A stretch of DNA of 53,232 nt from an uncultured Pelagibacteraceae bacterium (GTDB lineage Bacteria > Pseudomonadota > Alphaproteobacteria > Pelagibacterales > Pelagibacteraceae). The position numbers and the translations under genes are program-made. The notes below the pieces were generated by a model. It was not told the DNA's origin, made no database searches, and worked only from the letters and a program-made list of their open reading frames with translations. Numbering within the stretch: the first letter of the stretch is position 1; every line of letters starts with the position of its first letter. Below, one piece after another: positions 1-53,232 of this stretch. The stretch lies in the NCBI GenBank assembly GCA_902580135.1, contig CACHJL010000004.1, forward strand, positions 1 to 53,232, given 5' to 3'.

Positions 1-407
1 GAACAGTTGTAATTGGAGGTTTAAATCCTGATTACCCAGGTGATCAATGGCATCATGGTTTATCCAAACTAGTGTTGACTTGTAGAGCTTATGGACTAAG
101 AGCGATAGATGGACCTTTTGGAGATTTTAATGATCCTGAAGCATATGTAGCTGCAGCTAAAAGAGGGGCGGCAATAGGAATAGAAGGCAAGTGGGCTATA
201 CATCCGTCACAAATTGATTTAGCAAATAAAGTTTTTTCACCGCCTGAAGCGGAAGTGAATAAAGCAAAAAGAATTCTTGAAGAACTAGACAAAGCTGCAA
301 AAGAAGGTAAAGGTGCTGCTCAATTAGATGGAAGAATGATAGATGCTGCGTCAGCTAGAATGGCAGAGAATATTGTGAATATTGATAAGCTAATAAATAA
401 AAAATAA
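1..407 (+). CDS. mcl: Malyl-CoA lyase / HpcH-HpaI (CitE-like) family, C-terminal part, truncated at window start
   Basis: The frame of ORF 72..407 stays open back to position 3 (TVVIGGLNPDYPGDQWHHGLSKLVLTCRAYGLRAIDGPFGDFNDPE...), with the typical C-terminal motif GKWAIHPSQI; followed directly by mtkAB-like genes. Confidence 0.85.
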   Translation, partial: TVVIGGLNPDYPGDQWHHGLSKLVLTCRAYGLRAIDGPFGDFNDPEAYVAAAKRGAAIGIEGKWAIHPSQIDLANKVFSPPEAEVNKAKRILEELDKAAKEGKGAAQLDGRMIDAASARMAENIVNIDKLINKK

Positions 408-410
408 AAA

Positions 411-1574
411 ATGGATATACACGAATACCAGGCAAAAAAAATACTTTCAGATTTTGGTGTTTCTATTCCAAGAGGAGGTATTGCATATAGTCCAGAGAAT
501 GCTGAAAACAAAGCTAGAGAAATTGGTGGCACAAAGTGGGTAGTGAAAGCACAAATACATTCAGGAGCGAGAGGAAAAGCAGGCGGAATAATTATATGTG
601 AAACACCTTTAGCAGTTGCTCAAGCAACAGACAAACTATTGGGGAAAAAACTAGTTACTAACCAAACAGGACCAGAGGGAAAAATAGTTAATAGAATTTA
701 TATTGAAGAGGCAACAGAAATTAAGAAAGAGTTGTATTTAGGTCTTGTTTTTGATCGTAGTTCCGAGAGTATAATGGTTGTAGCATCAACAGAAGGCGGT
801 ATGAGTGTTGAAGAAATAGCAAAACAAAAGCCTGAAACTATAATAAGATCAAAAATAGAAGTTGCTGTTGGAATGCAACAATTTCAAGCAAGAGAAATAG
901 CTTTTGGTTTAGGTATCGAACCACAGTTGATTAGAAGAGCTGCTGAAACGATAACTGGATGTTATAGAGCATTTAGTGAATTAGATGCTACAATGGTTGA
1001 GGTAAATCCATTGGTAATTTCTAATCAAGATCAGATACTTGCGCTAGATTGTAAAATGAGTTTTGATAACAATGCGTTATTTAGAAGAAATCAAGTTTCA
1101 GAACTAAGAGACAAAACCCAAGAAAACTCAAATGAAGTTTATGCATCAGATAGAGGATTAAATTACGTAAATCTAGAAGGAAATATTGGAAATATAATTA
1201 ATGGTGCAGGATTAGCAATGGCTTCAATGGATATGATAAAGCTAGCAGGGGGCGAACCTGCAAATTTCTTAGATGTTGGAGGTGGAGCAACACCAGAAAA
1301 AATTGTTAAAGCCTTTAAATTAATTTCTATGGATGAAAAAGTAAAAGTTATATTAGTTAATATATTTGCAGGAATAAATAGATGCGATTGGGTTGCAGAA
1401 GGAATAGTTCAAGCACTACAAAAGATAGATATTAAAGTGCCTTTAGTAATAAGATTAGCAGGTACCAATGTTGAAAAAGGTAATCAAATTTTAAAAGAAA
1501 GTAAAATTAATTATATAGAAGCTGATACATTAGAAGATGCAGCAAACAAAGCGGTTAAAGCTTTAGGAAGTTAA
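411..1574 (+). CDS. mtkA: Malate-CoA ligase beta subunit (succinyl-CoA synthetase beta-like)
   Basis: ATP-grasp SucC-like protein (MDIHEYQAKKIL..., NIFAGINRCDWVAEG); context with malyl-CoA lyase favours MtkA over SucC. Confidence 0.8.
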   Translation: MDIHEYQAKKILSDFGVSIPRGGIAYSPENAENKAREIGGTKWVVKAQIHSGARGKAGGIIICETPLAVAQATDKLLGKKLVTNQTGPEGKIVNRIYIEEATEIKKELYLGLVFDRSSESIMVVASTEGGMSVEEIAKQKPETIIRSKIEVAVGMQQFQAREIAFGLGIEPQLIRRAAETITGCYRAFSELDATMVEVNPLVISNQDQILALDCKMSFDNNALFRRNQVSELRDKTQENSNEVYASDRGLNYVNLEGNIGNIINGAGLAMASMDMIKLAGGEPANFLDVGGGATPEKIVKAFKLISMDEKVKVILVNIFAGINRCDWVAEGIVQALQKIDIKVPLVIRLAGTNVEKGNQILKESKINYIEADTLEDAANKAVKALGS

Positions 1575-1575
1575 C

Positions 1576-2463
1576 ATGGCAGTCATAATAGACAAAAATA
1601 CAAAAATTATTATTCAAGGTTTTACTGGAAAGATGGGAAGTTTTCATGCTGAAGAAATGATAAAGTATGGTTCCAATATTGTTGGAGGAGTAACACCTGG
1701 AAAAGGTGGAACTAAACATCTCAATCTTCCTGTTTTTAATACTGTAAAAGAGGCTGTAAAAAATACTGGAGCTACAGCTTCTATATTATTTGTTCCACCT
1801 GCATTTGCCGCTGACTCGGCAATGGAAGCAGCTGATGCTGGAATTAAAAGTTGTGTTGCAATAGTAGACGGTATCCCCTCACACGATATGATTAGAATTA
1901 AACGTTACATGAGAAGATATACCAAAACTGAAAAAATGAGTTTGGTTGGCCCAAACTGTGCAGGGATTATAAGCCCCGGGAAATCGATGTTAGGAATTAT
2001 GCCTGGCCATATATATAAAGAAGGAAGAGTTGGAATAATTAGTAGATCAGGGACTTTAGGTTATGAAGCTGCGCAACAATTAAAAAATCTAAATATTGGT
2101 GTTTCAACAAGCGTTGGTATTGGTGGAGACCCTATTAACGGAAGTTCTTTTAAAGATATTATAGGAAAATTTGAACAAGATGAAGAAACAGATGTAATAC
2201 TAATGATAGGTGAAATTGGCGGACCCCAAGAGGTTGCCGCTGGAGAGTTTGCAAAAGAAAATATGAAAAAGCCGGTTGTAGCTTATATTGCTGGTTTAAC
2301 TGCACCTAAAGGAAGAGTTATGGGTCATGCTGGAGCTATAGTTTCTGCTTATGGTGAGAGTGCAGTTGAAAAAGTCGAAATATTAAAAGAGTATGGAATT
2401 ACTATCTCAAAAAATCCATCAGTTATGGGAGAAACTGTTAAAAACGTACTTAGCAAGTCTTAA
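1576..2463 (+). CDS. mtkB: Malate-CoA ligase alpha subunit (succinyl-CoA synthetase alpha-like)
   Basis: SucD-like: IIIQGFTGKMGSFHAEEMIKYG, GPNCAGIISPGK, GHAGAI catalytic His motif; adjacent to mtkA. Confidence 0.8.
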   Translation: MAVIIDKNTKIIIQGFTGKMGSFHAEEMIKYGSNIVGGVTPGKGGTKHLNLPVFNTVKEAVKNTGATASILFVPPAFAADSAMEAADAGIKSCVAIVDGIPSHDMIRIKRYMRRYTKTEKMSLVGPNCAGIISPGKSMLGIMPGHIYKEGRVGIISRSGTLGYEAAQQLKNLNIGVSTSVGIGGDPINGSSFKDIIGKFEQDEETDVILMIGEIGGPQEVAAGEFAKENMKKPVVAYIAGLTAPKGRVMGHAGAIVSAYGESAVEKVEILKEYGITISKNPSVMGETVKNVLSKS

Positions 2464-2807
2464 AGTACTAAATTTTTTAAAGTGGTAATATAATTATCAA
2501 ATTCTTTAACAAAAGATGGGGTTGGTTTTATAAATTTTTTTCTTTGGTCAATCGAAGTTTTTTCTAAATGAAAAAACCCTTTTTCAACAGCTTCTGTTAT
2601 AATAATTGCAGATTTAGGTCTTGATGTTTTAAATAGCTTTGTTTTGAGTTCTTCCACCGATAGTTCTTGACTATGCTTATGAGCAGACATAACTAATAAC
2701 ATCATATGATAGTGTGATGGTGATTTTCTAAAAAAATAGTTGCTAGAACGATGAGATTGTTTCATCTGAGTTTCCCAAAATTCTAATAAATTTTTTGTAT
2801 CTTGCAT
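2460..2807 (-). CDS. Small winged-helix protein, MarR-like (putative regulator)
   Basis: 115 aa; pattern SVEELKTKLFKTSRPKSAIIITEAVEKGFFHLEKTSIDQRKKFIKPTPSFVKEFD resembles a MarR recognition helix plus wing. Ends in convergent overlap with mtkB. Confidence 0.5.
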   Translation of the reverse strand: MQDTKNLLEFWETQMKQSHRSSNYFFRKSPSHYHMMLLVMSAHKHSQELSVEELKTKLFKTSRPKSAIIITEAVEKGFFHLEKTSIDQRKKFIKPTPSFVKEFDNYITTLKNLVL

Positions 2808-4121
2808 TTAAGCTCTAACTCTAGTTTTTTGCGGATCATAATGTGGAAATCCAACTATTTTTGCAGAAATTCTTTTTTGTTCTCCATCAATCTTTCCAAC
2901 TTCAACTTCTGTGCCTAATTCAGAATGACCAACATCTATTCTGCATAAAGCAATATTTTTATTAAGTGTTGGAGAAATGCATCCACTTGTAACAATACCC
3001 ACTTGTGCTCTACCAATGTGAACACAGTCCCCATGGTTAGCGATTTCTTTACTGATCAACTCAAGACCTACTAGTTTTTTTTGAGGATTTTCTTTTCTTT
3101 TAATTAAACTTTCTTTTCCAATAAAATCATCTGTTTTTGTTTTTAATGGTACAGTAAAACCTACACCTGCTTCAAAAGGATCGATTTGTCCATCAAATTC
3201 ATTTCCAAAAAGAATTAATCCAGCTTCAATTCTTAATAAATCTAAAGCAGCAAAACCAGCTGGTATTAAACCATCATCCTTTCCTGCATTCATAACTTTA
3301 TCCCATAGAATTGGAGCATCTTTAGGATGACACCATACTTCGTAACCTAATTCTCCTGTGTAACCTGTTCTTGAAACCATTAAAGGTATTCCATTTAATT
3401 CTTCAAGTCTGCAAATAGTGAATCTAAACCATTGCAATTCTGAAATAGAAGGTTGTGTAGGAGGAGTAAAAATAATTTTTTCAAGAATTTTTCTACTATT
3501 TGGTCCTTGTAATGAAATATTATTAATCTGATCGGTGGAATTTTTAATTAAAACTTTATAATTTTTTTTAACTGCTTGCTCTTTTAGCCATTGCCCAGCA
3601 TATTCATCGCCACAAATCCATCTAAAACCATGATCACTTAGTTTTAGTAGAGTTCCATCATCAAACATAGTTCCATTTTCATAGCACATTGAAGAATAAA
3701 CTACCTGACCAACTGAAAGTTTTTTTATATTTCGTGTTAAAGTATAATTCATTAGCTCTTCAGCATCAGGACCAAGTATTTCAAACTTTCTTAGAGATGA
3801 TAAGTCAATGACAACTGCTTTTTCACGACAAGCAGTATACTCATTAATTATTCCATGTTTAGTATAATCATTAGGCAACCAAAAACCTCTAGCGTCAACA
3901 AAGTTTCTTGTAAGCTTAGAAGTTCTTTCATGAAAACCTGTATTTCTAGTTAATTTTGTTTCAGAGTCAGTTTTCATTCTAAATGCAAAAGATTTTCTAA
4001 ATTCTTTATTTTTATCATAAGTTCTAACAAATATATCTGTAGGATTCCATGAATTACAAGGGTCTATATCACTAGGACATGCTGATGTTCCGCAAGTTAA
4101 ATCTTTTAGTGCTTTAAACAT
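2808..4121 (-). CDS. Downstream ORF of the split Tdm-like gene: end of DUF1989 plus GcvT/aminomethyltransferase domain
   Basis: 437 aa; GcvT features (VSRTGYTGELGYEVW, GLIPAGFAALDLLRIEAGLILFGNEFDG). ATG at 4121 lies in coding context; GGAG is 8 nt upstream. Confidence 0.8.
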   Translation of the reverse strand: MFKALKDLTCGTSACPSDIDPCNSWNPTDIFVRTYDKNKEFRKSFAFRMKTDSETKLTRNTGFHERTSKLTRNFVDARGFWLPNDYTKHGIINEYTACREKAVVIDLSSLRKFEILGPDAEELMNYTLTRNIKKLSVGQVVYSSMCYENGTMFDDGTLLKLSDHGFRWICGDEYAGQWLKEQAVKKNYKVLIKNSTDQINNISLQGPNSRKILEKIIFTPPTQPSISELQWFRFTICRLEELNGIPLMVSRTGYTGELGYEVWCHPKDAPILWDKVMNAGKDDGLIPAGFAALDLLRIEAGLILFGNEFDGQIDPFEAGVGFTVPLKTKTDDFIGKESLIKRKENPQKKLVGLELISKEIANHGDCVHIGRAQVGIVTSGCISPTLNKNIALCRIDVGHSELGTEVEVGKIDGEQKRISAKIVGFPHYDPQKTRVRA

Positions 4122-4211
4122 TACATAATCTCCAGGTCTTGCATAAGATTCATCTGAAACTAATGAGTTGAGTCCTCCAGCAGAAGTATTGAAGAAAAGG
4201 TTTATTGCGTG

Positions 4212-5144
4212 TCACCCCCTTTTTTTTTGAACTCCAAATTTTTCCATTGTTTCACTTAAATTATCAGAACAATTTGGATGTCCAAAATAACCCGCATCTT
4301 CATAATATTTTGATGTACAAGCTAAATTAAATGTATCATGTTTACCAACAGTATCTCTAATTACTTCAACCAATGGTTCATGATCAGTATCATAAAATTT
4401 AGAAAATAATCCTGGTCCCGGAAAAGTGTTTCCCATAAAAGTTCGCGTTGTTTGCCAATCTAAACCTTTTTCAATTCTTTTATCTAATTTTGCTGTATCA
4501 AATGCAACGAAGTCAGAACATTGTCTTCCCGTTGGACAAATAACTTGAATGTAATCTCCTTCTTTAACTTGAAATGATATTGCAGTTTGTCGATCAATAT
4601 TTATTTCATTTAAAGGGTCGAAAATAGGATCTGGAATTATAGAGTGTTCTTTATCTTTAGTTATTTTTGCTCTTTTTATGAATATAGTTAAGTCAGTTGT
4701 AGGATTTTGTTCGTGTATTAACATGTTTGATCCTGGTGCAGAAAAAATACAATAACATTTATCTTTTGCTTGAACTTTTAAACTTTCACCTGGTCTAGTA
4801 TCTTTATCAAAAATTACGGCAGACTTAGATTTATCAATATCTAAATTTCTTTTTTTTAATTGATAAGCTGCAGTTAAAGAAGCTTCATCTTTTTTTGAAA
4901 GAATCTTTTTTATTTCAGATGAGTTTTTGTTTTCTTTAAGATTTAAAATAGATAGTTCAGACTTTCCATCTTTGTTAAAAACTAAAATTTCACAAATTTG
5001 ATTACCTTCATCATTTATAATTTCTATTTCATCTTCTGGGAAAATTTGAATACCAGAAAGTCCTCCACCATTAACAACATATCTTTCAACTCCAAGTGGT
5101 AAAATATTTAATCCCGGTTCTTTAATATTTAAACTAGTAGGCAT
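4212..5144 (-). CDS. Upstream ORF of the split Tdm-like gene: DUF1989 (urea carboxylase-associated family-like) domain
   Basis: 310 aa; CPTGRQCSDFVAFD, GNTFPGPGLFSKFYD, FNLACTSKYYEDAGYFGHPNCSDN motifs. Confidence 0.8.
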   Translation of the reverse strand: MPTSLNIKEPGLNILPLGVERYVVNGGGLSGIQIFPEDEIEIINDEGNQICEILVFNKDGKSELSILNLKENKNSSEIKKILSKKDEASLTAAYQLKKRNLDIDKSKSAVIFDKDTRPGESLKVQAKDKCYCIFSAPGSNMLIHEQNPTTDLTIFIKRAKITKDKEHSIIPDPIFDPLNEINIDRQTAISFQVKEGDYIQVICPTGRQCSDFVAFDTAKLDKRIEKGLDWQTTRTFMGNTFPGPGLFSKFYDTDHEPLVEVIRDTVGKHDTFNLACTSKYYEDAGYFGHPNCSDNLSETMEKFGVQKKRG

Positions 5145-5287
5145 ATCTAATATTTCTAATTAAATTATATCAATAATCATAACTTTAGATATAAAAATTA
5201 TATATAAAAATAGATAAACATCTGCATTGACTAAGCATTCAAATAGTAACATAATTAATCAACTTAATATTAAGGAAAGGGGAAAAA

Positions 5288-6241
5288 ATGAGAAAAATAA
5301 TATCTCTTTTATCTGCTTTAATTATTTCAGTATTTTCGTTTGCTGGAATAGCTAATTCAGCAGATAGCAAGAAACCTATCGTTATCCCAACACATAATTG
5401 GTCAAGCCAAATTGTAATGGCTTATGTAATTGGTGGAATTATGGAAAGCATGGGAAACAATGTAAAATATGTAAACGCTGACTCTCAAGCAGTTTATGAA
5501 TCAATCCGTATTGGTGATGTAACTATATCACATGAAGTTTGGGAATCTGCATTTGGTAAATCATTTACAACAGCTTTAGACAAAGGTGGTTTGCTTGACT
5601 GGGGTGATCATGAAGCAAGAACTCTTGAGGATATGGGATATCCAAATTGGGTTGCTGAAAAAGGATTGTGCCCAGGTCTGCCAGACTGGACAGCTTTAAA
5701 AAATCCAGACTGTGCAAAAAACTTTACAACACCTGACTCTCCAGATGGAAAAGGAAGAATGTTGGAAGGTCCGCAAACTTGGCATGGTGATTTAATTCCT
5801 CAAAGAGTTGATGCATTAGGCTTAGGAGACCTTTGGTGGGTTAAATTTGCTGGAAGTGCAGATGCGCTTTGGGCAGAGTTAGCAGCAGCTAAAAAAGAAG
5901 GAAGAGGAACTATCATATTTAACTGGACACCAAACTTTACTGATGGTGCTGGTTTTACATTTATAGACTTCCCTCCATACACAGCTGGTTGTAGACCAGA
6001 AGATGGTGGAGATGGAAAATGTGGTTCTCCAGATGGTTATTTGAAAAAAGCAGTTAACGCTGATTTTCCAAAAACTCATCCAAAAGCAGCTGCAATGTTC
6101 AAAAAAATGTCATTCTCTACAAGTCAAATTGGTGCAATGGCAGCTTTAGTTGACGTTGACAAAATGACTCATGAAGATGCAGCTAAAAAGTGGTTAGCAG
6201 ACAATAAGAGCGTGTGGGAAGAATTTACACACGATCATTAA
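5288..6241 (+). CDS. tmoX: Periplasmic substrate-binding protein, glycine betaine/TMAO type (TmoX-like)
   Basis: Signal peptide; OpuAC-like fold sequence with THNWSSQIVMAYVIGGIMESMG and a Cys-flanked Gly/Asp loop CRPEDGGDGKCGSPDG; strong SD (aaggaaagggga); next to Tdm- and Tmm-like genes. Confidence 0.75.
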   Translation: MRKIISLLSALIISVFSFAGIANSADSKKPIVIPTHNWSSQIVMAYVIGGIMESMGNNVKYVNADSQAVYESIRIGDVTISHEVWESAFGKSFTTALDKGGLLDWGDHEARTLEDMGYPNWVAEKGLCPGLPDWTALKNPDCAKNFTTPDSPDGKGRMLEGPQTWHGDLIPQRVDALGLGDLWWVKFAGSADALWAELAAAKKEGRGTIIFNWTPNFTDGAGFTFIDFPPYTAGCRPEDGGDGKCGSPDGYLKKAVNADFPKTHPKAAAMFKKMSFSTSQIGAMAALVDVDKMTHEDAAKKWLADNKSVWEEFTHDH

Positions 6242-6265
6242 GGTCTTAAGGAAAAGAAACTTATA

Positions 6266-6301
6266 AATCTCTCCCAACAATGTTGGGGGAGATTTTTTTT
6301 T
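6266..6301 (+). terminator. Rho-independent terminator after the tmoX-like gene
   Basis: aatctctcccaaca / tgttgggggagatt inverted repeat (one G-T wobble) followed by a T8-9 run. Confidence 0.9.
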
Positions 6302-6335
6302 GAATTTTTAATTCAGTGATTTAAAATATACACAA

Positions 6336-6797
6336 ATGATCAAATTTTTTTTTTATATATTTCTAAGCTTCCTATTTTTTAATATATCATTAGCAAAAGA
6401 TGTAGATATACAAGAGAATATTGATTTAAGTTTTAAATGTGATTTAGAAAAAAAAATACTTAAGAATTCTGAATATAATTACAAAACTTTTCTAGCTAAA
6501 GATATAGATGATAAAGATTTAAATAAATTTGATATTAAGGCAAAAAAACCAGACACACTTTTTATTAACGGATTATCTTTATTTCTGTCAGATAGTAAAA
6601 AACTAAATGTTAAAGTAGTAAATAAAGATGTAGTTTTATTCAAAGCAAGTGATAAAAAAAAGAATTACTCAGAGTCAGCAATTATAAATAGAAAATCAGG
6701 CGAATTAGTTCATGAAATTACAAGAAATATAAAAAGTGAAAATTCAGAAAAAGATATTTTTTTTTATTCATGCAGCAAAAGAAAGAAAAATGTGTGA
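6336..6797 (+). CDS. Hypothetical secreted protein
   Basis: 153 aa ORF with N-terminal hydrophobic signal-like segment MIKFFFYIFLSFLFFNISLAKD; Lys-rich; no family recognised. Confidence 0.55.
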   Translation: MIKFFFYIFLSFLFFNISLAKDVDIQENIDLSFKCDLEKKILKNSEYNYKTFLAKDIDDKDLNKFDIKAKKPDTLFINGLSLFLSDSKKLNVKVVNKDVVLFKASDKKKNYSESAIINRKSGELVHEITRNIKSENSEKDIFFYSCSKRKKNV

Positions 6798-6831
6798 TTT
6801 TTTTTTAATTAAATATGTGTAAAATAATATT

Positions 6832-7209
6832 ATGAAAAATTTAATTATTTGTGCAATTTTTAGTTTTTTTATTACATCTGAAGTTTTAGCTCGTAGCACA
6901 GGATGCAAAGAAGGAAATTGCGAAAATGGTTATGGGTTATGGGTATACACTGACAAAACAACTTACGAAGGATATTGGGTTGGTACAAAAAAACATGGCC
7001 AAGGAACAGAAACCTGGCCTAATGGATATATATATAAAGGTGAATTCGAGAATAGTGTTTGGAGCGGCCAAGGTACTTTATATTTTCCAAATGGTGCAAC
7101 GTATGTAGGAGAATGGGCCAATGGATTTATGAACGGACAAGGAACTTTTACCTGGTCTGATGGTAAAGAAAAAACAGGCACTTGGATAAATGGGAAATTA
7201 CAAGAATAA
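6832..7209 (+). CDS. Secreted MORN-repeat protein
   Basis: Signal peptide then about four MORN-type units: YEGYWVGTKKHGQGTETWPNGYIYKGEFENSVWSGQGTLYFPNGATYVGEWANGFMNGQGTFTW. Confidence 0.85.
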   Translation: MKNLIICAIFSFFITSEVLARSTGCKEGNCENGYGLWVYTDKTTYEGYWVGTKKHGQGTETWPNGYIYKGEFENSVWSGQGTLYFPNGATYVGEWANGFMNGQGTFTWSDGKEKTGTWINGKLQE

Positions 7210-7217
7210 TTAAAACA

Positions 7218-7769
7218 ATGTTAAAAGATAATTTTTTTAATAAATTAAAAAATTTGCCAGAAACAATTAGACAGTTTGCGGGTCTTATTACTTTAACAAT
7301 TATTATAATTTTATCTTTTAGTATTTTAAATATTTATTGGGGAGGGGGAGATGAGCTAATTAGAAAAATGAAATTAGAAGAAGAAAGAATAGCTGAAGAA
7401 AAAAAACTTAATGCACTTATATCCCAACTTCCATCAGGTATTCTAGTAACATTTGATGGAACAGATAATTTTAGATTGACTGATGAACTATATGAAGCAG
7501 TTTGTAACGCAACAAAACTACTTCCTCAACGTGCTATCATGGCTGCCCATTTTTTAAATTATGAAGCTTACGAACTATATAATATCAATGGTAATAAAAT
7601 TGATGAAACCTATGTTAAATGGGATAAAGAGAAAAACAAATGTTTTGCTGGCTACACTGTAAGCGGAGCCAACGTTGGAGTAAATAAAACAGCAAATGTA
7701 AGTGGAGAGGTTTTAAGTTTTTTAAGTACCGGTATTGATACAAGGGTTTATTTTATTAAAAATTTTTAA
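7218..7769 (+). CDS. Hypothetical membrane-anchored protein
   Basis: ORF track starts at 7182; internal ATG at 7218 avoids overlap with the MORN gene. One TM segment (FAGLITLTIIIILSFSILNIYW), then an extracytoplasmic domain. Confidence 0.55.
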   Translation: MLKDNFFNKLKNLPETIRQFAGLITLTIIIILSFSILNIYWGGGDELIRKMKLEEERIAEEKKLNALISQLPSGILVTFDGTDNFRLTDELYEAVCNATKLLPQRAIMAAHFLNYEAYELYNINGNKIDETYVKWDKEKNKCFAGYTVSGANVGVNKTANVSGEVLSFLSTGIDTRVYFIKNF

Positions 7770-7835
7770 TGAGGAAAGGAATAAATTATATAGATTTTAT
7801 TTTATCTTAATTTCGTATAACTTGATTATAAATTT

Positions 7836-8867
7836 ATGTCTGAACCAGTAATTAAATGTGAAGCTGTTTATAAAATTTTTGGAGAAAATGCCAAAAAAAT
7901 GCTTCAAGAGTCAAATGGCAATGTAGACGCAAAAACTTTTCAAGAAAATGGATGCATAGTAGGAGTTAACAATGCTTCATTTGAAGTTTCAAAGGGAGAA
8001 ATGTTGGTTGTAATGGGTTTGTCTGGATCGGGTAAATCAACTTTGCTAAGATGTATTTCTAGATTAACTGATGCAACAGGTGGAAAAATTTTCATAGAAG
8101 GTCAAGATTTACTCCAATTGAACAATAAAGAACTGATAGAGCTTAGAAGAAATAAAATGGGAATGGTTTTTCAGAGTTTTGCTCTACTTCCTCATAAAAC
8201 AGTTGTAGAAAATATTGCTTTCCCACTTCAAATTAAGGGAATTAAAACTGAAGATAGTATTAGTAAAGCAATGGATATGGTTAAACTTGTTGGTCTTGAT
8301 GGAAGAGAAAATTATTTTCCAAGAGAACTTTCTGGAGGTCAACAACAAAGAGTAGGTATTGCGAGATCTTTAGCAGTAGAGCCTGATATTTGGTTTTTGG
8401 ATGAACCTTTTTCTGCATTAGACCCATTAATTAGAAAAGAAATGCAGGATGAGTTTTTAAGACTTCAAGACAAATTACAAAAAACAATTATGTTTATTAC
8501 TCATGATTTTGACGAAGCTCTAAAACTTGCAGATCGTATTGCCATTATGAAAGATGGAATAATTGAGCAGCTAGACTCACCTGCAAATATTGTTTTAAAT
8601 CCCGCAACTGAATATGTAAGGAAATTTACTGAAGAAGTACCTAGAGAAAAAGTTTTATTAATACAAGATGTAATGGACCCGTCTACCACTGATAATTTGG
8701 GTGATTTGAAAGTTTTAAAAGATGAAATTATTGAAAATGTTGCTGAAAAAATTTTAACTCAAGAAAAAGCAGTAGCAGTCATAGATAATAACAACAAAAT
8801 TGTAGGTTCTATTAATCCAACAAAAATAATTAATACTGTTTTTGGAGGAAGAAAAAATAGTAATTAA
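7836..8867 (+). CDS. ABC transporter ATP-binding protein, ProV/OpuAA-like (TMAO transporter ATPase candidate)
   Basis: Walker A GLSGSGKST, signature LSGGQQQRVGIARSLA, Walker B IWFLDEPFSALDP; long C-terminal regulatory extension. Confidence 0.85.
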   Translation: MSEPVIKCEAVYKIFGENAKKMLQESNGNVDAKTFQENGCIVGVNNASFEVSKGEMLVVMGLSGSGKSTLLRCISRLTDATGGKIFIEGQDLLQLNNKELIELRRNKMGMVFQSFALLPHKTVVENIAFPLQIKGIKTEDSISKAMDMVKLVGLDGRENYFPRELSGGQQQRVGIARSLAVEPDIWFLDEPFSALDPLIRKEMQDEFLRLQDKLQKTIMFITHDFDEALKLADRIAIMKDGIIEQLDSPANIVLNPATEYVRKFTEEVPREKVLLIQDVMDPSTTDNLGDLKVLKDEIIENVAEKILTQEKAVAVIDNNNKIVGSINPTKIINTVFGGRKNSN

Positions 8868-8870
8868 ATT

Positions 8871-11024
8871 ATGGAATTTGTAAAAAAATATCCAAAATTA
8901 TTTCAATGGCTATTTTTATTGGTTGTATTTTTTGCCTTATGTTTTGCAATTGATGTTCCTGAAACATATAAATTTATAAGAGGTCAAGCAGAATTTGTTA
9001 AAGATCCAAATCAAAGCTCCTTCGTTTTTCTTGGTAAAGAAGTAAGATATTACGCTTTTGATGTTTTTTGGAGACTGCCTCCATTACTCGGATGGTTGCC
9101 TATATGGATAAATGACTCATTATTTTTCTTAATGAATGAGTGGATGCCAATTGAGTTTTGGAACGAAGACACTCAAGAATACAGAACGCGGCCTTTAGTT
9201 TTACAAATAAGTAGAAATTTAACTGCTTTTATGACGTTTCTAATAGAGCTGATTAGAGAGATTTTATTAGGTGGACTTGAAACTATTGTTGCATTTACTA
9301 GTTGGGATTGGATAGACAAAAACCCTTGGGCAGAGCTACCAGGTTTACCATGGACTATAGTTGCAGCAGGTTCATCAATACTTGCTTATAAGCTAAGTGG
9401 TAAAGGTCTAGCTTTGTTTGCCGGTTTAGTTATGGTTTACATTTCTATATTTGGTCAATGGAAGCCTTCGATGCAAACTCTTTCTTTTATACTAGTTGCA
9501 GCACCACTATCATTTATTTTTGGCTTAGGCTTAGGTGTAGCGGCATTTAAAAGTAAACGTATTGAGAAAGCTTTATATCCGATACTTTTAGTTATGCAAA
9601 CAATGCCACAATACGCGGTATTAGTTCCTGCACTTGTTCTTTTTGGAGTTGGTGATCATGCTGCAGTAATTATAACTATGGTTGTTGCTGTTCCACCAAT
9701 GATATTATTAACTATATTAGGTTTAAGAGCAATACCCCCAGAAGTTATTGAAGCAGGTAGAATGAGCGGATGTAACAACTGGCAACTAATGTTTAAAGTA
9801 TTAATTCCAACCGCACGAAGAGATATCTTAATTGGAGTAAACCAGGTCATCATGGTGTGTTTTTCTATGGCTGTTATTTCTGCATTTATAGGTGCAAAAG
9901 GTTTAGGTTTTAATTTATTACTAGCCTTAAACCAACTTAATATTGGTTTAGCCTTAGAGGCTGGATTGTGTATTAGTTTAATTGCAATTCTTTTAGACAA
10001 AATGTCTTTAGCTTGGGCAAATAAACAAACAGATTATTTTGGAAACTTAACATTCTATCAAAGAAATAAAAATATTTTATTTTTTGCTGCAACAGTAATT
10101 ATTGGAATTGTACTTGCTTATATTGGAACTTTTTTGTTCAAAGGTGATTACAATTATTTGTTTGAAGTTCCGCATAACAAAGGAATATCAACAGCTGATT
10201 TTTGGAATAAAGGAGTTGATTGGATCTTTGATACGTTTTTTGTTTACATAAAAGCATTTAATACATGGTTGATTCAAGATGTGCTTCAACCAATGAGAGC
10301 TTTATATTTAAGAATGCCCGCAGTAGCTACAATAGTTTTGGTTGTTGGAGCTGGATATTTAATTGGTGGGATTCGTTCAGCATTAGTAGTTTGTGGATTA
10401 ACATTATTTATAGCTTTAAGTCCATGGTGGGATAGAGCATTAGTGACAGCATATATGGCAACTTTTGGAGTTGTTGTATCTTGTATAATTGGATTTACAG
10501 TTGGAACTTTATGTTTTCAAAACAAACATTCTGCGAGTTTTATGCTGGGGGTTTGTGACATATTTCAAACTTTTCCTTCCTTTGTATACTTAATTCCAGT
10601 GATGATGTTGTTTGGGATAACAGATACTTCAGTTTTAATTGCTGTTATAGTTTATGCAACAATACCTGCAACAAGATATACTATTGAAGGTCTTAGAAGT
10701 GTTCCTGCGGGTTTGCATGACGCTGCAACAATGTCAGGTGTAAATAAATTCCAGAGATTGACCAAAATAGAATTTCCTTTAGCTTTTCCTCATATGATGC
10801 TTGGCTTAAATCAAACAATCGTATTCGCATTGTTTATGGTGATAATAGGAGCCTTTATTGGAACAGAAGATTTAGGACAATACATTTTAAAAGCTTTATC
10901 TGATAAAAAAGGAGCAGGTATAGGATTTACTCTTGGTATATGTGTAGCATTCATAGGTCTGATATTTGATAATTTAATTCGAACTTGGGTAGATAAAAGA
11001 AAAAAACATCTAGGCATAGATTAA
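8871..11024 (+). CDS. ABC transporter permease, double-length ProW-like (TMAO transporter permease candidate)
   Basis: 717 aa with two permease modules, each with an EAA-type motif (EVIEAGRMSGCNNWQLMFKVLIPTA and GLHDAATMSGVNKFQRLTKIEFPLA). Confidence 0.85.
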   Translation: MEFVKKYPKLFQWLFLLVVFFALCFAIDVPETYKFIRGQAEFVKDPNQSSFVFLGKEVRYYAFDVFWRLPPLLGWLPIWINDSLFFLMNEWMPIEFWNEDTQEYRTRPLVLQISRNLTAFMTFLIELIREILLGGLETIVAFTSWDWIDKNPWAELPGLPWTIVAAGSSILAYKLSGKGLALFAGLVMVYISIFGQWKPSMQTLSFILVAAPLSFIFGLGLGVAAFKSKRIEKALYPILLVMQTMPQYAVLVPALVLFGVGDHAAVIITMVVAVPPMILLTILGLRAIPPEVIEAGRMSGCNNWQLMFKVLIPTARRDILIGVNQVIMVCFSMAVISAFIGAKGLGFNLLLALNQLNIGLALEAGLCISLIAILLDKMSLAWANKQTDYFGNLTFYQRNKNILFFAATVIIGIVLAYIGTFLFKGDYNYLFEVPHNKGISTADFWNKGVDWIFDTFFVYIKAFNTWLIQDVLQPMRALYLRMPAVATIVLVVGAGYLIGGIRSALVVCGLTLFIALSPWWDRALVTAYMATFGVVVSCIIGFTVGTLCFQNKHSASFMLGVCDIFQTFPSFVYLIPVMMLFGITDTSVLIAVIVYATIPATRYTIEGLRSVPAGLHDAATMSGVNKFQRLTKIEFPLAFPHMMLGLNQTIVFALFMVIIGAFIGTEDLGQYILKALSDKKGAGIGFTLGICVAFIGLIFDNLIRTWVDKRKKHLGID

Positions 11025-11028
11025 AATT

Positions 11029-12507
11029 GTGAGAAAATTTCTCATTGCTATTGATCAAGGAACTACTTCAACTAGAGCGATTTTGTTTGATGCCAGGGGC
11101 AATATAAAATTTATATCTCAATTTGAGTTTAAACAATATTTTCCAAAAAATGGATGGGTAGAACATAATCCAAATGAAATTTGGTTAACTACATTAAAAG
11201 CATTAAAAAAAGTTATAGCAAAAGCAACTGAGCTAAAAGGAAAAATAATAAGCATAGGAATAACTAATCAGAGAGAAACTACTATTTTGTGGAACAAAAA
11301 AACAGGCAAACCAATTTATAATGCAATTGTTTGGCAAGATAGAAGAACTCAAAAATATTGTGAGGAACTTATAAAGAGAAATTATGAAAATAATTTTAGA
11401 AAAAAAACAGGTCTTTTTATTGATCCATATTTTTCAGCAACAAAAATAAAGTGGATTTTAGAAAATGTAAAAAGCTCAAAGAAGTTACTTAAATCAAACA
11501 ATTTACTATTTGGAACAGTAGATACTTTTTTAATATGGAAACTTACTAACGGGAAAAAACATTTAACCGAAGCCACTAATGCGAGTAGGACTATGTTATT
11601 TAATATTAATAGCAATAAATGGGATAAAGAAATTTTAAAAAAATTAAATATTTCAAAAAATATTTTGCCTGAAGTAAAAAATTCTGCAGACAATTTTGGA
11701 TTTACTAATAAAAAAATTATTGGACAAGAGATTCCTATATCTGCTGTTTTAGGTGATCAACAAGCTGCTGCAGTAGGCCAAGCGTGTTTTGCAAAAGGTT
11801 CAGTCAAATGTACTTATGGTACTGGAGCTTTTATTATTATGAACACTGGGTCAAAAAAAATTTATTCAAAAAATAAATTATTAACTACAATTTGCTATAG
11901 AATAAATGGAAAAAATACTTATGCATTAGAAGGTTCAATTTTTATAGCAGGTGCTGGCATTCAATGGTTAAGAGATAAATTAAAATTAATTAATAATGCA
12001 TATGAAACAGAAAAAATTGCTAAATCAAAAAAAAATAATGATAATGTTTATGTGGTTCCTGCATTTAGTGGGATGGGAGCACCTTATTGGAGACCTAATG
12101 CTAGAGGATTAATAACAGGATTAACGAGAAATAGTGATTGGAAAAATTTGGTAAGAGCTACTATTGAGTCTGTTGCGTACCAAAGTTATGATTTATTTAA
12201 TAGCATGAGAAAAGATGGATTAAAGCCTAAGTTTGTAAAAGTTGATGGAGGTATGGTAGCTAATAATTGGTTTTCTCAATTTTTATCAGACATTATAAAT
12301 TTAAATGTTATTAGACCGAAGATTCTAGAAACAACAGCCTTAGGAGTCGCTCTTTTGGCTGGGTATCAAGCTGGAGAGTTCAAATCGTTAAATGAAATTC
12401 AAATAAGGTGGAAAAAAGATAAAATTTTTTCATCTAAATTAGACAAATCAGTGAGAAATAACTTATTGAGTGGTTGGAAGTTAGCTGTCGAAAGAACTTT
12501 ATTATAA
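11029..12507 (+). CDS. glpK: Glycerol kinase
   Basis: FGGY kinase: AIDQGTTSTRAILFDARG, GITNQRETTILWNKKTGKPIYNAIVWQDRRT, GDQQAAAVGQACF; GTG start. Confidence 0.93.
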   Translation: MRKFLIAIDQGTTSTRAILFDARGNIKFISQFEFKQYFPKNGWVEHNPNEIWLTTLKALKKVIAKATELKGKIISIGITNQRETTILWNKKTGKPIYNAIVWQDRRTQKYCEELIKRNYENNFRKKTGLFIDPYFSATKIKWILENVKSSKKLLKSNNLLFGTVDTFLIWKLTNGKKHLTEATNASRTMLFNINSNKWDKEILKKLNISKNILPEVKNSADNFGFTNKKIIGQEIPISAVLGDQQAAAVGQACFAKGSVKCTYGTGAFIIMNTGSKKIYSKNKLLTTICYRINGKNTYALEGSIFIAGAGIQWLRDKLKLINNAYETEKIAKSKKNNDNVYVVPAFSGMGAPYWRPNARGLITGLTRNSDWKNLVRATIESVAYQSYDLFNSMRKDGLKPKFVKVDGGMVANNWFSQFLSDIINLNVIRPKILETTALGVALLAGYQAGEFKSLNEIQIRWKKDKIFSSKLDKSVRNNLLSGWKLAVERTLL

Positions 12508-12517
12508 TTAAAAATTA

Positions 12518-13846
12518 CTACTTCAAAAAAGTTTTCATTGAGTCATCCATAGCTGAAGCCCAAGGAGTATGATGAATAGGTGCAACTGAGCCAGTAACAG
12601 GAGATGAGAATGACTTATTCCTATATGTTGAAATATCTTCAACTTTGTGATGTTCCCATTCTTTGAAATGTTTACGAATTAATTCAAAATCTATTTTTGG
12701 ATAATCTGACATTTCGTGCAGTTCTTTTGTATATTCAGTTTGAAAATCAATCATCTGATCCGGATTTTCTAACTTTTCTTCTATTGAAACCCACTTATTA
12801 ATATCTTTTTCAATCTCATTATCATTTGGAATTTGAATTTTACCCATTATTACATCTCTTGCATACCAAGCTTGGCAGTCAAACATATTAAATGTGTGGA
12901 ACTGATCTTGCATCCCAAGATATATAAGTTTGTGATTATCTTGCCATACAACACCTTTGTATAGTTTGGGCGGATACAATCTATTTCCAGTTTTTAGATT
13001 TAAATTCTCTTCTAAAAACGGAAAGTGGTGAAGGTAACCTGTACATAAAATTACAACATCAGCTTCTTGTTCAGTTTTATCTTTAAATATTGCTTTTTTA
13101 CCTTCAAGCCGATCAAGGTAATAAACTTCTTTCATACCATTTGGCCATTTGAAACCCATAGGATTGTGCCTGTATCCTATTGTTACACTTTTAGCTCCAT
13201 ACTTATTGCATTGCAGAGCCACATCCTCGGCAGAATAACTACTACCTAAAACTATAACATTTTTATCTCTAAATTCTTCAGCATCTCTAAAATCATGTGA
13301 GTGCATAATTCTTCCAGGAAATGAGTCCATTCCTTTATACTGAGGTATAAATGGAACAGAAAAATGTCCGGTTGAAACTATTACATAGTCAAAATTATCT
13401 TTTAAATTTTCACTACTAGTTTTATTTTGATAGCTAACTTCAAATTTATCAGAATTATAAATAACATTTGTTACTTTGGTGTTAAATTTTATTTTATCTT
13501 TCAAATTTCCCTTGCTAACTCTACCAATTATATAATCATGCAAAACTTCTCTTGGAGGAAATGAAGGAATAGGTTTACCAAAATGTTCATCAAAAGAGTA
13601 ATCTGCAAATTCTAAACATTCTTTTGGTCCATTCGACCAAAGATATCTATACATGCTATTAGGAACAGGGTCTCCATATTGATCAGAGCCTGTTCTCCAA
13701 CTATAATTCCAAAGACCACCCCAATCTTCTTGTTTTTCAAAACATACAATTTCTGGAATTTTTTCACCTTTTTTTTCAGCCTGCTCAAAAGCTCTCAGCA
13801 TCGAAAGTCCACAAGGACCCGTTCCTATAATTGCTACTTTTGTCAT
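12518..13846 (-). CDS. tmm: Trimethylamine monooxygenase (flavin-containing monooxygenase)
   Basis: GTGPCGLSMLRAF FAD motif, FPGRIMHSHDFRD FMO fingerprint, VLGSSYSAEDVALQ NADPH motif; MQDQFHTFNMFDCQAWYARD segment and TMAO gene context fit Tmm. Confidence 0.85.
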   Translation of the reverse strand: MTKVAIIGTGPCGLSMLRAFEQAEKKGEKIPEIVCFEKQEDWGGLWNYSWRTGSDQYGDPVPNSMYRYLWSNGPKECLEFADYSFDEHFGKPIPSFPPREVLHDYIIGRVSKGNLKDKIKFNTKVTNVIYNSDKFEVSYQNKTSSENLKDNFDYVIVSTGHFSVPFIPQYKGMDSFPGRIMHSHDFRDAEEFRDKNVIVLGSSYSAEDVALQCNKYGAKSVTIGYRHNPMGFKWPNGMKEVYYLDRLEGKKAIFKDKTEQEADVVILCTGYLHHFPFLEENLNLKTGNRLYPPKLYKGVVWQDNHKLIYLGMQDQFHTFNMFDCQAWYARDVIMGKIQIPNDNEIEKDINKWVSIEEKLENPDQMIDFQTEYTKELHEMSDYPKIDFELIRKHFKEWEHHKVEDISTYRNKSFSSPVTGSVAPIHHTPWASAMDDSMKTFLK

Positions 13847-13953
13847 TTAACTATAACCCTTTATAAATAAATTTATAAACTCATTCTAATAATAAAAAAT
13901 ATAAAATTAAAACTATTTTTTAGATTGAAATTAATTGTTATTGGATATCTACT

Positions 13954-14172
13954 TTGATTAATTGGTTTATGAAAAAAAATATAAAATTTATAATATTTAT
14001 TATTCTCGCTATAATTGCACTGTACCTTACTAGAGTTAATTATGGAGATCACAGTAAAAGTAAATCAATTTCAGCATGTATTATAGCTCAAAAAAATAAA
14101 TCATCAAATATGACTAGAGCAGAAGCTGAAAAATATTGCAAAGATGAGATAAATAAAAAAATTAATAAATAA
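13954..14172 (+). CDS. Small membrane-anchored hypothetical protein
   Basis: 72 aa (or shorter from internal ATG 13969): one TM helix plus short hydrophilic tail. Confidence 0.45.
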   Translation: MINWFMKKNIKFIIFIILAIIALYLTRVNYGDHSKSKSISACIIAQKNKSSNMTRAEAEKYCKDEINKKINK

Positions 14173-14188
14173 AAAAGCTATTATTAAA

Positions 14189-15016
14189 ATGTATAATTTG
14201 TCTCAAGATCAAGTAAGTCAATATAACGAAGATGGTTTTATCGCACCTATAAATGTTTTGTCTGAAAATGAAGCTGGTGAAGTTAGAGAAGAGATAGAAC
14301 GCATAGAAAAAGATTGGCCAGATGAACTTTCAGGATTAGGAAGAAATTATGTTCATCTTATTTCTCCGGTTTTTGATAAAATTCCGCATAACTCAAAAAT
14401 ATTAGATGCAGTAGAGAGCATTATCGGAAAAGACATACTTGTTTGTGGAACTACACTATTTATTAAAAATCCAGATAAAAAAGGTTTTGTTAGTTTTCAT
14501 CAAGATGCAAAATATATAGGATTAGAACCTTATAACTGGGTTACGGGTTGGTTAGCCGTAACCGATGCCAATGAAGAAAATGGATGTATGAGAATGTGGA
14601 AAGGATCTCATAAAGAAGATTTACAATTTCATAATCAAAAATTTAATGAAAACAATCTTTTAACAAGAGGTCAAACAGTAGAAAATGTTCCAATTGAAAA
14701 AACATCTCCTGTTATATTAAAAGCAGGTCAATTATCGCTTCATCATCCAAAGATTATCCATGGCTCTGGACTTAATAGAAGTAAAGAGCGACGTATTGGT
14801 TTTGCTATACAAAGTTATATTGGATGCAATGTAGATCAAGTTTTGGGTAAAATGTATGTGCAACTAGCTAGAGGAAAAGATACTTTTAATTATCATCAAC
14901 ATGTCAAAAGACCCTCTGGATTAATGAACAATATTGATGTTGCATCTAGAAAAAAAGCAAATGAAGAATTGTCAAAAATATTTTATAGTGGATCTAAAAA
15001 AATAGGAAAATTTTAA
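14189..15016 (+). CDS. Phytanoyl-CoA dioxygenase (PhyH) family protein
   Basis: Fe(II)/2OG HxD..H pattern (FHQDAKYIG ... LHHPKIIHGSGLNRSKERRIGF). Confidence 0.85.
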   Translation: MYNLSQDQVSQYNEDGFIAPINVLSENEAGEVREEIERIEKDWPDELSGLGRNYVHLISPVFDKIPHNSKILDAVESIIGKDILVCGTTLFIKNPDKKGFVSFHQDAKYIGLEPYNWVTGWLAVTDANEENGCMRMWKGSHKEDLQFHNQKFNENNLLTRGQTVENVPIEKTSPVILKAGQLSLHHPKIIHGSGLNRSKERRIGFAIQSYIGCNVDQVLGKMYVQLARGKDTFNYHQHVKRPSGLMNNIDVASRKKANEELSKIFYSGSKKIGKF

Positions 15017-15017
15017 A

Positions 15018-15287
15018 ATGACCTTAATGAATGAGAAGCTTAAATTGTTAAGTTGCAGTGAGTTTAGGATTTTTCTTAAAAAATTAATTGATGATAAAAT
15101 TGAAAAGGAGTGGACAGCTGATTTTATAGATAATTTGAATTTAATAATGATACCAAGGATGACAATCAAAAGAAGATATGAAAATAAAGGAATTGATTTA
15201 ATAAAATTAATTAATGACTCAAGTTATTACAATAAAGTAAAAAAAAATATTAATTCTAGAGGGAGTTTAGAATTTAAAGATAAGTAA
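15018..15287 (+). CDS. Hypothetical protein
   Basis: 89 aa ORF starting 1 nt after the PhyH stop; no family recognised. Confidence 0.45.
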   Translation: MTLMNEKLKLLSCSEFRIFLKKLIDDKIEKEWTADFIDNLNLIMIPRMTIKRRYENKGIDLIKLINDSSYYNKVKKNINSRGSLEFKDK

Positions 15288-15290
15288 AAT

Positions 15291-15710
15291 TTAAGATAAA
15301 TAAATTTTATCTGACAATCCGTAGACAAGGACCGAACTTAATATTAAAAAAACTATTGGAGCAATTATTCCTTCATTCGAAGTTTTTTCATTTATACCAG
15401 TTTTATCAATTTTAATTGAGTAGAAATTGGTTAAAAAAACACAAGCATGTATAATCACCAATAGATTAAAAAACGCCCAAGTTCCTTCAACACCGTTAGG
15501 TCTTACAAACATAATGTAAAGAGCCATTATTACCCAGCCAATCATTAGTGCTCCGACAAATCTAACAATAATTGCTGCGCTATGATCTATATCAAATTTA
15601 TCCATAAATGATTTGGTTCCAACAATTGTTTGAAAACAATAAACTGCTATTCCTATAAAATGTGCAAGAAATATTATTAAATAAAATATTCCGTTAAATT
15701 TTTCGATCAC
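15291..15710 (-). CDS. Hypothetical membrane protein (about 4 TM)
   Basis: Hydrophobic segments across 139 aa; fits tightly between neighbours. Confidence 0.6.
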   Translation of the reverse strand: MIEKFNGIFYLIIFLAHFIGIAVYCFQTIVGTKSFMDKFDIDHSAAIIVRFVGALMIGWVIMALYIMFVRPNGVEGTWAFFNLLVIIHACVFLTNFYSIKIDKTGINEKTSNEGIIAPIVFLILSSVLVYGLSDKIYLS

Positions 15711-15719
15711 AATTTAATT

Positions 15720-16802
15720 TTATAAGATTCTTTTATAGCTTTCAATGATCTTATCCCAATGAAAATTTTGGGAATACAATTTTGCTGCTTTTCCATACTC
15801 TAAATGCTTATTATTTTTAAATATTAGATCTATATGAGAATAAATATCATCTAAATTATTTCCATCACAAATAAGTCCAGTTTTTTCGTGAATAATTGCA
15901 TCGGAAGCTCCACCATCTTTTCCACCTATAGATGGAATCCCATATTGTGCCGCTTCAATAAAAGCAATACCAAAACCTTCTACAGAACTATTATGTATTA
16001 TTGATGGCATTATAAAAATGTTTGATTTTGCAACCAAAGCATTTTTTAAATCATTTGGAACATCTTTTAAAAAAATCACATGATTTTCTAATTTAAGCTC
16101 TATTACCAACTTTTTTAAATTTTCTTCTTCATCTCCATATCCAATGCAAGTGTAAATAATATCAGGATAAATTTCTTTAAGATTTCTAACTGCCATTATT
16201 ACTTTTTGGTGGTTTTTTCTTTTATCAAATCTTGAAACTGTAATGAGTTTATATTTTTTTCCTTTTAATATTTCATCAGCTTTAATGAGATCATTTTTAG
16301 GAATTTTTGAAACTGGATCTACACCAGGATTAATTACTTCTATTCTGCTTTCTTCTACCCCGATCTCTATTGCTAAATTTTTAGTAAATTTAGAATTTGC
16401 AATAACATGGTCTACATTATTTAAAACTTCTAGAATTTTTTTATTAATTCTTGATCCTTTTTTATGATTAATTTCTTTTGAATGAATTAAACATATTTTC
16501 TTTTTTTTTGATTTGATTAATTCCAAACTTTTCCAGTGATCTGAAATTATACATTTAACTTTTTGATTTTGATTTAAATATTCGTTTACCAAATGTGGTT
16601 TTCTATATTTTCTTAATATTTTAATACCTTTTACTCTTTCAATCGAAAACGAAACTTTTTTATCAAACACTTCATGATTTTCGCTGTAGTCAGCAAATAC
16701 TTTTATCAAGTCAATTTTAGCAAGAGATTTTGCAAGACCCCACATTAGATTCTGCATTCCTCCCACTTCAGGAGGAAATGTTCTTGTAACAATTAAAAAC
16801 AT
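15720..16802 (-). CDS. Glycosyltransferase, GT4 family
   Basis: RTFPPEVGGMQNLMWGLAKSL N-terminus; EGFGIAFIEAAQYGIPSIGGKDGGASDAI C-terminal GT4 motif. Confidence 0.88.
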   Translation of the reverse strand: MFLIVTRTFPPEVGGMQNLMWGLAKSLAKIDLIKVFADYSENHEVFDKKVSFSIERVKGIKILRKYRKPHLVNEYLNQNQKVKCIISDHWKSLELIKSKKKKICLIHSKEINHKKGSRINKKILEVLNNVDHVIANSKFTKNLAIEIGVEESRIEVINPGVDPVSKIPKNDLIKADEILKGKKYKLITVSRFDKRKNHQKVIMAVRNLKEIYPDIIYTCIGYGDEEENLKKLVIELKLENHVIFLKDVPNDLKNALVAKSNIFIMPSIIHNSSVEGFGIAFIEAAQYGIPSIGGKDGGASDAIIHEKTGLICDGNNLDDIYSHIDLIFKNNKHLEYGKAAKLYSQNFHWDKIIESYKRIL

Positions 16803-17359
16803 TAGTTTTTAATCCATTTTATATTACAACCCATACTCGGTATTTGTTCTTTTGGACCTACACCAGTTTTAGCTATCATTTTCATTGCCTTTAATAAATC
16901 GCTATCTCCACCTTGAACAGGTTTTAAATCTTTTAACTCCCTTATTCTTCCTCGGTATTGAAGTTCTAGATTATTATTATAACCAAAAAAATCTGGCGTA
17001 CATACAGCATTATATTTTTTTGCAATTTCTTGTTTCTCATCAAAAATATAAGGAAAACCAAACTTATTATTATTAGAAAACTCAATCATTTTTTCAAATG
17101 AATCTTCTGGATAATTTACAGTGTCATTTGACATAATCGCTACAGATTTAATTCCGTCTTTTTCTAAATGTTTGCAATCTGAAACTATCTCTTCGATTAC
17201 AGCCTTAACATAAGGACAGTGATTGCAGATAAACATAATTAAAGTTCCCTTTTCACCATTAATGTCATTTAAAGAAATTATTTTATGATCTGTTGATTTT
17301 AGTTCAAAGTGATCTGCTTTTTTCCCAAAATCACATATTGGAGTTTTTGTAAGCGACAT
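16802..17359 (-). CDS. Thioredoxin-family (redoxin/AhpC-TSA-like) protein
   Basis: LIMFICNHCPYVKAVIEEI (CNHC motif) and CTPDFFGYN. Confidence 0.8.
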   Translation of the reverse strand: MSLTKTPICDFGKKADHFELKSTDHKIISLNDINGEKGTLIMFICNHCPYVKAVIEEIVSDCKHLEKDGIKSVAIMSNDTVNYPEDSFEKMIEFSNNNKFGFPYIFDEKQEIAKKYNAVCTPDFFGYNNNLELQYRGRIRELKDLKPVQGGDSDLLKAMKMIAKTGVGPKEQIPSMGCNIKWIKN

Positions 17360-17379
17360 GATAAAAGAATATATAAATT

Positions 17380-17892
17380 ATGTTTTACGATTTGGAAAAT
17401 AAAAAACCAAAAAACTCTGGCGAAAATTGGGTAGCACCTAATGCTACAGTTATTGGCGATGTTACTTTGGAAAAAAATACAAGTATTTGGTTTAATGCGA
17501 CATTAAGAGGAGACATAGAAAATATACATATAGGAGAAGGATCAAATGTACAGGATGGTAGTGTTCTACATACTGACCCAGGGTACCCTTTAAAGGTTGG
17601 ACGAAATGTTACTATCGGACATTTAGTTATGCTTCATGGATGCACCATAGGAGATAATAGTTTAATTGGAATTGGAGCTGTTATTCTTAACAATACAAAA
17701 ATCGGAAAGAATTGCATCATCGGAGCAAAAGCCTTAATAACTGAAAATAAAGATATTCCAGATAACTCTCTAGTTGTAGGATCCCCTGGTAAAGTTATTA
17801 GAAAACTTACAGAAGATGAGATTGCAGCTGTTCATAAAAATGCAGTTCGTTACCAAGAAAACTGGAAAAAATACTCAAAATCTTTAAAATAA
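17380..17892 (+). CDS. Gamma-carbonic anhydrase family protein (left-handed beta helix)
   Basis: Hexapeptide repeats; NVQDGSVLHTD, GHLVMLHGCTIGDNSLIGIGAVI. Confidence 0.9.
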   Translation: MFYDLENKKPKNSGENWVAPNATVIGDVTLEKNTSIWFNATLRGDIENIHIGEGSNVQDGSVLHTDPGYPLKVGRNVTIGHLVMLHGCTIGDNSLIGIGAVILNNTKIGKNCIIGAKALITENKDIPDNSLVVGSPGKVIRKLTEDEIAAVHKNAVRYQENWKKYSKSLK

Positions 17893-17896
17893 AAAA

Positions 17897-18895
17897 ATGA
17901 AAAAAGTTATACTAACATTTTCATTTTTAACTATTTTAATTTCAAACGTCTATGCTGACAAATGTTATGATAGCGATACAACACCAGTTATTTTAGATAG
18001 CGATAAAAAACCTGGTAGATTTTTTGAAGATCAGCCAGATGTTAACGATGATTTTCAAATTCATATTGTTTATACCTTATTAAAAGACTCTAAAGATAAA
18101 GAAGGGGATATCAACGGAAAGTTGGAAAAATGGATTGAAACTGCAGATAAATGGATTTTAAAAACTACAGCAAAAGCAAACAAGGAATCAAATTTTAATA
18201 ATGGAGAAGGTCAGAAGTTAAAATGGGATAGACGTAAAGACGGAAAGTTAGATATTACATTTCTTAGATTAAACAGAACTAAGAAAGACATGAAAAAGTC
18301 TAAGTGGGGTAGTTGTGGAAATGTATTTGGAAGATCTATAGCTAATAATGGCATGAACAATCCTAAGAAAATTTATTTTAACTTTGGAGATTATACTCAT
18401 AAAGATTGGCCATTTTCTGGTGGGTTTCCAATATTTAGTGTATTTTCTAAACATCAAAAAAAATGGCCACTTAATAATAAAGAGGTCGGATATTTTATAT
18501 TGCACGAGGTATTGCATGCTATGGGAGGAATTTTTACATGTTCACCAAATTTTTTTGAAGGACATAACACAAAAAATAATAAAAGCAGTGGTGATATGAT
18601 GTCAAGACATGTTGGTGAAGGAGGTAGAAAGCTAGATCCAAAAAATGATGATTATTGGGGGCACAAAAATAAAACTTGCCCAGACATGCAAGACAGCGTT
18701 TACTTTACACCTACATCAGACACTCCTTTTGATCCTTTTGAAGTTACTTGCTTGCCAAAGGATAAATGGAAATTTACCAAACATGATTACCAAAATATTG
18801 AAGATAGAAGAGGAAAAGGTGGACAGTGTTTTTACGCTCGAGGAGATGTTAATGTACCTTGGAAAAATGAACTTGGTATATTTGAAAGAAATTAA
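17897..18895 (+). CDS. Secreted HExxH-motif protein, paralog 1 (putative zinc metallopeptidase-like)
   Basis: Signal peptide; HEVLHAMGG at 18503-18529; shares KPGRFFEDQPDV.DD.QIH, DINGK.E, RKDGKLD.TF.RL and YFTPTSDTPFDPFEVTC with the next ORF. Confidence 0.75.
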   Translation: MKKVILTFSFLTILISNVYADKCYDSDTTPVILDSDKKPGRFFEDQPDVNDDFQIHIVYTLLKDSKDKEGDINGKLEKWIETADKWILKTTAKANKESNFNNGEGQKLKWDRRKDGKLDITFLRLNRTKKDMKKSKWGSCGNVFGRSIANNGMNNPKKIYFNFGDYTHKDWPFSGGFPIFSVFSKHQKKWPLNNKEVGYFILHEVLHAMGGIFTCSPNFFEGHNTKNNKSSGDMMSRHVGEGGRKLDPKNDDYWGHKNKTCPDMQDSVYFTPTSDTPFDPFEVTCLPKDKWKFTKHDYQNIEDRRGKGGQCFYARGDVNVPWKNELGIFERN

Positions 18896-19834
18896 ATGAA
18901 AAAAATATTATTAGCATTACTAATTAGTTTATTTAGCACATCTCTATTTGCTTCAGATGAAAAACCAGGTAGGTTTTTTGAAGATCAACCAGATGTTACA
19001 GATGATTATCAAATTCATTTTATTTATATGTTAGCTGCTGATGGTAAAGACCGTGAGTATGATATAAATGGTAAAATAGAAAAATATGCCGAACAAATGA
19101 ATAAACTTCATGAAAAGCATAGTAAAAAAGTTAAAGGTTCTTCAGGAGCTAAAAAATATAAATTTGATTATCGAAAAGATGGAAAATTAGATGTTACTTT
19201 TATTCGTTTAGATAAAAAACGTAAAAAACTTAATAAACATATAAATAATAATTACAGAGGATGGTTGTGGTTAAATGGATTTAATAATCCAAAAAAACAT
19301 TATTTTACATTTGCTGATGTCACAAGTCCAGATGGTGGTGAAGGTGGAGTTGGAATGGCATCAGTTTTTTTAAAAAGCAAATACAACAGAAAAGCAGTTA
19401 ACATGATCCGTACAGCTGTTCATGAATTACATCATGCAATGGGAGGAGGTTTTGCTTGTGTTCCGGGTATGAGTGGAAATGCTCATTGGTCAGGAAACAG
19501 ACAAGATACAATCCAGTTACAAATTTTTATGGGAAAAGCTTATGTTCATGATGAAGAAGGATGTCCAAAAGGAGAAGACTCGGCTTATCTAACACCAACT
19601 TCAAAAGATCCTTATGATCCATTTAAACTTATATGTTTAAATGAATGGGGTAAGTACAATCATCCAAAACTAGTGAAACTTAGAGAAAAACAAGCCAATG
19701 ATCTTAAAAAAGGTAAATGGAATTATAGAAGTGGAGGATCTGGATGTAAGTTTACTTATTGGGACAGAGATGGATCAGGTGGAATGAAAATATTTGATGA
19801 GCAAGAAGCAAAAAGAGCCTATGAACGTCATTAA
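18896..19834 (+). CDS. Secreted HExxH-motif protein, paralog 2 (putative zinc metallopeptidase-like)
   Basis: Signal peptide; HELHHAMGG (HExxH at 19421-19435); tandem paralog of the upstream ORF; stop/start directly abut (taaatg). Confidence 0.75.
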   Translation: MKKILLALLISLFSTSLFASDEKPGRFFEDQPDVTDDYQIHFIYMLAADGKDREYDINGKIEKYAEQMNKLHEKHSKKVKGSSGAKKYKFDYRKDGKLDVTFIRLDKKRKKLNKHINNNYRGWLWLNGFNNPKKHYFTFADVTSPDGGEGGVGMASVFLKSKYNRKAVNMIRTAVHELHHAMGGGFACVPGMSGNAHWSGNRQDTIQLQIFMGKAYVHDEEGCPKGEDSAYLTPTSKDPYDPFKLICLNEWGKYNHPKLVKLREKQANDLKKGKWNYRSGGSGCKFTYWDRDGSGGMKIFDEQEAKRAYERH

Positions 19835-19854
19835 ATAATTGGTTAAATTTACCA

Positions 19855-20433
19855 ATGAAAATATTTTTAGTTCTATCAATATTATTTTTCGTATCTTTTA
19901 CTAGCCTTGGCTATGGAGGTGAAAGATTTATTCCTCTTGAGTTATTTACAGGTGGAGAAATTAGAAGTGATACTGAAATAAAGTTTACAAAAGCAAATTT
20001 AGTTTTTGGAGACAAAAAAAGAAAAAAAATAATAGGTCCTGAAGACTGGGAACATCCTAATACAGGAGAAAAAATAAAAGTTTATAAAAGAACAAGAAAA
20101 GGTCAAAGTGGTTTAAAAACACAGTTATTCACCATAACAAATGATGGTCAATGTATTGGAAGAGTGTGGGATAGTAGACGTGGTGGACGAGTAATTAAAA
20201 ATGGGTGCAAGTTTCCCCTAGGTGTATGGAAAGAAGGTGAAACTAGAACTTTTTTAGGTTCATCAGGAGGAAAAACTAGAAAAATTGAACTAAAAATTTT
20301 GAAATTAGGAAAAAAACAAAAAGATAGCGTAAAGTTTAATTGGAAACTTTATGATGGATCTGGAAAATTAATGGATAATAACGATTATACTTTTTCACCA
20401 GGTAAAGCAATGTCTGGACTTAAAGATCATTAA
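19855..20433 (+). CDS. Hypothetical secreted protein
   Basis: 192 aa with signal-like N-terminus MKIFLVLSILFFVSFTSLGYG; 20 nt after the HExxH paralogs, same strand. Confidence 0.65.
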   Translation: MKIFLVLSILFFVSFTSLGYGGERFIPLELFTGGEIRSDTEIKFTKANLVFGDKKRKKIIGPEDWEHPNTGEKIKVYKRTRKGQSGLKTQLFTITNDGQCIGRVWDSRRGGRVIKNGCKFPLGVWKEGETRTFLGSSGGKTRKIELKILKLGKKQKDSVKFNWKLYDGSGKLMDNNDYTFSPGKAMSGLKDH

Positions 20434-20633
20434 TCAAATAGAAGGCTATTAATAGAATAAATTATTAATCCTAAAATAATTATAAAAAAAATACCAAAAG
20501 CAACTTGTTCTAGTGATTTTTTTTTAACTTTAGTTTTGCCCTGTTTGTATTTTCTTATTTGAATTATGCCAAATCTCATAGTGAATATACCTATAATTAT
20601 TAGAGATAAATAAAATATAAAACTATATAGCAT
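20430..20633 (-). CDS. Small membrane protein (2 TM)
   Basis: 67 aa with two hydrophobic segments; overlaps next gene in operon-like fashion. Confidence 0.5.
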   Translation of the reverse strand: MLYSFIFYLSLIIIGIFTMRFGIIQIRKYKQGKTKVKKKSLEQVAFGIFFIIILGLIIYSINSLLFD

Positions 20634-21027
20634 TTTTTAGAGATAAAACTTTAAAGGATACTTTAATTTTAGGAAATTGTTTTTTTAAATTCTTTTTTAA
20701 TTTATTAAATGAATTTTTATGTATCCTGTTTTCAATTGATGAGTTAAATTTCTTATTATTATTTGCTATTTTTGCTGCACCACAATCTTTATGATTAACA
20801 ACAATCAGTTTGTTTATTTTGTGCAATTTTATTGATGTTTCTAAATTTTCCCAAAATGTAGAGTGCCATTTTTTAAATTTTTCATTTGTTACGCCAATTG
20901 AACCTCCGGCAATAGTAAAGGCACTGAATTTTCCTGTAAGTTTTTTTTCTTTTAAATATTTATGCACTGGTTTTTGGAATCTTGGATCCATGCAAGATAG
21001 GACCATTGCTTCATATTTTTTTGACAT
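20623..21027 (-). CDS. Beta-carbonic anhydrase-like protein, short
   Basis: SCMDPR (CxDxR) and HKDCGAA (HxxC) ligand motifs; AGGSIG. Confidence 0.7.
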   Translation of the reverse strand: MSKKYEAMVLSCMDPRFQKPVHKYLKEKKLTGKFSAFTIAGGSIGVTNEKFKKWHSTFWENLETSIKLHKINKLIVVNHKDCGAAKIANNNKKFNSSIENRIHKNSFNKLKKNLKKQFPKIKVSFKVLSLKNAI

Positions 21028-21031
21028 AACT

Positions 21032-21637
21032 TTATGGAACCAACCAACTTTCTTTATTATTTTCTATATCAAATCTAGCTCTTCTATGACCTTTTGCAGC
21101 TAAATAAAGCCATTCAATACTTTGAATTTTACACTGAATAACAGTAAAATTTTTATAACCTTCTTCACTTTGTTCCATTGAAAATTCGAAATTATCTAAT
21201 TCAGGTTTTAATCCAGATGTTGGAGTAGGAGACTCTGTACCAGGCCCATTATCAACTAAATAACATTTTCGACTAATGTGACCTGTTTTTTCCCAAGAAC
21301 TTTTAGTTACCTCATTGTTGTGATTAATAGTACATACTGCTTTTAATCTTACTTGGATTTTTTCTTCCTTATCGTAAAAAAGCATAGAAGCATTTTTATT
21401 ATTTTTTATTTTAGGAATTTTATCTGATCTTATATCGCTATGAAATTGTACTAGATTATTTGTTTGATCAGATTTTCTAAGAACTACTATTCTTCCATCA
21501 AAGTCTTTTTGATCTCCGCAAATAAATACAGGAATTCTAAATTGAGAACTTCTATTAGTCACAGCATCATCTAGCATTGACCAGATCTTTTTTTTGATCT
21601 CGATAAAATCCTCGTAGTAAGGAACAGTATCACTCAC
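21032..21637 (-). CDS. Pyridoxamine 5'-phosphate oxidase-like FMN-binding protein
   Basis: FDGRIVVLRKSDQTNNLVQFHSDIRSDKIPKIKNN....ASMLFYDKEEKIQVRLKA; C-terminal IEWLYLAAKGHRRARFD. Confidence 0.8.
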   Translation of the reverse strand: MSDTVPYYEDFIEIKKKIWSMLDDAVTNRSSQFRIPVFICGDQKDFDGRIVVLRKSDQTNNLVQFHSDIRSDKIPKIKNNKNASMLFYDKEEKIQVRLKAVCTINHNNEVTKSSWEKTGHISRKCYLVDNGPGTESPTPTSGLKPELDNFEFSMEQSEEGYKNFTVIQCKIQSIEWLYLAAKGHRRARFDIENNKESWLVP

Positions 21638-21640
21638 AAA

Positions 21641-22516
21641 TTATTTTTTCTTTTTTAAAAGAGCAATCAAGCTAGAGTTATCCCAACGATTACCACCCAT
21701 TTCTTGAACTTTAGCGTAATAACCATCTACAATTTCTGTCACTGGAATTGGAGATCCATTTCTTTTTGCTTCCTCAATTACAATTGCTAGATCTTTTCTC
21801 ATCCAATCTACAGCAAAACCAAAATCAAATTTATTATCTGTCATTGATCGATATCTATTTTCCATTTGCCATGATTGCGCAGCTCCTTTTGAAATAGTAT
21901 CCATAACTTTATCCATATCTAGGCCAGCATTGATACCAAAGTTAATAGCCTCGGATAAACCTTGCACAGCACCTGCTATACACATTTGGTTCATCATTTT
22001 AGTAAGTTGACCACTTCCAGATGGGCCAATTAGGTTTACTTTTTGACTATAACAGTCAATTATATGCTTAGCTTTTGAAAATATTTTTTCATCACCACCG
22101 ACCATTACAGTTAATTTTCCACTTTCGGCACCTGGCTGTCCACCAGAGATAGGCGCATCTAAAAAATCAAAACCCTTATCTTTTGCAGCTTTATAGAGCT
22201 CTCTACAAATTTCAGCTGATACAGTTGAATTATCAATATACACGGAACCTTTTTTAGCTGTATTGTATAACCCATTTTCACCCATTGAAACTTCCCTTAG
22301 GTCATTGTCATTTCCAACGCAGGTAAAAATATATTCAGCATCTTTAGCAGCCTCAGCTGGTGTATCCGCTTTTGTTCCTTTGTATTCACTAATCCATTTG
22401 TCTGCTTTCGATCCCGTTCTATTAAAAACAGTTACATTATGTCCCGCTTTTGATATATAACCAGCCATTGGATAACCCATTACCCCAAGACCTATGAAAG
22501 CAACATTACAAGTCAT
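21641..22516 (-). CDS. 3-hydroxyisobutyrate dehydrogenase-family NAD(P)-dependent oxidoreductase
   Basis: FIGLGVMGYPMAGYISKAGHNVTVFNRT; FLDAPISGGQPGAESGKLTVMVGG. Confidence 0.9.
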   Translation of the reverse strand: MTCNVAFIGLGVMGYPMAGYISKAGHNVTVFNRTGSKADKWISEYKGTKADTPAEAAKDAEYIFTCVGNDNDLREVSMGENGLYNTAKKGSVYIDNSTVSAEICRELYKAAKDKGFDFLDAPISGGQPGAESGKLTVMVGGDEKIFSKAKHIIDCYSQKVNLIGPSGSGQLTKMMNQMCIAGAVQGLSEAINFGINAGLDMDKVMDTISKGAAQSWQMENRYRSMTDNKFDFGFAVDWMRKDLAIVIEEAKRNGSPIPVTEIVDGYYAKVQEMGGNRWDNSSLIALLKKKK

Positions 22517-22527
22517 AAATATTTTAT

Positions 22528-23736
22528 ATGTTTAAAAATTTAAGTTTAAAAGTAATTATATTTGGATTTATTTTTACATTTTTTTCTAGTTTTGGACAGA
22601 GTTTTTTTATTGGATTATTTAATTCGAGCATAAGGGAAACTTTATCCATCACACATGGACAATTTGGCACCATTTATGCATTAGCCACTCTATGCAGTAG
22701 TTTGCTTCTGATTTGGATGGGAAAGAAAATAGATGATGTAAATGTGTTAAAATTTGCAATTTTTGTTACATTTCTTTTGTCTTTCTCAACTTTTTTCTTT
22801 TCTAAAACATCATCTGTTACTTTTTTGTTTGTTGCTATTTTTTTATTGAGATTTTCCGGACAAGGAATGATGTCTCATACAGCATCGACTACAATTTCAA
22901 GATATTTTACAAAGTCTAGAGGTAGAGCGTTAAGTATTGGATGGTTTGGTTTATCATCTGCTGAATTTATTTTACCAGTTTTAATAGTTTATTTATTAAC
23001 CTTAATGGCTTGGCAAGAATTGTGGCTAATTTTTTCATTAATAATTTTAATCTGTTTACCCTTGGCATCTTATTATTTAGTTAAAGATGTAAAATTAAAT
23101 ACTAGAGAAACCAATGCAGACAAAAATTCTAAGGAAGAAAAAATAAAAAACTGGAAAAGAATTGAAGTATTAGGTGATTATAGATTTTATATTATTTCAC
23201 TGAATATGTTAGCAATGCCTTGGATTGCTACAGGTGTTTTTGTTTATCAATCGTTTATTACAAATTCAAAAGGATGGGGCGATTATATTATTGCCCAATC
23301 TTTTATGTCTTATTCAATTTTTTCTGTAATAACATTGTTAGTCTCAGGTTATTTAATAGATAAATTTACAAGTAGAAAATTGCTTATCTATATGAATGTC
23401 CCACTATTGTTAGGAACTTTTATAATCATATATTTTGATGCTCCACAATCAGCTTTTTTATTTTTGGGACTTGTAGGTATTTCCAATGGACTAGCTAATT
23501 TATTAGGATCATCTACATGGGCAGAAATTTATGGTGTTAAATATATTGGATCAATTAAAGCGTTGACCACTGCTCTAATGGTGTTTGCTACTGCTTTTGG
23601 AACGGCATTATTTGGTTTTTTAATAGATGCTAGGTTTTCAATAGAAGAAATCGCAACAATTTCCGCGATCGCAATAACCGTATCAATAGCGTTGCTTTTC
23701 TTGATAAGAAACAAGTTAAATCCTGTTTATTTATAG
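22528..23736 (+). CDS. MFS transporter
   Basis: 402 aa with about 12 TM segments; SRYFTKSRGRALSIGWFG loop typical of OFA/MFS-type transporters. Confidence 0.85.
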   Translation: MFKNLSLKVIIFGFIFTFFSSFGQSFFIGLFNSSIRETLSITHGQFGTIYALATLCSSLLLIWMGKKIDDVNVLKFAIFVTFLLSFSTFFFSKTSSVTFLFVAIFLLRFSGQGMMSHTASTTISRYFTKSRGRALSIGWFGLSSAEFILPVLIVYLLTLMAWQELWLIFSLIILICLPLASYYLVKDVKLNTRETNADKNSKEEKIKNWKRIEVLGDYRFYIISLNMLAMPWIATGVFVYQSFITNSKGWGDYIIAQSFMSYSIFSVITLLVSGYLIDKFTSRKLLIYMNVPLLLGTFIIIYFDAPQSAFLFLGLVGISNGLANLLGSSTWAEIYGVKYIGSIKALTTALMVFATAFGTALFGFLIDARFSIEEIATISAIAITVSIALLFLIRNKLNPVYL

Positions 23737-23779
23737 ATACTGCTTGATTTTTTTTATCTCGAGGTATATGTAACCGATC

Positions 23780-24310
23780 ATGGCTAGAGTTACAGTAGAA
23801 GATTGTATAGATAAAGTTGAAAGTCCTTATGAGTTAGTTTTGGTCGCTAAAGAAAGAGCAACTCAATTAAATTCAGGCTTAGAACCGACCTTAGATAGAG
23901 ATAACGATAAAAATACTGTTATTTCTTTAAGAGAAATTGCAGAAGAAAAAATAAAGGTTAAAGAATTAATTGAATCAGCAGTATATAAGTTAAGAAAACA
24001 TGTTGAGCAAGTTGACGATACAGGTGACGAAGAAGAAGAAATAGGTGATGATTTTGAGAACTTATACAAAGGTGAAATTTCAAAAAGCGGTGTTCCAATT
24101 CTTCCATCAAAAAGAGCTAGAAAAATTCCAGAAAAAATTCAAGTTTCAAATGAAGATTTAGAAGAACTACAAAACAATAACGAAACATCAGCCCCAGAAC
24201 CTGTCGAAAGCACTGATGAAGAAGCTTCATCAGATGTTTCTTTAGATGAAATTAAAGAAGAAGAAGTTCAGGCAGATGAACAAGCTGACCAAGAATCTTC
24301 AAATAGTTAA
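23780..24310 (+). CDS. rpoZ: RNA polymerase omega subunit with long acidic C-terminal extension
   Basis: [33 protein letters not shown] then a Glu/Asp-rich tail. Confidence 0.9.
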
Positions 24311-24335
24311 AAAAATAAGATATTAATCTTACATC

Positions 24336-25328
24336 ATGAATAGAAAAGTATCTGTAGCACCTATGATGGATTGCACTGACAAGCATGAAAGATTTTTTTT
24401 ACGTTTAATAAGTAAAAATGTTCTGTTGTATACAGAAATGATTGTATCTGAAGCTATCGATAGGGGAGATAGAGAAAAATTACTATCATTTAATTTAGAA
24501 GAAAAACCAGTCGCTCTTCAATTGGGCGGCTCTTCTCCAAAATTATTATCCAATGCAGCAAAAATTGGAGAAGAATTTGGATATGATGAAATTAATTTAA
24601 ACCTTGGATGTCCAAGTAAAAAAGTTCAAAAAAATAAATTTGGAGCATGCCTAATCAAGGAACCAAAATTGGTAGCAGATTGTTTGAGTGAAATGCAATC
24701 TAAAACAAAATTACCAGTAACCGTTAAAACGAGAATTGGTTATGATCAAGTTGAAGACTATGATCATTTATATAAATTTATAGATACACTTAAATCTACT
24801 GGAGTTAAAACATTTATTATACATGCAAGAAAAGCAATGTTAGGAAAGTTTACTCCAAAGCAAAATTTGAATATTCCTCCCTTAAAATATGAAATGGTTT
24901 ATAAATTAAAAGAAGATTTTAAAGAATTAGATATTATAATTAATGGTGGAATTTCATCTACGGAACAAATCAAAAATCATATTAAAAAAGTTGATGGTGT
25001 TATGATGGGTAGATCAATTTATCATTCACCTTATTTATTAGCAGATATTGAAAAAGAAATTTTTGACAATGAAGATGTTCCCTCAAGACAAGAAGTTGTT
25101 GAAAGGCTTGTAACTTATTTGAAAAATGAAATTAAGAAAGGCACAAGAGTAAATCAAGTTATGAGACATACTCTAGGTTTATTTCATGGTCAAACAGGAT
25201 CAAATTTTTGGAAAAGATATTTAAGTGAAAATATGTGTGTAAGGGATGCGGATATTCAAAAGGTAGATCATATTTTGGATAAAGTTAAATTAAATCAAGT
25301 AACCCAACCCACAGGACAAATTGATTAA
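24336..25328 (+). CDS. dusA: tRNA-dihydrouridine synthase A
   Basis: SVAPMMDCTDKHERFFLRLISKNVLLYTEMI; NLNLGCPSKKVQKNKFGACLI. Confidence 0.93.
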   Translation: MNRKVSVAPMMDCTDKHERFFLRLISKNVLLYTEMIVSEAIDRGDREKLLSFNLEEKPVALQLGGSSPKLLSNAAKIGEEFGYDEINLNLGCPSKKVQKNKFGACLIKEPKLVADCLSEMQSKTKLPVTVKTRIGYDQVEDYDHLYKFIDTLKSTGVKTFIIHARKAMLGKFTPKQNLNIPPLKYEMVYKLKEDFKELDIIINGGISSTEQIKNHIKKVDGVMMGRSIYHSPYLLADIEKEIFDNEDVPSRQEVVERLVTYLKNEIKKGTRVNQVMRHTLGLFHGQTGSNFWKRYLSENMCVRDADIQKVDHILDKVKLNQVTQPTGQID

Positions 25329-26154
25329 CGAAATTTTTTCAAACCAATATATTTTTATAATAATATTAATGGTGCCAACAGCAGCAATTGCTGGTTTTTT
25401 TGCCGGTCTATTTGGCATAGGAGGTGGCTTAATAACAGTTCCATTTTTATTTTTTATATTTGAATATTTAAATATTAACCAAGCATATTTGATGCATTTG
25501 TCTGTTGGAACGTCTTTTGCTATTATTATTCCAACTTCAATAGTTTCTGTGTTAACCCATAAAAAACATAATTCAGTTGATATGAGTATAATTAAAAGCT
25601 ATGGAATTTTTGTAATTTCAGGAGTCTTGCTAGGTACTATTTTAGCTGCCAATTTAAAAACTAAATCTCTATTATTATTTTTTACTGTAGTAGTATTTTT
25701 TCTAGGTGCATATCTTTTGAATATTAAAGATAAGACAGCAAAACTTAAGTCCAACTTTGGTTTAACCGCAAAAATTATATTAGGTTTTATTTCTGGTTTT
25801 ATCTCGGCCCCAATGGGGATTGGTGGAGCTGTAATGAATGTGCCTATACTTAGATATTTTGGTTACTCAATAAACAGAGCGATTGGAAGCGCTTCGGCTA
25901 TAGGATTTATTATAGCTTTATTTGGAGGATTGGGTTTTTTTTTAACCGGCTCTTATTTAAATGCAAATTTACCCTTAAGTATAGGTTTTATTAATATACC
26001 AGCTTTTTTAATATTTATTCCAATAACAATGTTTATGGCAAGGGTAGGGGCAAATACTTCAAATAAAATGGATAAACCAAAGTTACAAAGATTTTTTGGA
26101 ATTTTTTTATACGTTATTGGAACTTTATTTTTGTATAGATACTTAAGTATTTGA
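25321..26154 (+). CDS. Sulfite exporter TauE/SafE family membrane protein
   Basis: AGFFAGLFGIGGGLITVPFLFF and GFISGFISAPMGIGGAVMNVPIL repeats; TTG start in ORF track, exact start uncertain. Confidence 0.88.
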   Translation: MINEIFSNQYIFIIILMVPTAAIAGFFAGLFGIGGGLITVPFLFFIFEYLNINQAYLMHLSVGTSFAIIIPTSIVSVLTHKKHNSVDMSIIKSYGIFVISGVLLGTILAANLKTKSLLLFFTVVVFFLGAYLLNIKDKTAKLKSNFGLTAKIILGFISGFISAPMGIGGAVMNVPILRYFGYSINRAIGSASAIGFIIALFGGLGFFLTGSYLNANLPLSIGFINIPAFLIFIPITMFMARVGANTSNKMDKPKLQRFFGIFLYVIGTLFLYRYLSI

Positions 26155-26162
26155 TTTTTTAA

Positions 26163-26190
26163 AGGTGGCTTCAGTCTCCCTCCACCACCT
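26163..26190. other. GC-rich inverted repeat between convergent genes
   Basis: aggtgg (26163-26168) pairs with ccacct (26185-26190); no T-run follows on either strand, so not a canonical terminator. Confidence 0.35.
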
Positions 26191-26248
26191 CAATTAATAT
26201 ATTAACTGATTCTCTTTAAATAAATAAACTCGTAATAATTGAATTTTT

Positions 26249-27703
26249 TTAAATCTTTTGATCGTATTCTCCAATACTTCCATTTTTTTTAAGCAAATCA
26301 TCAACGAAATCGAAAATTTTCTTCTTTCTTTCCTCAGAAGTTGGACTTTCTGTAACTATAACCAATGAAGGTTTATTTGATGATGCCCTAATTAAACCCC
26401 AGGAACCATCTTTAAATGAAAATCTTATACCATTCACAGTTAATATTTCTGTAATTTCTTGTCCATCAATTTTATTTTTATTATTTTGCATTTCTTTGAT
26501 TTGTTTAACTAAATCTTCAACAACCTGGTACTTTTTGCTATCTTCACAAAAAGGTGCCATCGTCGGTGTTTGGTAAGTTTTTGGCAATTCACTTATAATT
26601 TCACTCATTTTCTTATTTTGATTATTCAATAAATGACATACTTGTATAGCTGAATTAATTCCATCATCGTAACCATAACCTAAAGGTTCATTAAAAAAGA
26701 AATGTCCACTTTTCTCAAAACCAGCTAAAGCTTTTTTTTCATTTACTTTTCTCTTAATATGAGAGTGTCCCGTTTTCCAATACAATGTTTCGCATTTATT
26801 ACTATGTAGAACCTCATCTTTTGCATAAAGCCCTGTTGACTTCACATCAACTACAAATTTGGATCCTTGGTATTTTTTTGATAAGTTTCTAGCAATTAAT
26901 AATCCAATTTTATCTGAAAATATTTCATTTCCATTATTATCTATTACACCCACCCGATCACCATCGCCATCAAATCCAAAACCTATATCAGCGTTATTAT
27001 CTTTTACAGTTTTCGAAATTGCATGCAACATTTCTAAATCCTCAGGATTAGGATTATATTTAGGAAAAGTAAAATCTAAATTACAATCTAGCTCTATAAC
27101 TTCACACCCAATTCCTCTCAAAATATCTGGAGCAAATATACCAGCTGTTCCATTTCCACAAGCAACTACCGCCTTTATTTTTTTATTCATTTTATTTACA
27201 TTTATTAAATCCTCTTTATAAATTTTTTGAAAATTATTAATTTGTTTTTCATTTCCATTACCTTTGATAAATCTTTGGTTTAAAGTAATTTCTTTTAGTT
27301 CATTCATTTCTTCTGGAGCATGAGTTAAACCTTTTTTGATACCCATTTTAACACCTGTCCAACCATTTTCATTATGACTGGCTGTAACCATTGCTATTGC
27401 GTCTGAATTTAAATTAAATTGAGCAAAGTAAACCATTGGAGATAATGATAAACCTATGTCTTCAATAAAACACCCTGTAGAAATCAATCCTTTTTTTAAA
27501 GCGCTTTTAATATCTTCGCTATATGATCTATAATCATGGCCAACTACAACTCTTGGATTATTTTTTTTTGTATGATTAATGATTTGACTTCCAAGACCTC
27601 TTCCTAAATTCTCGATTCCCTTCAAATTTATATTTTCGGGGTACAACCATCGAGCATCGTACTCCCTAAATCCTAAAGGGTCTATTTTCACTGAATCATT
27701 CAT
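26249..27703 (-). CDS. Phosphomannomutase/phosphoglucomutase
   Basis: TASHNENGWTGVKMG phosphoserine loop, GFGFDGDGDRVGVID metal loop, GFEKSGHFFF sugar loop. Confidence 0.9.
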   Translation of the reverse strand: MNDSVKIDPLGFREYDARWLYPENINLKGIENLGRGLGSQIINHTKKNNPRVVVGHDYRSYSEDIKSALKKGLISTGCFIEDIGLSLSPMVYFAQFNLNSDAIAMVTASHNENGWTGVKMGIKKGLTHAPEEMNELKEITLNQRFIKGNGNEKQINNFQKIYKEDLINVNKMNKKIKAVVACGNGTAGIFAPDILRGIGCEVIELDCNLDFTFPKYNPNPEDLEMLHAISKTVKDNNADIGFGFDGDGDRVGVIDNNGNEIFSDKIGLLIARNLSKKYQGSKFVVDVKSTGLYAKDEVLHSNKCETLYWKTGHSHIKRKVNEKKALAGFEKSGHFFFNEPLGYGYDDGINSAIQVCHLLNNQNKKMSEIISELPKTYQTPTMAPFCEDSKKYQVVEDLVKQIKEMQNNKNKIDGQEITEILTVNGIRFSFKDGSWGLIRASSNKPSLVIVTESPTSEERKKKIFDFVDDLLKKNGSIGEYDQKI

Positions 27704-27791
27704 GTGGATATATGTACATTTTTTTGAGTTTTTTATTGATAATTTTTTATAAAGTTCTATAAATGTTCTATTGAATTACTGTTTATTTAGT

Positions 27792-27844
27792 ATATTAAGT
27801 AATTCTACATACAACATCTAGTTGTTTTACAATATTAAGTAATT
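27792..27844 (+). promoter_or_regulatory. Candidate regulatory array upstream of nrdAB: two direct repeats flanking a palindrome
   Basis: atattaagtaatt at 27792-27804 and 27832-27844 (40 bp start to start); acaacatctagttgt palindrome at 27811-27825. Confidence 0.45.
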
Positions 27845-27861
27845 AAAAAAAAGGGAGTTAA

Positions 27862-29796
27862 ATGAACAAAGTTTTGTCTCAAGTATTAAGGAAAGCTGTC
27901 ACCAATTTTTCTCCTGAAGTAACAGAATATTCTAAAGATAAAAGGCCAGATTTATTTTCCCTAAATCAGGAAACTGAATTATTTCAAAACTCGAAAGGCA
28001 TAACTATCAAAATTGATAGATCCAGAGATAACAATCTAACAGAATTTGGCAGAGCAACATTGAGCGACAGATATCTTGGAGCAAATGAGTCTTTTCAAGA
28101 CTTGTTTGCAAGAGTAGCAAGTCATTATTCAGATGATAACTTGCATGCTCAAAGATTATATAACTATATTAGCAATCTATGGTTTATGCCAGCAACACCA
28201 GTTTTGTCAAACGGTGGAACAAAAAGAGGTTTGCCTATTTCATGTTTTTTAAATGAAGCAGGTGATAGTTTAAATGGAATTTTAGATTTATGGAGTGAAA
28301 ATGTATGGCTTGCCGCTAAGGGTGGAGGAATTGGAAGTTATTGGGGCAATCTAAGATCTATTGGAGAAAAAATTGGTAGAGTAGGAAAGACTTCAGGAAT
28401 CATTCCATTCATTAAAGTAATGGATTCCTTAACTATGGCAATAAGCCAAGGTTCATTAAGAAGAGGTTCAGCTGCCTGCTATCTACCAATTGATCATCCT
28501 GAAATAGAAGAATTTATAGAAATGAGAAGACCAACAGGGGGTGATCCTAACAGAAGATCATTAAATCTTCATCATGGAGTTTTGGTTTCTGATGCTTTTA
28601 TGAGGGCTGTAGAATTAGATGAACAATGGGCATTAAAAAGTCCAAAAGATAAATCTGTTCAATCAACAGTGTCAGCAAGAAATTTATGGATAAGATTGTT
28701 AACTGCAAGAATAGAAACAGGAGAACCTTATATTGTATTTATAGATACAGTTAACAGAATGATACCCCAACATCATAAATTGGCTGGCTTAAATGTTAAG
28801 ACTTCTAATTTATGTAGCGAAATAACTCTACCAACAGGTATTGATAAAGATGGAAAAGATAGAACAGCGGTTTGCTGTTTATCATCACTAAATTTAGAAA
28901 AGTATGACGAATGGAAAAATGATGAAAATTTTATATCTGATGTGATGAGATTTTTAGATAACGTGTTAACCGACTTTATTGATAAAGCCCCAGAATCTTT
29001 TAGTGACGCAACTTATGCTGCTTTTAGAGAAAGAAGTGTTGGACTTGGCGTAATGGGACTTCATTCATATTTCCAAAAAAAAATGATTCCATTCGAGTCA
29101 GTAATGAGCAAAGTTTGGAACAAAAAAATATTTCAAAATATTCAAGAACAAGTAGATAAAGCATCCAAGGACTTAGCAGAAGAGAGAGGGCCTTGTCCTG
29201 ATGCTGCTGATTATGGAATTAAAGAAAGATTTTCAAATAAAACAGCAATAGCACCAACAGCTTCAATATCAATTATTTGTGGGGGGACTTCACCAGGCGT
29301 GGAACCAATTGCTGCTAACAGCTATACACACAAAACTCTTTCAGGTTCGTTTAATGTGAGGAATAAATACCTAGAAAAAATATTAGAAAAATACGGAAAA
29401 AATGATGAAGAAATGTGGTCAAGTATTACAACTAACCAAGGATCAGTTTCTCATTTAGATTTCTTATCACAAGAAGAAAAAGATGTTTTTAAAACTGCAT
29501 TTGAATTAGACCAAAGATGGATTGTTGATTTAGGGGCGGATAGAACTCCAAATATTTCGCAGGCTCAATCAATTAATATATTTATTCCAGCTGATATTCA
29601 TAAAAGAGATTTGCATCAAATTCACTTCCAGGCTTGGAAAAAAGGTTTGAAAAGCCTTTATTATTGTAGGTCGAAATCTATTCAAAGAGCTGAAAATGTA
29701 AACGATTCAAAATCAACAGATGTAACAGCAAATGTTTACAAATCAAAACAACAAACTGAACAACCAGAATATGAGGAGTGCCTATCATGTCAGTAG
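27862..29796 (+). CDS. nrdA: Ribonucleoside-diphosphate reductase alpha subunit (class I)
   Basis: NLWFMPATPVLSNGGTKRGLPISCFL, SNLCSEITLP, C-terminal ECLSCQ redox Cys pair; followed by nrdB. Confidence 0.92.
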   Translation: MNKVLSQVLRKAVTNFSPEVTEYSKDKRPDLFSLNQETELFQNSKGITIKIDRSRDNNLTEFGRATLSDRYLGANESFQDLFARVASHYSDDNLHAQRLYNYISNLWFMPATPVLSNGGTKRGLPISCFLNEAGDSLNGILDLWSENVWLAAKGGGIGSYWGNLRSIGEKIGRVGKTSGIIPFIKVMDSLTMAISQGSLRRGSAACYLPIDHPEIEEFIEMRRPTGGDPNRRSLNLHHGVLVSDAFMRAVELDEQWALKSPKDKSVQSTVSARNLWIRLLTARIETGEPYIVFIDTVNRMIPQHHKLAGLNVKTSNLCSEITLPTGIDKDGKDRTAVCCLSSLNLEKYDEWKNDENFISDVMRFLDNVLTDFIDKAPESFSDATYAAFRERSVGLGVMGLHSYFQKKMIPFESVMSKVWNKKIFQNIQEQVDKASKDLAEERGPCPDAADYGIKERFSNKTAIAPTASISIICGGTSPGVEPIAANSYTHKTLSGSFNVRNKYLEKILEKYGKNDEEMWSSITTNQGSVSHLDFLSQEEKDVFKTAFELDQRWIVDLGADRTPNISQAQSINIFIPADIHKRDLHQIHFQAWKKGLKSLYYCRSKSIQRAENVNDSKSTDVTANVYKSKQQTEQPEYEECLSCQ

Positions 29797-30818
29797 CAGA
29801 AAAAATTAAAACTGAATTAAAAAAAGAAAATCAATCTAAAATTATTGTGCCAAAAAAATCAGGTTTGTTAGTTGAAAACCCGGTATACAAACCTTTTAGA
29901 TATCCATGGTGCTACGATGCATGGCTAACCCAGCAAAGAATACATTGGTTGCCTGAAGAAGTGCCATTAGGTGACGATGTTAGAGACTGGCAAAAAAATC
30001 TAACTCAATCAGAAAAAAATTTATTAACACAAATTTTTAGATTTTTTACACAAGCTGACGTTGAAGTTAACAACTGTTACTTAAGACATTACACAACAGT
30101 TTTTAAACCAACAGAAGTTTTAATGATGATGACGTCTTTTGCTTCAATGGAGACGGTTCATATTGCTGCTTATTCACATTTACTTGATACCATTGGAATG
30201 CCAGAGTCAGAGTATTCTGCTTTTATGAAATACAAAGAAATGAAAGACAAATATGACTACATGCAAAATTTTAATGTTAATTCAAAAGAAGATATTGCAA
30301 AAACAGTAGCTGTATTTAGTGCTTTCACTGAAGGACTACAGTTATTTGCAAGTTTTGCAATTTTACTTAATTTTCCTAGATTTAATAAAATGAAAGGTAT
30401 GGGTCAGATCGTTACTTGGTCTGTAAGAGATGAAACTTTGCATTGTAATTCAATGATAAGATTGTTCAAAGAATTTATAAAAGAAAATCCAGAAATTTGG
30501 ACACCACAATTAAAGAAAGAACTTTATGAAGCATGTAGAACTATAATTCATCATGAAGATGCTTTTATTGATTTAGCTTTCGAAATGGGACCTATGGAAG
30601 GATTAACAGGAAAAGAAGTTAAAGACTATATTAGATTTATTGCAAATAGAAGATTGACCCAATTAGGTTTAGAGCCTATTTACGAAGTTGATAAAAATCC
30701 TCTAAGTTGGCTTGATACAATGCTTAATGCAGTTGAACATATGAACTTTTTTGAAGGAAGAGCAACAGAATATTCTAAAGCTTCAACACAAGGTAATTGG
30801 ACAGAAGCTTTTAGTTAA
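29787..30818 (+). CDS. nrdB: Ribonucleoside-diphosphate reductase beta subunit
   Basis: Ferritin-like NrdB with METVHIAAYSH (E..H...Y) and DETLHCN; ATG at 29787 preceded by gaggag, overlapping the nrdA 3' end. Confidence 0.92.
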   Translation: MSVAEKIKTELKKENQSKIIVPKKSGLLVENPVYKPFRYPWCYDAWLTQQRIHWLPEEVPLGDDVRDWQKNLTQSEKNLLTQIFRFFTQADVEVNNCYLRHYTTVFKPTEVLMMMTSFASMETVHIAAYSHLLDTIGMPESEYSAFMKYKEMKDKYDYMQNFNVNSKEDIAKTVAVFSAFTEGLQLFASFAILLNFPRFNKMKGMGQIVTWSVRDETLHCNSMIRLFKEFIKENPEIWTPQLKKELYEACRTIIHHEDAFIDLAFEMGPMEGLTGKEVKDYIRFIANRRLTQLGLEPIYEVDKNPLSWLDTMLNAVEHMNFFEGRATEYSKASTQGNWTEAFS

Positions 30819-30826
30819 TTTTTAAT

Positions 30827-31951
30827 TTATCTTTGATTTAATAGCATAACTTTTCTATGCTTAGCTCCGCTATATTTAGATAAAGGTCTAATCAATTTGT
30901 TAGCAGCGTGTTGCTCCATAATATGTGCAGACCAACCAGTAATTCTGGAAATTACAAAAATAGGTGTAAAGAAATCAGTATCAAAACCCATTAGATGATA
31001 AGTAGGACCTGTCGGATAATCAACGTTTGGATGAATATTTTTTTTTTCAATCATAACATTTTTAACAATGTCGTAAATTTTAATAAATTTTCTATCTTTT
31101 TTTATTGAAGAAACCTTTCGGAAGTATTTTTCCATTGTAGGCACTCTTGAATCTCCTTTTTTATAAACTCTATGCCCAAAACCCATCACTACATCTTTAT
31201 TTTTAAGTGATTTATTAATCCATTTTAGGGCATTTTCAGGTTTCTTAATTTTATCCATCATGTGCATTACCTCTTCATTTGCTCCACCATGAAGCGGTCC
31301 TTTTAAACTAGCAATAGCACCAGTAATTGCACCATGTATATCAGACAAACTACTTGTTATGGTTCTGGCTGTAAATGTAGATACATTAAAACTGTGTTCT
31401 GCATAAAGTATCAAAGATACATCAAAAGCTTTGACTATTTCTTTACTCGGAACCTTGCCAAAGCACATATAGAAAAAGTTTTCAGAAAAAGATAAATTTT
31501 TCTTAGGTGAAATTATTTTTTTTCCTTTTCTTGCTCTAAAAAATGCTGCTAGAGCTATAGGTGTTTTTGAAAATATTCTAATAGCTTTTCGCATATTTGC
31601 TTTTGGAGAGTTATCTTTAGTTTCATTATCTTCTAAAGCCATTAAACTTACTGCAGTTCGTGCTACATCCATTGGATGTGCCTTTTTAGGCATTTTTCGA
31701 ATATCACTTAAAATTTCTTTTGAAAGTTTTCTATCTTTCCTTTCTTCTTTGATAAAAACTTTTAACTGTTTTTTATTTGGAAGTTCACCGTTTAAAACTA
31801 GATAAGCTACTTCTTCAAAGCTACATTTTTCACACAGGTCTTGAACAGCATAACCTCTATACGTTAGAGAATTAATATCTGGCATTACTTGAGATACTGT
31901 TGTTTCATCAACAACAATTCCTAACAAACCTTTTTTTATTTCCTCACTCAT
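30827..31951 (-). CDS. prpC: 2-methylcitrate synthase / citrate synthase family
   Basis: GPLHGGANEEVMHMM, MGFGHRVYKKGDSRVPTME; adjacent to prpB and prpD. Confidence 0.9.
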   Translation of the reverse strand: MSEEIKKGLLGIVVDETTVSQVMPDINSLTYRGYAVQDLCEKCSFEEVAYLVLNGELPNKKQLKVFIKEERKDRKLSKEILSDIRKMPKKAHPMDVARTAVSLMALEDNETKDNSPKANMRKAIRIFSKTPIALAAFFRARKGKKIISPKKNLSFSENFFYMCFGKVPSKEIVKAFDVSLILYAEHSFNVSTFTARTITSSLSDIHGAITGAIASLKGPLHGGANEEVMHMMDKIKKPENALKWINKSLKNKDVVMGFGHRVYKKGDSRVPTMEKYFRKVSSIKKDRKFIKIYDIVKNVMIEKKNIHPNVDYPTGPTYHLMGFDTDFFTPIFVISRITGWSAHIMEQHAANKLIRPLSKYSGAKHRKVMLLNQR

Positions 31952-32847
31952 TATTCATGACCCTCGGTACTAAAATTATAAATTTTTTCATCTAGCGAGT
32001 TATACTTTTCATACTCAACTAAATCATATAATCTTTTTCTAGTTTGCATTTTATCAATAATGTTATTTTGATGTCCATCCTCAAAAATAGCGCGCAAACC
32101 ATCCTCAACACTTTTCATTGCTAATCTTTGAGTAGTTACTGGATAAATCACAATATTATAACCAAGATTTTCAAGATCTTTATAATTAAGTAATTTTGAT
32201 TTTCCAAATTCAGTCATATTTGCCAATAAATAAGTATTCAATGATTTTCTGACTTTTTCAAATTCGTTTTCATCTTTTAAAGCTTCAGGAAAAATTATTT
32301 CAGCACCAGCATCGATATAGGCTTTACATCTATCAATCATTTTATCCAATCCCTCAACATTTTTTGCATCTGATCTTGCAATTACTTTAAAATTTTTATC
32401 TTTTTTAGAATTTACACACTCTTTAATTTTATTTACCATTTCTTCTTTTGAAATAAGTTCTTTATTATCTAAATGTCCACATCTTTTTTGATCTATTTGG
32501 TCTTCTAAATGAACAGCGGAAATGCCATTATTTTCAAATGTCTCTATAGTTTCTTTGCAAGATTTAAATCCTGTATCTATATCTACTATGGTTGGAAGGT
32601 TTGTTACTCTGGCTATTTGATTTGATCTATTACTAACATCCTTAAGCGTCGTTAAACCTATATCAGGATAACCTAAGTCATTAGACATAACTCCACCAGA
32701 AACATAAACAGCATCATATCCAATCTCTTCAATAACTTTTGCCGTTAAAGGATTATATGCACCTGGAACTCTCAAAATTTTATTAGATTTTAATTTATTG
32801 TCGAGTTCAACTCTTTTTTGTTGTGGATTTTTTTTAACAAAGTGCAC
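31951..32847 (-). CDS. prpB: Methylisocitrate lyase
   Basis: YDAVYVSGGVMSNDLGYPDIGLTTL, DIDTGF, AVHLEDQIDQKRCGHL (KRCGH-type motif). Confidence 0.92.
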   Translation of the reverse strand: MHFVKKNPQQKRVELDNKLKSNKILRVPGAYNPLTAKVIEEIGYDAVYVSGGVMSNDLGYPDIGLTTLKDVSNRSNQIARVTNLPTIVDIDTGFKSCKETIETFENNGISAVHLEDQIDQKRCGHLDNKELISKEEMVNKIKECVNSKKDKNFKVIARSDAKNVEGLDKMIDRCKAYIDAGAEIIFPEALKDENEFEKVRKSLNTYLLANMTEFGKSKLLNYKDLENLGYNIVIYPVTTQRLAMKSVEDGLRAIFEDGHQNNIIDKMQTRKRLYDLVEYEKYNSLDEKIYNFSTEGHE

Positions 32848-34350
32848 TTAAAAAATTCCTTGTTTATTATTTTTTTTTAGATATTTTTTGTCTACGACAA
32901 TATTTAGTTTATTTAACTGTCCTTTTTTAATTTTTTTTAAACTTTGCACTGTATTAATAAATCTAATACTTTCTTTACGAGAAACAATATTATCAGTTAG
33001 AGTTTTAAATTTTTTTATATAATCATTTCTTTTAAATGGTCTTGCTCCATAAGGATGAGCATCTGCTCTTTCAAGCTGTTCAGATATTTTTTTTCCATTC
33101 TTCATGGTTATAACAACTCTTGCACCGAAAGATTTATTTTTAGGATTAGGGTCATGATATTTCCTCGTCCATTTTTTATCTTCATGTGTCTTTATACTGT
33201 GCCAAATTTTAATGGTGCTTTTTCTGTTAGCTCTGGCTCTAGTATAAGATTTTACATGGTGCCAATCAGCATCTTCAAGAGCTACTGCAAAAATATACAT
33301 TATAGAATGGTCTAAAGTTTCTCTACTTGCTTTAGGATCCATTTTTTGAGGATCATTTGCACCTGTTCCAATTACATAATGAGTATGATGACTGGTATAA
33401 ATATCAATTTTTTTAATATTATTTAAATTAGAAATTTTTTTGTTTAATTTTTTTGCAATATCTATCAGTGCTTGCGCTTGGTATTCTGCAGAATATTCTT
33501 TTGTGTAAGTTTCAAGTATAGCTTTTTTTTGTTCATTTTTTTTTGGAAGTGGGACATTATATTTTGCATTTTTTCCATCTAAAATTCTTGCAATAACACT
33601 ATCTTCTCCTTCATAAATAGGACTAGGAGCTCCTTCACCTCTCATTACACGATCAACTGCTTCAATTGCAAGTTTGCCCGCATGCGCTGGAGCGTAAGCT
33701 TTCCAACTAGAAATTTCTCCTTTTCTAGATTGTCTCGTGGAAACAGTAACATGCAAAGCTTGTTGTATAGCTTGGTATATAGTTTCAGTATTTAACTTAA
33801 GCATTGAACCAATTCCAGCAGCAACACTTGGTCCCAAGTGTGCTATATGATCAATTTTATGTTTGTGAAGACATATTCCTTTTACTAAATTAACTTGGAC
33901 TTCGTAAGCTGTGATAATTCCTCTAAGTAAATCTAGACCACTCATTTTTAATTTTTGTGCAACAGCTAAAAGAGGAGGAATATTATCTCCAGGGTGACTA
34001 TAATCAGCGGCTAAAAATGTATCATGAAAATCTAGTTCTCTAACAGCTGTTCCATTAGCCCAAGCCGCCCATTCACAATCAAATTTTATTTTTGAATCAA
34101 TCCCAAATATTGTTGACCCATCTTTTCTTAAGTGAGATTTTGCCATTTCTCTAGCCGAAATAACTGGTTTTCTATTCAAAGATGCAATAGCAACAGAAGC
34201 ATTATCGATAATTCTATTAATTGCCATTTCAATGGAGTCGCTATTAAGTTTTGCATTGTCGCTTCCAATTTCTGCAATTTTCCAAGCTAGTTGATTTTTT
34301 TTACTTAATTTAATTTTAGAAGGATAAACTTTAACTTTATGATTAATCAT
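32848..34350 (-). CDS. prpD: 2-methylcitrate dehydratase (MmgE/PrpD family)
   Basis: [57 protein letters not shown]. Confidence 0.92.
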
Positions 34351-34402
34351 ACTATCTATATTTTATTAAATTTTAATACCCTAGGATGAAATTTAATCAA
34401 GT

Positions 34403-35092
34403 TTAATGATTTAAGTATTTATTGACTATTTCTTCAATATTTACAAAATCTTTAACTAAATGATTATGATGTATTTCTGATACTTTTTTTTCAGTATATC
34501 CATCCTCTAATAGTATAAATGGAATGTCAGCAGCTTTTGCAGATTCAGCATCTGTTTCACTGTCTCCAATCATTATACTTTTTTTTACATCACCTTGCAT
34601 AATCTCAATTACATTTGTTAAATGTCTTGGATCTGGTTTGCAGTAGTCAAAAGTATCACTACCAGCAACATATTCAAAATAGTCATAAATTTTTAATTTT
34701 TTTAACAAATCAATAGATAGATATTCCTGTTTATTGGTGCAAACTCCCATTGAAATATTATTTTTTTTTGACCAATTTAAAAATTCCAAAACTCCATTAA
34801 CAAGCCTGCTTTCCACCGCTATATTATTTGCATAAAAATCAATAAATTCTTTAACCATCTCTTTTTTGACAACTTGATCACTTACTAAACTAAACTCTTT
34901 TTTTGCTTGCCCCCATACTGATCTTCCAATTAATGACGCAGAGCCTTTTCCAACAAGTTTTCTAATATCATCCGTAGATTTTGTTTCATAACCATATTTA
35001 TTCATAACATGATTATGTGCATTCATTAAATCTGGAGCAGTATCTATAAGTGTTCCATCAAGATCGAATAAAACTGTTAATTTTTGAACCAT
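34403..35092 (-). CDS. gph: Phosphoglycolate phosphatase-like HAD hydrolase
   Basis: VLFDLDGTLIDTAPDL, MGVCTNK, IMIGDSETDAESAKAADIPFILLEDGY. ORF track extends to 35146, but MVQKLTVLFDLDGT is the likely start. Confidence 0.85.
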   Translation of the reverse strand: MVQKLTVLFDLDGTLIDTAPDLMNAHNHVMNKYGYETKSTDDIRKLVGKGSASLIGRSVWGQAKKEFSLVSDQVVKKEMVKEFIDFYANNIAVESRLVNGVLEFLNWSKKNNISMGVCTNKQEYLSIDLLKKLKIYDYFEYVAGSDTFDYCKPDPRHLTNVIEIMQGDVKKSIMIGDSETDAESAKAADIPFILLEDGYTEKKVSEIHHNHLVKDFVNIEEIVNKYLNH

Positions 35093-35162
35093 TAATAAAG
35101 TATTATTAAGAAATAATTTGTGAGTTAACGTAAAATAATACCTCAATATAAATAAATATCAA

Positions 35163-35780
35163 ATGAAAGACAAAAAATTAGAAAAATTTCAAAATAAGCT
35201 TAGAAATAATTTTATAAAAAAGGGTGTAAAAATGGTTGCACCCGAAACTGTATTTTTTTCAAAAGATACAAAAATTGGAAAAAAAGTAGTTATCGAACCT
35301 TATGTGGTAATTTCTAACAATGTAAAAATTGGTAACAACGTAACTATTTCATCTTTTTCTCATTTAGAAGGAGTTAAAATTGATAACAATGTTAAAATTG
35401 GTCCTTATGCAAGAATTAGGCCTGGAGCTATTATTAAATCTGGTTCAAAAATTGGTAATTTTGTTGAAGTAAAAAAAAGTATAATTGGAAAAAATTCAAA
35501 AGTTAATCATCTTTCTTATATTGGAGATGCAAATGTAGGGAAAAATGTAAATATTGGAGCGGGAACTATTACTTGTAATTATGATGGAGCAAAGAAACAT
35601 AAAACAAGAATTAAAGATAAAGTATTTATCGGTTCAAACACATCATTAGTTGCTCCAGTTATAATTAATGAGAGCAGTATTGTGGGTGCTGGCTCAGTAA
35701 TTACAAAAAATGTACAAAAAAAATCGCTTGCTATAGAAAGAAATGAGCAAGTTGAAATAAAAAATTATAGGAAAAAATAA
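35163..35780 (+). CDS. glmU: GlmU C-terminal (LbH acetyltransferase) domain only
   Basis: [61 protein letters not shown] matches GlmU acetyltransferase domain; 205 aa, no N-terminal uridylyltransferase. Confidence 0.85.
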
Positions 35781-37601
35781 ATGTGTGGAATAGTAGGAAT
35801 TACAAGCAATAAAGAAGTCACTACTAGAATAATCAACTCTTTAAAAAGATTAGAATATAGAGGATACGATTCAGCGGGTATAGCAACTCTTAAAAATGGT
35901 TTTATTAATGAAGTTAAATGCGAAGGAAGGGTAGAAGCTTTAGAAAAAAATATTATAAACTCAAATTTACAAGGCGTAATTGGAATAGGCCATGTAAGAT
36001 GGGCCACACATGGTAAACCTAGCACCATAAATGCACACCCACATTCATCTGAAACGGTATCAGTAGTTCATAATGGTATTATAGAAAATTCAACAATTTT
36101 AAAAAAAATATTAGAAAAAAAGGGCTATAGATTTAAATCTCAGACTGACACAGAGGTTATAGCTCATCTTGTAACTGATTATTTAAAAAAAAATAATTTA
36201 AAAAATACTATTATTAAGGTTCTAAAAAAACTACATGGCAGTTTCGCATTAGGTATTATATTTAAAAATCATCCAGATTTAATTGTTGGTGCTCGAAGAG
36301 GATCGCCATTAGCAGTTGGATATGGTCCAAATGAAAACTACCTGGGATCAGATTCATATGCATTAAAGTCTATGACAAATAAAGTTTCCTATCTTAATGA
36401 TGGTGAGTTTTGTTTAATTAAAGAAAATGAAGTTGAATTTTTTGATACCAACGGTAACAAAGTAAATAAAAAAATATTAAATTTATCCCAAGATAATCAA
36501 GATTATGACAAGGGTGACTATAAACACTTTATGGCAAAAGAAATAGATGAGCAGCCAACAACTATAAAAAATTGTGTTAATGAATATATTGATAAAATTA
36601 ATAAACAAATAAATATCCATAACTTTCCATGGAAGATTGAACAAATAAAATCGATTGTTTTAATAGGATGTGGAACTGCTTACCATTCATGTTTAGTAGC
36701 AAAATATTGGTTCGATGAACATACATCTTTAGATGTATCCATAGATATAGCTTCAGAATTTAGATATCGAAAAATTAAATTTAAAAATGATTGCTTATAT
36801 ATTTTTGTATCCCAATCTGGAGAAACAGCCGATACTTATGCAGCTTTAGATATATGTAAAAAAAATAAAATGATGACATGTTCAATAGTTAATGTTGTTG
36901 AAAGTTCAATAGCAAGAGACTCCGATCTAGTTCTACCTATTCATTGTGGTCCAGAAATAGGAGTTGCATCCACAAAAGCTTTCCTTGGTCAAATGTTGGT
37001 TTTATATATGCTATGTTTGAAAATATCTTTTGATCAAAAAATAATTATTAAAAAAAATTATCAAGAAAAGATAAAAAATTTACTTGCTTTATCTAATTTA
37101 TGTAAAAAAACTTTACTAACAGATAGCATAATACAAAAAGCCAGCAAAGCTTTCATCGAGGCAAAAGGTTCAATGTTTTTAGGAAGAGGTTACTCTTTTC
37201 CAATTGCTTTAGAGGGAGCTTTAAAATTAAAAGAACTTGCATATGTACATGCCGAAGGATATCCAGCCGGTGAAATGAAACATGGACCCTTAGCATTAAT
37301 CGAAGAAGGTATGCCAGTTGTTGTTTTGGCCCCAAGAGACAATCATTACAAAAAAACAATTTCAAATATGCAGGAAGTGATTGCAAGAGGTGCTAAAGTT
37401 TTGCTAGTAACAAATAAAAGTAAAGACGAAGTTCAATCAGAAAATATTTGGGAAACTATAGAAGTAGAAAATTTAACAGAAGACCTTCTTCCTTTTTTAA
37501 CAACTATACCTCTTCAAAAATTAGCTTATTATTCTGCTTTGCAAAATGGCAATGACATAGATAAACCAAGAAATTTAGCAAAATCTGTTACAGTTGAATA
37601 A
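35781..37601 (+). CDS. glmS: Glutamine-fructose-6-phosphate aminotransferase (isomerizing)
   Basis: MCGIVGITSNKEVTTRIINSLKRLEYRGYDSAGIA; C-terminal NGNDIDKPRNLAKSVTVE. Confidence 0.97.
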   Translation: MCGIVGITSNKEVTTRIINSLKRLEYRGYDSAGIATLKNGFINEVKCEGRVEALEKNIINSNLQGVIGIGHVRWATHGKPSTINAHPHSSETVSVVHNGIIENSTILKKILEKKGYRFKSQTDTEVIAHLVTDYLKKNNLKNTIIKVLKKLHGSFALGIIFKNHPDLIVGARRGSPLAVGYGPNENYLGSDSYALKSMTNKVSYLNDGEFCLIKENEVEFFDTNGNKVNKKILNLSQDNQDYDKGDYKHFMAKEIDEQPTTIKNCVNEYIDKINKQINIHNFPWKIEQIKSIVLIGCGTAYHSCLVAKYWFDEHTSLDVSIDIASEFRYRKIKFKNDCLYIFVSQSGETADTYAALDICKKNKMMTCSIVNVVESSIARDSDLVLPIHCGPEIGVASTKAFLGQMLVLYMLCLKISFDQKIIIKKNYQEKIKNLLALSNLCKKTLLTDSIIQKASKAFIEAKGSMFLGRGYSFPIALEGALKLKELAYVHAEGYPAGEMKHGPLALIEEGMPVVVLAPRDNHYKKTISNMQEVIARGAKVLLVTNKSKDEVQSENIWETIEVENLTEDLLPFLTTIPLQKLAYYSALQNGNDIDKPRNLAKSVTVE

Positions 37602-37635
37602 AAAATAAACTCTGTTAAAACACTCCCAGGTTGAA

Positions 37636-39015
37636 ATGAAAAAATGGAAAATAAATAGTTGGAGAAATTATCCTGTAAAACATATTCCTAAATATGAGGA
37701 TGAAAAAGAACTTAATATGGTTCTTGGGAAAATAAAAAATTTTCCTCCATTAGTCTTTGCAGGAGAAACTAGACATTTAAAACAACAACTTGCAGAAGTT
37801 GTTGATGGAAAAGCATTTTTACTTCAGGGAGGTGATTGTGCAGAAAGTTTTGTTGAATTTAATCCTGATAATATAAGAGATTATTTTAAAGTAATTTTGC
37901 AAATGTCTTTAGTGTTAACTTATTCAGCTTCATTGCCAGTTGTAAAACTTGGAAGAATTGCTGGACAATTTTCTAAACCTAGAAGCGCACCAACGGAAAA
38001 ACAAGGTGATAAAGAATTACCAAGTTATTTAGGTGATAATATAAATGGTATTGATTTTACAGAAAAATCTAGAATACCTGACCCTAAGAGATTGTTTAAA
38101 GCTTATTCTCAATCTGCTTCGACTTTAAATTTAATAAGAGCCTTTTGTCATGGTGGGTTTGCTGATTTACAAAAAGTCCATCTATGGAACACTGGTTATA
38201 TTAAAAAAAGTCCTCAAGCTAAAAAATTTAAAGAATTAGAGGATAAAATTGCTGATGCTTTAGCTTTTATGGAAGCTTGTGGAATCAATTCAGATTTTAA
38301 TAGAAGATTAAAAACTGTAAATTTTTGGACATCGCACGAAGCTTTATTACTTCCTTTTGAGGAAAGTATGACTAGAGTAGATTCTACAACTGGGGAATAT
38401 CACGATACTTCTGCTCACTTAGTTTGGATAGGGGATAGAACAAGACAATTAGATGGTGGTCACGTAGAGTTTTGTAGAGGAATTGAAAACCCTATTGGGA
38501 TTAAATGTGGGCCCACTTCAAAACCTGATGAAATTGCAAAAATTTGCAATTTAATAAATCCAAAAAATGAAAAAGGTAAAATAGTTTTGATTTCAAGGTT
38601 TGGTCATCAAAATGTTGAAAAATTTTTACCTAAATTAATTAGAGGTATTAAAAAAGAAGGTTTGAATGTTATTTGGTCATGCGACCCTATGCATGGTAAT
38701 ACTATTAAATCTACTACTGGATTTAAAACAAGACCATTTAATAATATTTTAAGTGAAGTAAAAAATGTATTTGGCGTTCATCAAAGTGAAGGGTCTTATG
38801 CTGGTGGATTACATATAGAAATGACAGGACAAAATGTAACAGAATGTACTGGTGGTACACAAAAAATTTCAGATAAAGATCTATCTAGCAGATATAGAAC
38901 TCATTGTGACCCAAGATTAAACGCTAATCAGGCGTTAGAATTGGCCTTTTTGATTTCTGATGAGATTAAAAAGAATTCCATTTATGTTAAAAGTGGAATT
39001 AAAGCGGCATCTTAA
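37636..39015 (+). CDS. Class II 3-deoxy-7-phosphoheptulonate (DAHP) synthase
   Basis: LLQGGDCAESF, KLGRIAGQFSKPRS, HWI/WSCDPMHGNT, GLHIEMTGQNVTECTGG. Confidence 0.95.
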   Translation: MKKWKINSWRNYPVKHIPKYEDEKELNMVLGKIKNFPPLVFAGETRHLKQQLAEVVDGKAFLLQGGDCAESFVEFNPDNIRDYFKVILQMSLVLTYSASLPVVKLGRIAGQFSKPRSAPTEKQGDKELPSYLGDNINGIDFTEKSRIPDPKRLFKAYSQSASTLNLIRAFCHGGFADLQKVHLWNTGYIKKSPQAKKFKELEDKIADALAFMEACGINSDFNRRLKTVNFWTSHEALLLPFEESMTRVDSTTGEYHDTSAHLVWIGDRTRQLDGGHVEFCRGIENPIGIKCGPTSKPDEIAKICNLINPKNEKGKIVLISRFGHQNVEKFLPKLIRGIKKEGLNVIWSCDPMHGNTIKSTTGFKTRPFNNILSEVKNVFGVHQSEGSYAGGLHIEMTGQNVTECTGGTQKISDKDLSSRYRTHCDPRLNANQALELAFLISDEIKKNSIYVKSGIKAAS

Positions 39016-39053
39016 ACGTTTATAAATTTAATCCTTTAACATATATTTGAATT

Positions 39054-39791
39054 ATGGAAGTTAATAAAAAAGTTTTGTTTATAAAAGATTGGATATTGAA
39101 TTACGTTAACTCAATGCCAACAAAAGCTAAATCATTAGTTATAGGCATATCTGGTGGAATAGACTCATCAGTATCAAGTACCTTAAGCGCAATGACAGGC
39201 TTAAAAACAATTGCAATTTCAATGCCTATTAAACAAAAAAGTATCCAGCATGATTTAAGTTTAAAGCATCAAGAATGGTTAAAGAAAAATTTTAAAAATG
39301 TAAGTGGGTTTACAATTGAATTAGATGACCTGTTTAATACATTTGAAAAAACACTTTCAAACTTTAATAATGAACATGGCATGGCGAATTCTAGAGCTAG
39401 ATTAAGAATGTCAACACTTTATCAGGTTGCATCAGCAAATAATGGAATAGTAGTTGGAACAGGAAATAAAGTCGAAGATTTTGGTGTTGGATTTTATACA
39501 AAATATGGAGATGGAGGAGTAGACATATCACCCATAGCTGATTGTAATAAAACTGAAGTTTGGGAATTAGGAAACGAACTCAATATTTTGAAAGAAATAG
39601 TTGAAGCACCACCAACCGACGGTTTATGGGATGATGGCAGAACAGACGAAGGCCAACTTGGACTTTCCTATAAAGAGCTTGAAGAAGCAATGAATAACGA
39701 AAACTCAATAAATAGAGATAAATATATTAAAATAAGAAATGCAAACCTGCATAAGATGGATCCCATCCCAGTTTGCAAGATACCTAAGTAA
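39054..39791 (+). CDS. nadE: NAD synthase (ammonia-dependent type, no glutaminase domain)
   Basis: VIGISGGIDSSVSSTLSAMTG; VVGTGNKVEDFGVGFYTKYGDGGVDISPIADCNKTEVW. Confidence 0.93.
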   Translation: MEVNKKVLFIKDWILNYVNSMPTKAKSLVIGISGGIDSSVSSTLSAMTGLKTIAISMPIKQKSIQHDLSLKHQEWLKKNFKNVSGFTIELDDLFNTFEKTLSNFNNEHGMANSRARLRMSTLYQVASANNGIVVGTGNKVEDFGVGFYTKYGDGGVDISPIADCNKTEVWELGNELNILKEIVEAPPTDGLWDDGRTDEGQLGLSYKELEEAMNNENSINRDKYIKIRNANLHKMDPIPVCKIPK

Positions 39792-39836
39792 TCTTAAGGA
39801 TTCACAAATCATTAATTAAAGTATATTTCTAGAACA

Positions 39837-41198
39837 ATGGATAAAGATATTTTTTTAACAAATAGCCTTGGCAACCAAAAAGAAAAGTTTAAGCCAATTA
39901 ATTCAAAAAAAATTGGAATGTATGTGTGTGGTCCAACAGTATATGATAATCCACATATAGGTAATGCGAGACCTTTGATTGTATTTGATATTTTGTTTAA
40001 AGTTTTAAAATGTAAATATGGAAACAAAGAAGTTACTTATGTTAGAAATATTACCGATATTGATGACAAAATAATTAAATCATCTTTAGAAAAAAATATA
40101 TCTATAGGAGATCTTACAAAAAAAATTACTAAAATCTTCCATGAAGATTGTAAGTATTTAAATTGTGAAGTTCCTTCACACGAACCCAAAGCTACTGAAA
40201 ATATTTCTTTAATGGTTGAAATGATTAGCAAACTTATAAAAAAAGGTAATGCTTACGAAAACAAACAACATGTTTATTTTGATGTAAATAAATTTGAAGA
40301 TTATGGAAAATTATCAAATAAAAATTTAGATGATTTAATTTCTGGAGCAAGAGTTGAGATATCTGAAAATAAAAAAAACCCCGCAGATTTTGTTTTATGG
40401 AAACCATCTTCTGAAACTGAACCTTCATGGGATTCTCCGTGGGGAAAAGGTAGACCTGGTTGGCATCTTGAATGTTCAGTTATGTCTAAAAAATTTTTAG
40501 GTGATAAATTTGATATTCATGGAGGAGGAATAGATTTAATTTTCCCTCATCATGAAAATGAAATTGCTCAATCCAGATGTGCAAATGAAAACGAAACTTT
40601 TGCAAATTATTGGGTTCACAATGGATTTATAACTATTTCAAGTGAAAAAATGTCGAAATCTCAAGGGAATGTTTTAACTATTGATGATTTAAAAAATAAA
40701 GTAAATGGACAAGTCGTAAGACTTGCTTTAATTAGCGCTCATTACAAGCAACCGTTAGATTGGAATGAAAAGCTTTTGTCTGAAAGTCAAAAAACTATTA
40801 ATAAATGGTATGAAAGTTATACTGATTTAAAAAATAAAGTTTTAATACCACAAGATTATCTTGCTCCATTATATGATGATTTGAATACACCGGGCTATAT
40901 TGCCAATCTTCATAAATTATTTGAAAAGTCTCAAAAAGGTTCAATAAAGGATAAAGAAATATTTATGTCAGCATGTAATTTTGTCGGTTTGCTAAACGAA
41001 GATAAAAATACTTGGGAAAAATTTAAGCAAAGTAATTCAAAAATTTCTAAAGAAGAAATTGAAAATAAAATAGAGGAAAGAAATATCGCTAGGAAAAACA
41101 AAGACTATAAAGCTGCTGATGATATTAGAAATGAATTATTAGACAAAGGAGTTTTAATTGAAGACAAAGATGATAAAACCCTGTGGAAATTTAAATGA
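39837..41198 (+). CDS. cysS: Cysteinyl-tRNA synthetase
   Basis: YVCGPTVYDNPHIGNARPLIVFDIL (HIGH), GRPGWHLECSVMS, KMSKSQGN. Confidence 0.97.
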   Translation: MDKDIFLTNSLGNQKEKFKPINSKKIGMYVCGPTVYDNPHIGNARPLIVFDILFKVLKCKYGNKEVTYVRNITDIDDKIIKSSLEKNISIGDLTKKITKIFHEDCKYLNCEVPSHEPKATENISLMVEMISKLIKKGNAYENKQHVYFDVNKFEDYGKLSNKNLDDLISGARVEISENKKNPADFVLWKPSSETEPSWDSPWGKGRPGWHLECSVMSKKFLGDKFDIHGGGIDLIFPHHENEIAQSRCANENETFANYWVHNGFITISSEKMSKSQGNVLTIDDLKNKVNGQVVRLALISAHYKQPLDWNEKLLSESQKTINKWYESYTDLKNKVLIPQDYLAPLYDDLNTPGYIANLHKLFEKSQKGSIKDKEIFMSACNFVGLLNEDKNTWEKFKQSNSKISKEEIENKIEERNIARKNKDYKAADDIRNELLDKGVLIEDKDDKTLWKFK

Positions 41199-42796
41199 GC
41201 AAAGAAAAAATATACATATTTGATACTACATTGAGAGATGGGGCCCAGACTCAAGGTGTAGATTTTTCAATAGATGATAAATTAAAAGTAGCTAAGGCTT
41301 TAGATGATTTGGGAGTTGATTATATAGAAGGAGGCTGGCCAGGAGCCAACCCTACAGATACTGAATTCTTTCAGAAAAAAATTAAACTAAATAACTCTGT
41401 GCTAACTTCTTTTGGTATGACCAAAAAATCTGGCCGAAGTGCAGATAATGATCCTGGACTTTCATCTGTACTAAACAGTAATACATCTGCAGTATGTTTG
41501 GTTGGTAAATCTTGGGATTTTCACGTTGATGTAGCCTTAGGCATATCAAATGAAGAGAATTTAGAAAATATTTCAGAAAGTGCAAAGCTGTTTGTAAAAG
41601 AAAAAAAAGAATTTATGTTCGATGCAGAACATTTTTTTGATGGATTTAAAAATAATAAAGAATATGCACTTTCATGTATAAAATCAGCATACGATAATGG
41701 TGCAAGATGGATTGTTCTTTGCGATACTAACGGTGGCACGCTTCCAAATGAAATTTCTGAAATTGTAAGCGAAGTTACAAAAACAGTTCCAGGAAAAAAC
41801 CTAGGTATCCATGCTCATAATGATACTGGAAATGCTGTAGGCAACTCATTAGCAGCAGTTTTGTCTGGAGTAAGACAAATACAAGGAACAATTAATGGAT
41901 TAGGTGAAAGATGTGGAAATGCAAATTTAATGTCAATAATTCCAACGTTACATTTAAAACAAACTTATGCAAAAAATTATGAAATAAATGTTAAAAAAGA
42001 AAATATTAATAAATTAACTCAATGCTCAAGATTACTTGATGAAATATTAAATAGAAAACCTAATCAACATTTACCTTATGTAGGTGCTGCTGCATTTTCA
42101 CATAAAGGTGGATTACATGTTTCTGCCGTTCAAAAAGATCCTAAGACTTATGAACACATAGATCCTGAGGATGTAGGAAATGTAAGAAACATTGTTGTTT
42201 CAGATCAATCTGGAAAATCAAATATAGTTTCAAGGTTAAATTCTATAGGAATTAACTTTAAACAAGATGATCCAAAAATAAAAAAACTTTTAGAAGAAGT
42301 TAAAGATAGAGAATTTATTGGTTACAGCTACGATGGAGCCGACGCATCTTTTGAATTACTAGCTAGGAGAGTTATGGGTGAAATTCCAAGATATATTCTA
42401 ATTAAAGAATATGATGTTAGTGTTAAAAAGAATAGTTTGGGAGAAATTATATCTTCAGCAAAAGCCCAATTAGAAGTTGATAAGAAATTAATCCTTTGTG
42501 AGGGTGAGGGGAATGGTCCTGTCCATGCACTCGATAATGCAATTAGAAACAATGTAGATAAACTTGCAAAGTATTCTCAATATTTAAAAGATTTAAAATT
42601 AGTAGATTATAAAGTTAGGATTTTAAATACAGGAACAGAAGCTGTAACAAGGGTTTCAATTGAAAGTACAGATTCCAAAGGTAAAAACTGGTTTACAATA
42701 GGAGTGTCGGCAAACATTATTGATGCTTCATTTAAAGCACTTGTTGATAGTTTAGATTACAAACTATTCAAAGACAATGCTCCAGCAAGCATTTGA
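41195..42796 (+). CDS. cimA: (R)-citramalate synthase
   Basis: FDTTLRDGAQTQGVDFS; SHKGGLHVSAVQKDPKTYEHIDPEDVGN is characteristic of CimA-type LeuA homologs. Confidence 0.9.
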   Translation: MSKEKIYIFDTTLRDGAQTQGVDFSIDDKLKVAKALDDLGVDYIEGGWPGANPTDTEFFQKKIKLNNSVLTSFGMTKKSGRSADNDPGLSSVLNSNTSAVCLVGKSWDFHVDVALGISNEENLENISESAKLFVKEKKEFMFDAEHFFDGFKNNKEYALSCIKSAYDNGARWIVLCDTNGGTLPNEISEIVSEVTKTVPGKNLGIHAHNDTGNAVGNSLAAVLSGVRQIQGTINGLGERCGNANLMSIIPTLHLKQTYAKNYEINVKKENINKLTQCSRLLDEILNRKPNQHLPYVGAAAFSHKGGLHVSAVQKDPKTYEHIDPEDVGNVRNIVVSDQSGKSNIVSRLNSIGINFKQDDPKIKKLLEEVKDREFIGYSYDGADASFELLARRVMGEIPRYILIKEYDVSVKKNSLGEIISSAKAQLEVDKKLILCEGEGNGPVHALDNAIRNNVDKLAKYSQYLKDLKLVDYKVRILNTGTEAVTRVSIESTDSKGKNWFTIGVSANIIDASFKALVDSLDYKLFKDNAPASI

Positions 42797-43509
42797 TGTT
42801 TAATAATATATCTTTTATTCTACACAAACCTCAGCTATCAGAAAATATAGGCGCATGTGCTAGAGCAATAAAAAACTTTAATTTTGATAAACTTATTTTA
42901 GTAGATCCAAAACCAAGCTTTCCAAACGATAAAATAATAGCAACATCTGTTGGAGCAAAAGATGTAATTAAAAAAAGTAAAGTATTTGATAGTTTAGAGC
43001 CAGCATTAGGAAAAATTGATTGTTTAATTGCTACTACCTCAAGATTTAGGAATAAAAATATTAAACATATACAGATAAAAGATTTAAAAAAGATAGATTA
43101 TAAAAAAAAAATAGGTTTTTTGTTTGGTTCAGAGGCTTCAGGATTATCAAATAATGAAATAAGTTATGCTAATTACACCATGCAAATTCCAACAAATTCT
43201 AATTTTAAATCATTAAATCTTTCACATAGTCTAATTATTGTTGCTCAAACTGTATTTAATTTGATTAATTTAGACTTGAAAAAATATTCTAAATCCAAAA
43301 AAATTACGCTATCTTCAAAAAAACAAGTTCAAGCAATGTTAAATTTATGTATTAAAAATCTTGAAGATCGAAATTTTTTTAAACCTAAAGAAAAAAGAGC
43401 AATCATGCTTGAAAATTTAAGAAGTATATTTTATAAAATGGAACTTTCTGAAAAAGAAACTCGCATTTTATCTAGTGTATTTGCAAGTTTATCAAAAAAG
43501 GTTGATTGA
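42793..43509 (+). CDS. trmJ: tRNA/rRNA (SpoU-class) methyltransferase, TrmJ-like
   Basis: ENIGACARAIKNFNFDKLILVDP, FLFGSEASGLSNNEI, SLNLSHSLIIVAQ SPOUT motifs. Confidence 0.85.
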   Translation: MMFNNISFILHKPQLSENIGACARAIKNFNFDKLILVDPKPSFPNDKIIATSVGAKDVIKKSKVFDSLEPALGKIDCLIATTSRFRNKNIKHIQIKDLKKIDYKKKIGFLFGSEASGLSNNEISYANYTMQIPTNSNFKSLNLSHSLIIVAQTVFNLINLDLKKYSKSKKITLSSKKQVQAMLNLCIKNLEDRNFFKPKEKRAIMLENLRSIFYKMELSEKETRILSSVFASLSKKVD

Positions 43510-43545
43510 CAAAACATATGTTAAGTTTATAAAGCCCAATATTAA

Positions 43546-44163
43546 ATGACAAAAAGACTAAACTCTAAACATAAAGTAGACAGAAGGTTAAAAGTAAACC
43601 TGTGGGGAAGACCAAAAAGTCCATTTAATAGTAGAGCTTATCCTCCAGGTCAGCACGGCCAAACTAAAAGTTCTAAACCTTCTGACTTTGGAATTCAACT
43701 TCAAGCAAAACAAAAACTCAAATCATATTATGGGAATATGAATGAGAGACAATTTAGAAATATGTATAAAAAAGCTCTTATGAAGAGAGGTGATTCAGCT
43801 GAAAATTTAATTGGATTGCTAGAGAGAAGATTGGATGCTGTAATCTATAGGTCAAAATTATCAAACACAATATTTTCATCAAGGCAATTAATTAACCATG
43901 GCCACGTAAGAGTTAATGGAAAAAAAGTAAATATTTCTAGTTATCAAGTTAAAGAAGAAGATAGTATTGAAATAAGAGATAAGTCAAAGCAACTTGCCTT
44001 AATAGATATTGCTCTTGCAAATAAAGAGAGAGAAGTCCCAGAATACCTTCAACTTGATGAAAAAAACAAAAAAGTTAAATTTGTAAGAATTCCAAAGTTT
44101 GAAGAAGTGCCTTATCCAGTAGTAATGGAGCCAAATCTAGTAATTGAGTATTACTCTAGATAA
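43546..44163 (+). CDS. rpsD: 30S ribosomal protein S4
   Basis: [32 protein letters not shown]4 domain [37 protein letters not shown]. Confidence 0.97.
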
Positions 44164-44277
44164 TAAAAATCCATTAAATAATAGTTATCAAAAGTGTTGA
44201 ATTTACAAAGTTTAAAAAGTTTTGATTTTCATAATTAACCTTATAAGAATTTACAAAATCAATGAAAATTAAAAAAC

Positions 44278-46680
44278 ATGTTAGATTTTGTCAGATACAA
44301 ATATAGTCTTAAAATTATACAAATTTTTTTTTTTATATTATTTTTTTTAACCATTTCTCAAAATATTAAAGCAGCTGACAAATCTTTATCTTTTGATGGT
44401 ACAGATGATTTTGTAGAAATTTCAAATAATGCTGCACTTAATCCAACTGATGCTTATACAATAGGTGCTTGGTTTAAACATGAGGGTGACAACTGGCATG
44501 ATCATTATCAATCTATAATTACCTCTAGATCAACAACTACAAGTGCCAGAGGTTATATGATGTACTTAGCACAGGATAATTATAAACTTGAATATTGGAA
44601 GGGAACTTCAAGTGGCGGACATTGGGTAAAAAGTAGTAGCAATGAACAAAGTACTTGGAAAGCAAATGGCGAGGGAAGCCCAGGTACACCAGGTTGGCAA
44701 TATTATATAATCAGATTTAATGGTTCTGATACATTGGATGTATTTCTAAATGGATCAGAAGTGGAAAGTGTAACTACTGAAAAGGTGGTCGATATTCAAA
44801 ATACAGATAAGCCTACGAGAATAGGTGCTGGCAGAACTGAAAATGCTGCAACTGTCTGGTATCATTTTAAAGGAAAAATTGATGAGGTCGCTGTTTGGGA
44901 TGAGGCATTAACTGATGCTGAAATTTCTACTCTATATAATTCTGGAGAGACACTTTATGCAAAAGAAAATTACGGGGATTATACATCAAGCAATAATTTA
45001 ACAGCATATTATACAATGGATAGCGATGATGGAACTGGAACAACATTAACTGATGATGAAGGGAGTAATGATGGAAGTTTTTCGGGCGCACCTTCCTGGA
45101 GTGATGATGTTCCGGGTACACTCCCAACATTATCATCTTCTAATCCTTCTGATAATCAAACAGATGTTGCTTACGATACAAATATAGTTTTAACATTTAG
45201 TGAAACTGTTAGAGTTGGAACTGGAAATATAGTTTTACATAAAGCAAGCGATGATTCTGTCGTTGAAACTTTTGATGTTACAACTGATGTTAGCGGATCA
45301 GAGTCTACTCAAATAACTATTAATCCATCTGCAGATTTAGAAAATGAAGTTGGTTATTATGTTAAAATTGCTTCTACTGCAATTGTTGACTTATCCAATA
45401 ATGCATATGCTGGTATTAGTGATACAACTACTCTTAATTTTACGACAGGATCTAGATCTACAAATCCACTAGATGATAAAGATGTATTGGGATTAATTGA
45501 AACACACACAGAAGCGCCAAAAAAAGTTGTTAGTCACGTAACTACCCCTATATTTAACAGATTAAATTGGATAAGAGGATATGAGTCAGATAAAAATTTG
45601 AGTGCGCAAAATATTAAATTTAATTTTTCAAATCCTAAAATTGCAAAGATTGTAGAAATAATTCCGCAATCCATTAATTTTAATCAGACTCCAAAAAGGT
45701 CTAATGATGATTGGTTATTTTGGAGCGAAGGAAGTGTCAGTGTCGGAAAAGTGGGTGATACGACAAACTCTTCCTCTAAAGAAGTTAATACAAATGCAGT
45801 TACATTAGGATGGGATAAAAAAATTGATGATAAAACAATACATGGATATACAATTACTTACACACAAGATGACGTTGAAGTTGGTAGTTCTGGAACCTCA
45901 GTTGATATAGATTCCTACAGTTTTGCAACTTATGCAACATTTCATAAATATGGCAATAGACATTTAGAGGGCATTTTAGGTTTAAGCAAACTAGACCTTA
46001 AAAACATAAGAAAAAGTGGAAGCAATACTTTAACCGGAGATAGAGTCGGTAAGCAAATATTTGGCTCAATTCAATACTTAAGCACTTTTGAAAAAAATAA
46101 AATTGATATTTCTCCAAATATCAAAGTTGATTTAAGTTATACAACTTTAACAGCGTATAGCGAGACTGGAACTTCACCAATTAAATACGACGAGCAAAGA
46201 GTTGAAACAGTTGGATTGTATGGTGGTTTTACTTTTAATAACGAAATTTTAAAAAGTAATTATATTTTGAGACCTTCGGCTGGTTTTGAATTAGGAATTG
46301 ATTTAAGTCCAAGTTCAGATGTTTCTTTAAATTATGTTTCTGATCCAAATACAAAATATACTAAATCAATTGATCAACATGGTGAAAAAAGTATTAAAGG
46401 AAAAATAGGCTTTGATGTACTTCATAACAATGGTTTGTCTTTGATGACTTTTTATGAAAGAAATCAAAGTGAAAACAGTCACAGTGATACATTATATTTT
46501 CTTACTGGCTATATTACTTCTAAGGAAGAGGAGTACGCTATGGTATTAAATGATAAAAAAGCATCAATTGAATATAAGAGAAATGTAAATGGTTTTGATA
46601 TTTCGTTTGATACTGGTTATGATTTATTTAGTGAATATAATGGCTATGATATTAACTTAAAAATTTCAAGTATTTTTTAA
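44278..46680 (+). CDS. Autotransporter-like protein: LamG/concanavalin domain, bacterial Ig-like (Big_5-type) domain, C-terminal beta-barrel
   Basis: Signal peptide; DKSLSFDGTDDFVEISN...IDEVAVWDEALTDAEISTLYNSG (LamG); SSNPSDNQTDVAYDTNIVLTFSETV (Ig-like); C-terminal alternating beta region from DDWLFWSEGSVSVGKVGD ending in ...KISSIF. Confidence 0.8.
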   Translation: MLDFVRYKYSLKIIQIFFFILFFLTISQNIKAADKSLSFDGTDDFVEISNNAALNPTDAYTIGAWFKHEGDNWHDHYQSIITSRSTTTSARGYMMYLAQDNYKLEYWKGTSSGGHWVKSSSNEQSTWKANGEGSPGTPGWQYYIIRFNGSDTLDVFLNGSEVESVTTEKVVDIQNTDKPTRIGAGRTENAATVWYHFKGKIDEVAVWDEALTDAEISTLYNSGETLYAKENYGDYTSSNNLTAYYTMDSDDGTGTTLTDDEGSNDGSFSGAPSWSDDVPGTLPTLSSSNPSDNQTDVAYDTNIVLTFSETVRVGTGNIVLHKASDDSVVETFDVTTDVSGSESTQITINPSADLENEVGYYVKIASTAIVDLSNNAYAGISDTTTLNFTTGSRSTNPLDDKDVLGLIETHTEAPKKVVSHVTTPIFNRLNWIRGYESDKNLSAQNIKFNFSNPKIAKIVEIIPQSINFNQTPKRSNDDWLFWSEGSVSVGKVGDTTNSSSKEVNTNAVTLGWDKKIDDKTIHGYTITYTQDDVEVGSSGTSVDIDSYSFATYATFHKYGNRHLEGILGLSKLDLKNIRKSGSNTLTGDRVGKQIFGSIQYLSTFEKNKIDISPNIKVDLSYTTLTAYSETGTSPIKYDEQRVETVGLYGGFTFNNEILKSNYILRPSAGFELGIDLSPSSDVSLNYVSDPNTKYTKSIDQHGEKSIKGKIGFDVLHNNGLSLMTFYERNQSENSHSDTLYFLTGYITSKEEEYAMVLNDKKASIEYKRNVNGFDISFDTGYDLFSEYNGYDINLKISSIF

Positions 46681-46689
46681 ATTAGAAAA

Positions 46690-47028
46690 TTATACTTTTT
46701 TTTTGAAACTAATATTTTTATTTTCAAGTAGACTAGCTAATTCGCCATTCTCATACATTTCTTTAATTATATCGCAACCACCAATAAATTCATTTTTTAC
46801 ATAAAGTTGAGGGATAGTAGGCCAATCACTGTAAACTTTTATTCCTTCTCTAACGTTTTGGTTTTCTAAAACGTTCACACTTTTAAAATTTAGTTCAAGA
46901 ATTTTAAATATATTTACCACAGCCATTGAAAATCCGCACTGAGGTGCATCAGGCGTTCCTTTCATAAATAGACAAACATCATTATTTTCTATTTCACTTT
47001 TTATTAAATCATTTGTTTGTTGATCCAT
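46690..47028 (-). CDS. grxD: Monothiol glutaredoxin (Grx4/GrxD family)
   Basis: VCLFMKGTPDAPQCGFSMAVVNI; TIPQLYVKNEFIGGCDIIKEMYENGEL. Confidence 0.93.
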   Translation of the reverse strand: MDQQTNDLIKSEIENNDVCLFMKGTPDAPQCGFSMAVVNIFKILELNFKSVNVLENQNVREGIKVYSDWPTIPQLYVKNEFIGGCDIIKEMYENGELASLLENKNISFKKKV

Positions 47029-47259
47029 TTAATTCTCCTTTGTTTTAATTGCTAGTGCGTGCAGTTCATTACCCATTTTACCCTTTAATGAATTATAAAC
47101 CATTTTATGTTGTTCTATTTTACTTTTACCAGAAAATTGACTTGATGTAACTGTGGCAGAGTAATGATTACCATCGCCAGCTAAATCTTGTATTTCAATA
47201 GAAGCATCAGGCATAGCCTCTTTTATCAACTTTTCAATTTCTTTTAAATTCATTGCCAT
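47029..47259 (-). CDS. bolA: BolA family protein
   Basis: IEIQDLAGDGNHYSATVTSSQFSGKSKIEQHKMVYNSLKGKMGNELHALAIKT. Confidence 0.93.
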   Translation of the reverse strand: MAMNLKEIEKLIKEAMPDASIEIQDLAGDGNHYSATVTSSQFSGKSKIEQHKMVYNSLKGKMGNELHALAIKTKEN

Positions 47260-49451
47260 TAGTTATCCATATACTTCTTTAACCAATACTTATGTGCATT
47301 TGACAATTCTTCAATAGGTAATTTTATATCATTTTTAAAAATTAGCATTTTTTCGTATACTATGCCCAAATCATCATAGTGAATTGAATTACTTTTCAAA
47401 ATATCACTTACTTTTTTGATATCAGCCTTTGGAATTTCAATAATATATCTTCCTTGATCTTCACCAAAAAAATATTCATATTTATTTATTAAATCTTTAA
47501 AAGGATTGATTTTTATACCTTTGTTACCTTTAATACACATTTTTGAAACAGCAGTTAATATTCCACCTAATGAAATGTCATGGCAAGAAACAATTAGATC
47601 TAAATCAATTAATTTTAATAATGTTTCTCCTATATTTTTTTCATTAAATAAATTAACACTCGGAGGAGCTCCTTTTTTTTCATTTAACAATTCTTTAGCA
47701 AATACACTTTGATCTAAATGTCCTTCAGTTTTACCTATTACGTAAACAATATTACCTTGTTTTTTAAAATCCATTGTGATCATTTTTTCATAATCTCTAA
47801 TTAATCCCACACCTCCAATTGCAGGCGTTGGTTTAATTCCTTTGTCATTTGTTTCGTTATAAAAAGACACATTTCCAGAGACAACTGGAAAATCTAAATA
47901 TTTACTTGCTTCTGTAATTCCTTCAACGCACTCTACAAATTCTCCCATATTTTTTTCTTTTTCTGGATTTCCAAAGTTTAAGCAATTGGTAATTGCAATT
48001 GGCTTAGCTCCTACAGAAATTAGATTTCTCCAACTTTCGCAAACAACTTGTTTACCACCAGTAAGTGGATGAGCAAAACAATATGAGGCTGAAGAATCTA
48101 CTGATGCAGCTACGGCTTTTTTTGAACCATGTACTCTTACTACTCCAGCATCACCACCAGGTTTTTGAATTGTGTCTCCCATAACTGTATGATCGTATTG
48201 ATCCCATATCCATTTCTTGTCAGAAATATTTGGAAAACTTAAAATTTTTTTTAAACAATCAGATAAATTTAAAGATTTTAAATCATCTTTGTTAAACTTT
48301 AATTTCTGAGGAAGTTTTGTTTTTTTCCATTTCCTATCATACAAAGGTGCATTTTCTGCCAATAAATCTATTGGAATTTCTGCAACTTTATTATTATCAA
48401 ATAATAATTCTATTTTTTTTGAATTAGTCGTTTTACCAATTACTGCAAAATCTAAATTCCACTTATCAAATATTTTTTTTGCATGATTTTCCTTACCTTT
48501 TTCTAATACGATTAACATTCTTTCTTGACTTTCTGAAAGCATAATTTCGTAAGGAGTCATTTTTTCTTCTCTACAAGGAACCTTGTTTAAATCTAATTCT
48601 ATACCAAGCTTTCCTTTTGATGCCATTTCTATACTAGAAGAAGTTAATCCTGCTGCCCCCATGTCTTGAATAGAAATAATTGAATTATCTGACATTAGTT
48701 CAAGACACGCTTCTAGTAATAATTTTTCTGTAAATGGATCTCCAACTTGTACAGTTGGTTTTTTTTCTTCAATTTTATCATCAAATGTTGCAGATGCCAT
48801 GCTGGCACCATGAATTCCATCTCTTCCTGTTTTAGAACCTACATAAATTACTGGTTTATTTATACCTGCTGCTTTTGAATAGAATATTTTATTTTTATTA
48901 ACTAACCCAAGTGTCATCGCATTTACTAAAATATTTCCATTATAAGACTCATCGAAACTTGTTTGTCCCGCAATTGTTGGAACTCCAATACAATTACCGT
49001 ATCCTCCAATACCTTTAACTACTCCACGCAATAAATTTTTAGTTTTTTTATGCTGTGGTGAGCCAAAATGAATAGAGTTTAGATTTGCTATAGGTCTTGC
49101 ACCCATTGTAAAAACATCTCTCATTATTCCCCCAACACCAGTGGCGGCTCCTTGATATGGTTCGATAAAAGAAGGATGATTATGACTTTCGATTTTAAAT
49201 ACGATCGCGTCTTCATCGCCTATATCTATTACACCAGCATTTTCACCTGGTCCCTGAATAACCTGCTTGCCTTTGGTATGTAGTTTTTTAAGATGTTTTC
49301 TAGATGATTTATATGAGCAATGTTCATTCCACATTGCTGAGAAAATTCCTAATTCTGTTAAATTGGGTGTTCTTTTTAGTAGTTTACAGATTTTTTCAAA
49401 TTCTTCTTTTTTTAACCCATGATCAATAGCAACAGTTTCTGTAACTTTCAT
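47259..49451 (-). CDS. purL: Phosphoribosylformylglycinamidine synthase, large subunit
   Basis: [43 protein letters not shown]; short PurSQL-type. Confidence 0.97.
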
Positions 49452-50134
49452 TATTTAATATTTCCTAAAAGATTTTCAAAAAACAAAGAACCATCATCAC
49501 CAGAAAGATATTTATCAATCATTCTTTCAGGGTGGGGCATCATTCCTAATACATTTTTATTTTTATTAAAAATACCTGCGATATTTTTTAATGCACCGTT
49601 CGGATTATTTTCATCATTTTCTAAGCCTTTTTGATTACAATAAGTAACTGCGACTTGGCTATTATCTTCTAAAGATTTTATTTCATCTTTTGAGCAAAAA
49701 TAATTTCCTTCATTATGAGCTATGTGAAGCTCTAAAATATCTTTTTTAATATTACTAAAGTATTTATTTTTCTTATCTTTAACTTTTACATAAACATTTT
49801 TGCATATGAAATTTAGATATTTATTTTGTTGCAATATACCTGGTAATAAACCAGTTTCTGTTAAAATTTGAAAACCATTGCATATACCAAGAACAAGTCC
49901 ACCAGATTTAGCAAAGTCTATAACTGATTTTATTATATTTGATTTTGAAGCAATACTTCCACATCTTAAATAATCACCATATGAAAAACCACCTGGCAAA
50001 ACTATTAAATCACTTTTTGGGATTGATTTATCGTTATGCCATACCATTTGATTTTTAAAACCAAACTTTTTTAGAGCAACATCCATGTCTCTGTCACAAT
50101 TTGAGCCTGGAAAAATAATTACAGATGATTTCAT
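49451..50134 (-). CDS. purQ: Phosphoribosylformylglycinamidine synthase, glutaminase subunit
   Basis: [56 protein letters not shown]. Confidence 0.97.
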
Positions 50135-50139
50135 TAATA

Positions 50140-50373
50140 TTAAACGATTTCGTAATCCTCTATTACTAAATTTGCTAATAGTTTTTTACACATATCGTCA
50201 ACCAATGTTTTTGCTTTATTTTCATCATTTTCATTAACACTAATTTCAAAAAATTTTCCTTGTCTTACTTCACTTACATTATCAAAATTCATTCCATTTA
50301 AAGTTTGTTGAATAGCTTTACCCTGAGGATCTAGCACTCCGTTTTTTAAAGTTACTATTACTTTTATTTTCAT
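50140..50373 (-). CDS. purS: Phosphoribosylformylglycinamidine synthase, PurS subunit
   Basis: KVIVTLKNGVLDPQGKAIQQTLNGMNFDNVSEVRQGKFFEI; between purC and purQ. Confidence 0.95.
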   Translation of the reverse strand: MKIKVIVTLKNGVLDPQGKAIQQTLNGMNFDNVSEVRQGKFFEISVNENDENKAKTLVDDMCKKLLANLVIEDYEIV

Positions 50374-51152
50374 TACTTTTTCTTCATTTTAACGGCTTTA
50401 GGTTTTGGAAATTTTATAGGTCTAATATTTGTTTGTTCATGAAGAATATCCAATCTTCTTGCTACTTCTTGATATCCTTCAATTAAGTTCCCCAGATCAT
50501 TTCTGAATATATCTTTATCTAGTTTTTTTTCTGTTGTCGCATCCCAAAGTCTACATGTATCAGGACTTATCTCATCTGCTAATATAATATTATTATCTTG
50601 AGTCGACTTTCCAAACTCTAACTTAAAATCAACCAGCTTTATACCAACACCTCTAAACATTCCTTGCAAAAAATCATTTATTCTTTTGCATTGATCATTG
50701 ATTAATTCTAATTCCATTATATTCATCCAATTAAATGACAAAATGTGTTCACGGCTTACTAAAGGATCGCCTAAATCATCATTTTTTAAGCAATACTCAA
50801 TTAAAGGATAATCTAAAACTGTACCTTCTTCTATGCCTAGTCTTTTAGTTAATGATCCAGTCGCAATGTTTCTTACAACAAATTCAATAGGAATAATCTC
50901 AACACTTTTTACTAGCTGTTCTCTCATATTAATTCTTTTTATGAGATGATTTTTTATTCCTATTTCATTTAAGTTCGAGAGAATATGTTCTGAAATTCTA
51001 TTATTTAAAATTCCCTTTCCATCGATAGTTGCTTTTTTTTGATTATTAAAAGCTGTTGCATCATCTTTAAAATGTTGAATAACTAAATTCTTTTCAGGAG
51101 AAGCAAAAATAATTTTTGCTTTTCCCTCATATAATTTTTTTCCTTTTTTCAT
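50373..51152 (-). CDS. purC: SAICAR synthetase
   Basis: KKLYEGKAKIIFAS; EFVVRNIATGSLTKRLG; LADEISPDTCRLWD. Confidence 0.97.
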   Translation of the reverse strand: MKKGKKLYEGKAKIIFASPEKNLVIQHFKDDATAFNNQKKATIDGKGILNNRISEHILSNLNEIGIKNHLIKRINMREQLVKSVEIIPIEFVVRNIATGSLTKRLGIEEGTVLDYPLIEYCLKNDDLGDPLVSREHILSFNWMNIMELELINDQCKRINDFLQGMFRGVGIKLVDFKLEFGKSTQDNNIILADEISPDTCRLWDATTEKKLDKDIFRNDLGNLIEGYQEVARRLDILHEQTNIRPIKFPKPKAVKMKKK

Positions 51153-52444
51153 TATTTAAAAACTCTATTAAATATTAAATTTACATTTTTAAAATGTGAG
51201 GAATAATTAAATATTTTTTTTATTTTTTTAATTTGAATTCTTGATGTAATATTTTTATCATTCATTACAACATCTAAAAGGTTAAGATTATCTGCTATGC
51301 ATTTTTTAGCATGTGTTTGTATTAATCTGTAAGATTTTTCTCTACTAAGACCTGATTTGGTTAGTTCTAACATTAACTCTTGAGAGAAAATAGTACCTTT
51401 AGTAATATTAAGATTATTTAGCATTTTTTTTGGATAAACAATCATTTTATCTAATACATTAGCTAATCTTACTAAAGCAAAATCAATTGTTATATTTGCA
51501 TCTGGCCCTATATTTCTCTCAACACTTGAATGTGAGATATCTCGTTCATGCCAGAGTGCAATGTTTTCTAATGCAGGGAAAGTATAACTTCTCACCATTC
51601 TTGCTAGCCCTGTTAGATTTTCAGTTAAGATTGGGTTTTTCTTATGTGGCATTGCAGACGAACCTTTTTGTTTTTTTGAAAAGAATTCCTGCAATTCATA
51701 AACTTCTGTTCTTTGTAAATGCCTGATCTCAGTAGCAACTCTCTCAATTGATCCTGCAATAATTCCTAATACAGAAAAATAATATGCATGTCTATCTCTT
51801 GGAATAATTTGTGTTGATATAGGTTCAACTTTTAGTCCAAGTTTTTTTGCAACATGTTTTTCAACTTTTGGGTTTATATTAGCAAATGTGCCAACAGCCC
51901 CTGATATTGCACATGTTGATACTTCATCAATTGCACTGATTAATCTTTTCTTGTTTCTTTTAAATTCTTCATAATAAGATGCTAATTTTAAACCAAATGT
52001 TATTGGCTCTGCATGAATACCGTGGCTCCTACCAATACATGGGGTGTATTTATATTTTTTAGCTTTTGATTTTAAAACTTTTAATATTTGATCAATATCT
52101 TTAACTAAAATCTTACCAGATTGAACTAGCTGAATGTTAAAACTTGTATCTAAAACATCGGATGATGTCATTCCTTGGTGTAAATATCTTGCTTTAATTC
52201 CTACTTTTTCTGTTACTGAAGTAAGAAAAGCTATAACGTCGTGTTTTACTTTATCTTCAATAGCATGAATTCTTTTAACATTAATTTTTGCTTTTTTTTT
52301 AACAATACTTGCAACTCCTCTTGGAATTTGTCTTATTTTTTCCATTCCCTCAGCTGCAGCTATTTCTACATCAAGCCATATTTTATATTTATTTTCTTCT
52401 GACCAGATTTGTGTAAGTTCTTTTCTAGAGTATCTTGATATCAT
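51152..52444 (-). CDS. purB: Adenylosuccinate lyase
   Basis: MISRYSRKELTQIWSEENKYKIWLDVE; GSSAMPHKKNPILTENLTGLAR. Confidence 0.97.
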   Translation of the reverse strand: MISRYSRKELTQIWSEENKYKIWLDVEIAAAEGMEKIRQIPRGVASIVKKKAKINVKRIHAIEDKVKHDVIAFLTSVTEKVGIKARYLHQGMTSSDVLDTSFNIQLVQSGKILVKDIDQILKVLKSKAKKYKYTPCIGRSHGIHAEPITFGLKLASYYEEFKRNKKRLISAIDEVSTCAISGAVGTFANINPKVEKHVAKKLGLKVEPISTQIIPRDRHAYYFSVLGIIAGSIERVATEIRHLQRTEVYELQEFFSKKQKGSSAMPHKKNPILTENLTGLARMVRSYTFPALENIALWHERDISHSSVERNIGPDANITIDFALVRLANVLDKMIVYPKKMLNNLNITKGTIFSQELMLELTKSGLSREKSYRLIQTHAKKCIADNLNLLDVVMNDKNITSRIQIKKIKKIFNYSSHFKNVNLIFNRVFK

Positions 52445-53214
52445 TACTTATATGGAGGCTTTCTGTAATCTTTAACAGATTCTGTAAATATTTCATAAGA
52501 ATCTTCTGTTATTCCTAATGTGTGCTCAAATTGTGCAGATAAAGATTTATCTTTTGTAACAGCTGTCCATCCATCATTTAAAACCTTAACATCAAATTTT
52601 CCAGCATTTATCATTGGTTCAATAGTAAATGTCATACCAGGTTTTAATTCAATGCCTGTATTTTTCTTTCCATAATGCAAAACATTAGGTGCCTCATGAA
52701 AAGTATTGCTAATTCCATGACCACAAAAATCTCTTACAACTGAATAACCTTTTTCTTCAACATATGATTGAATCTCAAAACCTATATCACCAAGTTTAAC
52801 ACCAGGCTTTAAAATTTTTATTGCTCTAGTCATTGATTCATAAGTTGCATCAATTAAATTTTTTGCTTTTACAGAAACTTCCCCAACTGCAAACATTCTA
52901 CTTGTATCACCATAATATTCATTAACTATAGCAGTTACATCGACGTTAACTGCATCCCCTTCATTTAATATTCTTTCTGAAGGTATGCCATGGCACACAA
53001 CATGATTTAAAGATGTACATAAAGATTTTTTAAATCCTCTGTAATAAAGTGGAGCTGAGTATCCACCATTGTCATTTATAAATTCGAAACTTAGTTGATC
53101 AATTTTATCAGTTGATATTCCTGGTTCAATATAATCTGTAAGCATATCTAAAGTTTGAGATGCAAGTTTTCCAGCTACTCTCATTTTTTCAAATTTTTCA
53201 GAATAATTAATCAT
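52444..53214 (-). CDS. map: Methionine aminopeptidase type I
   Basis: CTSLNHVVCHGIPSERILNEGDAVNVDVTAI; RDFCGHGISNTFHEAPNVLHYG; TIEPMIN. Confidence 0.95.
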   Translation of the reverse strand: MINYSEKFEKMRVAGKLASQTLDMLTDYIEPGISTDKIDQLSFEFINDNGGYSAPLYYRGFKKSLCTSLNHVVCHGIPSERILNEGDAVNVDVTAIVNEYYGDTSRMFAVGEVSVKAKNLIDATYESMTRAIKILKPGVKLGDIGFEIQSYVEEKGYSVVRDFCGHGISNTFHEAPNVLHYGKKNTGIELKPGMTFTIEPMINAGKFDVKVLNDGWTAVTKDKSLSAQFEHTLGITEDSYEIFTESVKDYRKPPYK

Positions 53215-53232
53215 TTATAATTTTAATTTTTT

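Follow-up and report, generated by a model that had tools for sequence, protein, structure and literature searches.

Genes at the locus

The window analysed here is the whole stretch of 53,232 nucleotides from an uncultured Pelagibacteraceae bacterium (contig G000:C4), whose genome comprises 1.09 Mb in 60 contigs. Three genes on the forward strand occupy positions 17897 to 20433: P0001 (17897-18895, 332 aa), P0002 (18896-19834, 312 aa) and P0003 (19855-20433, 192 aa). The ORF coordinates agree with a preliminary description of this DNA, in that P0001 and P0002 abut at a TAA/ATG junction and P0003 starts after a gap of 20 nt. All three N-termini look by eye like signal peptides of the Sec type (VYA/D, LFA/S and SLG-type), in keeping with the secretion proposed there.

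P0001 starts 4 nt past the stop of the left-flank gene, which encodes a γ-carbonic-anhydrase-like protein (left-handed β-helix; 17380-17892, +). Within the genus, this gene was matched in 116 of 121 genomes, including 19/19 of the best ones; some of the matches are weak paralogs, and the gene appears to be near-universal there. The right flank is a pyridoxamine-5'-phosphate-oxidase-like gene (21032-21637, −), preceded by a β-carbonic-anhydrase-like ORF of 134 aa (20623-21027, −). A small membrane-protein-like ORF (20436-20634, −) lies between P0003 and the β-carbonic-anhydrase-like ORF. The window contains no tRNA, and no RNA family was found at the locus. Terminator-like sites show no excess at the locus, and promoter-like sites are no more common than in shuffled sequences (27 compared with 26.2), which makes read-through transcription likely.

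P0001 and P0002 are predicted to be exported metzincin-like zinc peptidases, of HEVLH and HELHH type respectively. They were correctly recognized in the preliminary description as paralogs that share HExxHxxG, with Phe at position 11 in both, and are 38% identical over 288 columns in a pairwise alignment (E = 7e-56). A third member of the family is on a separate contig of the same genome (G000:C34). The putative zinc-binding and catalytic motif is at residues 203-207 of P0001 (18503-18517, +) and 176-180 of P0002 (19421-19435, +). The candidate third zinc ligand is His223 in P0001 (FEGH; 18563-18565, +) and His197 in P0002 (GNAH; 19484-19486, +), which follow the last His of the motif by 16 and 17 residues, as had been counted. 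An EF-hand-like sequence, DRDGSGGMKIFD, had also been noted at the end of P0002. This does not hold up, since close relatives read DRNGTGVMKLFN, DRGNSGVMKLFN or ARNYDGLIKIFN at this position, and the acidic ligands of a 12-residue calcium loop are not conserved (DRGNSGVMKLFN, ARNYDGLIKIFN).

A variable site between convergent genes

Both flanking genes were found at 47 loci among the window and 79 other loci carrying the family, with between one and seven family ORFs between them (seven, fragments included, at L133). A second sample of loci was anchored on the left-flank gene, separately from the loci collected through the family. In three of these (L161, L175 and L176) the site is empty: the flanking genes are convergent, their stop codons overlap (TTTTAAGGAAC), and there is nothing between them. 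Elsewhere the site holds P0003 with no protease (L180, and L168 together with another gene), a single protease paralog (L169), the β-carbonic-anhydrase-like ORF also present in the window (L166 and L167) or, in further genomes, other genes. At L169, DNA resembling the small membrane-protein-like ORF of the window is found after the protease. Cassettes thus come and go at a hotspot flanked by two convergent stop codons, which has empty and filled states. The preliminary description had suggested a peptidase cassette, and the term stands in a wider sense than was first meant, as a variable insertion site that is empty or filled across genomes. No integrase was seen at the site.

The flexible genomic islands of SAR11 are known, and for many of their genes no function has been assigned (PMC7318151). 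The hotspot resembles them in its strain-variable content at a fixed position and in its many hypothetical proteins; it differs in being a small site between convergent stops, and no description of it or of the protease family was found in the literature searched.

Several other features of these islands were noted. Apparently broken or frameshifted family copies occur at L015 (2298-3292) and at loci with internal stops in G740, G675, G622, G824 and G711, and are consistent with cassette gain and loss. Some of the same islands also hold an exported zincin-like family that is unrelated to the first and by eye resembles gluzincins (HEYFHxxQ...WLTEGGAxxxE), at L005 603-1472 (−), L007 2414-3280 (+), L098 4246-5115 and L100 8151-9098; the L007 copy has no Pfam match above the cut-off. 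Another exported protein family (KTIVVKANPEKGFNFPYLL) recurs at L093 (2679-3677) and L015 (3304-3657).

The third exported protein

P0003 matches no family in Pfam or NCBIfam. Its structural model is mostly β, at low confidence (pLDDT 53, pTM 0.46). Relatives close to proteases are about 78-94% identical (alignment A4). The preliminary description took P0003 to be an accessory protein or a substrate of the proteases. A functional trio of this kind, with P0003 as inhibitor, chaperone or substrate of P0001 and P0002, has a precedent in Listeria, where a phage-derived metzincin and a TIMP-like lipoprotein are regulated by a CI/Cro switch and act as a pair (PMC8235301). The window is similar in that secreted metzincin-like proteins lie beside a second secreted protein. 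In the closest P0003 clade, with identities of 77% or more, proteases are present in 23 of 31 genomes (Fisher p about 1e-9), often adjacent to P0003.

Against this, most P0003 genes are found without proteases. Across all 66 genomes with P0003, proteases are present in 26, where 16 are expected, and no protease paralog was detected in the other 40. Conversely, only 18 of 80 clustered protease loci hold P0003. It also stands alone at the hotspot, as described above, and elsewhere, including within a branched-chain-type ABC transporter operon (L146 5152-5745, L147 5200-5793, L149 4978-5595 and L150 5154-5744). Here two permease-like genes lie on either side, with their ends abutting or overlapping, as if P0003 had been inserted without disturbing translation. 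Adjacency to the proteases may come simply from a shared insertion site. We therefore regard the case for an accessory or substrate as weak and a functional trio as improbable, and read P0003 as an independent mobile exported gene, from a separate single-gene family, that has no obligate link to the proteases.

Distribution of the protease family

The protease family is present in 96 of 397 genomes sampled from the order Pelagibacterales, while a sample of 399 genomes from the phylum gave a match in the window's own genome only. A scan of the genomes of 84,980 species gave 181 relatives, from which 79 distinct loci were kept. All of these are from Pelagibacteraceae or Candidatus Pelagibacter except two, one from SUP05 and one from a Rhodospirillales single-cell genome. 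The SUP05 contig (L091) carries an intact member of 326 aa with 29.2% GC, compared to 35.5% elsewhere in the contig. In the Rhodospirillales contig (L124, about 5890-6890) the family gene has 29.7% GC and its flanks 49% and 45%; where the start would be expected, its open frame lacks an ATG. Horizontal transfer of the family to these two lineages is likely, with the proviso that single-cell assemblies, from which these sequences come, can be chimeric. No relatives occur in phage records or viral contigs, and matches to plasmids are at chance level, so that neither a phage origin nor plasmid carriage is indicated.

P0001 and P0002 have no family match in Pfam or NCBIfam. The weak matches to Thioredoxin_8, RAMA and FlgD_ig are far below cut-off and were rejected as family identities. 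At the curated cut-offs, the Pfam families PF13582, PF13583 and PF13688 match neither P0001 nor P0002 nor any member of A3, an alignment of 28 diverse family members, and a search for PF13582 and PF13583 in the window's genome found nothing. Neither A1 nor A3 matched any sequence in the PDB. A weak match to DUF4189 (E = 0.018) was seen in one A3 member. Some members have an extra N-terminal domain (C..YAYN..KxxKxC...C.LYAVN.KIVWKYD), for example at L007 (1069-1500), L014, L017 and L098 (2913-4217), among others.

Conservation of the active site

Of the 138 family members that reach 240 aa or more, 137 keep the HExxHxxG motif and a following Cys, and the sole exception is cut off by the end of a contig. 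Poor conservation of the HExxH residues, on which the proposal of a peptidase could have foundered, is thus not what we find. In all 137 there is a His no more than 28 residues past that Cys. The mean column identity of A3 is 32%, and its invariant residues include (in P0001 numbering) H203, E204, H207, G210, C215, H223 and C261, with D233 near-invariant (at least 90% conserved). The later His suggested as third ligand is therefore among the invariant positions; it lies 13 residues past the Gly in P0001, 14 in P0002 and more in some relatives. H256 (YxH..C) was also considered as third ligand and was rejected, because it is missing from some members (YNLKDPTCP, YGDVEKGCP) and H223 is invariant. 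A disulfide bond probably joins the two invariant Cys.

Predicted fold

An AlphaFold2 model made from A3 has a pLDDT of 80.3 and a pTM of 0.83. The order of elements is β54-62, helix 75-98, β120-125, helix 143-150, β158-164, β173-183 and helix 194-208. Metzincins have a backing helix, a four- or five-stranded sheet and an active-site helix (PMC11674741). The model has the twisted sheet and backing helix of the N-terminal subdomain of the metzincin clan, MA(M), and past the mixed sheet and the long helix 75-98 it places HEVLH on the helix 194-208, as expected of an active-site helix. The preliminary description had regarded a non-helical HExxH as evidence against a metallopeptidase; in this model it is helical.

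In a Foldseek search of the PDB, all seven matches with E of 0.001 or less were to chains of metzincin fold, namely Amuc_1438, OgpA and ADAM22. They were followed by snake-venom enzymes, ADAMs, ADAMTS4, archaemetzincin and Bacteroides fragilis toxin. TM-scores against known metzincins, at 0.21-0.35 on the query, are low and the rmsd is nearly 6 Å or more, so the match is evidence for a fold class and not for close homology. The Akkermansia O-glycopeptidases Amuc_1438 and OgpA are the top matches (E from 3.6e-4 to 2.8e-3), at only 10-18% identity over the alignment and a TM-score of about 0.3. The adamalysins or reprolysins (M12B; ADAMs and snake venom metalloproteinases) are also among the best fold matches and likewise carry HExxHxxG on a helix, but they have the third His at +3 past the Gly and a canonical Met-turn, and the SAR11 family has no direct Pfam match to them.

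The strict metzincin motif is HExxHxxG/NxxH/D, in which the third ligand is a His or Asp three residues past the Gly (PMC11674741). Both window paralogs have Phe at this position, which departs equally from the aspzincin form HExxHxxGxxD. A Met-turn-like D-[IMLV]-[ML] sequence past the third His is present in 56 of the 137 members, including P0001 (GDMM) and not P0002. A displaced third His is not without parallel: in the metzincin leishmanolysin (M8), an insertion of about 62 residues separates it from HExxHxxG. Leishmanolysin is however absent from the 50 fold matches listed, and no sequence relation to it was found.

A bridge in sequence is provided by an actinobacterial protein. A search with the motif HELMHNLGGVQ..GWHC.DEYD.MCY, which we take to be conserved in actinobacteria, found a protein of Embleya sp. 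NBC_00888 (NZ_CP108785.1; L156 1499-3673) that matches Pfam PF13582 (Reprolysin_3) with E = 4.7e-4, just under the cut-off. Alignment of A3 with this domain using hhalign gave E = 2.3e-5 and a probability of 76% over 175 collinear columns, which is a bridge of one sequence. It pairs HEVLHAMGG with HELGHNLGA, EGH with AGH (and so H223 of P0001 with the His of AGH) and GDMM with WDVM. The score of 42.1 compares to at most 21.7 for a reversed and 40 shuffled copies; the best of 59 unrelated proteins scored 33.7, 30.0 and 27.8, over 16-17 columns only, and these short alignments are consistent with matching signal peptides. The collinear columns take in the first strand, a GFN..K.Y strand, HExxHxxGxV, a displaced GH and then D-x-M. 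The Embleya protein differs in being large, with fibronectin III and ricin-type lectin among its several domains, and in having a canonical-looking Met-turn (WDVM); its identity to the SAR11 profile is about 19%, and it lacks the N-terminal PGRFFEDQPD motif of the SAR11 family. Its position as outgroup in the tree is unreliable, with a very long branch.

The preliminary description called this an uncharacterized family. At the level of sequence (Pfam, NCBIfam and PDB sequences) this is correct; fold and profile comparison nonetheless tie it to the metzincins. We read the family as metzincin-like but divergent, with its third His displaced to judge by model and alignment, and file it under no named family.

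Ancestry and selection

The tree contains several well-separated subfamilies, and P0001 and P0002 fall in different well-supported clades, implying that they are old paralogs and not the result of a recent tandem duplication. Six pairs of protease orthologs have dS from 0.24 to 1.16 and dN from 0.017 to 0.122, giving dN/dS of about 0.05-0.12 (about 0.07-0.12 for the P0002 type), and a seventh, closer pair has dN/dS of 0.04. The protease family is under purifying selection. Comparison of the window with G023 (L002), a close relative, gives a dS of 1.16 for P0001, 0.24 for P0002, 0.19 for P0003 and 0.52 for the flanking gene. Such unequal values for adjacent genes suggest that single cassettes are replaced in mosaic fashion by recombination.

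Discussion

The near-complete conservation of the active-site residues and their placement on a predicted helix support the proposal of an exported metallopeptidase pair, with putative activity. We conclude, with a probability of about 0.72, that P0001 and P0002 belong to a real, functional family of exported metzincin-like peptidases, as the alignments and the model suggest. They would be Sec-exported zinc-dependent endopeptidases with a metzincin-like catalytic domain, either periplasmic or released. On the active-site helix, the two His of HExxH would bind zinc and the Glu would activate water. The third ligand would be a His moved from +3 past the Gly to the later position, carried on a longer loop that may be braced by the conserved Cys pair. 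The two proteins would belong to different members of a set of several old subfamilies. SAR11 strains would exchange these as cassettes that lack promoters, at a single intergenic position where two genes converge, with transcription probably coming from the upstream gene. Their role can only be guessed at: it may be strain-specific cleavage of environmental or surface proteins, with a specificity that differs between paralogs. The fuller proposal, that these proteins make up a metzincin family of their own, marked by the displaced third His and forming an exchangeable set of exported paralogs in the SAR11 flexible genome, is tentative, and we would put it well short of even odds.

The fold alone is no proof of catalysis, because the top matches include ADAM22, whose metzincin fold is non-catalytic. 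At least one of the paralogs might thus be a decoy or binding protein that has lost its activity, like the catalytically dead domain of animal ADAM22. P0002 would be the likelier candidate, since it shares with 80 other members the lack of a recognizable Met-turn. A dead active site is expected to drift, but full-length P0002-type members all keep HExxH and the third His, and their dN/dS is low; we consider loss of catalysis to be unlikely.

A zincin outside the metzincins is a poorer prospect still. The strict metzincin motif fails, and the conservation of D233 might suggest an aspzincin-like enzyme using this residue. H223 is however invariant, D233 aligns with the Asp that precedes the Met of the Embleya Met-turn, and the best fold matches are metzincins. 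A gluzincin is disfavoured because no downstream Glu is conserved among the invariant or near-invariant columns of A3.

That these are selfish or neutral passenger cassettes, persisting through recombination in an intergenic site where they neither harm nor benefit the host, would fit their patchy presence, the empty sites, the broken copies, the spread to unrelated taxa and the lack of any integrase or tRNA seen at the site, but is very improbable given the low dN/dS in all seven pairs and the conserved active site.

A metatranscriptome from the Red Sea assigned some expression of extracellular peptidases to Pelagibacter; these are MEROPS families, and need not include the family described here (PMC5069720). 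That a streamlined ocean bacterium should combine a displaced putative third ligand with a cassette hotspot is moderately surprising. In the surface ocean no heterotrophs are more abundant than SAR11 bacteria, which are commonly portrayed as specialists in the uptake of dissolved small molecules; to our knowledge they are not known for secreted proteases. A widespread and selected family of exported, putative zinc peptidases, apparently moving horizontally and unseen by Pfam and NCBIfam, points to a capacity for proteolysis that is overlooked in annotation. The presence of empty and filled states at one chromosomal site amounts to a small natural experiment across strains. If the fuller proposal is correct, streamlined SAR11 cells would be able to process surface or environmental proteins in a strain-specific way, for example for nutrition or against phage or competitors.
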